This document shows positions 1 through 33,670 of a stretch of 33,670 nt of DNA, one piece after another; position 1 is the stretch's first letter; the number at the start of each line of letters is the position of its first letter. Origin of the DNA: a virus. Under the pieces are notes generated by a model. That model was not told the DNA's origin, did not search any database, and saw only the letters and a program-made list of their open reading frames with translations. Position numbers and translations under genes: made by a program. The DNA lies in the IMG/VR virus record IMGVR_UViG_3300031759_000095, positions 1 through 33,670 of that record. One strand, given 5' to 3'.

Positions 1-835
1 TTGTATTCCCGTTATATCCGCAACCCGGAGGCTTTTTGTTCCAGATTGCCTGTGCAATAGCAGAGGAGGAACCACCACCAACCGAAACAACCATTGAATG
101 AGCAGCGATTGAATAGCTAGTGGATCCGTAGCTGATTGCAGTTCCTGAAGGATTATCGACCACTACGGCCTGAAGGACATTAGGAACCGCCAGCACTGAA
201 GCAAGGATTGCTTGAATAGAATTGACTGCATTCACTGCAACGCTGTTTTGCCTTCTGGCTTCAAATGCTGCTCTACTTTCTACCGCATTTCCAAGCGTTC
301 CAGCCGTTGAGTTGTATACCGTATCCCAGCCAGCAACAGCGGTATAAATTTTAATCAATGCTCCAACGTTGCAAGCAATCGCGCCAGTGGTTTGGTTCTG
401 GAATGTTCCAACGATGTTCCCGCTGGCTGGAATGGTTACTGAAGCCGTGAGGCTGTAAAGGTATCCATTAGTATCCTGAGCGATAGATCCAGCAGGGATC
501 ACGGTTCCCACCGCTCCTGTGCAAGTTGCCTGAACAACGGTTCCTGCTGCCTGAATGCGAGTCATGAAATAAATGTAACCAATAGCATCCTGCCAAATGC
601 CAGAGGCAAAGGCTGGATTTACCTGATTGGCAATATAAGCAATTTCATTGTTTTTCTCGCCAATGATGGCCGTTTCAGATTGAGCAAGTTGGCCTTGTGG
701 GGTTGTAAGCTGCGAGTTAACGCCACCACCAAAGGCAACGTTAATGTCTGTTTGAACTCCTGTAAGGATGGCCTGTTCTGTAGGGAGAACAGGGGCTCCA
801 TTGACCCATGTAATAGCAGGAACGTTTGTGGTCAT
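1..835 (-). CDS. Baseplate J-like protein (C-terminus cut by window edge)
   Basis: This is an open reading frame without a stop that runs off the left edge, so about 278 N-terminal residues are present. The translation starts MTTNVPAITWVNGAPVLPTE and contains the segments VESRAAFEARRQNSVAVNAV and LASVLAVPNVLQAVVVDNPS. That pattern is typical of the Mu gp47 / P2 gpJ baseplate wedge family, whose members link the central baseplate to the tail fibres. The ATG lies 3 nt past the TAA of the gp25-like gene, with GAGG about 7 nt upstream, so translation is probably coupled. Its position as the last visible gene of the baseplate cluster fits the usual order spike, gp25-like, J. Family assignment is by recognition of sequence style and gene order. 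The C-terminal part cannot be assessed. Confidence 0.85.
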   Translation of the reverse strand, partial: MTTNVPAITWVNGAPVLPTEQAILTGVQTDINVAFGGGVNSQLTTPQGQLAQSETAIIGEKNNEIAYIANQVNPAFASGIWQDAIGYIYFMTRIQAAGTVVQATCTGAVGTVIPAGSIAQDTNGYLYSLTASVTIPASGNIVGTFQNQTTGAIACNVGALIKIYTAVAGWDTVYNSTAGTLGNAVESRAAFEARRQNSVAVNAVNSIQAILASVLAVPNVLQAVVVDNPSGTAISYGSTSYSIAAHSMVVSVGGGSSSAIAQAIWNKKPPGCGYNGNT

Positions 836-838
836 TTA

Positions 839-1207
839 TTAGCCTCCGAAAGCGACATTGTTAGCCACTCCATCCGTATCAATGAATTCAATTTGACCCG
901 CCAATGATCGGTTCTGGAATTTTGTAAAGTTTACCTGCACTTCAGCAACATCAGGAACAAGCAAAGCTTCAGTTTGCATTTGCTGTGCAATGTAAGACAA
1001 GGGGGGGAATTCTCCAAGGATATCCTGCCAATAGGGAAGCCCCAAATTGGTGTTGTACCAGCATTCACCGAGAAAAGTTCGAGTAGCCGAGGCTACATCT
1101 TGAGCGATAGCATAGGGAGCGCCAGCAAGCGCAATGTTTCCATTAGCATCGAGAACCAAATCCCAAGCTGTTTGATCGAGTAAAAGCGTATTGTGAATGA
1201 TCGTCAT
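839..1207 (-). CDS. Baseplate wedge protein, gp25 / GpW-like
   Basis: This 122-aa protein matches the size and style of the T4 gp25 / P2 W / Mu gp46 family, a small wedge subunit that initiates sheath polymerisation on the baseplate. The N-terminal half has the typical run of a short strand, DANGNIALAGAPYAIAQDVA, followed by a helix ending in the GECWYNTNLGLPYWQDILGE segment. The aromatic 'W(Y)N...G(L)PYW' pattern is a hallmark of these proteins. The C-terminal half, VAEVQVNFTKF, is the strand region. It overlaps the spike gene upstream by an ATGA junction and lies 3 nt from the J-like gene downstream, consistent with one translationally coupled baseplate operon. Confidence 0.85.
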   Translation of the reverse strand: MTIIHNTLLLDQTAWDLVLDANGNIALAGAPYAIAQDVASATRTFLGECWYNTNLGLPYWQDILGEFPPLSYIAQQMQTEALLVPDVAEVQVNFTKFQNRSLAGQIEFIDTDGVANNVAFGG

Positions 1208-1890
1208 ACTGGTTGCCCCGTATTGCTTCCACCAGATTGAACGCCAGAATGAACGTGAGTGTGGAGGCTCGTTCCCTGACCTTTAACATCACCCGTTGCC
1301 GTAAAGGATCCAGTATGGGACCAAGTACCGCTTGAGCTAATGTTTGGTGCAGTTATTGTAACTTGAGTAGGGGAAAGGATCGTGATTCCCGCGCTGTTAA
1401 ATTGGACATATTGAGTTGGAGCAAGCCCAATCATGGTCATCAAGTAGACGATATCGGACATATCATTTTTGCGATTTGAACCGGGGGCAGAAGTAAAGTT
1501 GTTCCCAGTTTGAGGATTGATGCTGTTTCCAACATTCTGCACTGTGGAAATGTCTCGATCACAAACTACTGCAAGCCCAATGTCATTCACTATAGGGTCA
1601 ATGATTATTCCATTGGCCCCGCCCTGAATCCTCATGTATGGAACGTTATAGATCACGCCGTGAGGCCATGAATTGCCGTTGCCGTCTACTGCATTGACTA
1701 GGGGCTGGATGTTTACCGTTCCAACCGGGGACAGTCCTCCAGAGTTTGAAACTGCCAATACCTGCACTGGCATGGCTGTCCGAACGCCAGCCAGAGCGCT
1801 TCGGATCATGTAATTAAGACGAGCAACTTCCGAAGCTGCATCAGCAGCAACGTAGTTTGTTTGGACTTGCTGATTAGTTGGGGCTGACAT
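1204..1890 (-). CDS. Baseplate spike / assembly protein V-like (Gp138-type N-terminus)
   Basis: This 228-aa protein is the probable membrane-piercing tail spike. Residues 15-130 resemble the Gp138-type OB-fold domain (TAMPVQVLAVSN, then GNSWPHGVIYNVPY and NDIGLAVVCDRDIS). Residues 165-205 form a short repetitive beta-helix-like region (ITILSPTQVTITAPNISSSG). The C terminus has HTHVHSG and then GSNTGQPV. A His-x-His motif close to the tip is how many phage spikes bind an iron ion. The gene lies between the hub gene (17-nt overlap) and the gp25-like gene (ATGA overlap), exactly where contractile-tail phages keep gpV. The role is strongly supported; metal binding is inferred from the HxH motif. 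Confidence 0.85.
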   Translation of the reverse strand: MSAPTNQQVQTNYVAADAASEVARLNYMIRSALAGVRTAMPVQVLAVSNSGGLSPVGTVNIQPLVNAVDGNGNSWPHGVIYNVPYMRIQGGANGIIIDPIVNDIGLAVVCDRDISTVQNVGNSINPQTGNNFTSAPGSNRKNDMSDIVYLMTMIGLAPTQYVQFNSAGITILSPTQVTITAPNISSSGTWSHTGSFTATGDVKGQGTSLHTHVHSGVQSGGSNTGQPV

Positions 1891-2737
1891 GAGGAGGAGA
1901 TGATAATTTTACAGTTGTAAACCAAGGGCCATCAGGAGTCAAAGTGCTAAGCTCATGGGTTGACTCGATAATGGGCCAAGTGCCGTTAGATTTTGGAATG
2001 TCAGAAGTTAGCTTGACCGCCCGACCATTGGTGGCCGTAGGGTTAAATTCAGTCTTCACAATAAAACCTGACTCCCAATAAGATGGATATCCAACCATTC
2101 CGGTTGTTGGCCCTATTTCTACAATCGTATCGTCGCATACGCCATAGTTTGGCCAGATAGTGACCTGATTATTTTCGAATTTGACTGGGAACCGAGCAGC
2201 TCTAGCAACCGTTGAAATCTGATCTATGACAGAACCATAGACATATTGATTTTGAAGTACGGCATGAGCTTTTTTCTGGTAGTTCACAAACGTCCAAGGA
2301 CCGCCTAACTGTTTGACGAGAGCCTCAATAATGTCCTCTGCGTTTTGGTCTCCGGGATAAGTGTTTGCAGCGTTTGCATTGCCTTTAGGGAAAAATCCAG
2401 CCTGAGCTGCACAAGTGAAGGAAATCTCTGGTTGGTGCGAAAAGTCCATATAGCTCTTGAATATGGTTCCCGAGAAAACTTGATTCATAGCCCCGTCTTG
2501 GTTCCCCGCATAAACAATGACGGATTGTTCTTGCAGGGTTACAAATGAAGCGCCAGTACTTGAGTAAGTGTTCATCTGATCGAGCGTCATACCAAAAACT
2601 TTGAGCTGCAATTGACCCCAAGCAGTTTGACCTCCGGGATTGGTAATTGTGGCTAAGCATTTGATATTCTGCAAAAAAAGCGGAGTCTGGTTTGGTGTAT
2701 TAAATACCAAATCAATTTGTCGAAAAGCAAAACTCAT
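1874..2737 (-). CDS. Baseplate hub protein (gp44/gpD-like)
   Basis: This 287-aa protein fits the tail hub family (T4 gp27 / P2 gpD / Mu gp44), which forms the trimeric ring between tube and spike. The N-terminal part describes a strand-rich domain (RQIDLVFNTP, then CLATITNPGGQTAWGQLQLK and VFSGTIFKSYMDFSHQPEIS). The middle has NAEDIIEALVKQLG and VIDQISTVARAARFPVKFEN, a typical hub helix-strand motif, followed by VTIWPNY. The C terminus, ESTHELSTLTPDGPWFTTVK, is the usual closing strand. It overlaps the plug gene by 4 nt and the spike gene by 17 nt. No lysozyme domain is present; the only muralytic domain visible in the tail genes is in the tape measure. Confidence 0.75.
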   Translation of the reverse strand: MSFAFRQIDLVFNTPNQTPLFLQNIKCLATITNPGGQTAWGQLQLKVFGMTLDQMNTYSSTGASFVTLQEQSVIVYAGNQDGAMNQVFSGTIFKSYMDFSHQPEISFTCAAQAGFFPKGNANAANTYPGDQNAEDIIEALVKQLGGPWTFVNYQKKAHAVLQNQYVYGSVIDQISTVARAARFPVKFENNQVTIWPNYGVCDDTIVEIGPTTGMVGYPSYWESGFIVKTEFNPTATNGRAVKLTSDIPKSNGTWPIIESTHELSTLTPDGPWFTTVKLSSPPHVSPN

Positions 2738-3027
2738 GATTCGTACACCAAAAGATAACGAGACCCAAGGCCCGTGTAGTATGGATCGCTTGTACCTTGC
2801 GTATCAACAAATGCAAGCTGTCCCCCAAATCCATAATAAGCTTCTCGAACAAGACCGACCAAGTTCAAACAAAGCACCGTATTGACGCAAGTACTGTTGT
2901 TCACGGTCATATCGAAATAAAGGCCGTTGCTTTTTTGATAGAGCGTTATGGCGCAATTTTGCCCACCAAGCTGAATAGTAAAAGTCTGAGCTGCAACTGA
3001 AGTGATAGGAACTATTTGGATCGTCAT
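2734..3027 (-). CDS. Baseplate plug protein, Pam3 gp18-like
   Basis: This small protein (97 aa) resembles the baseplate plug domain first defined structurally in the cyanophage Pam3. The pattern is an N-terminal IVPITSVAAQTFTIQLGGQ, a YFDMTVN strand, and a C-terminal DPYYTGLGSRYLLVYES. The recurring 'G..Y.L.Y' ending is typical. Such a plug is thought to sit inside the baseplate hub and close the tube until contraction. It overlaps both the Dit-like gene upstream and the hub gene downstream by 4 nt (ATGA). Assignment rests on sequence style and on its conserved place between the Dit-like gene and the hub. Confidence 0.7.
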   Translation of the reverse strand: MTIQIVPITSVAAQTFTIQLGGQNCAITLYQKSNGLYFDMTVNNSTCVNTVLCLNLVGLVREAYYGFGGQLAFVDTQGTSDPYYTGLGSRYLLVYES

Positions 3028-3662
3028 TGAATGTTCCCCGCACTGGTTGAACTCACTCCATTAGCTGCGTTTTGCGCCGTTGGTTCTTGTGGCGATACTT
3101 GGCCGTTCGAAGTTGGGGCTTCTCCATCAGGTTGAGCGGTTGGAGCGCTAGACGTTACGATTCTCACCCACTGGAACCAAAGTTTAGCAATGATTAAGGT
3201 TGCGCCATTTCGAGCTTCGCGCCTGTAATCGACATGAACAAGGTTAACGCTTGTATAGGTCTTCCCCGGAGTCTGAATGTCCAAAAGCGTTAATGAGGTC
3301 AGAAGCTGATTCAAAGTGTTGATGAAGTTATCCTTTTGCATGGGACCATTTCCGCTGCAAGTAACAGTTACTCTGATTTCATAAGGCAAGCTGACCTTGT
3401 TGTAGCTGGCAAATGCTCCAGCCTGTAATGGATAAATAGGAATCTTCTGATCTTGCTTGAATTCAAAGTCAACAAATGAATCTGGAACCAATACAACCGT
3501 TTCGGTTTCATTGTCGATGATTGCCCATTGCTGCCCAAATAAGTCAGTAGGAAGAAACTGAGCAACAACCGCCAAAGCAGCGCCTACATATTGAGCGCCA
3601 GTTCTGCTTAGAGGCGGGACTCCGGGAAGCGGAGGAACGTTAGGATAAGGGATAAGTGGCAT
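3024..3662 (-). CDS. Dit-like baseplate/tail protein
   Basis: This 212-aa protein lies directly after the tape-measure gene (TAATG overlap) and before the plug and hub. The body (residues 25-165) is beta-rich, with WAIIDNETETVVLVPDSFVD, FEFKQDQKIPIYPLQAGAFA and a strand IRVTVTCSG. The segment after it, NFINTLNQLLTSLTLLDIQ, is a helix. This is how Dit-like N-terminal domains of contractile and non-contractile tails look; they form a ring around the end of the tube. Both termini are low complexity: a Pro-rich start (PNVPPLPGVPPL) and a Ser/Thr/Gln/Pro-rich tail of about 45 residues that is probably disordered. The position strongly supports a baseplate-tube adaptor; the family name is less certain. 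Confidence 0.65.
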   Translation of the reverse strand: MPLIPYPNVPPLPGVPPLSRTGAQYVGAALAVVAQFLPTDLFGQQWAIIDNETETVVLVPDSFVDFEFKQDQKIPIYPLQAGAFASYNKVSLPYEIRVTVTCSGNGPMQKDNFINTLNQLLTSLTLLDIQTPGKTYTSVNLVHVDYRREARNGATLIIAKLWFQWVRIVTSSAPTAQPDGEAPTSNGQVSPQEPTAQNAANGVSSTSAGNIQ

Positions 3663-5500
3663 TATCTAGGCCCCTGCATTCCAGCGTTGACAATTTGATT
3701 AGTTTTTATGCTTTCGCCAATGTCTTTGGCAATACCCTTGGCATCAATCGCTTGCGTGTTTACATCTATTTTCCCAATGTTGGTCTCAATAATCGTACTT
3801 CCACCTCTTCCTGAATTGGGAATCATTGAAGATGCTCCAAGTGGCATATTTGGCATGGATTGGGTGATATTTGAAAGATTCATTATCGAGTGCAGAATGG
3901 ATTGACCAGCTCGGTTGTTGGCATCAATCGCCATTTGACCGTAGCCTTTCCAGTCAGAAACTGACCGCTCCCAAAATCTATTAAGAAGCGCTTTTTCTGA
4001 AGGCTTACCTGCCGATTCTGGTCCGGGCTCAGTCGCTCCAATAGGAGTACCCAAGGGCAATGGCTTGAAATTAGAAGCGCCAGAGGTAGGAATTCCTTGA
4101 TGATATTTTTTAAGATATTCCTTAGTTTCTGGGTATGCGTTTTCCAAGCCGACACGATCTAAATTCCCCTCTCCCATGTTGTAAGCAGCAACAGCCTTAT
4201 CAACATCACGAGAATAATACTTCATCAAGTTGGACATTTTCTTAGCTGCAGCTTCGGATGACTTCTCAAAGTCAAAAGTATCTTCACGGCTAAGACCATA
4301 TTCGGCTGCAGTGCTTGGCATAAATTGAAAGTGTCCAGTAGCTCCTTTTGGAGATACCATCTTTTCACCACGCCCAGACTCAAGTGCCCAAATCTTGTCC
4401 AGCATCCCGGATGGAAGATTGTATTTAGACTCTAAGTCGCTCAAACTTTTTGCTTGTTCAGGAGTGCCTCCTCTTGGCTGCATTCTCTCCCGTTCTTTTT
4501 GGAGAATCTCTTTTTCTCCCTCATTTAACTCTCCAGAATGAAAGATAAGTTCAGCCGTCCCCAAAGATTTGAGCATCCACTTAGGAGCAGCAAGCCCCAA
4601 TAGCTTCATCGCGCCCGTGAGAGACCCAATGGCAGCAGCAAATGCAAGAGTAGTGGTGAGGCCACCATTTAGAGTTTTGTCCCATTCTACGAACAACCGG
4701 AGACTTGCTTCTGTTAGCTTGGCTAACTCCATCATGGATGGATTAAGTTGATCTGTTATCTCATTCTTCGCAGCATCCATTGCTCGTGAAACATCACCCC
4801 ATTTCTTTTGGAGCGCTGCTGCTGCTTCAGTGTTTTTATTAGTAACTCCAGAGCCTTTCTCAGCCTCTTGGTAAAGGCTTTGCACTGAAGCCGAGCCTTC
4901 TTTAAGAACCATGAACAATTCGCGGTTTACGCCGATTGCCTGAGCTTGCAAGAATGCAGTCTCTTCGCCGTAAGTGTCGGTGAATTTTTTAATGGCATCG
5001 GCCAGTTTTAGTACATCGACCTTCTGGGTTTTAATGTCTACAGCATCAGTAGCCCCAAGAATGGCCAAAGGCTTGAGGATTGCTGCATCGCCAAATTGAA
5101 CAGCGGATAATCCTTGCTTGATGCTTTGCATTGAGCCTTGAAAGTCGGAAGCATCGCCACCAACTGATTTCATGACTTGGCCCCAAGCATCCAATTCCGT
5201 AGCTGACATTTTGAACAGTTGAGCTGTCCTGCCAATGTTTGCGTTGGTTGTGGTCGTATCCTTGATTATGTCCTTAAAGCCAGTCATCCCGACGATAGCT
5301 GTGCCTAAAGAGAGCAGAGCGTCACGGGTTTTTGTAAACCCATCACCGAGGTCGTTTACTCCTCGCTGGGTATTCTTGAAGGTTTTGGTAGATTGATCGT
5401 CGAACTTCCGAAGCTGATCGACTGACTTTTTTTGTGCAGTGCTGAACTTGGACGTATCCAGCCCAAGCTCAATCATTAAACTGTCAATAACCGTTGCCAT
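3662..5500 (-). CDS. Tail tape measure protein with lytic transglycosylase domain
   Basis: This 612-aa protein combines an N-terminal tape-measure part with a C-terminal peptidoglycan-cleaving domain. Residues 1-330 are helical, with an early DTSKFSTAQKKSVDQLRKFD typical of tape measures, and a hydrophobic stretch around LAFAAAIGSLTGAMKLLGLA. Residues about 355-470 are an SLT-type transglycosylase: ALESGRG carries the probable catalytic Glu374, followed by KGATGHFQFMPSTAAEYGLS and KAVAAYNMGEGNLDRV, the GxxGxxQxMP and AYNxG motifs of this fold. The enzyme would open the cell wall locally during DNA injection. The gene begins 1 nt after the stop of the frameshifted chaperone. At 612 aa it implies a short tail. 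Confidence 0.9.
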   Translation of the reverse strand: MATVIDSLMIELGLDTSKFSTAQKKSVDQLRKFDDQSTKTFKNTQRGVNDLGDGFTKTRDALLSLGTAIVGMTGFKDIIKDTTTTNANIGRTAQLFKMSATELDAWGQVMKSVGGDASDFQGSMQSIKQGLSAVQFGDAAILKPLAILGATDAVDIKTQKVDVLKLADAIKKFTDTYGEETAFLQAQAIGVNRELFMVLKEGSASVQSLYQEAEKGSGVTNKNTEAAAALQKKWGDVSRAMDAAKNEITDQLNPSMMELAKLTEASLRLFVEWDKTLNGGLTTTLAFAAAIGSLTGAMKLLGLAAPKWMLKSLGTAELIFHSGELNEGEKEILQKERERMQPRGGTPEQAKSLSDLESKYNLPSGMLDKIWALESGRGEKMVSPKGATGHFQFMPSTAAEYGLSREDTFDFEKSSEAAAKKMSNLMKYYSRDVDKAVAAYNMGEGNLDRVGLENAYPETKEYLKKYHQGIPTSGASNFKPLPLGTPIGATEPGPESAGKPSEKALLNRFWERSVSDWKGYGQMAIDANNRAGQSILHSIMNLSNITQSMPNMPLGASSMIPNSGRGGSTIIETNIGKIDVNTQAIDAKGIAKDIGESIKTNQIVNAGMQGPR

Positions 5501-6096
5501 TTATGCTTGACTCGCTAAGTTTGCGTTATGTCTATCAATGGCGTTGATTTCAAGGAGAATCCATAAGTCCTCAACACCATAAACGGTATCAAGCTCATGG
5601 AGTGTTGCAAGCCTTGCCGAGATAACCGTTGCTATCGTTTGTGGCGTGGCTTGATATTCGATGAGCCGATTGTTGCGCTTCCCTGTGCTTCTGATTCCGA
5701 AGTCGATTCTTTTGCGTCTAAAAAAAAATCCGTGTGAAGATCAAAAACAGCCTTCCGTAAGGCTAATCGGGTCTTCACTTCTTCAATATCATCTTCAATC
5801 AATACACGTTTAATGTTGGGGGAGGGAACTACCTGAATACAACCCATCATTTCATCCAGAAGAGGCTTTGCAGCCTCAAATGGAATTTTGAGAAGATTCA
5901 AGTAGCCCACCGCTAGGAGCCCCGCCATTCCCTGAGCTGCTAAATGGTCTGGGATTTCAATCCCAGAGTTACCGATAGCAAGAATAAGCTTAAAAGCCCA
6001 ATTCTCAGCCTGTGAAGCGGACATTTCGGTAATGTGGAATTGCTTCCCTGCATCGCGCCCGAAGTCCGCTGTGAATGACGTTTCCTTTCTAGCCAT
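5501..6096 (-). CDS. Tail assembly chaperone, -1 frameshift fusion product
   Basis: A second reading frame continues from the chaperone ORF and is open down to a TAA at 5501-5503, directly next to the tape-measure ATG. It has no ATG of its own, so it needs a frameshift. A -1 slip at the T TTT TTA heptamer (5719-5725, minus strand) joins the first 126 residues to 72 new ones, for a 198-aa product. The extension reads RRKRIDFGIRSTG, then NNRLIEYQATPQTIATVISA, RLATLHELDTVYGVEDLWIL and LEINAIDRHNANLASQA. The 'GVEDLWxLLEINAIDRHN' style is known from T-type extensions of tail chaperones (lambda gpG/gpGT, P2 E/E+E'). The short and long forms normally coat the tape measure at a fixed ratio. Frameshifting is inferred, not measured. 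Confidence 0.85.
5632..6096 (-). CDS. Tail assembly chaperone, unshifted (G-type) product
   Basis: The unshifted product is 154 aa when started at MARKETSFTADFGRDAGKQF (ATG 6094-6096). A longer start at 6129 exists but lies inside the tube gene, whereas the chosen one comes just after the tube stop and gives the usual family N terminus ('ARK...GRDAGK.F.ITEM.A.QAENWA'). The body IPDHLAAQGMAGLLAVGYLN is helical. After the slippery codons the frame reads LDAKESTSESEAQGSATIGS and ends in a polar tail that lacks homologue-like character. It sits between tube and tape measure, the standard place of these chaperones. The longer frameshift product is annotated separately. Confidence 0.85.
   Translation of the reverse strand: MARKETSFTADFGRDAGKQFHITEMSASQAENWAFKLILAIGNSGIEIPDHLAAQGMAGLLAVGYLNLLKIPFEAAKPLLDEMMGCIQVVPSPNIKRVLIEDDIEEVKTRLALRKAVFDLHTDFFLDAKESTSESEAQGSATIGSSNIKPRHKR
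5719..5725 (-). promoter_or_regulatory. Ribosomal slippery site T TTT TTA
   Basis: The minus strand reads GAT TTT TTT TTA GAC in the chaperone frame, with nine consecutive T residues (plus-strand A5720-A5728). The last seven bases form T TTT TTA, the same heptamer used by HIV-1 gag-pol. Slipping one base back leads into the 72-codon extension frame. The position, about 85% along the short ORF, matches tail-chaperone frameshift sites in other phages. I did not identify a stimulatory pseudoknot by eye. Confidence 0.8.
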
Positions 6097-6098
6097 TT

Positions 6099-6530
6099 TT
6101 AGATTTGCCCACCAATAATACGTTGCCAAGTAATCTCATAAACAAGAGGTTCTAACGTCCGCTTAACACCTGGGAACGGAGTTGCAGAGGTCAAGAATCC
6201 GTTTACCAGAGTATAAACCATGCTCGTTGATGGAAGCGTGATTGATCCACTAGCAGAGAAAACATCAACTGCAGCGTCCTGAGCGTTGCGCCATGCGTCG
6301 AACAGGAACACGCTGGGGCTGTCTGCTTGAAGATGAATAGTCATCTTGTATGGGACAAACACCTTGCCAGCGCTCAGCTTGCCGTCTACGCCCATAAGGA
6401 CTTCTGACTGCTCTACAGCTTCACCCTCGAAAGCATCATCCACTGCAAAGCCTTGGATCGTCTGAGGGACCGGAAAGTAATTATTGACCGCTAACGAAAG
6501 GATAGCGTTTGCTGAGGTAATAGTTGCCAT
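6099..6530 (-). CDS. Tail tube protein
   Basis: This 143-aa protein follows the sheath gene and precedes the chaperone, the fixed position of the tail tube in contractile phages. The content is beta-rich with one helix: AVDDAFEGEAVEQSEVLMGV, GKVFVPYKMTIHLQADSPSV and FDAWRNAQDAA, then a last strand LEPLVYEITWQRIIGG. The phrase 'G.DG.L..G.V......I.L.ADSPS...FD.W' is common in KPP10-ORF10/DUF3277-like tube proteins that accompany DUF3383 sheaths. It would polymerise into the inner tube through which DNA passes. The tube role is well supported by order and length; the exact family is an educated assignment. Confidence 0.8.
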   Translation of the reverse strand: MATITSANAILSLAVNNYFPVPQTIQGFAVDDAFEGEAVEQSEVLMGVDGKLSAGKVFVPYKMTIHLQADSPSVFLFDAWRNAQDAAVDVFSASGSITLPSTSMVYTLVNGFLTSATPFPGVKRTLEPLVYEITWQRIIGGQI

Positions 6531-6541
6531 ATTTCAGTCCC

Positions 6542-8032
6542 TTATTGAATTGCGATTGAAGCCATAACGATCTGCTGAACCGCCTCACCATCCTGATAAT
6601 ACAGAGTGATTGGAGGAGATTGACGAGCAGCGCGGGTTTGAGCCGTTGCTGGCAGAATCTGCAGATAGTATCCCTGTGAGGCAATCGTTGGCGCAGCATT
6701 CACGCCAGTTGCAAACTGGATTTCTGCAGCCTGTGCAGCAGATACGTTGATTCCAGTTCTGATCGCGCCAAAGTTAATTGCTGAGTTGATTGGATCCTGT
6801 GCAGCAGCATAGATCAAGCCGTTACCCTGAGCATTGTAGGGAACTGCAGTTACCTGAGTCAGCAAGTTGACCATAGCCAACTGAAGGTTAGCATTGAGCC
6901 AAATCTGGTTCAGGTAAGTATCAGCCCAGAGCCACTTGCCAGAAACAGAGCCCGGAGCGAACCAGTTCTGATTATTGGCTGGGTTGTTGCTTCCCCAAGC
7001 ACCATAGCAGTTGTATCCATTCGAAAGGACTGCAGCGTATTGGGTAGAGTTCGTCACTGAAGGAACAAGTCCAGATTGTGACTTGAAGCAAAGCGTGGCT
7101 CTACCGTTCAAACGGGCAAAGTCAAGAGAAGCAGCATACCCACAAACAAAAGCAGCGTGAGTGTAATCACCAAAAATCGGGCAAGACCCAATAATCTGGT
7201 TCGTTTGCAGCCAATCGCCAAAGGTATTGGTTGTTGATGCGTTCAAAACATTAACGTCTGAATCTTGGCAAACGTACAAATAGCGAGGAGCTACTGAATT
7301 GCTCCATGTTGCAAATGCCTCTTTCTCAGTTAAAACAGCTTCCCATGCGGTCATGAAGCAAGCCCAGTTCTGATTGAGCTGCAATACGCTTGCCATAAAT
7401 GAAGCAGGTGTACCAGCAGCAGCGCCCTGAGACAGAGTTGCACCCGTTGCCTGAGTCAGCATCAAAGCAGTTGCAAGCGTTCCCGTTGTTGCATAGCTCA
7501 TGGTCTGCGTTGCGCCAGTGGTCGTTGTCGTAAACACAAATGAGCTTAATGTTGCATTGTAGGTAACGGTAAAGCCGGGGGACGTAAACGCTGCCTGAAT
7601 GATTGTTGCAGCATTGCTGAAGCTAGTTGCTGAGGTAAGATTGATCGTGCCTGATGTTTTAGCTACTCCAGCAACCGTAATGGTTAACGTACCCGTTAAA
7701 GCCTGAAGCTGACCAAGCGTCATAGACGCAAGTGAACCGCCCATCAGCCAGCCAGCAATTTCTGCTTCTGGATACTGCGTGAAATAGAGCGTTCCGGGCA
7801 GTGCTGTGCAATTCGTGAAGCCGTCAAAGTAAATGTTGGCAATTGCAGCTTCGGTTGAAGACGCGCCAAAATAACTCTGAACGCCAGCAGCGTTTGAAAA
7901 AGTCAAAATTGATCCATAAGGAGCTGAGACGTTTTGAGTAAGCACAAGACCGTTAAGATCGACTGCTTCTCCATTCGCGGACAGAACCGAAGGAACAACA
8001 TTGACAACTTGAGAAAAAGGAATGGTACTCAT
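6542..8032 (-). CDS. Tail sheath protein, DUF3383 family
   Basis: At 496 aa, starting MSTIPFSQVVNVVPSVLSAN, this matches the DUF3383 tail sheath family, whose members nearly always begin 'IP.S..V.V.P.VL..GG...DLNGL.L'. Residues 50-85 (YFGASSTEAAIANIYFDGFT) and 260-300 (GDWLQTNQIIGSCPIFGDYT) are further family landmarks. The C-terminal handshake strands include ILPATAQTRAARQSPPITLY followed by YQDGEAVQQIVMASIAIQ. A Thr/Ala-rich insertion around residues 115-205 looks like a surface domain. The contractile sheath makes this a myovirus. It is the best single marker of tail type in the window. Confidence 0.92.
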   Translation of the reverse strand: MSTIPFSQVVNVVPSVLSANGEAVDLNGLVLTQNVSAPYGSILTFSNAAGVQSYFGASSTEAAIANIYFDGFTNCTALPGTLYFTQYPEAEIAGWLMGGSLASMTLGQLQALTGTLTITVAGVAKTSGTINLTSATSFSNAATIIQAAFTSPGFTVTYNATLSSFVFTTTTTGATQTMSYATTGTLATALMLTQATGATLSQGAAAGTPASFMASVLQLNQNWACFMTAWEAVLTEKEAFATWSNSVAPRYLYVCQDSDVNVLNASTTNTFGDWLQTNQIIGSCPIFGDYTHAAFVCGYAASLDFARLNGRATLCFKSQSGLVPSVTNSTQYAAVLSNGYNCYGAWGSNNPANNQNWFAPGSVSGKWLWADTYLNQIWLNANLQLAMVNLLTQVTAVPYNAQGNGLIYAAAQDPINSAINFGAIRTGINVSAAQAAEIQFATGVNAAPTIASQGYYLQILPATAQTRAARQSPPITLYYQDGEAVQQIVMASIAIQ

Positions 8033-8040
8033 GAATTCTC

Positions 8041-8559
8041 CTATGGTGTAAATGTCTGGTCTATAGGGGCAAGATCAATTTCAATCGCCAGCATTGATTG
8101 CTGAACAGTTGAAACGGTTGGCTTGTATTGTACTCTCGCTGCCAATTTCCAGCGTTGAATATACTGGGATTCTCCACTAATCAACGGAATTTGAACAGGA
8201 TCATCAGCATACAAAGGCTGAATGTTTGCCGGGAAAATCTCGGTTGCGTATTCATCCCTAAACAAAGTTACCGTTTCCGCTGCCCATGCTTGAGATAATG
8301 GGCCATAGAAATCGAGCTGCACTTCATAGATCATAGAGGAAAGAATAGACTTTCCTTGGGTTAGGGAGTCGTAAGTATCCACATTGAAGGAGAGCCTATC
8401 CATCCCGTTATTATTCATCGCAATAAACGGGCCATTTGGCATTGGAACCCTGTTGTCCTGCTGCTGAATAATTTCTACATTGGACGGAATGTACGTTTTA
8501 AAAAACGTCACAAACGCCCGAAATACGTCTTGGTCGATAATGTCTATCGTCACGGCCAT
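8041..8559 (-). CDS. Neck / tail terminator protein (gp12-like)
   Basis: This 172-aa protein is encoded just before the sheath, the place of the tail terminator. It begins with DQDVFRAFVTFFKTYIPSNV and continues IIQQQDNRVPMPNGPFIAMN. The LSFNVDTYD, SMIYEVQLDFYGPLSQAWAA and ETVTLFRDEYATEIFP segments follow. This is the recognisable layout of the neck terminator family (gp12-like) that caps the tube and sheath and joins the tail to the head connector. The C terminus, RWKLAARVQYKPTVSTVQQS, supplies the last strand. The gene is separated by only 1 nt from the upstream connector gene. Confidence 0.75.
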   Translation of the reverse strand: MAVTIDIIDQDVFRAFVTFFKTYIPSNVEIIQQQDNRVPMPNGPFIAMNNNGMDRLSFNVDTYDSLTQGKSILSSMIYEVQLDFYGPLSQAWAAETVTLFRDEYATEIFPANIQPLYADDPVQIPLISGESQYIQRWKLAARVQYKPTVSTVQQSMLAIEIDLAPIDQTFTP

Positions 8560-8560
8560 T

Positions 8561-8944
8561 TTAATCGTCCTGCAAAGTCACAATGACATGACACCAATCA
8601 GGCCAAGTCTCATTAACCTGTGTAACCAACCAATTCCTATTGCATCCTCCGGGGATCTCAGGGAAAACCAGAATGTCACCACCAAGCTGATCCACTCGAA
8701 CCACGCCAACAGCATTGCCATAGAGGTAAACCGAGCGCATAACTGAATTGATGTTCAGACCGTCAGTATGTTGTAAGTCGGACGCGCTAAGAGCCTGAAT
8801 TTGAGCCTCAACTGTCAACGTAATGGTCTGAGGGGTACGCCGACCAGCATCATCAGTGATATATCCATTGGATTGCTTCCATTGGATCTGAACGTTTTTA
8901 TTCGTGATCTGGGTATATTTGTTAGCAATAGCTCGGAGATTCAT
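8561..8944 (-). CDS. Head-tail connector / neck protein
   Basis: This 127-aa beta-rich protein contains VQIQWKQSNGYITDDAGRRT, a loop-strand pattern (TLTVEAQIQALSASDLQHTD), SVMRSVYLYGNAVGVVRVDQ and GGDILVFPEIPGG, and ends WLVTQVNETWPDWCHVIVTL. The repeated 'W.V..V.ETW..W..V.V..Q' ending is common in neck proteins of DUF3383-sheath myophages, often annotated collar or head closure. It starts within a TAATG junction with the gp10-like gene. The likely role is head closure or a ring between portal adaptor and tail terminator. I recognise the protein type, but its precise place in the neck is inferred from order only. Confidence 0.6.
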   Translation of the reverse strand: MNLRAIANKYTQITNKNVQIQWKQSNGYITDDAGRRTPQTITLTVEAQIQALSASDLQHTDGLNINSVMRSVYLYGNAVGVVRVDQLGGDILVFPEIPGGCNRNWLVTQVNETWPDWCHVIVTLQDD

Positions 8945-9423
8945 TAGCCACCCTTCGCGGTAAAGTCAGAACCAGCCTTATTGACTGCGTTTTGCACCGA
9001 AGCAACCATTAAACCAGTATCAACCAAAGGTTTAGAAGAGCCTTTCCTTTTGATTGTCGCTGGAGAATTGGGAGGTGAATCAACTTTTGAAATAGTAACT
9101 TGAATATCAGCAGCAGCGGATATCCCAACAAGGTCTAGCACGTCAAAAGCCGTCATTTTGCCCATGACTACTTTTGGAATTCTGCTTGCAATGATTTTTG
9201 TCCATTCGTGCTTATTTGCTTTGACAGTTGGACGCATGAAGGGACGAGGAGGGATGTTAACTTCTGGTGCTCCAAACTCTTGAATGGTCGCAACATAAGC
9301 AACTGGAGTGCCTTCTTCGTAATTTATCCCAGATGGAAAGCCAACTTGAGCAACCATACCATCGAATTCTTCAGGAACTCGCTCAAAAGTTGCCTTGATC
9401 TTTTCGAGGTTGAGCTTCTTCAT
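8944..9423 (-). CDS. HK97 gp10-like tail completion / neck protein
   Basis: This 159-aa protein shows the pattern of the HK97-gp10-like family: an N-terminal region with MVAQVGFPSG, then TPVAYVATIQEFGAPEVNIP, PRPFMRPTV and HEWTKI, and a C-terminal KPLVDTGLMVASVQNAV. The 'A.I.EFG......PPRPFMRP' and 'L.DTG.L..S..' motifs are diagnostic. Members form part of the head-tail interface in siphophages and myophages. The ATG directly abuts the stop of the DUF4054 gene, and the stop overlaps the next start (TAATG), so the neck genes are tightly coupled. Confidence 0.75.
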   Translation of the reverse strand: MKKLNLEKIKATFERVPEEFDGMVAQVGFPSGINYEEGTPVAYVATIQEFGAPEVNIPPRPFMRPTVKANKHEWTKIIASRIPKVVMGKMTAFDVLDLVGISAAADIQVTISKVDSPPNSPATIKRKGSSKPLVDTGLMVASVQNAVNKAGSDFTAKGG

Positions 9424-9873
9424 TTAACCAAATATCCCACCAGCGCGTCTAAAGCCTTGATTCTCGATGCTGCCACCAACGTATAGACCAACGTTAGCAA
9501 CGGCTCTTAGAAGGGCTCTAAGCTGGTTTCCGTACGGGGTAGTAGATAGCCACCATCCAAACGCTGTTTTTGCTGGAGGGGGCACGAGAGAAACGTTAAC
9601 AGTCCCCTCGGAAGATCCAGACACAACTACAGCAGGGATTCCGCTATTGATTAGCGTAAATGATGCTGCAAGATGAGCGCACATCAAATCTATAGCCAAC
9701 TGAAGTTGCTTAGAATTGAAGTTCCAAGGATAGTTGTTATCAATGTTGATATAGGCCGTTCCCATCGTCCACCAACCATCAAGCTGAGCAGTTGGGTAGG
9801 CAGTCGTATCCTCAAACTGGGGAAACTGTTCTCTAAATGCTGAGTCGTTGAAGGTTGGGGTCGTGGAAGTCAT
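9424..9873 (-). CDS. Head-tail adaptor, DUF4054 family
   Basis: This 149-aa protein opens with FNDSAFREQFPQFEDTTAYP, where 'F...FP.F.....Y....L...W..A..Y.....' is the DUF4054 signature. The helix QLQLAIDLMCAHLAASFTLI follows, then VNVSLVPPPAKTAFGWWLST and a final helix with YGNQLRALLRAVANVGLYVG. DUF4054 proteins are head-to-tail connectors placed directly after capsid genes, probably forming the ring below the portal. Gene order (major capsid, small protein, DUF4054, gp10-like) agrees with this. Confidence 0.8.
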   Translation of the reverse strand: MTSTTPTFNDSAFREQFPQFEDTTAYPTAQLDGWWTMGTAYINIDNNYPWNFNSKQLQLAIDLMCAHLAASFTLINSGIPAVVVSGSSEGTVNVSLVPPPAKTAFGWWLSTTPYGNQLRALLRAVANVGLYVGGSIENQGFRRAGGIFG

Positions 9874-9875
9874 AT

Positions 9876-10241
9876 TTAGCCTTTGCCTACTTTTGGCTTC
9901 TCTTCATCGGTTTTATAGTCAGCATCCGTCAAGGGAGCTGATTCATCTTCCATATTCATATCGGAAGCAACTTTTTCGGCTTCTGCATTCTTGGCTTTAA
10001 CTACCAGAAAGCCTTTTGCTTCATGCTCCTTGAATTGCACATTGCGCTGTAATTCTTCAAGGTCATATTCAGAAATCTCAGTGCTGACACCGATAGGGGT
10101 AATCAGTCGATCGTTTGCAACACCTGTACCGCCCTTGATGAGAACTGAATGACCTTTGACGGGCAAATCTGCACCGCCTTGATTCCAGTTCGTATAGAGT
10201 TGATCGTTTGCAAGCGTTGAAAAAACGTAGTGTTTTGCCAT
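9876..10241 (-). CDS. Hypothetical protein between capsid and neck genes
   Basis: This 121-aa protein follows the major capsid gene. Residues 1-55 (MAKHYVFSTLANDQLYTNWN, then LPVKGHSVLIKGGTGVANDR) form a small beta-like domain. The C-terminal half is charged (AEAEKVASDMNMEDESAPLT, then TDEEKPKVGKG) and likely disordered. The 'MAKHYVFSTLANDQLYTNW' opening recurs in phage structural loci with DUF2184 capsids, so it is probably a virion component. I know of no defined function. A hairpin pair lies in the 96-bp gap upstream, so its expression may differ from that of the capsid. Confidence 0.6.
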   Translation of the reverse strand: MAKHYVFSTLANDQLYTNWNQGGADLPVKGHSVLIKGGTGVANDRLITPIGVSTEISEYDLEELQRNVQFKEHEAKGFLVVKAKNAEAEKVASDMNMEDESAPLTDADYKTDEEKPKVGKG

Positions 10242-10265
10242 TTCTTTATCCTTTTGTGTTGAATT

Positions 10266-10330
10266 GGCGGGAGAAATCCCCCCGCCGATCCAATGTTACT
10301 CCAGCAAGTAAGGGCAGTCTATGACCGCCC
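10266..10330 (-). terminator. Tandem hairpins downstream of the major capsid gene
   Basis: The 96-bp gap after the capsid stop holds two strong hairpins. On the plus strand GGGCAGTC (10312-10319) pairs with GACCGCCC (10323-10330) around a 3-nt loop with one G-T wobble, and GGCGGG (10266-10271) pairs with CCCGCC (10281-10286). Neither is followed by a good T run on the minus strand, so they could be partial terminators, RNA-processing sites or 3'-end stabilisers. All three would keep capsid mRNA more abundant than downstream mRNA. Confidence 0.45.
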
Positions 10331-10337
10331 CTCCCCG

Positions 10338-11438
10338 TTAGATTCCTGAGTAACGAACCACTGCATAAGGTCTTTTCAGAAGTACGCCAGCAGTTGCGTT
10401 GCTGTAGTCTTCTTCGTAAGCCTTAGCCTGTTTCTCTACGCCGAGAGCTTGGAACTTGGCAGGTACAACCTGAACCCAAGTACGGCTATCGTCGCTTGCG
10501 CCATCTTCAACTTCTTCCGCATACAGGTAGAACACGTTAGCGCCACCGTTTGCGTAATTGAGCTGAGGAGCAGAAATAACGCGCAGCTTTGGATAGGTCT
10601 TGTTCAACCAGTCACGAACCGAGATGCCGAAGTCAGAAGTTACTGACAGGTACTGATAAGCATCGGTTGGCAGGGCCAGAGTAAGCTCAGCACTTTCTGG
10701 GTTGATCGTGTCCTGAGACTGGGTTTGGAGCTGTGCAGCAGCAACCCGAATGTCAGCAACGATCTGCAAAAAGGTTTTCGTACTCCAAAGCGTAGAACCG
10801 CCCGTTCCCGTTGCAGCAACGGTCACATAAGCAGGGAGGCCCGGATCATTCAGGAAACCATACGTCAGGTTGCTACCGTTGTTGAAACCGTAAAAACCGA
10901 CGAGGTTACGCTGGATTTCAAGAGCCAGAGCAGCAGAAGCGCGTTTTTCAGCAGAAGAGCTGATACGGATACGAGCTGCACGAGCTTCTTCGAGCATACC
11001 AACCTTAATGCCCTTTTCGAAACGGACAACCGTTCTACGGACAAAGTTGGTGTTCCAAGAAGCAAGAGGAACGTTCGTGTAATCGCCGTAAGGAATGGCG
11101 TTACCGATTGGCTCCAAGAGGCCCTGTACGATTTCCTGATCTTCCCATGAGCCAGTCGTGGAAATACCGCAAAGCTCGTCGATTTTACGAGCTGCAGTTA
11201 CAACCTTGACGAAACCGGGAAGCCAGTTCTGAAGGAACTGAACAGGAGTCGTGATGCTAGGCTGGGATACATCGGCCTGAGTATCCATTGCATAGTTGGC
11301 CATAGCGCGGATGTTCTTCGCGCCAAAGTTAATACCGAGGTCTCCGAGTGCAGCGTAATCGGAAACATCATCGGCAGACATTTGGACCGCACGAACATCG
11401 CGGGGTCCAATAAAGCTGCGTTCGAGAGAGTTGCTCAT
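10338..11438 (-). CDS. Major capsid protein, DUF2184 family
   Basis: This 366-aa protein is the major head subunit of the DUF2184 type (HK97-like fold). Recognisable parts are PVQFLQNWLPGFVKVVTAAR, KIDELCGISTTGSWEDQEIV, VPLASWNTNFVRRTVVRFEK and GIKVGMLEEARAARIRISSS, plus AALALEIQRNLVGFYG. The C terminus contains FQALGVEKQAKAYEEDYSNA and TAGVLLKRPYAVVRYSGI. The 'W....V...E.P.GN....D....P...' type of layout and the closing 'R.Y.VVR..GI' are family features. It follows the protease/scaffold and cement genes, the classical head assembly order. The length is normal for the family. Confidence 0.9.
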   Translation of the reverse strand: MSNSLERSFIGPRDVRAVQMSADDVSDYAALGDLGINFGAKNIRAMANYAMDTQADVSQPSITTPVQFLQNWLPGFVKVVTAARKIDELCGISTTGSWEDQEIVQGLLEPIGNAIPYGDYTNVPLASWNTNFVRRTVVRFEKGIKVGMLEEARAARIRISSSAEKRASAALALEIQRNLVGFYGFNNGSNLTYGFLNDPGLPAYVTVAATGTGGSTLWSTKTFLQIVADIRVAAAQLQTQSQDTINPESAELTLALPTDAYQYLSVTSDFGISVRDWLNKTYPKLRVISAPQLNYANGGANVFYLYAEEVEDGASDDSRTWVQVVPAKFQALGVEKQAKAYEEDYSNATAGVLLKRPYAVVRYSGI

Positions 11439-11451
11439 ATTTCAGTCCTTA

Positions 11452-11964
11452 TTAGTCAGTGATACGGATAGCCGTCAAGCCAGCACCGCTGATTGGATAG
11501 TTCCAAACAACGCAATTTGGGATGAGGGCATTGCCAGTGGTTTCTGAGCTGCCGGGAGCAACTGCAGACAGAACTCCAGTCGTGGTGTTGTACTGAATCC
11601 AGTCACCAATGTTTGCAGCACCCGTAAGGCTTACAACGATGGTTCCCATCGTCATGAATTCGCCCTGTGAATTAGCTGACAGGAACATGGTTGGATCAAG
11701 AGGAGCGCCACCCACTGCACCATAAGAAGCGTAAGCTTTTGGATTGACCAAAATACCCGCGAATACGGTTGAGCCAGAAGTGATAGTGCCACCTTGGGTT
11801 GCAATGTTCGTTGAATTGCTCTTCGTGAAAGCAAGGCCGATAGTACCGCCATTGCTGTCAAGCGTAAGAGAATCAACGCGCTGAGGACCGTCAACAATCA
11901 ATTCGCCGGGGATACCGAAACCGAGATTGACGTTAACTACGGATTGGAAACTCGCAGCAGTCAT
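11452..11964 (-). CDS. Capsid cement / decoration protein (Gp24-like)
   Basis: This 170-aa protein begins with QSVVNVNLGFGIPGELIVDG and PQRVDSLTLDSNG. 'GF.GEL..DGP.R......L.S' is the usual opening of the structural cement protein family that stabilises the expanded capsid. The middle, VFAGILVNPKAYASYG, and GEFMTMGTIVVSLTGAANIG also fit. In homologous phages it is encoded just before or after the major capsid gene, as here. It would bind the outside of the head and has no enzymatic motifs. The spacing is 13 nt to the capsid and 2 nt to the protease/scaffold gene. Confidence 0.8.
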   Translation of the reverse strand: MTAASFQSVVNVNLGFGIPGELIVDGPQRVDSLTLDSNGGTIGLAFTKSNSTNIATQGGTITSGSTVFAGILVNPKAYASYGAVGGAPLDPTMFLSANSQGEFMTMGTIVVSLTGAANIGDWIQYNTTTGVLSAVAPGSSETTGNALIPNCVVWNYPISGAGLTAIRITD

Positions 11965-11966
11965 GA

Positions 11967-12530
11967 TTATTTACCTTCCAAGAAACGTGAAACGAAATTG
12001 CCCTTACGAGCAGCAGGAGCAGAGTCCATGCCAGAACGTGAAGGAGCACCCTTGCCCATAAGGTATGCCTCAAGGAAAGTCACTCGTGACTCTTTCGAAA
12101 CATCCAAGCCAAGCTTTTTACAGCCATACTTTGCCATCTTGCTCAGGTCCATTTCAGAGTGATCGAACGCTCCAATATGGGCTGAAAGCTTTTCGTATAG
12201 CTTATTCTTTTTCGCGATTGAGAACTGAACGCTTCTAGCAATAGCTGCAGCGTCCATGCCTTCGCCTCTTTCGCCTTCCTTTTCTTCTTCCTTCTGACCG
12301 CCTACACCGTACTGAGGGACTTCCTCGTCTTCGGTTACTTCGGGCTTATCCTCTAATGGAAGATCACCTTCTTCGTCATCATCGGAAACAGCTTCCGCAC
12401 CAGCAGAACCAAATTCTTGGCCTGTGAGCTGCTGAATCTTTGCCAGCTTTGGCATGACTTCTTCGAGGAATTTATGCACTTCCTCCAAAGTCATTGGGCT
12501 CCCGCCCATTTCTTTGTTTTCTTCAGCCAT
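11967..12530 (-). CDS. Putative internal scaffold protein (in-frame alternative start)
   Basis: Inside the protease gene an ATG at 12528-12530 (Met372) is preceded by AAGGAG (12540-12545 on the minus strand) with a 9-nt spacer, among the best Shine-Dalgarno sites in this gene. It would yield a 187-aa protein, [20 protein letters not shown] onwards, that is acidic ([20 protein letters not shown]), then helical ([20 protein letters not shown]). This is the composition of a capsid scaffold. It repeats the logic of lambda C/Nu3, where the scaffold is made from an internal start of the protease gene. The start signal is seen in the sequence; use of it is inferred. Confidence 0.55.
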
Positions 12531-13643
12531 GTTAATGAACTCCTTATTGTCTACAGTGAAAGTAAAATGGTCTAAAACCGCCACATCGGGGCCCATGCGT
12601 CCGTTATCGACAAGGGCTAGATGATTGCCCCGAATGTCCCGTTGAATGTAATCATACTGCATTCCGTCATAAACGCCGGGGGAGTATTCATACCTGCAGC
12701 GGTATCCGCATGACAATTCTTTTTTCCCGCTAGCAATGAGGTTGGCCATTGCTTCCGAGAATACCTTGATATTGCCCTTTAGGGTCATTCCGTCGAAATG
12801 AACATCTTGTCCAATAACGCCCTGAACGCCCTTTTGCTCGGAAGGAGTCAATCCAGCATCTTCACTGCCAAGCATAGTATGGTTATCAATCCAAGGAATA
12901 AGTTTAAACGAATCAACGCAATCCGACGAGCCCAGTTCCTCAGCGGGTCGATAAACCATATAGATTTTGTTTGGGTCGCACTCGTCGGAAATCGACCGAC
13001 CAGAATAAGGGAATACCCCTACCATTGAGAGAGGGTTATCTTTTACTTCGAACCACCCGTTCGTATCGTATTCTCTTTTATCCATTCCCGAAGCGTTCGC
13101 TTCAGCAGCTTCCGCGATTTTTTCTTCATCCCCGTCAATCTTCGGAAACAACGGTTCAGGTGCATCCGCAATGGATGCCCAGACATATTCGCTGTGCTCG
13201 TCATTCAGTTCTGGCTCGAATTCGCCATCATTACATCCGAAGAGTCGAACCTTGCCTTCTTCATAAATCAGGTTAATGCCTGTCTCTGGGACGTGCATGG
13301 TCTCTTCTCTCGACTCGCGAATAGCGCTTTCAATCGGAGATTCTCCTTCTTCAACGTGACCACCGGGAAAGCCCCAGGTATCATCCTTGGTTCTTTTCAT
13401 CCAGAGAATCCTTTCGCCGTCCGTGTAGACGATAAAAGCCACAATTTCAGAATCTGGCTCTTCCTTGAGGTCTCGTTTGTGTGATTGGATCTCTTCTTCA
13501 GTCAATTTCTCATCAACACCGTGAGATTTACGAGCATTGCTATAGGCAATTGCGACTGCCTGATTTTGCGGATATCCGCTCTTAACCAGCTCAGCAATGT
13601 TCGAGCTGATCGTCTCTTTTGAATAACCTTCTTTGAGGGGCAT
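11967..13643 (-). CDS. Nudix - prohead protease (DUF2213-like) - scaffold polyprotein
   Basis: This 558-aa protein has four visible parts. Residues 1-39 form an [20 protein letters not shown]-type helix pair. Residues 62-165 are a Nudix hydrolase with the box [20 protein letters not shown] (Gly95 to Glu114). Residues 195-360 look like the DUF2213 capsid protease, with possible catalytic residues His255 (IDNHT), Ser311 (ELSCGY) and His341 (GNHLAL). Residues 372-558 are acidic and helical and look like a scaffold. The position directly before cement and capsid is where head maturation proteases lie. Protease-scaffold fusions are familiar; the N-terminal Nudix domain is a less common extra whose substrate is unknown. 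The start is coupled to the preceding gene by TAATG. Catalytic residues are inferred from motif spacing. Confidence 0.8.
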
Positions 13644-14008
13644 TAGATGATCCTCCCTGTCTGGAAAGGAATGTTCGTAACATTCAACAAAACGGTAGCT
13701 TCACGAGTGTTGCCCTCGTTAGTATCGAACAATGGCCGAATGGTATAGATTTGATTGGTTGAGCCAGTTGGAACTACACCTTCAGAAATCTGGACAGATA
13801 TGACTTTCCCGGCAAGTGCAGTGACTCCATCAGAAAATGTGACTGGAACTGTGTTTACGGCTGGAGCTGCAAAAACAAGCCCAGATTGATCTGCTGTTAT
13901 TCCTAGAATTGAGGTAATAATCTCGCCAGCATCTAGCATATTGGTGCAGTCAATGTCATACCAGATTGCCTCACTGGTCCGCTTTTCAAGAATGTAAGTG
14001 TTACTCAT
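13643..14008 (-). CDS. Hypothetical phage protein, probably structural
   Basis: This 121-aa protein contains a short N-terminal part ([20 protein letters not shown]) and a beta-sandwich-like remainder ([40 protein letters not shown] and [19 protein letters not shown]). It has no enzymatic motif. Similar small proteins occur between fibre and head genes in other phages, so a virion surface or appendage role is plausible but unproven. It overlaps the repeat-protein gene by 8 nt and the protease gene by 1 nt (TAATG), which places it firmly in the same transcript. Confidence 0.55.
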
Positions 14009-15455
14009 TCGGTCTCCAATAATTCAATCTGGGAGGCATTTCCCAATAGTCTGGTCTGGAAAGTATGCAACCGCACCAATAATCCGGTCTTGGGACAAGA
14101 TGCCACACTTTTTCCGATTTGTTGAAGATCGGAGCGCAAGTGTAGATATCAACGACATTGCCACTTTCAACCACCACAACCACAACATAGACTGATTCAT
14201 CCTGAGCATCTATGGCGTGACCAAATTCATCAATTTGAACCGCTGCCGTAAGTAGCTGAGACTGTATGTCTATTGCATTGGCTTCTTCAGCTACTATAAC
14301 CGAAGAAATCATGTTTTGAGGATAAAAATCGGCCATTTGGCTAGATTCCACCTGCTGAACGAATGCGGTCATTTGCTCGGATATTGAATCTTTGGCAAAT
14401 CCAGATTCAGAAATGGCCAGTAAAGCCGTGAGCAATTCTGAGAACTGATCGCTTGCTTTGTTCGTTTCAGTCACGGTTACGAAAGCCGTCACGTTTTCAG
14501 TGACAACATCCTTCAGTGATCCAGCCTCAACAATGAATACTGGGGCTGTCATGTTTTCTGAAACCACATCTGAAGCTCTAGCTGATTCAGATACGCTATT
14601 AGGCGCGGTCATCTGTTCTGAAGTTGAGTCAGAAGACGAGGCTTGTGCCGACTCTGAAATGGTTACTCCATCGACGGCATTCTCTGACACCACATCAACA
14701 GCCTTTACTACTTCCAATAGGCTTATAGGAGCGGTCATAGCCTCATTAGCAGAGTCAGACAAAAGAGCGGATTCCACAACAGCGTTCGGAGCCGTCATAT
14801 TTTCAGACGTTGAATCTTTTGCGTTTATTGCATCAGCAAGCGAAAGCGGAGAGGTCATTTGTTCAGAAACAGAATCAACCGCTTGTCCAGAATCGGTTGC
14901 AGAAACCGGAACACTTACCGAAACGCTTTCTCTTTCTGCGCTAAGTGTCTGTTCCGAAATGGAAATAGGAGCTGTCATGTTTTCTGATACCGAATCAGAA
15001 GAAATAGCAGCCTCAGAGACGTTTACTGCATCCGTTGAATTCTGTGATACCAAATCAGTTGAAACCGTGACTTCAGTCAGTGAGACGGCATCAGTGCTAT
15101 TTTGAGAAACAGAATCAGATATTGCTGCACTTTCCAACACTGACTGAGGAGCAGCCATTGATTCTGATTGGCTGTCATTTAGGCTTTCAAATTCCAAAAT
15201 TGAAATTGGCGCGGTCATATTCTCTGATGCTGCATCATTGGCAGCAGCAGATTCAATTATGGATAATGCAGAGTTCGTATTTTGAGAAGCTGAATCATTT
15301 ATCTGTGCATTTTCTAGGGAATAAACAGCATCAACAGAATTTTGAGAGGTACTATCGTTTGATGTAACGGAATCAGCAACATTCGCAATGAAATATACCT
15401 TTTGGGAAGGATTCCCGCTTATTGAGTTGTAGGAGAATGGAGCAATCCCGAGCAT
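14001..15455 (-). CDS. Tandem 20-residue repeat protein, possibly a virion surface protein
   Basis: This 484-aa protein consists almost entirely of a 20-residue repeat. Residues 48-429 hold 19 units, and residues 25-47 are a degenerate first unit. The consensus is E-S-A-x-x-x-D-S-x-S-E-N-M-T-A-P-I-S, and one unit has a 2-residue insertion. The repeats are Ser/Ala/Asp/Glu-rich with no Cys; the pattern of a hydrophobic position every few residues suggests an extended or beta-solenoid stalk. The C-terminal 30 residues differ: three copies of an R-x-x-Y-W motif (RPDYW, RPDYW, RLNYW). The gene lies among fibre-like genes. It may be a head or tail appendage, but that is inferred from composition and place; no family is recognised. 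Confidence 0.6.
   Translation of the reverse strand: MLGIAPFSYNSISGNPSQKVYFIANVADSVTSNDSTSQNSVDAVYSLENAQINDSASQNTNSALSIIESAAANDAASENMTAPISILEFESLNDSQSESMAAPQSVLESAAISDSVSQNSTDAVSLTEVTVSTDLVSQNSTDAVNVSEAAISSDSVSENMTAPISISEQTLSAERESVSVSVPVSATDSGQAVDSVSEQMTSPLSLADAINAKDSTSENMTAPNAVVESALLSDSANEAMTAPISLLEVVKAVDVVSENAVDGVTISESAQASSSDSTSEQMTAPNSVSESARASDVVSENMTAPVFIVEAGSLKDVVTENVTAFVTVTETNKASDQFSELLTALLAISESGFAKDSISEQMTAFVQQVESSQMADFYPQNMISSVIVAEEANAIDIQSQLLTAAVQIDEFGHAIDAQDESVYVVVVVVESGNVVDIYTCAPIFNKSEKVWHLVPRPDYWCGCILSRPDYWEMPPRLNYWRPNE
14169..15314 (-). repeat. 19 tandem copies of a 60-bp (20-codon) coding repeat
   Basis: Units 2 to 20 of the repeat protein each take 60 bp, apart from one unit of 66 bp. 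The protein consensus is better kept than the DNA, so the copies are old and under selection rather than recently amplified. The most conserved stretch encodes SENMTAP, which occurs in several units as the same coding pattern. Confidence 0.75.
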
Positions 15456-15466
15456 TTATAATGCCT

Positions 15467-15781
15467 TTAAACCGTGGATGATTCTGCATTTGCCGGAATC
15501 TGAGCTACTCCATCAATGTATACAATGGGGGGAACATGATTGTTCCAAGCATCAAGAGCGGACTGAAAAGGAGAAAAATCGGTGAAGGATTCATTGGGAG
15601 CTTTAGTGAATTTGTCTCCATCAAAGATTTCCTTGTATTCGATGATTCCTGCAGTCCCATACCATTGAACCGCATGAATCGAAGAATCAATGCTGAAGGT
15701 TAGATTGTTATAGCCAACACCATTTACATACACGCTCTGGTCATCTGCAATGATGGCAATCTTGCTAGTTGAATCAGCCAC
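15467..15781 (-). CDS. Hypothetical phage protein
   Basis: This 104-aa protein contains IAIIADDQSVYVNGVGYNNL, an IHAVQWYGTAGIIEY strand, and the segment SFTDFSPFQSALDAWNNHVP. The 'I.DD..V.V.GV.Y..L......IHAVQWYG..G.IEY' pattern occurs in many small phage proteins encoded next to tail fibres, where its function is unknown. Given its place between the fibre and repeat-protein genes it could be a fibre-associated assembly factor; this is an inference only. The start overlaps the preceding gene by 8 nt. No membrane segment or catalytic motif is visible. Confidence 0.6.
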   Translation of the reverse strand: MADSTSKIAIIADDQSVYVNGVGYNNLTFSIDSSIHAVQWYGTAGIIEYKEIFDGDKFTKAPNESFTDFSPFQSALDAWNNHVPPIVYIDGVAQIPANAESSTV

Positions 15782-16067
15782 TTAATAGCCTCCCATTTTG
15801 GTGAATAGTAGCAAGCAGCACTTGTTGGCTAGATTCATTTGATTTAACCATTTCATTTCTAAATGACTCAACTGCTGCCCCGGTTTGTCGTTGCATCTGG
15901 CTATTTTCAATTAAAAGGACCGGAATCCATGAAATAGCACAATCCCATTCATCGACAGGTTCCCCTGTGTTTGGATTTTGTCCCCTGAGTTTTACAAAAA
16001 AATTGCACTCTAGTTTTTTGCATTCGCCTTGAACAAAAGGGCAAAAATTTCCTTTTTCGATTTTCAT
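15774..16067 (-). CDS. Hypothetical protein with conserved cysteines
   Basis: This 97-aa protein starts with CPFVQGECKKLECNFFVKLR, then has GQNPNTGEPVDEWDCAISWI. The spacing C-x6-C-x4-C, with a fourth Cys about 30 residues later, suggests a small metal-binding or redox site. The second half (LLIENSQMQRQTGAAVESFR, then NEMVKSNESSQQVLLATIHQ) is helical. I recognise it as a protein type that recurs beside phage fibre genes, without known function. It directly follows the tail-fibre gene (8-nt gap) and overlaps the next one. An Fe-S or Zn role would be a guess. Confidence 0.6.
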   Translation of the reverse strand: MKIEKGNFCPFVQGECKKLECNFFVKLRGQNPNTGEPVDEWDCAISWIPVLLIENSQMQRQTGAAVESFRNEMVKSNESSQQVLLATIHQNGRLLSG

Positions 16068-16075
16068 GTTTTCCT

Positions 16076-18289
16076 TTAATTTTTGGTTGCAATAATCACA
16101 TCAACATAAGAAACAGCAAGGTTAATTGATGAGGCCGTAAGGGTGTGGCTGTGTGATGTACCGCCTCCAGTGTTCGTCGTTGAGATGCCTGTGTAAGCGC
16201 CACCCGTTGATCCACTTGCAGTAACCGATGACTGTCCATTTGACCCATTGACTACTTGCTGTCCAGTAAACTGCACGGCTGAATGTCCATGGCTCGGATC
16301 TGAAATCCCGTGGTTATGTGCTGGGATCTGCGAGGAAGATAGGGTTGTGCCATCCGTTGAGCCCGTCACGGCTTGAGAAGCAAAAGCCGTAGTGAATGCT
16401 ACTGAACCGCCCGATCCAGCCGTTCCGCTCACTACGCGCAATGCAACGTTGTTGTAAGTTGTAACTTTTGTCCATCCAGTCGGAGCAGCGGTCTGCTGGA
16501 AAGTCATAGCCGTTCCAGATGGCAAACATGCCCATGCGACAGATGATGGGATCGTGCCTATCAGATTTCCCGCCGTTAAAGATGTGAGATTAGCCCCAGA
16601 TACTGCGCCAAATAATCCACTCCAAGTTCCAGAAGTGACAGTTCCGGTTGTCGTAAGGCTTGATGACCCCGCAAGAGGAGAAGCCCCGAGCGTATTGTAA
16701 GAAATCGTCTGGGCTGCTGAACCGTTATAGGTTGTTCCTGAAGCTGCACCCGCACCGACATTGTTGAAAGTAACGGCATTCGTTACGGACCCTGCTGATC
16801 CAGTGGTATTTTGGTTCAGGGTTGGGATATCGGCAGAAACAATGGCCCGGAAAGTTGGAGCGCCTGTCGAGCCATTTGGAGCAGCTAGGAAATAGTTCGC
16901 GGTTTTAGATGCGTATGGATTGATCGAATCACCATAAGCCGTGGCAAGAGTCCATGACACTGCAGCTGATCCATTAAAGCTTGATCCACTTAATCCCGTT
17001 CCTGCTGAATGCGAGTTAGCAACGCTCCCAGCTTGTCCCGTAGTGTTTTGGTTAAACGTTGGCCAAGTAAACGTGCCAGTACTGAAATTTCCCGATTGTG
17101 GCGTTCCAAGAATTGGGGTTACTAAAGTTGGGCTTGTGGTCAGAGCAAAGTTTCCTGAACCTGATACTGCATTTCCAAGAGCCGTTTGGACTCCTGCTCC
17201 AAGCGCCGTTAAACCAGTCCCACCATAAGCCGTTCCTATTGTGGACCCATTCCATGTTCCAGCGTAAATAGCCCCAGCATTGTTAATGGCAAAAGCCTTA
17301 GTGCCTCCCGAATATGTCCAAATGTCAATCAAGTCGGCAATTTGGGAGGAACTGTACCCATAAAGCTGAAGCACATTCGATGATGTGCTGAATGCGGTGA
17401 AAGATACGGGGCTAATGATGTTCGATCCCAGCGTGTAGACGTTTCGGACAGAGGCAAAAATAATCCCCGTTGAGGAACCGCCTACAACCACGAATCCTGC
17501 ACGAACCGCATAGAACGGGCTTGCCGGTTGAATCGTAGTCAATGCGCCAGCCGTGGTTGGGGACAGGTAAAGAGTCTGCCCCGCAGTCATGCCTGTAGTG
17601 TTGTAGCTGAAAATTTCCCCAAGGATGACAACAATGCCGGTCGATCCATTGGCAATGGATTGCCCCGTAATGCCGACCATGTTTGCGGTTGACTGTGATG
17701 TAGCGATAGCAGGGGTGATGTAAGGATAATTACCGCTGCTTCCACCGCTCAAGTAGACAGCCGTTCCTGCTGGAATAGTTGAGCCTGTGTTGTTGTAGCA
17801 AACTTGATCGACTTGCTGCCCTATATTGATCTCATAGCCGGTAGCATTGTAATAAGACAAGCTGTCTTTGGTTTGGTCATACCAGACCAATCCGGTTGCA
17901 GCGGTTGGATTCGATGATTGAGGGCTAAATGTTAAATAAGGGTTTCCCCCGGCATCAACATATCCAGAGGCATCCAAATTGACAGATTTCCCTGCAGGAT
18001 AGTCCACCCATACGTTTTGAATCCCGCTGCTGAAGTTCGTTAATGAACCCGCATTAGATGAAGCAAGAACCGTAGTTCTGGCAAGCGTGTTGCCCGTGGA
18101 TGAATACGTCCCAAGACCTACTTCCCAGTTGGCCCCAACTTGATCGGCTATTGCGTAAAAAGTGGTATTTCCGTTACCAATACCAGCCAAAAAAGTTTGA
18201 AACCCGCTCACTGCTCCGAGGAGGGTTACTGTACCCGTCCCCGGAGAACTGCAGGTTTCTTGGACTCTATCTGCAAGGATTAGAGTCAT
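16076..18289 (-). CDS. Tail fibre / receptor-binding protein
   Basis: This 737-aa protein shows the layout of a phage fibre. Residues 1-105 carry the widespread N-terminal module (LADRVQETCSSPGTGTVTLL, then GFQTFLAGIGNGNTTFYAIA) that attaches fibres to the virion. Repetitive Gly/Ser/Thr/Asn-rich shaft segments follow, including TWNGSTIGTAYGGTGLTALG and several LNQNTTG- and NSAA-type units. The C-terminal 120 residues contain PTGWTKV, SSQIPAHNHGISDPSHGHSA and THSHT. These His boxes resemble the gp37/tail-collar-like tip that binds metal ions in trimeric fibres. It lies in the head-gene cluster rather than after the baseplate. Trimerisation and receptor recognition are inferred from the family. 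Confidence 0.8.
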   Translation of the reverse strand: MTLILADRVQETCSSPGTGTVTLLGAVSGFQTFLAGIGNGNTTFYAIADQVGANWEVGLGTYSSTGNTLARTTVLASSNAGSLTNFSSGIQNVWVDYPAGKSVNLDASGYVDAGGNPYLTFSPQSSNPTAATGLVWYDQTKDSLSYYNATGYEINIGQQVDQVCYNNTGSTIPAGTAVYLSGGSSGNYPYITPAIATSQSTANMVGITGQSIANGSTGIVVILGEIFSYNTTGMTAGQTLYLSPTTAGALTTIQPASPFYAVRAGFVVVGGSSTGIIFASVRNVYTLGSNIISPVSFTAFSTSSNVLQLYGYSSSQIADLIDIWTYSGGTKAFAINNAGAIYAGTWNGSTIGTAYGGTGLTALGAGVQTALGNAVSGSGNFALTTSPTLVTPILGTPQSGNFSTGTFTWPTFNQNTTGQAGSVANSHSAGTGLSGSSFNGSAAVSWTLATAYGDSINPYASKTANYFLAAPNGSTGAPTFRAIVSADIPTLNQNTTGSAGSVTNAVTFNNVGAGAASGTTYNGSAAQTISYNTLGASPLAGSSSLTTTGTVTSGTWSGLFGAVSGANLTSLTAGNLIGTIPSSVAWACLPSGTAMTFQQTAAPTGWTKVTTYNNVALRVVSGTAGSGGSVAFTTAFASQAVTGSTDGTTLSSSQIPAHNHGISDPSHGHSAVQFTGQQVVNGSNGQSSVTASGSTGGAYTGISTTNTGGGTSHSHTLTASSINLAVSYVDVIIATKN

Positions 18290-18295
18290 AAAGTT

Positions 18296-18529
18296 TTACT
18301 CTGTTGGAGCTGAAAGATCAGGAGCAGGAGGTTCGACAGCAACCACCGGGGTTGCCTCTAACTCGCTCTGCTCAAAATAACGCTGCTGTTGAGTTCCGTC
18401 TGCAGCAACATAGCCGACCAAAACCGTAACGTTGCCCGTATTTGGATCAAATCCAAATCCAAGAACCGTTCCCTGAATTGGAGGAGGAAGAATTTGAGTT
18501 ACGGCTTCGCCTTGAACAAAATTAACCAT
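18296..18529 (-). CDS. Small hypothetical protein near the fibre
   Basis: The ATG at 18527-18529 is preferred over one further upstream because it has an AAGGGG Shine-Dalgarno 7 nt upstream and follows the TAA of the 279-aa gene. The product is 77 aa: MVNFVQGEAVTQILPPPIQG, then a strand with GFGFDPNTGNVTVLVGYVAA and a Pro/Glu-rich end. It could be a small fold around the fibre base, but I recognise no family. It ends 6 nt before the fibre start. Confidence 0.5.
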   Translation of the reverse strand: MVNFVQGEAVTQILPPPIQGTVLGFGFDPNTGNVTVLVGYVAADGTQQQRYFEQSELEATPVVAVEPPAPDLSAPTE

Positions 18530-18539
18530 GATCGACCCC

Positions 18540-19379
18540 TTACATTGATAGAGTATAAGAAACCTGAACAATGTTTCCACTGTTTACAGGCTGTGCGCCA
18601 CCCGTGAAGAAACCAGCAGAGAGTAGCGTTCCAGCCGTACTCATCAACGTGGCAACTGCACCCGTACCGAATACCAAGAATGCACCCTCAAGCGTTCCGG
18701 CGCTGGTCATCGTATAGCTTACTGCAGCGGACGTTGAGATAGACCCAGAAGCAGCAGTTCCGAAGCTTGGAGCAATACGAGCTGCAAAGGTTGGCGCGTT
18801 TGTTGAACCTGCTTCAGTCCATAGGCTGTGTGAGGCCATCGTGTCATTGATGCGGGTAGCTGAAGAGGTCGTAACGTTACCGCCCGTGATGGTCATCGTA
18901 AGGCCAGAAACGATTGTAAAGTTAAGCGTGGTTCCGGTCGTTCCGGTCGTTGCCAAGAACGTACCATTCAGGGCAGCGAATGAGCCCGTACCTGCAGCGG
19001 AGGCAATCGTAAACGTATCACCGGGGAGCAAGCCGTGAGCTGCTGCCGTGGTCAGAGATACCGCGCCCGTTCCAGTCGTGTAAGTACCGCTGGAAATAGT
19101 TGTTGACAACGGAGTCCAGCCAACTGAAGAAATCATGCCCATATAGGGGCCAACCACCGTATAACCTGAACCCGTCAAACCAGTCTGAAGCAACAGGTTT
19201 TTGCCGACATAAGTGACAACGTTCTTAACGTCATCTTCCCAAAGCAGCGGACCGCCTTCAAATTCAAAGCACTTAAAGTGGTAAGTGCCATGTATACCAA
19301 TAGATTCCCCAAGGGAAGCATTGGCGCAAATCGAAGCAATAGATGCTTCTAGTGCGTTTGTTTTTTCGCTAGATTTCAT
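18540..19379 (-). CDS. Hypothetical structural-type protein
   Basis: This 279-aa protein has an N-terminal helix (MKSSEKTNALEASIASICAN), then FECEG-like text (GIHGTYHFKCFEFEGGPLLW) and YVGKNLLLQTGLTG. A Gly/Ser/Thr-rich middle (residues 85-185, for example TTAAAHGLLPGDTFTIASAA) is beta-like and may be an inserted domain. Its end, ATRINDTMASHSLWTEAGST with NAPTFAARIAPSFGTAASGS, is common in phage proteins encoded after portal and MuF genes. It is likely a surface or head-decoration protein, but the role is inferred from neighbours. It starts 1 nt before the stop of the MuF-like gene. Confidence 0.55.
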   Translation of the reverse strand: MKSSEKTNALEASIASICANASLGESIGIHGTYHFKCFEFEGGPLLWEDDVKNVVTYVGKNLLLQTGLTGSGYTVVGPYMGMISSVGWTPLSTTISSGTYTTGTGAVSLTTAAAHGLLPGDTFTIASAAGTGSFAALNGTFLATTGTTGTTLNFTIVSGLTMTITGGNVTTSSATRINDTMASHSLWTEAGSTNAPTFAARIAPSFGTAASGSISTSAAVSYTMTSAGTLEGAFLVFGTGAVATLMSTAGTLLSAGFFTGGAQPVNSGNIVQVSYTLSM

Positions 19380-19380
19380 G

Positions 19381-20208
19381 TTAGTCCTCTAAATCAAAGT
19401 TGATGACAGGTTTACAAATGCAACGGCAGTAGGGCAAATCTCCCGGCAACCCTCGAACTTCCTCACCGTACATTACACCAATAACAGGAGGATCGTCGAA
19501 GGAATACTCATTCCCCGACATTCTAATATGGTTAAGCCTTGGTTCTTTGCTCCCGCCAGTATGCACCCAAATAAACTTCTTTACTCCCAATGACTTGAGG
19601 CGAGAAGTATTTATCGACTGATACGATTTGCGCGTTTGATCTAAAGCGACATTTCGCGCATGGCGTATGTTCCCATTGTATTTCTTTGTGAGGAATGGTA
19701 CTAGGTCTTCCATTCCCTTTCCGGTCGTAATGCTTCGCATGACCTGACCACCGACCTCAGACAGGTATTTTTGAGGTATCAGCTTGATGAGCCCAGCAGC
19801 TTCCTGAGTGCTGGCTTTTATAACGTCATCTATCTGTTCATTCCGAAATGACGTGTCAATGGTAAAGTCTTCGCTTGCTTCCCTGAGAGATAGGCCCAGA
19901 GTTACAGTAGAGTTGCGGACTGTCCGCTCAATCATCCGGTCGGTTGATTCTTTGGCCACTTTGTTGAATCTCTTAGTCCATTTGGCCATTAGGTAATTCA
20001 TGAGGATTCGGGCTTGGCTGGAGATTGAGGCATCCTCAGCAAATCCGAATTTGTTCTCTTTGAAGAGTTTTTTCAGTTCCCGCTCAACATCACGGGACAT
20101 AAGCTCGATAAGGTTTATCGTTGGCTTGGCATAGTCAGAGGCTATACTTGCGTTAGGACGCAAAGCACTCCCAACCAAGCCATCAATTTTATTCTTGCGC
20201 TTTGCCAT
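19381..20208 (-). CDS. Minor head protein, Mu gpF-like (phage head morphogenesis)
   Basis: This protein is 275 aa from the chosen ATG ([10 protein letters not shown]). A 289-aa form from 20250 is possible, but its start has only a weak Shine-Dalgarno and overlaps the portal by 62 nt; the shorter one has AGAGGA 13 nt upstream. The C-terminal third carries the gpF motifs: [40 protein letters not shown] and [19 protein letters not shown]. The 'R..A..Q......N..R....G...Y.W....D...R..H' pattern and closing 'PG....CRC...P' are diagnostic. Members are minor capsid proteins injected or bound near the portal. It overlaps the portal gene by 20 nt. Confidence 0.85.
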
Positions 20209-21859
20209 TTTTGGGCTTACGTCCTCTGCGTGGTTTTTGTAAGGCTGCATCTTCAGTCATGCAATTTTCTTCTTTTGCCTCTTCCACTTTTTCAGGTTCG
20301 ATTTGCCCTTGATCAGAATCATTCACGCTCATATAGTCATTGAAAGCTTTCTCTGAGGCTTCTTCCTGCTCCTCATCATCAAACGGATCTTCATTTAGGA
20401 TTCCAAGTTCGTCATAACCGCTTTCTTTATCGGTTGCTAGTCTTTGTCTCTCGTCTTCGCTGCTAATAGCTCCAGATTCAATAAGCACCTGACCAGTTTG
20501 AGCCTTCATCATATTGGTCCGAGCCAGTTCTTCAGCCGTTGGGGTATCAAGTGGCAACCAGTTAATAGACAGCTCGAAGCTGAACTTCTTTTTAAGTTGG
20601 GGTTCAACATAAGACTTCATTACCAAACGATGATGACGGTTTAGGAATGGCGTAAGGTCATTTTCTTGGATGGATTCGAGCAGTTCGTGATAACTAGCCT
20701 CTTCATATTCGCCCGTAGCATTAAAGCCTTTAGGAGAGGTTCCAAGCAGCTTGGTAGCGGGTACGCCAGCGATTGCAGCAACTAGTTGATACTGAGTCAT
20801 GATAAGAGCGTCAAAGTCAGCAAGACTAGTATCAAATTGCTGGAATTCGTCTGCTTCCTTATCACCAAGTTTAATTCCGTAGTTGTCGCGATACGCTGCC
20901 CATTGTTGGAGTCGGCTAATAGCTGCTGTAGTGTCTGACATCACGGCTTCCATATCGGTCAACCAGACAGTTGTGCGCTTCGACATAGCCAATTGAGGAG
21001 CTTCATTCGAAGTTCTCTCTGCAGCGTATACACGCTCCATGATCTGCTGAGTTAAAGGTACACCGCCATAAATGTACATTGGCTTTAGTACGTCTACGGG
21101 CTCAGCATGACGGAAAATAATTAAATGACTTCTATGGATCTTCTTCCCGTTTATGATCCAGTAGGTTGGCTCGTAGAAGTGAAGCGTGTCAGGTTGACTT
21201 GAAGCAGCATTATCAAGCCAAGGAGCAGTCCAGTAGGGATCAACCTGCACAATGCCCTTGTAGCTGTTTGGCGTAACACCGTCGATATTGAATGGTTTCT
21301 CATAGTATTGCGGATCAGTCGATTGGACCTTGAACATCGCAATTCGAATACCGAAGATGCGACCCTTGCGGATGAACTCCCGCATTTTGAATTTGACATT
21401 AAACGCTCGGTCGTAAGCTTTGAGGATTTTGTAAGCATCGGGGTCCAGCTCGTCTCCATTATCCGTTGCTATGTTGTAGCCTTTACGAATGGCATCGTCT
21501 CCGGGCATTGCGCAAGCTTTGTTGATGAGCCAGTTCTGAGCCAGAATCCCGCAAAGCTGGGCCCCAATGAACCCTTGGGTTGCATACCATCCAACCACTG
21601 CTTCGGATACGGTATTGATTCCACCGTTGGGATAGTACATTTTGAAAGCAGCAACTCCATTGCTGGAGTCATCCATTGCAAACTCGCCATGAAGGGCTGG
21701 CTGCTCTTTCTGAAGGGAAACTATTCTATCGTTTAAGGCAAACTTTGCTGCGTCTGGGTCTAAAGCGTCAAAGGTATGTGTGCTAAAAAGGCTATTTTTA
21801 ACCTTTTGCGTTTGTGGCTCTTCGGGAGCCTTGGCTTTCTTTTTGAAACAGTTGAACAT
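20189..21859 (-). CDS. Portal protein (DUF1073-like)
   Basis: This protein is 556 aa from the ATG at 21857-21859, chosen because TAGGGG lies just upstream and the start follows the terminase stop (a longer start at 21892 lies inside that gene). Family features are [40 protein letters not shown], the 'DPYW..P...' region ([12 protein letters not shown]) and [20 protein letters not shown]. The last of these is the 'P.T.L.G.SP.G.N.TGE.E...Y' motif of the DUF1073/portal superfamily. The portal forms the ring that DNA enters and leaves through. It has an acidic C-terminal tail ([15 protein letters not shown]). DUF1073 members are sometimes labelled anti-CBASS-like; that label is not supported here. 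Confidence 0.85.
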
Positions 21860-21866
21860 AAAACCC

Positions 21867-24125
21867 CTATCCAAAGAAACTCTTACGAGCAACCATTATT
21901 TCAGAAAACGCTCTTGACAGGGAGTCGATTTGGTCATCATGAGCTCCATTAGGGAACACTCGCATTTCATTGATGAGGGCTTGATTCCAATCTCCTCGAA
22001 GCATAAGCACGTTGCCAACGTTCACTTGAGCTGCAAATGGTTCTGCGCGGGTTATTTTGTCTCCCGTCTCAGGTGAGCTTTTGACATTGTATCCCGACAA
22101 TGCACGAGTTAGGTATAACACTTGGGTTTTACCTGCTTGACCGGGGTCTTGAGGGATGCTGATTCTTACGCCTCGCCCATCCTGTGAGGCTATGTTAATC
22201 ATTGCAGCGTCTCGCTGGTCTGGTCCTACGCGCATTCTGGCCATATCCGCAATAATGTACCGCCCATCTTCGAGCCGTCCGAGCTTGCCTCCTGCTGTGT
22301 AATCCCCTTCCGGTGAACTGGCCAAGTCCCAGCCTCGACACCACTTGATCGAGCCAGCAGGAATTGCGTCCACCACTTTGATTTGGTCAGGACGAAATAA
22401 ATCACCCTCAAGCGGAGCGGGACGTTGCTGGAAGAGTGCAGCCCAAGTCCTTGGGTTTTGCTCGAACTGATCCCAGTGTTTACGGTCGAACCATTCTGGC
22501 CAGAGATATACGCCAATTTCACGTCCAAGCGGGTCATTCTCCTGTTCGCATTTAGCTGCAAGACAAATAACTTCCCAATAGTTGCCATCTTTGCAAAGAA
22601 TCTTTCCACTTTCACCGTTCCAGTCTTCTGGAAGGATTCGCCCTGATAAATCATCTTCGTGCCACCGTGTATTGTGGCTTACTAGACCGTTGGCAATGAA
22701 GTTCTCAGTCCGTTCTACCTGAATATCATAAACGTCCTCATAGCCTTCCGAATATATTGCCTCTACGGTGTCAAGAATGAAGTCTGAGGTATTCAGCGGC
22801 CCGCTCAAGGATTTCGGATGTCTTTCCGTATCCGACGGCCAGATTGCAATCGTTGCACAGTAATCCCCGAACCTTCGCAGTGTCGTGGCAATGATCGACG
22901 CATAATTTGCCGCCCCAATGCGCTCTAACATTTTTCCCCGGGGGTTCACCACATACGGCACACTTTCCGCCTTGCGCTTCCAGAATCCGGTTGTATTCTT
23001 CGATGGTGATTCCGTATCGGTGTTTGAGGTGCGCTGATCTGTGGGATTCTGCGTTGACTGATGGCGCCCTGTAGCCGCTCTGCCACCGCCACTTATTGTA
23101 ATGAGAGTTGCAATACCCTCGAACGCGAACGTCTTTTTCGCATCCGTCAGCTTTGCACTTAACCCCAGTCCACTTTCCTTTTTGACCCGGAAGATTTCTT
23201 GGCCCGGGACTATATTTTTCAGACGAATCCATTTTGGTTCTCCACCCACATTAACAAGAAACGGATGTCTCTCGTTTGCGCGGACGATTATCCCTGACTT
23301 CATCTTAATTACATAGATTAAATCAGGACCATTGTTTCTCCAATTTAGAACCTTTGATTTTGTGAGCTTACCGTTTTCAAAGGTAGCAATTTTGTCTCCA
23401 ATTTTGATGTTCTTAAGGTCTGTTTCAGTTCCATCAGCCATCAAAACAGATGTATCTCCCGTCATACATTGAATTATGCAAATCCATCCACCCGGAATAA
23501 GTCGAGTTTTTAAGTCATCTTCATACGCTGCAAAGGTACGATCCCTTATAGTTTGTGAGTTTGCTTGATCTCTGCCTTTTACTGGATCATCAATAATGAT
23601 CCCGTTGGCGCGGTTGCCCGTGATGCCACCAAGAATTCCGCAAGCCATATATTCTGAACCGTTAGTCAAAGCAAACTCTTGGGCTGCTGATGATTCAGTC
23701 GTCAATCCAGTTGCCCATATTCCTTTGTATCGTGGTTGCTTAATAATGGATCGGGTACGCCGCCCCAGCTTACGGGCTAGATCGTCTCCATAGCTGGCCA
23801 GAATAATCCGGCTTCCGGGGATGGCCCCCATATAGTCGGAAGGAAACACCACTGAGGCATACGTTGATTTAGCACTGCCCGGAGGCATGAAAACCATCAT
23901 TCGCCCGTGTTTGGTTCTTGAGACTTCATAAAGTTTGGAAAGAAGAAGACGATGGTGCAAAGCCATCGTAGTTTCGACTGGATAAAAGAACTCAGTGTCA
24001 GGATCTTCCGATCCGGGTTTACCCGGAACATCAATGGCATTTGCATAGTGCAGGATGTCCTCTCTTGCCATCCTACGAATTAAAACTTCCCTAGCTGCGT
24101 CCGATTGCGATTGCGAGTAGCTCAT
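21867..24125 (-). CDS. terL: Terminase large subunit interrupted by an intein
   Basis: This is a 752-aa precursor. Residues 1-219 and 486-752 are a normal large terminase (about 486 aa without the intein). The ATPase has Walker A PPGSAKST (81-88), Walker B IIIDDPV (176-182), and the coupling motif TRWHEDD, which is split just before its Thr. The nuclease domain has [18 protein letters not shown] and [14 protein letters not shown], with acidic residues placed for two-metal cleavage. Residues 220-485 are a Cys1-Asn266 intein, annotated separately, so active terminase depends on protein splicing. It pumps DNA into the prohead and cuts it. It overlaps the small terminase gene by 35 nt and lies 7 nt from the portal. 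Splicing is inferred from the block motifs. Confidence 0.92.
22671..23468 (-). other. Intein coding segment in the terminase gene
   Basis: The segment encodes 266 residues from Cys220 to Asn485 of the precursor. Block A is [20 protein letters not shown]-type at the start (Cys1). Block B includes NERHPFL (His68 of the intein). The C-terminal blocks F and G are [18 protein letters not shown] and LVSHN, with the penultimate His, terminal Asn and a +1 Thr in the extein. It sits before TRWHEDD, a functionally critical motif where inteins persist because deletion must be exact. The middle 130 or so residues (from about 316 to 447) have no intein-like or domain-like character; that stretch is the shadow of the HNH gene in another frame. 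Without it the intein would be about 135 residues, the size of a mini-intein. Confidence 0.88.
22771..23232 (-). CDS. Endonuclease VII-like HNH protein nested out of frame in the intein
   Basis: This 153-aa gene lies wholly inside the intein DNA but in a different frame from the terminase. It has an own ATG (23230-23232), a GGTGGAG Shine-Dalgarno (23240-23246) with a 7-nt spacer, and an own TGA (from 22771). Residues 26-44 are a CxxxxC...CxxH finger (Cys26, Cys31, Cys41, His44). The nuclease carries Cys91/Cys94, D113-H114-C-H116, Cys126/Cys129 and Asn130, with [18 protein letters not shown], the layout of phage recombination endonuclease VII / HNH enzymes. A homing role, cutting intein-less terminase genes, is inferred from location. 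The intein frame remains open through it, so both frames appear to be selected. Confidence 0.85.
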   Translation of the reverse strand: MDSSEKYSPGPRNLPGQKGKWTGVKCKADGCEKDVRVRGYCNSHYNKWRWQSGYRAPSVNAESHRSAHLKHRYGITIEEYNRILEAQGGKCAVCGEPPGKNVRAHWGGKLCVDHCHDTAKVRGLLCNDCNLAVGYGKTSEILERAAEYLRLHS

Positions 24126-24615
24126 CGTCGGTCATCTCTCTAAGCTGGGATGCACCAATTTGGTTATTAACCTGTACGGCAACGTCTGGAGACTTTCCAT
24201 AAATGTTCTCTTTTCCTTTTCCAATGACATTTTGGGCAATTTCTAACTCCTTCATATCCATGATTGGAGTCTCTTGAACCTTCTTTACTGCCCTTTGTGC
24301 AATCAACAAACTGGCCTTCCGAAAGAAGTGCAAATCTTTTGTGCGCTCATCAACTAGAGTCTGATGAACCTCAAGCTCTGTTGAATTTAGTGTTGATTTT
24401 TGCTCCGAAATCTCAGCAAGCTGTTGTTTCACATGGACAGTTTTTTCAACAAGGGGTTGAATTTTACCCTTTACCCATCCTTCTGTCTTTGCCTTTTTGC
24501 TAATAGAGCTTCTGTCTTTAATAGCAACTTCCTCCCTTTCAGTAATCTCTGAAAGAGACAGACCGCTTTCATAAAATGCTTTGACAACATCCCAATCGTG
24601 TCTTGTGTATGCCAT
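24091..24615 (-). CDS. terS: Terminase small subunit
   Basis: This 174-aa protein starts with MAYTRHDWDVVKAFYESGLS and LSEITEREEVAIKDRSSISK, a helix-turn-helix of the terminase small type that recognises the packaging site. A coiled-coil-like section follows (VEKTVHVKQQLAEISEQKST, then HQTLVDERTKDLHFFRKASL), typical of the oligomerisation core. It ends [14 protein letters not shown]. It directly precedes the large terminase, overlapping it by 35 nt. Length, composition and gene order agree with the family, though small terminases diverge strongly and a homology search would be needed to name the subfamily. Confidence 0.8.
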   Translation of the reverse strand: MAYTRHDWDVVKAFYESGLSLSEITEREEVAIKDRSSISKKAKTEGWVKGKIQPLVEKTVHVKQQLAEISEQKSTLNSTELEVHQTLVDERTKDLHFFRKASLLIAQRAVKKVQETPIMDMKELEIAQNVIGKGKENIYGKSPDVAVQVNNQIGASQLREMTDDELLAIAIGRS

Positions 24616-24620
24616 GTCAT

Positions 24621-25709
24621 TTATGGGTTTGAATTTTCTTGTTCAATGCTTTTGAATTCGAACGTTGCAGTCAATCGAGCATCGGATGTTGATCCAGCCA
24701 ATATTCCTGTTTTTGCCGTATCTTTCAAACGACCCGGTTTTCTTACCATTGCCCATGCTTTGTCATGTTGTAATCCATGAACAAATGCAGGTGAGCTTGT
24801 AACCAATGACACTCTAAATCCTTGTTTTTTGTATTTTTTGGCTATCTCATTCAAAAATTGTTTGCCGAGTCCAATACCTTGATAATCAGGTTTGACCACT
24901 ATTCGATGAATACGCTTCATGTTTTTGACGTGAGGATGCGGAAAATGCAAAACTGAACACCACGCCACAGGTCGATCATTGATTTCGCAAATGTATTTGT
25001 GCGCTGCCATATTGTGATCGTGGCTCAAATAATGAAACTCCATGAATTGCTTCCATTCACGTTGCTCAGCTTTTCTGATGTTGCAGACAATTTCAGGACG
25101 CCGAAGATCCCTCCAGACAAATTCTGCTTTGTCGCAGTTGTAAACCCAATCAGGTTCCAACCATTTTTCAATGTCATAATGACAAGAAACAGCGATGAAT
25201 TGTTTGTCTTGTTTCCTGATGAATTTTTGGATTGCTGACGATCCTACGCAAGCCACTTGGCGATCCACAACAGAAGTAAACTCATCATAAATGCAGGGTT
25301 TTTCGCTTGTTAGGATCAATTTGGCGAGTTCTGCTCGCATCTTTTGACCGTTTGATAAGACTTGAAATGGTTTTAGCCAATCAGGAGGCGAAGCGAACCC
25401 GACTTTGCACAGCGTTTCCGTAATGTCTTTAGCTGAATGATCGCCAAAATCATCAATAATGGATTGCCCCGTCCATTCATAGCCTTCAAAAAAAAGGAAA
25501 TCTTTAAACAGGCGTCGAGCAATTGTTGTTTTACCGCTTCCTGATGCTCCGACAATTAGACCTACATTCCATTTCTTGTCTTCAATCGGAATTTTAACGT
25601 CGAATTCTTTTCTGACTACATCGGCATCAAAATCGAACGCTGATTTGACTTTGTTTGCTTTGAATGAATTTGATGTGGGACTTTCAATTACAAACTTTGA
25701 ACTCGGCAT
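24621..25709 (-). CDS. ABC-type ATPase fused to a GNAT acetyltransferase domain
   Basis: This 362-aa protein has two domains. Residues 40-200 form an ABC-family ATPase with Walker A GASGSGKT (54-61), signature-like LSNGQ (118-122), Walker B PCIYDE (138-143, Glu143 following the Asp) and a switch His177 (VSCHYD). It has no membrane segments, so it is not a transporter. Residues 205-350 form a GNAT fold with RIHRIVVKPDYQGIGLGKQF, where QGIGLG (277-282) is the acyl-CoA pyrophosphate-binding loop. The start overlaps the ParB-like gene by 22 nt, so the two are co-translated. The substrate is unknown. GNAT-fold Mom of phage Mu modifies DNA, so a DNA or protein modification role is a hypothesis. Confidence 0.75.
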   Translation of the reverse strand: MPSSKFVIESPTSNSFKANKVKSAFDFDADVVRKEFDVKIPIEDKKWNVGLIVGASGSGKTTIARRLFKDFLFFEGYEWTGQSIIDDFGDHSAKDITETLCKVGFASPPDWLKPFQVLSNGQKMRAELAKLILTSEKPCIYDEFTSVVDRQVACVGSSAIQKFIRKQDKQFIAVSCHYDIEKWLEPDWVYNCDKAEFVWRDLRRPEIVCNIRKAEQREWKQFMEFHYLSHDHNMAAHKYICEINDRPVAWCSVLHFPHPHVKNMKRIHRIVVKPDYQGIGLGKQFLNEIAKKYKKQGFRVSLVTSSPAFVHGLQHDKAWAMVRKPGRLKDTAKTGILAGSTSDARLTATFEFKSIEQENSNP

Positions 25710-26233
25710 TTATATCCCTCGATGTCCAAACGATTAAAAATTTTTTCTTGTTCTTCTTCGTCTTTGCATTCAACAATTACGTTAAAAACTTCAGAATACA
25801 ATTCTTCTTTTAATTCTTTTTCTTCTTCTTGAATTTCATCAAATAAATTAGCTAATTCAATTAAATCAAAGCCTATGATTTCCAAATTAAAATCATAATT
25901 GGCAAGTTCTTTAAGTTCAATTTTTAAAAGCGATTCATCCCATCCAGCATTCATGGCCAATTTGTTGTCTGCTAAAACAAGTGCCCGTTTTTGAGCTTCA
26001 GTTAGATGAGCAAGCTGGATGCTCGGGATTTCTTGTATTCCAAGTTTACGCGCAGCCATAACGCGCCCGTGGCCCGCTATAAGACCATTTTCCCCATCAA
26101 CCAAGACAGGATTGGTCCAGCCAAATTCTCGGATGCTGGCAGCGATTTGCGCGATTTGCTCGTCAGAATGAGTTCGTGAATTTCGAGCATAAGGGATAAG
26201 GCTTTCTAAGGGCCTATATTCGATGGTAATCAT
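25688..26233 (-). CDS. ParB/Srx-fold protein
   Basis: This 181-aa protein has an N-terminal ParB/sulfiredoxin domain (residues 1-95). Landmarks are PLESLIPYARNSRTHSDEQI, ASIREFGWTNPVLVDGENGL and IAGHGRVMAARKLGIQEIP, the last containing the 'GHGRxxAA' box of ParB-type nucleotide-binding proteins. Residues 96-135 are helical. The C-terminal part, EVFNVIVECKDEEEQEKIFN, is a small domain also found at the end of related phage proteins. No methyltransferase domain is present, although many phage ParB-like proteins carry one. AAGGA with a 6-nt spacer supports this start. Co-translation with the ABC-GNAT gene suggests a two-protein function; it need not be a partition protein. Confidence 0.75.
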   Translation of the reverse strand: MITIEYRPLESLIPYARNSRTHSDEQIAQIAASIREFGWTNPVLVDGENGLIAGHGRVMAARKLGIQEIPSIQLAHLTEAQKRALVLADNKLAMNAGWDESLLKIELKELANYDFNLEIIGFDLIELANLFDEIQEEEKELKEELYSEVFNVIVECKDEEEQEKIFNRLDIEGYKCRVQSL

Positions 26234-26287
26234 GAGTTTTCCTTTTTTGTTTAATCTTCGTCAAGAGGATTTTACTGTTAGGCGTGA

Positions 26288-26314
26288 AACCAGAAAACCC
26301 CGAAGGGTCTGGTT
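26288..26314 (-). other. Hairpin upstream of the late operon
   Basis: AACCAGA (26288-26294) is complementary to TCTGGTT (26308-26314), with an inner CCC-GAA-GGG pair on the plus strand. On the minus strand this reads ACCC TTCG GGGT followed by TTTC. It sits between the terminator at 26338-26361 and the ParB-like start. It could be a second terminator, or a site for antitermination that lets transcription continue into late genes. Only the fold potential is seen. Confidence 0.45.
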
Positions 26315-26337
26315 ACGGTTCCAGCGCCAGAGAAAGG

Positions 26338-26361
26338 AAAAAACTGGCCGATTCCGGTCAG
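26338..26361 (-). terminator. Rho-independent terminator after the early operon
   Basis: On the minus strand CTGACCG, a GAAT loop and CGGCCAG form a 7-bp stem with one G-T wobble, followed immediately by TTTTTTCC. It lies 20 nt past the stop of the DUF1364 gene and about 105 nt before the ParB-like start. It marks the likely boundary between early and late minus-strand transcription. Confidence 0.75.
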
Positions 26362-26380
26362 CATATCCAATCTTATTCAC

Positions 26381-26671
26381 TCAAGCAATCTTAACTATCC
26401 CACGCTCGAACAAAAGCCCGATAGTTCTCCTGTGGGCAAGCTCCCAGATTGCCACTCGTTCCTCTCTTTTCATCTTTGAACCTTGATCTATCTCCATGTG
26501 ACATTTATGGCATAAAGCCGATATGCGAAAATCGTGAGCTTTAATTCCTTTACCTTTTCCGTCAATAAGCTGATTGCTGTGACTTGCAGCTATTGTTGAG
26601 TCTTCTATCCCACAAGCTTGACAAGGAAAATCCCTTACTGCTTCAAGTAGCTTTTTATTACGGTAGTTCAT
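26381..26671 (-). CDS. DUF1364-type HNH-like nuclease
   Basis: This 96-aa protein is a clear member of the DUF1364 phage family. It has RDFPCQACGIEDSTIAASHS, then NQLIDGKGKGIKAHDFRISA, LCHKCHMEIDQGSKMKREER and WELAHRRTIGLLFE. The CxxC, ASHSNQ and CHKCH residues form a zinc-bound HNH-like centre. Such proteins occur in lambda-like nin regions and probably act on recombination intermediates. It overlaps the MazG-like gene by 14 nt and is the last gene before the terminator at 26338-26361. Nuclease activity is inferred from the motif. Confidence 0.85.
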   Translation of the reverse strand: MNYRNKKLLEAVRDFPCQACGIEDSTIAASHSNQLIDGKGKGIKAHDFRISALCHKCHMEIDQGSKMKREERVAIWELAHRRTIGLLFERGIVKIA

Positions 26672-26876
26672 CGTGCCTCATTTGTGCCTTGATGATGGCC
26701 ATGCGATAAAGCAAAGCCTCAATGTATCCACAAGCGTCCATCAGCTCTTCCTGAAGATGAACCAGCCATTGCTCTTCCGTCAGGTCGTCGCGTTCTAGCG
26801 TTACCCCGTACTTTTTGAGCCCGTGTTGAGCCCGTTTTTGAATTTTCTTGCAAACTCTATCTTCAATAATGCTCAT
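26658..26876 (-). CDS. MazG-like small phage protein
   Basis: The 72-aa form starting MSIIEDRVCKKIQKRAQHGL is chosen because its ATG overlaps the stop of the NinB-like gene as ATGA. The helical text KKYGVTLERDDLTEEQWLVH and LQEELMDACGYIEALLYRMA resembles short MazG-like nucleotide pyrophosphohydrolases. In these, 'EE..D...Y' helices bind Mg and NTP: EELMDA supplies the E-E-x-x-D acidic set. It could cleave non-canonical or excess NTPs, but a single short helix pair is visible, so activity is uncertain. Confidence 0.6.
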   Translation of the reverse strand: MSIIEDRVCKKIQKRAQHGLKKYGVTLERDDLTEEQWLVHLQEELMDACGYIEALLYRMAIIKAQMRHDELP

Positions 26877-27256
26877 GTTTCCACTTCCTGATCTATTGCC
26901 CAAGCCTGTATGTATTCGATCAGCTCGATCATTTCGTTCTTTGTAAGCTCGGATGTTCTGCGAAATACAATGTCTACCCCATACCCATCAATAGCCGGGA
27001 GCATTTCCAGCGGTTCACCACGAGCCCGAAGCCATGCAGCGGTAAGTAAGCGCTTCCATACTTCAACATCGCGCCGTTTACCAGCCCACTCAAGATACCT
27101 TGCAATGTCGCTCAATAGAGCGTGAAGCTTGGCATTCTGTGCCAACGTTCGCTTGACTGGCTTAACTTCGACTGCATAGCCGTCTGGGGCCTCCTCAACC
27201 GCTTTTTTGGCATTAGCCCTTGCTTCATCATGGGCCAGAACAAAATAACGTCTCAT
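26873..27256 (-). CDS. ninB: NinB-like recombination mediator
   Basis: Started at the ATG at 27254-27256 (ATGA overlap with the gene before), this is 127 aa. An upstream TTG start adds two residues. Features are VEVKPVKRTLAQNAKLHALL, SDIARYLEWAGKRRDVEVWK and RLLTAAWLRARGEPLEMLPA, matching the NinB 'RT..QNA..H..L.DI......G...D...WK.....A' pattern. NinB (lambda Orf) binds single-stranded DNA and SSB and helps annealing recombination. A GYGVDIVFRRTSELTKNEMI segment ends the domain. This fits the ERF and SSB module on the other strand. Confidence 0.85.
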   Translation of the reverse strand: MRRYFVLAHDEARANAKKAVEEAPDGYAVEVKPVKRTLAQNAKLHALLSDIARYLEWAGKRRDVEVWKRLLTAAWLRARGEPLEMLPAIDGYGVDIVFRRTSELTKNEMIELIEYIQAWAIDQEVET

Positions 27257-27444
27257 CGCCAATCCCCCGATTTACCACGATTTCCTTTTTTCCATTGATC
27301 TACAAAATCCTCTTCAGTAAGTTTTTTCATCCATGCAGCTTTTGGCCCGTTGATATAACAGCGATATTTCTCAAGCCCCCACTCAGCGCGATACTTTAAG
27401 AGTTGCCTAATTAAACAACGATATTTATGCTGTTCTTGATCCAT
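27253..27444 (-). CDS. Small hypothetical phage protein
   Basis: This 63-aa protein has the sequence style HKYRCLIRQLLKYRAEWGLE, YRCYINGPKAAWMKKLTEED. It is basic and aromatic-rich with the 'IRQ.L.....WGL..Y' pattern seen in other small early phage genes. I do not know a function. It overlaps the next upstream gene by 20 nt and shares its stop with the start of NinB (ATGA), so it belongs to the early operon. It could be a nucleic-acid-binding accessory protein. Confidence 0.55.
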   Translation of the reverse strand: MDQEQHKYRCLIRQLLKYRAEWGLEKYRCYINGPKAAWMKKLTEEDFVDQWKKGNRGKSGDWR

Positions 27445-27649
27445 CTTTCGGCTTTCTCTTTTCGACTATCTTCAAAAGGCAGCGCTGGTCATTTGCATGA
27501 ATTTGGTCTATCGAGTCATATTGAAAAGCCCATTTTCCGTTGTATATCCCAAACATGATTTCACGCGCTCTAGTCCAACTAGAAGCGGTTATTGAGACGT
27601 AACCGGGGCCACCTTGAGTGGCCGATAATGTGAAGAAGTGTTCGCTCAT
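27425..27649 (-). CDS. Small hypothetical phage protein
   Basis: This 74-aa protein has HFFTLSATQGGPGYVSITAS, an aromatic SWTRAREIMFGIYNGKWAFQ region, then a Lys/Arg-rich end (LLKIVEKRKPKDGSRTA). The 'KWAFQY.S.D.IH..D' text occurs in other phage early regions without an assigned role. It overlaps the zinc-ribbon gene by 4 nt. No catalytic motif is visible. Confidence 0.55.
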   Translation of the reverse strand: MSEHFFTLSATQGGPGYVSITASSWTRAREIMFGIYNGKWAFQYDSIDQIHANDQRCLLKIVEKRKPKDGSRTA

Positions 27650-27828
27650 TTTTTCACCACTCTACAGTCCAGACAGCGCCAGCCCTTTACAGCCGGGGCT
27701 TTGTCTTTTGGTTTGTATTCCCTGCAGATTTCACAAAAGCGTTTCCCTTTGATTGAAACCAGTCTTCCTGCAGCATCCAAAAAAGATCCATTGGCCCTAG
27801 TTTTTTGGCTTACAGTAGTCATGGTCAT
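27646..27828 (-). CDS. Small zinc-ribbon protein
   Basis: This 60-aa protein has CEICREYKPKDKAPAVKGWR followed by CLDC, so two CxxC pairs about 20 residues apart, a zinc ribbon. The gene starts within an ATGA junction with the dUTPase stop. A nucleic-acid or protein-binding adapter is likely, but the partner is unknown. A second ATG two codons later is possible. Confidence 0.6.
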   Translation of the reverse strand: MTMTTVSQKTRANGSFLDAAGRLVSIKGKRFCEICREYKPKDKAPAVKGWRCLDCRVVKK

Positions 27829-28280
27829 GCCCCGGTCGAACCGAAACCGCCTATTCCTCGGTCGGTATCAGAAAGCATTGCCGTTTCAAAAAATTCAACT
27901 TTAGGGATAGGCACGATCATTCCCTGAGCGATACGGTCCCCATGCGTGATGTTGAGAGAAAGTGTATATTCAGAATCTTTTGCAAGCTTTACTTTAAGCT
28001 CTCCTCGATAGTCCGAATCAATGACTCCCACGCAATTTGCAAGCCTTACCGAGTTTTTGAAACCATGCCCGGACCTGCTATAAATCAACATAACGTATCC
28101 TTCAGGAATTTCAAATGCTAATCCTGTTGAAATAGCGACTGGCATATCCGCGTATATGGATTGTGTTTCCTTCATCACTGCAAAGATATCAAAACAACCT
28201 GAACCATCAGTGGCGTATTCAGGTAGTCGGGCTTCTTGAACAAGCTTTTGAACTTTTACGGTCAATGTGTTTTCGGTCAT
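27825..28280 (-). CDS. dut: dUTP pyrophosphatase (dUTPase)
   Basis: This 151-aa trimeric-type dUTPase hydrolyses dUTP to dUMP and keeps uracil out of phage DNA. Motifs are DGSGCFDIFA (motif 1), IYSRSGHGFKNSVRLANCVG (motif 2, SRSG), VIDSDYRGE (motif 3, the catalytic Asp region), GDRIAQGMI (motif 4) and DRGIGGFGSTG (motif 5). Order and spacing are complete and the length is typical, so the enzyme should be active. It lies in the replication-associated early operon, 8 nt after the winged-helix gene. Confidence 0.95.
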   Translation of the reverse strand: MTENTLTVKVQKLVQEARLPEYATDGSGCFDIFAVMKETQSIYADMPVAISTGLAFEIPEGYVMLIYSRSGHGFKNSVRLANCVGVIDSDYRGELKVKLAKDSEYTLSLNITHGDRIAQGMIVPIPKVEFFETAMLSDTDRGIGGFGSTGA

Positions 28281-28288
28281 GGTTTCTC

Positions 28289-28537
28289 CTAGATTTGTTC
28301 TTTTGGTAGTTTTTCAGGATGGTATTGATAAGACCAAATTGTTTTTCTGGCCCTCTCATGCGTTCTTTCGGTCAATTCCCTGCTGACATATCTGTTTCTG
28401 TACAAATGGCAAAGGGCCATTGAAATGGCAGAGTTTGAGAGATTAGTTCTATCTCGTATCATCGGCAGGGTTAGTGGTGTTTCTGCGCTTAGGAAGGTCT
28501 CTCGGACCCTAACAAGCGCATTCTTTGAGTTATTCAT
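28289..28537 (-). CDS. Winged helix DNA-binding protein
   Basis: The 82-aa form starting MNNSKNALVRVRETFLSAET is chosen because its ATG shares a TAATG junction with the replication-protein stop and GAAGAG lies upstream; an ATG further upstream adds 16 residues but overlaps the upstream gene by 49 nt. PLTLPMIRDRTNLSNSAISM is a helix-turn-helix, and ALCHLYRNRYVSRELTERTH gives the recognition helix and wing. It may be a small transcription regulator for early genes or a replication accessory. The specific family is not recognised. Confidence 0.65.
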   Translation of the reverse strand: MNNSKNALVRVRETFLSAETPLTLPMIRDRTNLSNSAISMALCHLYRNRYVSRELTERTHERARKTIWSYQYHPEKLPKEQI

Positions 28538-28953
28538 TAGTTGCTCTTCATAACTTGTTGGCGATTCTTTAACTTTTGACTCCATTCTCGCAGCTTATCC
28601 AGAGCCTCTTCCTTGTCTCTTTGAGCCTTGGCTATCTGCTCAGGGGTCTTTGGTTGATGTTCAATCCTTGGGGCTGGCTTAGGAGGTATCGCTGGCCCAT
28701 CGTTGCAAAGCTCCTTGAATGCCAAAACCGAAGGAGGGAATTTAGGGTCCATGTGCTTCAGGGCATAATCGAGCTTGGGCCTGTAGGTCAGGAAGACCCC
28801 TAGCATTTCCTCCCAAGTCTGCCTCACCAACATCACGTCTACTCCTTCCCAATGGCGCATGAATGCAGCGCCGTAAATCGCTCCCATTCTTCCGAAGACA
28901 TAATCCATCCCTTCGGATGATTCGCAAAAATCACTTTCCAAGTAATCCAACAT
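28537..28953 (-). CDS. Replication protein P-like / helicase loader candidate
   Basis: This 138-aa protein carries FGRMGAIYGAAFMRHWEGVD, then WEEMLGVFLTYRPKLDYALK and MDPKFPPSVLAFKELCNDGP. The 'YG..F...W...D....V...W...L.....I..AL......P..PP.L..F..LC' pattern is common in lambda P-like helicase loaders, which bring DnaB-type helicase to the origin. The C-terminal part is charged and helical (PEQIAKAQRDKEEALDKLRE). It follows the DUF1376 replication gene with a 23-nt overlap. No AAA ATPase motif is present, so it would be a non-ATPase loader. Confidence 0.65.
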   Translation of the reverse strand: MLDYLESDFCESSEGMDYVFGRMGAIYGAAFMRHWEGVDVMLVRQTWEEMLGVFLTYRPKLDYALKHMDPKFPPSVLAFKELCNDGPAIPPKPAPRIEHQPKTPEQIAKAQRDKEEALDKLREWSQKLKNRQQVMKSN

Positions 28954-29674
28954 TTTTCCCTCCTCCTACAAGTCCACGAGTTAAACCCGATAATACTTCT
29001 CTGTTCCGGTCTCCTGCTGTTGGTTTGTCGTTGTTGTCTTTCAACCAAGATGCTTTAAGCCCTATAGAACCCCTAACGCACCAAACAGAAAAGAACTGCT
29101 CCAGAGTCATGCCAGCAAGAGCTGCTTCTTTCCTTGCTTCCTTGATAACCGTTTCAGTTACCGAAGCCTTTTTAAGCTTTCGATGCTGCATCCAATCACC
29201 CCAGACTTGTTCGCTCACATCAGGGGGACAGGCAACGATAGTTGCCTTCTTCTTACTTTTGGTTATTGGTTCTTGGTTTATGGTTATTTGTTTATGGTTA
29301 GCATTGCCTTCGGATTGCGTTTGCAATGCGTTCGCATTTTTCTTTGACTCTTCCCTTTGCCAACGGGCATTTGCTGACTCTCTAGCTTTCTCAGATTTAC
29401 CGTGATAGGCAGCAATAACTTCATCGCAACGTTTGTGAACATATCCCTCTTCGGTTAATTCGAAGAAGTCATTCAATACGTTTTGAAAGCATCGCTTTTC
29501 GTCTGCACTGCGAACGCTATGCGAACGCATAAGCTTCGCAATGTCACCGCATAGAGGCATTTCATGAAGGTAATAAGAATCAAGCAGTTGGCGATAGATG
29601 CCATGCTCTAGCAACGAAAGGTGTAAAGTGTCCTTCCGGTAGTCACCGATATTGTGAGCGTAGAAGTGCATCAT
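28931..29674 (-). CDS. DUF1376 protein, replication initiator candidate
   Basis: This 247-aa protein opens with MMHFYAHNIGDYRKDTLHLS, LLEHGIYRQLLDSYYLHEMP, the DUF1376 start, 'YP...GDY...T..L......YR.LLD.YY..E.PL'. A linker (KSEKARESANARWQREESKK) is rich in basic residues. The second half, WGDWMQHRKLKKASVTETVI with EAALAGMTLEQFFSVWCVRG, is the DNA-binding-type C-terminal helical domain seen in lambda O-like replication proteins. It probably binds the phage origin, which may lie inside or near the gene, but no iterons were found by eye. It overlaps its neighbours slightly on both sides. Confidence 0.8.
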   Translation of the reverse strand: MMHFYAHNIGDYRKDTLHLSLLEHGIYRQLLDSYYLHEMPLCGDIAKLMRSHSVRSADEKRCFQNVLNDFFELTEEGYVHKRCDEVIAAYHGKSEKARESANARWQREESKKNANALQTQSEGNANHKQITINQEPITKSKKKATIVACPPDVSEQVWGDWMQHRKLKKASVTETVIKEARKEAALAGMTLEQFFSVWCVRGSIGLKASWLKDNNDKPTAGDRNREVLSGLTRGLVGGGKNVGLLGK

Positions 29675-29865
29675 TCCTCCGAGTCTGAAAAGTCTTGGAG
29701 TTTGAATAAATTTGCTGAAATAAACGCTGCCAGATGGTGGGCTTGTGTTTTTGTCAAAACAACACAGTCTTCTCCATCGCGCTGCATGATACGCAAAGAT
29801 CCGTCTATATCAGCGACTATTTCAGTCTCATAAGCGGATATTAAAAGTCTGGTTTTTTGTGTCAT
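29671..29865 (-). CDS. Small hypothetical protein, first gene of early operon
   Basis: This 64-aa protein reads MTQKTRLLISAYETEIVADI, DGSLRIMQRDGEDCVVLTKT and QAHHLAAFISANLFKLQDFS. A beta-rich start and a helix near the end suggest a small folded unit. GAGGGAAGGACC before the ATG gives a good Shine-Dalgarno. The gene overlaps the DUF1376 start by 4 nt. No family is recognised. Confidence 0.55.
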   Translation of the reverse strand: MTQKTRLLISAYETEIVADIDGSLRIMQRDGEDCVVLTKTQAHHLAAFISANLFKLQDFSDSEE

Positions 29866-30097
29866 GGTCCTTCCCTCAAAAGGTTAAGCCTCATTGAAAA
29901 AGGTAGGCAGAACGATGAGGAACCGTCTTTTCGGGAGCTACCCTAGCCTAGCTTCATTGTACTTCATACGAGCCCAAGCCCCGTATTATTTAATCATACA
30001 TCAAAACGAAAAGGTAATACATTTATTTTGACGTGTCTTTGGTTTGTTTTGTGATACATTCAATAGGATTAAACCATTAAATTTTGTTGAGGGCTAT
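29866..30097. other. Divergent intergenic region between early operons
   Basis: This 232-bp gap separates minus-strand early genes from plus-strand genes, so it should hold promoters and operators for both. It is AT-rich in the right half. Inverted repeats seen are CCTCAT (29889-29894) with ATGAGG (29915-29920), and AGCTA (29936-29940) with TAGCT (29949-29953). A minus-strand TATGAT-type -10 lies near 29990-30000 but without a good -35. No repressor gene is recognised nearby. Confidence 0.5.
30028..30056 (+). promoter_or_regulatory. Candidate plus-strand promoter
   Basis: TTGACG (30028-30033) is a near-consensus -35. With a 17-18 bp spacer the -10 would be GTGATA or TGATAC (30051-30057), a moderate match. 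It lies about 40 nt upstream of the nuclease start at 30098. The weak -10 may mean that an activator is needed or that the promoter is elsewhere. Confidence 0.4.
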
Positions 30098-30973
30098 ATG
30101 AGGTCATCGTGGACAGAAGCTGAAATAGTTGAATTTATTGAGCTTTACCCAGAAAAAGGCAAAGCATGGTGCATGAAACACTTTTCAAAATCAGAAGGTC
30201 AAGTTAGAGACAAGGCATCTCGATTAGGGCTCAGAATCAATCAAAATTCCGAGTTCATGAAACGGTCCAAAAAACTTATGGGAGAAAAATTAAAAGGAAG
30301 GAAACGGCCACAACATTCTGAAGTCATGAAAAACCGTTATTCTGAAAATTGCCCTATGACTCAATGGGTAAAAAACAATGGACAAGAAATTTCCAGAAAA
30401 GCAAAAGAAAGAATACAAGATAAAGGCCATCCCAGAGGTGCGCTCGGCCTTAAGCATTCAGAAGAAACCAAAGAAATCTTGTCTCAAAAGTCTAAATTGA
30501 TGTGGAAAAACATGGATGAAAAAGCAAAAGACGAATTGATTTCAAAGCGATTGAGAACTTGGGCAAAAAATGGGAATCAGGTTGTGCATAGAAAAGCTTC
30601 ATGGAAAGGAGCATGGAGAGATATTGGCGGGAAAAACCATTTCTTCAGGTCGGCATGGGAAGCAAATTATGGTCGCTATCTTCAATGGCTAAAATCACAC
30701 AACAAGATAAAAGACTGGGACCATGAGCCCAAAACTTTTTGGTTCGAAGGAATAAAAAGAGGTTGCGTAAGTTATTTGCCAGATTTTTTGGTGCAAGAGA
30801 TTGACGGGTCAGAGTCTTACCATGAAGTCAAAGGGTGGATGGATGACAGAAGCAAAACAAAAATCGCCCGAATGGCTCGATATTTTCCAAAAATCAAGCT
30901 TATTGTAATTGACAAAAAGTCTTACCGATCCTTAGAAAAAACCATGAAATCTTTCATTTGTGATTGGGAATGA
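30098..30973 (+). CDS. NUMOD3-containing putative homing endonuclease, PD-(D/E)XK type
   Basis: The start at 30098 is chosen for its GAGGG Shine-Dalgarno; the product is 291 aa. Residues 3-50 form a helix-turn-helix (SWTEAEIVEFIELYPEKGKA, then SEGQVRDKASRLGLRINQ). Two NUMOD3-like motifs follow: KGRKRPQHSEVMK near 67-80 and GLKHSEETKEILSQKSKLMW near 115-135, modules found in free-standing and intron-encoded homing nucleases. The C-terminal domain (190-285) has FRSAWEANYGRYLQWL, SYLPDFLVQE and YHEVKGWMD, so the PD...ExK set is present. It is not embedded in another gene here. Homing activity is inferred from the modules. Confidence 0.75.
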   Translation: MRSSWTEAEIVEFIELYPEKGKAWCMKHFSKSEGQVRDKASRLGLRINQNSEFMKRSKKLMGEKLKGRKRPQHSEVMKNRYSENCPMTQWVKNNGQEISRKAKERIQDKGHPRGALGLKHSEETKEILSQKSKLMWKNMDEKAKDELISKRLRTWAKNGNQVVHRKASWKGAWRDIGGKNHFFRSAWEANYGRYLQWLKSHNKIKDWDHEPKTFWFEGIKRGCVSYLPDFLVQEIDGSESYHEVKGWMDDRSKTKIARMARYFPKIKLIVIDKKSYRSLEKTMKSFICDWE

Positions 30974-30981
30974 AATAATTG

Positions 30982-31010
30982 TTGCATGGTCATACTTCTT
31001 CTGTCATACT
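30982..31010 (+). promoter_or_regulatory. Candidate promoter with direct-repeat operator
   Basis: TTGCAT (30982-30987) and CATACT (31005-31010) have a 17-bp spacer and lie in the 79-bp gap before the small plus-strand genes. The perfect 10-bp direct repeat GTCATACTTC occurs at 30989-30998 and 31003-31012, 14 bp apart. The second copy includes the -10. This looks like a regulator site overlapping a promoter, although no protein is known to bind it. Confidence 0.4.
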
Positions 31011-31032
31011 TCAATCGTACCTTAAATCTTGA

Positions 31033-31046
31033 AACCACGAAAGGAG
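31033..31046 (+). repeat. Conserved leader AACCACGAAAGGAG, copy 1
   Basis: This 14-bp sequence contains a strong AAGGAG Shine-Dalgarno and precedes the ATG at 31053. It recurs before three more genes of this operon. Confidence 0.8.
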
Positions 31047-31052
31047 ATTGAA

Positions 31053-31304
31053 ATGCTTTACAGAATCGTAACCAAGTCTGAAGCTGGCTGGAAAACCATA
31101 GACCTTCAGCAAGAAAACGTTGGCGATTTCGTTGAAAAGATGGAGGCCCTTGGGTATTCCTACAACGGACCTTCACAAAACAAGTTCTTGAGAGATGAGA
31201 TCAAGGGCAAGCCAACTTTCTCTGAACTTGCTGGCCCAATGTACGATGGCCCCGGAGTCATTCGGTACGAGTGCTGGGCAGCTTACGAAACCCTGTCAAA
31301 CTAA
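31053..31304 (+). CDS. Small hypothetical phage protein
   Basis: This 83-aa protein starts MLYRIVTKSEAGWKTIDLQQ after the conserved leader AACCACGAAAGGAG; a longer form from an upstream TTG would include that leader and is rejected. The middle reads DFVEKMEALGYSYNGPSQNK and the end YDGPGVIRYECWAAYETLSN. It looks like a small alpha/beta protein without catalytic motifs. The function is unknown. It opens the run of small genes with shared leaders, probably expressed early after infection or induction. Confidence 0.6.
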   Translation: MLYRIVTKSEAGWKTIDLQQENVGDFVEKMEALGYSYNGPSQNKFLRDEIKGKPTFSELAGPMYDGPGVIRYECWAAYETLSN

Positions 31305-31316
31305 CCACGAAAGGAG
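31303..31316 (+). repeat. Conserved leader AACCACGAAAGGAG, copy 2
   Basis: This is an identical 14-bp leader that overlaps the TAA stop of the preceding gene (31302-31304) and precedes the ATG at 31323. Confidence 0.8.
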
Positions 31317-31322
31317 AAAATC

Positions 31323-31625
31323 ATGGACTATGATCGTTGGCTTGAAAAGCCTTACCAAGACCAGTGCGACAGAGATAACGCTCTGGAAGCGATTGAGGAA
31401 GAGCTGCTTAAAGGAGATTACAACCCCGATAGCTTTGACAACTTTGTAGAGGCCCTCTCCGAAGTAGATCAAGAGCAAATTGAAACTCTTGAAGACTACA
31501 TCGAGCAGCGCGAATACGAAAAACTTGGCCGAGCGCTTTGGTGTATTTCTCTTGAATACTGGGAGAAACAAGCGCAAGACAAGGCTTCAGAAGTGTATTA
31601 CAATAGATGCAAAGATGATTATTAA
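31323..31625 (+). CDS. Small acidic hypothetical protein
   Basis: This 100-aa acidic protein has MDYDRWLEKPYQDQCDRDNA, a helix LEAIEEELLKGDYNPDSFDN, FVEALSEVDQEQIETLEDYI and EQREYEKLGRALWCISLEYW. It is rich in Asp, Glu and Tyr and predicted to be mostly helical. Acidic small phage proteins of this kind sometimes mimic DNA or block host proteins, but this is a speculation from composition. It is expressed from a conserved leader with a strong Shine-Dalgarno. Confidence 0.6.
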   Translation: MDYDRWLEKPYQDQCDRDNALEAIEEELLKGDYNPDSFDNFVEALSEVDQEQIETLEDYIEQREYEKLGRALWCISLEYWEKQAQDKASEVYYNRCKDDY

Positions 31626-31637
31626 CCACGAAAGGAG
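31624..31637 (+). repeat. Conserved leader AACCACGAAAGGAG, copy 3
   Basis: This is an identical 14-bp leader that overlaps the TAA stop of the preceding gene and precedes the lipoprotein ATG at 31646. Confidence 0.8.
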
Positions 31638-31645
31638 TTTTTCAA

Positions 31646-31909
31646 ATGCTAAAGCTAGTCACCATAGCGCTTCCAGTCTGCATAGCTGGATGCGCGTCTA
31701 AAGCCCCACCGCCTTTAATTCTTCCTGTTGAGCCTGTCTACAAGCTCAGGAACTACGATGGCCCAGAAGCCATGAGCCCCGAAGAAGTGTTTATGAAATC
31801 GCGTGAGTGCGTCATGAACAAGATGAGGCCAAACGTAAATTATCTATACGTTAAAACGGATCATGGCAATGCGCCAGTTCCGATCAGCGTCATCTGTTCA
31901 CCGTTCTGA
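31646..31909 (+). CDS. Small phage lipoprotein
   Basis: This 87-aa protein has a short N-terminal signal (MLKLVTIALPVCIAGC) with a lipobox IAGC, so Cys16 would carry the lipid. The mature part starts ASKAPPPLILPVEPVYKLRN and is Pro-rich at first, then has PEEVFMKSRECVMNKMRPNV and VPISVICSPF. Phage lipoproteins of this size include superinfection-exclusion proteins (Llp, Cor) and Rz1 spanins; this gene lies away from any lysis cassette, so the former is the more likely use. It is translated from the conserved leader. Confidence 0.65.
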   Translation: MLKLVTIALPVCIAGCASKAPPPLILPVEPVYKLRNYDGPEAMSPEEVFMKSRECVMNKMRPNVNYLYVKTDHGNAPVPISVICSPF

Positions 31910-31917
31910 GGTGAATC

Positions 31918-32130
31918 ATGCTTAACATTATCTGCTTTTTTTTAGGATTTATTGCGTATCCGTACATTAACCACCTGCCATTCCCAAATGTGACAGCGGT
32001 TCAGCAAGCGGAAGCAGGACAGAAGCCAACTGCTGAAGATTTGAAGAGGTTGGAGTATGTCAAAGAATGCCAGCGTTACGGTTTTTCGGAGCCTGAATGC
32101 GAAAACTTTTGGGACGGCATCCCAAATTAA
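31918..32130 (+). CDS. Small protein with one membrane segment
   Basis: This 70-aa protein begins with a hydrophobic stretch (MLNIICFFLGFIAYPYINHL), probably a single transmembrane helix or signal anchor. The soluble part has VTAVQQAEAGQKPTAEDLKR and a C-terminal CQRYGFSEPECENFWDGIPN with two cysteines that could be paired. It starts 8 nt after the lipoprotein stop, with GAGGTG as Shine-Dalgarno. It may act together with the lipoprotein at the envelope; this is only a neighbour-based idea. Confidence 0.6.
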   Translation: MLNIICFFLGFIAYPYINHLPFPNVTAVQQAEAGQKPTAEDLKRLEYVKECQRYGFSEPECENFWDGIPN

Positions 32131-32143
32131 CCACGAAAAAGGA
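32129..32143 (+). repeat. Conserved leader, variant copy 4
   Basis: The sequence is AACCACGAAAAAGGA, a slightly altered copy of the leader with two additional A. It overlaps the preceding TAA stop and precedes the ERF start at 32151. Confidence 0.75.
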
Positions 32144-32150
32144 AAATGAA

Positions 32151-32795
32151 ATGAAAGTTTATAAAGCAATTAACTCAGTGCAAACTGAATTATCCAAAAT
32201 TGGCATCACCAAAAGCCGAACTAATACTCAAGGGGCTGGATACAAATTTCGAGGAATTGACGACATTTTCAACACCATCAGCCCACTGTTAGCCGAGCAT
32301 AAGCTCTGCATACTGCCTAGAGTTATTGCGCGAGATTGTGTCGAGCGTATTAGCCAAAGAGGTTTGGCCCTATTTTATGTCACTGTTGAGGTTGAATTTG
32401 ACTTTGTAAGTTCTGAAGATGGCAGCAAACACATCATCAAAACTTTTGGGGAAGCTATGGATAGCGGAGATAAGGCAACCAACAAGGCCATGAGTGCAGC
32501 TTATAAATACGCAGCACTTCAGGCTTTTGCGATTCCAACGGAAGGAGACAATGATTCAGAGAATCAAACTCACGAAATCCAGCCTGAGCCAACCAAGCAA
32601 CCTACGCTTGAGAAGATCCCAGAGAATCAGATTATTGATTTTATATCGGCCATTGAATCTTCTAGCAATGAAGAAGAGATAAAAAAATATTACACCGCGG
32701 CTTATCGCCTGGCTCAAGGCAAAAAAGACCAAGATGCTATTAAGCGATTCACTGAAGCAAAAGACCAAGCAAAAGCAAAATTGGAGAATCAATAA
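32151..32795 (+). CDS. erf: ERF-family single-strand annealing protein
   Basis: This protein is 214 aa from the ATG at 32151, which follows the variant leader; a longer in-frame start at 32097 lies inside the previous gene. Features are VQTELSKIGITKSRTNTQGA, GYKFRGIDDIFNTISPLLAE, and FGEAMDSGDKATNKAMSAAY with KYAALQAFAIPTEGDND. The 'Y.FR..D.......L...G' and 'D..DKAT.KA.S.A.KY.L...F.I' motifs define ERF. ERF forms rings on single-stranded DNA and anneals homologous strands in phage recombination. The C-terminal part is Pro/Glu-rich and helical. It overlaps the Gp157-like start by 1 nt (TAATG). Confidence 0.95.
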   Translation: MKVYKAINSVQTELSKIGITKSRTNTQGAGYKFRGIDDIFNTISPLLAEHKLCILPRVIARDCVERISQRGLALFYVTVEVEFDFVSSEDGSKHIIKTFGEAMDSGDKATNKAMSAAYKYAALQAFAIPTEGDNDSENQTHEIQPEPTKQPTLEKIPENQIIDFISAIESSSNEEEIKKYYTAAYRLAQGKKDQDAIKRFTEAKDQAKAKLENQ

Positions 32796-33298
32796 TGACT
32801 GATTTAACGCTTTATCAAATTGCCGACAATTACATTGCTGACATGGAAAAGCTGAAGGATATGGACCTAGATGAGCAAATCTTAGCGGATACGCTTGAAG
32901 GTATGGCTGGAGACCTTGAGGTTAAATCCACCAACGTTGCCATGTTTATGAGGAATCTTGAAAACACGGCTGCAGCTATCAAGGAAGCCGAGAAAGATAT
33001 GGCAGCAAGACGAAAAGCCATAGAGAACCGGATAGACCAAATCAAAGACTACTTGAAGGTCAACATGGAGCGGACCGGGATAACTAAGATTGAATGCCCG
33101 TACTTCGTCATAAGTGTGAAGAAAAACCCGCCAGCCCTGAAGGTTGAGGACGAGGCAAAGATTCCAGACAAGTATTTCACGATCCCAGAGCCACCGCCTC
33201 CGGTCCTGGATAAAGCCAAACTCAAAGATGACTTGAAAGCTGGAGTCGAAATCGAAGGGGCAATTCTTACCGCTGGAACGTCATTACAAATCAAATAG
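32795..33298 (+). CDS. Siphovirus Gp157-like protein
   Basis: This 167-aa protein shows the Gp157 pattern: [20 protein letters not shown], then [20 protein letters not shown] and [20 protein letters not shown], followed by [20 protein letters not shown] and [19 protein letters not shown]. It is a coiled-coil-containing protein whose role is not settled; Gp157 proteins are often encoded beside annealing proteins and SSB, as here, and have been linked to phage resistance in Streptococcus. The C terminus, [20 protein letters not shown], is typical. Its ATG shares an A with the ERF stop. Confidence 0.9.
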
Positions 33299-33306
33299 GA
33301 GCATTT

Positions 33307-33670
33307 ATGTCTAGTCTGAACAAAGTCATGTTGATAGGAAATATCGGAAAGGATCCAGAAGTCCGATATACCCAAGCGGGTCAAGCGGTCACTAATATCT
33401 CAATCGCAACGACTGAGCGGTACAAGGACAAACAAACGGGCCAGCAAAAGGAAATCACTGAATGGCATCGAGTAGTGTTCTTTAACCGACTGGCTGAGAT
33501 TGCAGGGGAATACCTAAAAAAAGGAGCTGTCTGCTTTGTGGAAGGCCAAATGAGAACCCGTAAATATACTGATGGCAACGGAATCGAGAAGTACACCACT
33601 GAAATTGTGGGCTCTTCGATGAAAATGCTGGGAGGCAGGGATAACAACTCAGGGCAACAAAACGGCAATC
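33307..33670 (+). CDS. ssb: Single-stranded DNA-binding protein (C-terminus cut by window edge)
   Basis: The reading frame runs off the right edge, leaving 121 residues. The OB fold is plain: [40 protein letters not shown], then [20 protein letters not shown] and [20 protein letters not shown]. The flexible C-terminal tail begins at [10 protein letters not shown]. It binds single-stranded DNA for replication and recombination and works with the ERF and NinB-like proteins. AGGAG precedes the ATG. The C-terminal acidic tip that would show interaction with host partners is missing. Confidence 0.95.

Follow-up and report, generated by a model that had tools for sequence, protein, structure and literature searches.

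Intein and nested HNH gene in the terminase

The stretch of DNA analysed, henceforth referred to as the window, comprises 33,670 nucleotides of a phage (IMG/VR virus record IMGVR_UViG_3300031759_000095). Its gene for the large terminase subunit (TerL) lies on the minus strand and carries a predicted intein, within whose DNA an HNH nuclease gene is found in another reading frame. The features are listed here in the order of transcription of TerL, each with its basis in parentheses.

21867..24125, minus strand: TerL precursor, 752 aa (open reading frame; Pfam Terminase_6C and Terminase_6N)
23469..24125, minus strand: N-extein of TerL, 219 aa (adjoins the C-extein directly in empty-site relatives)
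22671..23468, minus strand: intein, 266 aa, Cys1 to Asn266, followed by Thr at +1 (PF14890, 59.5 bits; AlphaFold model resembling mini-inteins)
23175..23468, minus strand: N-terminal splicing part of the intein, residues 1-98 (pLDDT)
23240..23246, minus strand: Shine-Dalgarno-like GGTGGAG, within intein codons 75-77 (sequence; pairing excess across loci)
23229..23232, minus strand: ATGG, the nuclease start, formed by the third base of intein codon 79 together with the TGG of Trp80 (ATG or GTG in 107/107 loci)
22771..23232, minus strand: HNH nuclease gene, endonuclease VII family, 153 aa plus stop, in the -1 frame of the intein (open reading frame; Pfam)
22785..23174, minus strand: dual-coded stretch, intein residues 99-228, predicted to be disordered in the intein frame (pLDDT; dN/dS)
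22671..22784, minus strand: C-terminal splicing part of the intein, residues 229-266 (mean pLDDT 95-97 from residue 231)
21867..22670, minus strand: C-extein of TerL, 267 aa plus stop, starting with TRWHEDD (open reading frame; empty-site relatives)

The intein corresponds to TerL residues 220-485, beginning with CMTGDT and ending with SHN immediately before TRWHEDD. The precursor matches the Pfam families Intein_splicing (PF14890, 54.9 bits against a cut-off of 35.8) and Terminase_6C, and PF14890 was matched at E <=0.001 by 49/49 members of the intein family, consistent with a Hint fold. Position 1, which is Cys, Ser or Thr in class 1 inteins, is an invariant Cys in the 49 rows of alignment A4; R67-H68-P69 and D248 are also invariant in the family and H265 is nearly so, and these residues, with N266 and the +1 Thr, agree with class 1. 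Among the motifs of blocks B, F and G, NxxH stands in place of TxxH. In the AlphaFold model, 127/266 residues, located at both ends, have a pLDDT of at least 90, and 121 residues between 99 and 226 have a pLDDT below 50. This leaves residues of about 1-98 and 227-266 as the stretches that do not fall below 50, with ten-residue blocks of the N-terminal part averaging 94-98 up to residue 90 and 76 for residues 91-100. By fold, the model matches the mini-inteins of DnaB and RecA, with a TM (by target) reaching 0.88. By its sequence motifs and predicted fold, the insert is a class 1 intein, and splicing is predicted.

The nuclease reading frame lies wholly inside the intein DNA, offset by 2 mod 3 from the TerL frame, and begins with an ATG at 23232-23230 that is preceded by GGTGGAG 7 nt upstream. 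Its product matches PF02945 (Endonuclease_7) with 73.9 bits against a cut-off of 23.6, and the same family was matched by 40/40 nested HNH members. C26, C31 and C41 occur in all 107 sequences of the locus set described below, and C91, C94, D113, H114, C126, C129 and N130 in 0.99 of them; all of these residues, and H116, are invariant in alignment A5. The conserved Cys, His and Asn residues presumably have zinc and catalytic roles. The AlphaFold model of the HNH protein is fairly confident (mean pLDDT 86). Its top fold matches, 3fc3, 2qnf and 1en7 (Hpy99I and T4 endonuclease VII), are weak at E 0.007-0.02, with no match at E <=0.001 in the fold search, and neither of these two enzymes is known to be nested in an intein.

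The TerL frame remains open across the whole HNH gene, where 3.8 stops would be expected if the HNH protein is taken as given and recoded with the terminase's own codon usage (P of finding none, 0.004). The in-frame nuclease domain of a canonical bifunctional homing intein is not found in the window. The preliminary description of this locus is borne out in these respects: a real intein at TRWHEDD, a complete out-of-frame endonuclease-VII-like HNH gene with Shine-Dalgarno sequence, ATG and stop, and an intein frame that is open throughout it. The approximately 135 residues that it counted without the overlap, the size of a mini-intein, agree with the number of confidently modelled residues.

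Distribution, probable mobility and erosion of the nested pair

The same HNH was found by tblastn of annotated phages inside the TerL genes of Gordonia phages Angelicage, Affeca, Rofo, Vivi2 and others, and of Mycobacterium phages Phlyer, Chandler, Athena, AlanGrant and phi1_186018. The annotation under the HNH match was terminase or intein only in the 36 best-matching phage rows. Among viral contigs, the best 80 of 320 relatives of the HNH query were examined, two of which are the window's own contigs. When these were combined with five isolates and the window, the HNH frame relative to the C-terminal part of the intein was identical in 86/86 loci, and the intein frame was open from block A to block G in 83/86, the exceptions being two contigs that are truncated and L019, which carries indels. 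In L019 (the same contig as L108), the HNH is shifted by an indel into the frame of the N-terminal part of the intein, but the intein is then broken. A second scan with the N-terminal part of the intein as query (best 80 of 468 viral relatives) gave 77 new records, partly from contigs already seen. The HNH was in the same frame and the intein open in 73/77, four of the 73 retaining an HNH remnant only; the other four were two truncated contigs, the indel contig again and a 145-aa intein without an HNH match. In 84,980 prokaryotic species genomes, 9/10 matches were nested identically, on contigs of Bradyrhizobium, Nonomuraea, Mycolicibacterium, Gallionellaceae, Geobacteraceae, Chloroflexi, Anaerolineae, Eremiobacterota and one further bacterium; the tenth had no intein match adjoining it.

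The 158 complete records contain 120 distinct inteins and were reduced to 107 loci below 90% nucleotide identity, consisting of 91 viral contigs from the two scans, five isolates, nine bacterial contigs, locus L175 and the window. Left out were 11/169 records (four truncated, two from the indel contig and five without a full nuclease). The two viral scans overlap, 20/67 second-scan inteins being identical to first-scan inteins, and the GC content of the 107 loci ranges from 0.35 to 0.69. By these comparisons, the nested arrangement is general rather than specific to the window, and occurs in phages of Gordonia and Mycobacterium as well as in metagenomic viruses and on bacterial contigs. A homologue with the same HNH in frame with the whole intein, which the preliminary description had named as contrary evidence, did not appear among the matches listed in the HNH, intein and genome scans; the search covered the best 80 of 320 and the best 80 of 468 viral relatives, so that rarer layouts could be missed.

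Eighty terminase records were compared at the insertion site, which was empty in 66, not judgeable in 8 and occupied by inserts in 6. The six inserts are those of the window's two contigs, the nested L175, L228 and L230, whose inteins share the window's site, and L235, whose insert is elsewhere in TerL (described below). Both L228 and L230 are without this HNH. L228 has an internal stop and looks similar to L230, which gives a weak in-frame LAGLIDADG match (17 bits, cut-off 22.5). In the intein-less L172-L174, and in L232 as far as its partial match extends, the C-extein shares about 98% identity with that of the window, and some empty-site terminases have C-exteins that are 98.5% identical. 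L173 and the window are 92-93% identical over stretches of 2-3 kb, mostly 98-100% upstream of TerL. Around the site, identity is 67-88% over the 500 nt leading up to it, 95-100% over the 200 nt that follow, 80-92% between +300 and +600 and 90-100% elsewhere from -2 to +2 kb; it also drops to 57-88% between +2.0 and +2.9 kb. The dip at the site fits co-conversion but could also stem from ordinary recombination.

Related copies of the pair are also found in distant terminases. Of 46 pairs of loci with HNH at least 72% and intein N-terminal parts at least 70% identical, 13 are in terminases whose C-exteins are 25-29% identical, the HNH sequences of these 13 pairs being 74-85% identical. Angelicage and Rofo share 98% of the C-extein and only 48% of the HNH. 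Over all pairs, identities correlate at 0.39 between the intein N-terminal part and HNH, 0.39 between the intein N-terminal part and TerL, and 0.46 between HNH and TerL, such that intein and nuclease track each other no better than each tracks the C-extein.

Loss of the nuclease was observed in several inteins. The 164-aa intein of L117, L118 and L122 and the 159-aa intein of L133 retain, by tblastn, only a stub of the HNH, with the ATG still at the Trp codon. The 145-aa intein of L119 likewise retains this ATG, with a stub judged by eye. In L255 (2795-2941), the nested HNH is stopped at 49 codons and the intein frame is still open.

Because these HNH-poor inteins keep remnants of the nuclease, they look like later deletions rather than the ancestor, and the invasion of a mini-intein by a free-standing nuclease gene, as had been proposed for the window, is not supported by them. 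The alternative for the origin is overprinting, or a frameshift of a once in-frame nuclease domain. It is favoured by the remnants in the HNH-poor copies and by the fact that an ancestor without the HNH was not found in this family. Against it, the family to which the HNH belongs is one of free-standing phage genes, an in-frame version was not found among the loci examined, and the nested copies group against five non-nested ones, albeit with a support of 0.52 only. Such an origin is considered rather unlikely, although it deserves some weight.

A different alternative is that the nuclease is real and serves packaging or recombination, not homing. HNH and endonuclease VII proteins can act beside terminases; the nested HNH is an endonuclease VII relative located in a terminase gene, and most matches among 60 phage records sampled down the ranking are in genes annotated as endonuclease VII. 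A packaging or recombination function fits poorly with a site that is mostly empty, even next to nearly identical C-exteins, with the presence of the pair in distant terminases and with loss of the nuclease while the intein was retained, and is accordingly regarded as improbable. Empty sites, copies in distant terminases and nuclease erosion are what the homing-cycle model predicts (PMC3229294). By their distribution, intein and nuclease are probably mobile as a unit through homing.

Shared start codon and selection on the two frames

Trp occupies aligned intein position 80 (residue 79-81) in 107/107 loci. The base before its TGG is A or G, which gives an ATG in the HNH frame in 90 loci and a GTG in 17, and in none of the 107 does a stop in the HNH frame fall between this start and the HNH. 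Given residue 79 and the codon usage of each locus, A would be expected before Trp80 in 36.1 loci as opposed to the 90 observed (z 11.9); at extein Trp codons of the same loci, A was found in 339/1,689 vs 291 expected, a small excess (z 3.5). Shine-Dalgarno pairing upstream of the start is modestly but significantly stronger across loci than in recoded versions (-6.13 vs -5.39 kcal/mol, Wilcoxon p 2e-5), with a 4-nt core present in 80/107 and absent in 27/107. The HNH-less inteins at the same site, L228 and L230, likewise read ATG and GTG before Trp, and the nTG triplet is partly pre-set by the intein itself. Other possible starts exist upstream of Trp80 in some loci. A nuclease start at the Trp80 codon is supported by these signs of selection, and translation would begin there.

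Since the HNH is encoded in the -1 frame relative to the intein, ribosomal frameshifting by -1 might in principle yield the nuclease fused to the N-terminal part of the intein. However, an HNH-frame stop occurs within 5 codons upstream of the start in 55/107 loci and within 20 codons in 83/107, and the ATG or GTG is universal, which makes frameshifting very unlikely.

Conservation of the open intein frame was assessed in 68 non-redundant loci that were unfiltered for an open frame; the indel contig L019, the truncated L061 and L063 and the window's two contigs were left out. Over the HNH, the intein frame contained 0 stops vs 197.9 expected when the HNH proteins were recoded with each locus's own terminase codon usage, and the unused third frame, serving as a control, contained 681 vs 664.2 expected. 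The corresponding frame of free-standing endonuclease VII genes contained 3-4 stops in 4/4 cases. The set of 107 loci had been pre-filtered for an open intein frame, and its zero stops are therefore not evidence.

Across 83 pairs whose HNH sequences share 70% identity or more, median dN/dS was 0.12 for the HNH and 0.12 for the N-terminal part of the intein, compared to 1.26 for the intein frame across the HNH; these NG86 values are biased for overlapping frames and saturated (HNH dS about 1.4) and were used as a contrast only. Third positions of the HNH, which are second positions of the intein, are just as variable as the fourfold sites in the part of the intein outside the overlap. Fourfold third-base identity in HNH vs the intein N-terminal part was 0.60 vs 0.61 in 15 pairs and 0.45 vs 0.42 in 94 pairs, and this comparison of like pairs gave no sign that residues of the intein frame are under additional selection across the nuclease. 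A codon-shuffle null cannot show constraint by itself because it preserves the codon pool of each column. The absence of stops, the dN/dS of 1.26 and the free third positions indicate that the intein frame over the nuclease is kept open with no sign of constraint on its residues, and the disorder between the two ends of the intein model agrees with this. As judged from sequence evolution, the nuclease and the splicing domain are both under constraint, and the intein residues across the nuclease are only kept open. The earlier claim that the same DNA is under two kinds of selection is borne out for the nuclease and the splicing parts; over the nuclease body, the only selection found on the intein frame is to remain open.

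A chance or decayed reading frame, or two assembly frameshifts masking an in-frame fusion, an error that the preliminary description had considered and in favour of which the indels of L019/L108 may be counted, was rejected as having almost no remaining likelihood, because the same frame is conserved in isolates and 107 non-redundant loci with a conserved start, an HNH dN/dS of 0.12 and 0 stops vs 198 expected.

Proposed mechanism and related systems

The preferred reading, to which a probability of roughly 0.87 is assigned, is that of a mobile class 1 intein in the TerL ATPase region whose homing nuclease is encoded by a separate, overlapping -1 gene and selected alongside the splicing parts. 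Inteins normally carry an endonuclease domain between the two splicing parts; here the nuclease gene lies between them without being an intein domain. A ribosome would read TerL straight through the intein, the nuclease-coding stretch yielding a long unstructured loop, and the outer two parts would fold into the splicing domain, from which excision of the intein would follow. A separate ribosome would initiate at the Trp80 ATG or GTG and produce the endonuclease-VII-type HNH protein. The distribution of the pair suggests that this nuclease probably cuts intein-less terminase genes at the insertion site and that repair would then copy intein and nuclease as one unit. Selection would preserve the nuclease and the splicing parts, and across the nuclease the intein frame need only be stop-free. 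The endonuclease site of inteins is reported to be highly conserved in position and to face away from the exteins (PMC6801210). The place of the nested gene between the splicing parts suggests that it is located at this site; if so, a long disordered loop would be tolerated and only stops would be selected against.

A second nested case was identified at another TerL site. Locus L235 (1846-2865) contains a different intein just before the TerL IDDP motif, and the +1 frame of this intein encodes an HNH of the classical, zinc-finger-like kind. This layout is also present in L261, L262, Gordonia phage Clown (L264) and Synechococcus phage S-EIVl (L265); L263, the third other contig of the search that gave L261 and L262, has no such frame. 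Four phage records were obtained for this type, the two besides those of Clown (L264) and S-EIVl being a further Clown record and an HNH gene annotated as such; in the Clown and S-EIVl records the nested HNH is not annotated as a gene. The Intein_splicing cut-off was passed by 5/5 of these loci and the Pfam HNH cut-off by 4/5, L261 falling just short (20.9 vs 21.4 bits). The intein frame contained 0 stops in each of the five vs 7.9, 4.4, 8.8, 4.4 and 14.1 expected. Third-frame controls contained 12, 12, 14, 6 and 13 stops vs 11.6, 10.0, 11.7, 4.9 and 7.6 expected, S-EIVl departing from its control (13 vs 7.6). Because site, frame and HNH family all differ, the second type likely arose independently.

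A broader proposal is advanced tentatively, at somewhat less than even odds. Nested-gene inteins may be a distinct, recurrent mobile class with at least two origins, a different HNH family having entered each of the two alternative frames. Inteins may generally become mobile by acquiring a once free-standing nuclease gene, out of frame, at the position where the endonuclease usually sits. Subsequent loss of the nuclease would leave a mini-intein, and acceptance of stops would lead to a fractured, split intein whose halves flank a nuclease gene of independent standing.

No description of an HNH nested out of frame in an intein was found in the literature searched, although a preprint on non-canonical actinophage inteins (10.1101/2025.01.02.630785) may cover phage cases. 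The intein of Chandler gp6 (TerL6-f, cluster B3/B4 mycobacteriophages) spliced in a reporter (Kelley et al. 2016, PMC5050341). It belongs to the same intein family and has the same frame offset by match coordinates, with Phlyer (L001) checked in full. In the available text of PMC5050341, cleavage was assayed for two other TerL inteins only, not for TerL6-f, and a nested HNH is not mentioned for TerL6-f. The hidden HNH of ShiLan (Arsenault, Gosselin, Gogarten 2025, PMC11855218) resembles the present one in being out of frame with an open host frame, a disordered in-frame product and homing deduced indirectly. It differs in lying within a methylase insertion that has no splicing domain and in having a GTG start without a detectable RBS, whereas the window insert has a splicing domain and a complete intein encloses the HNH, whose start is inside that domain.

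In canonical LAGLIDADG homing inteins the nuclease is a domain of the intein, whereas in the present case it is a separate overlapping gene; the intein of L230, with its weak in-frame LAGLIDADG match, occupies the identical TerL site. In the fractured genes of Dassa et al. 2009, the intein is reportedly split and a free-standing homing gene separates its halves. They are like the present case in having a separate nuclease gene between the N- and C-intein and differ in that their halves are split, whereas the window intein is continuous, with a frame that stays open across the nuclease, and would splice in cis. Thanatos-1 (L167) and EniLVp02 (L169) look like such fractured genes: each has an apparent split intein, and a homing endonuclease gene that stands free separates the two parts of a recombination gene.

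The usual description of an intein is that of a self-splicing element to which a homing domain is fused, and how the nuclease became joined to the splicing domain is an old question. In the present case the predicted nuclease is still its own gene, sharing the DNA of the intein and starting at an invariant intein codon. The loci provide many natural examples of DNA whose one frame is under selection for its sequence and whose other frame is under selection only for the absence of stops, and intein surveys that read the host frame only may miscall homing inteins as nuclease-less. The proteins are directly testable because cultured Gordonia and Mycobacterium phages carry the first type and Clown and S-EIVl the second.

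Two further proteins of the window each combine two domains. An ABC-type ATPase and a GNAT acetyltransferase are joined in one protein (24621-25709, minus strand) upstream of the terminase genes, and NUDIX and DUF2213 are joined in one 558-aa protein (11967-13643, minus strand).
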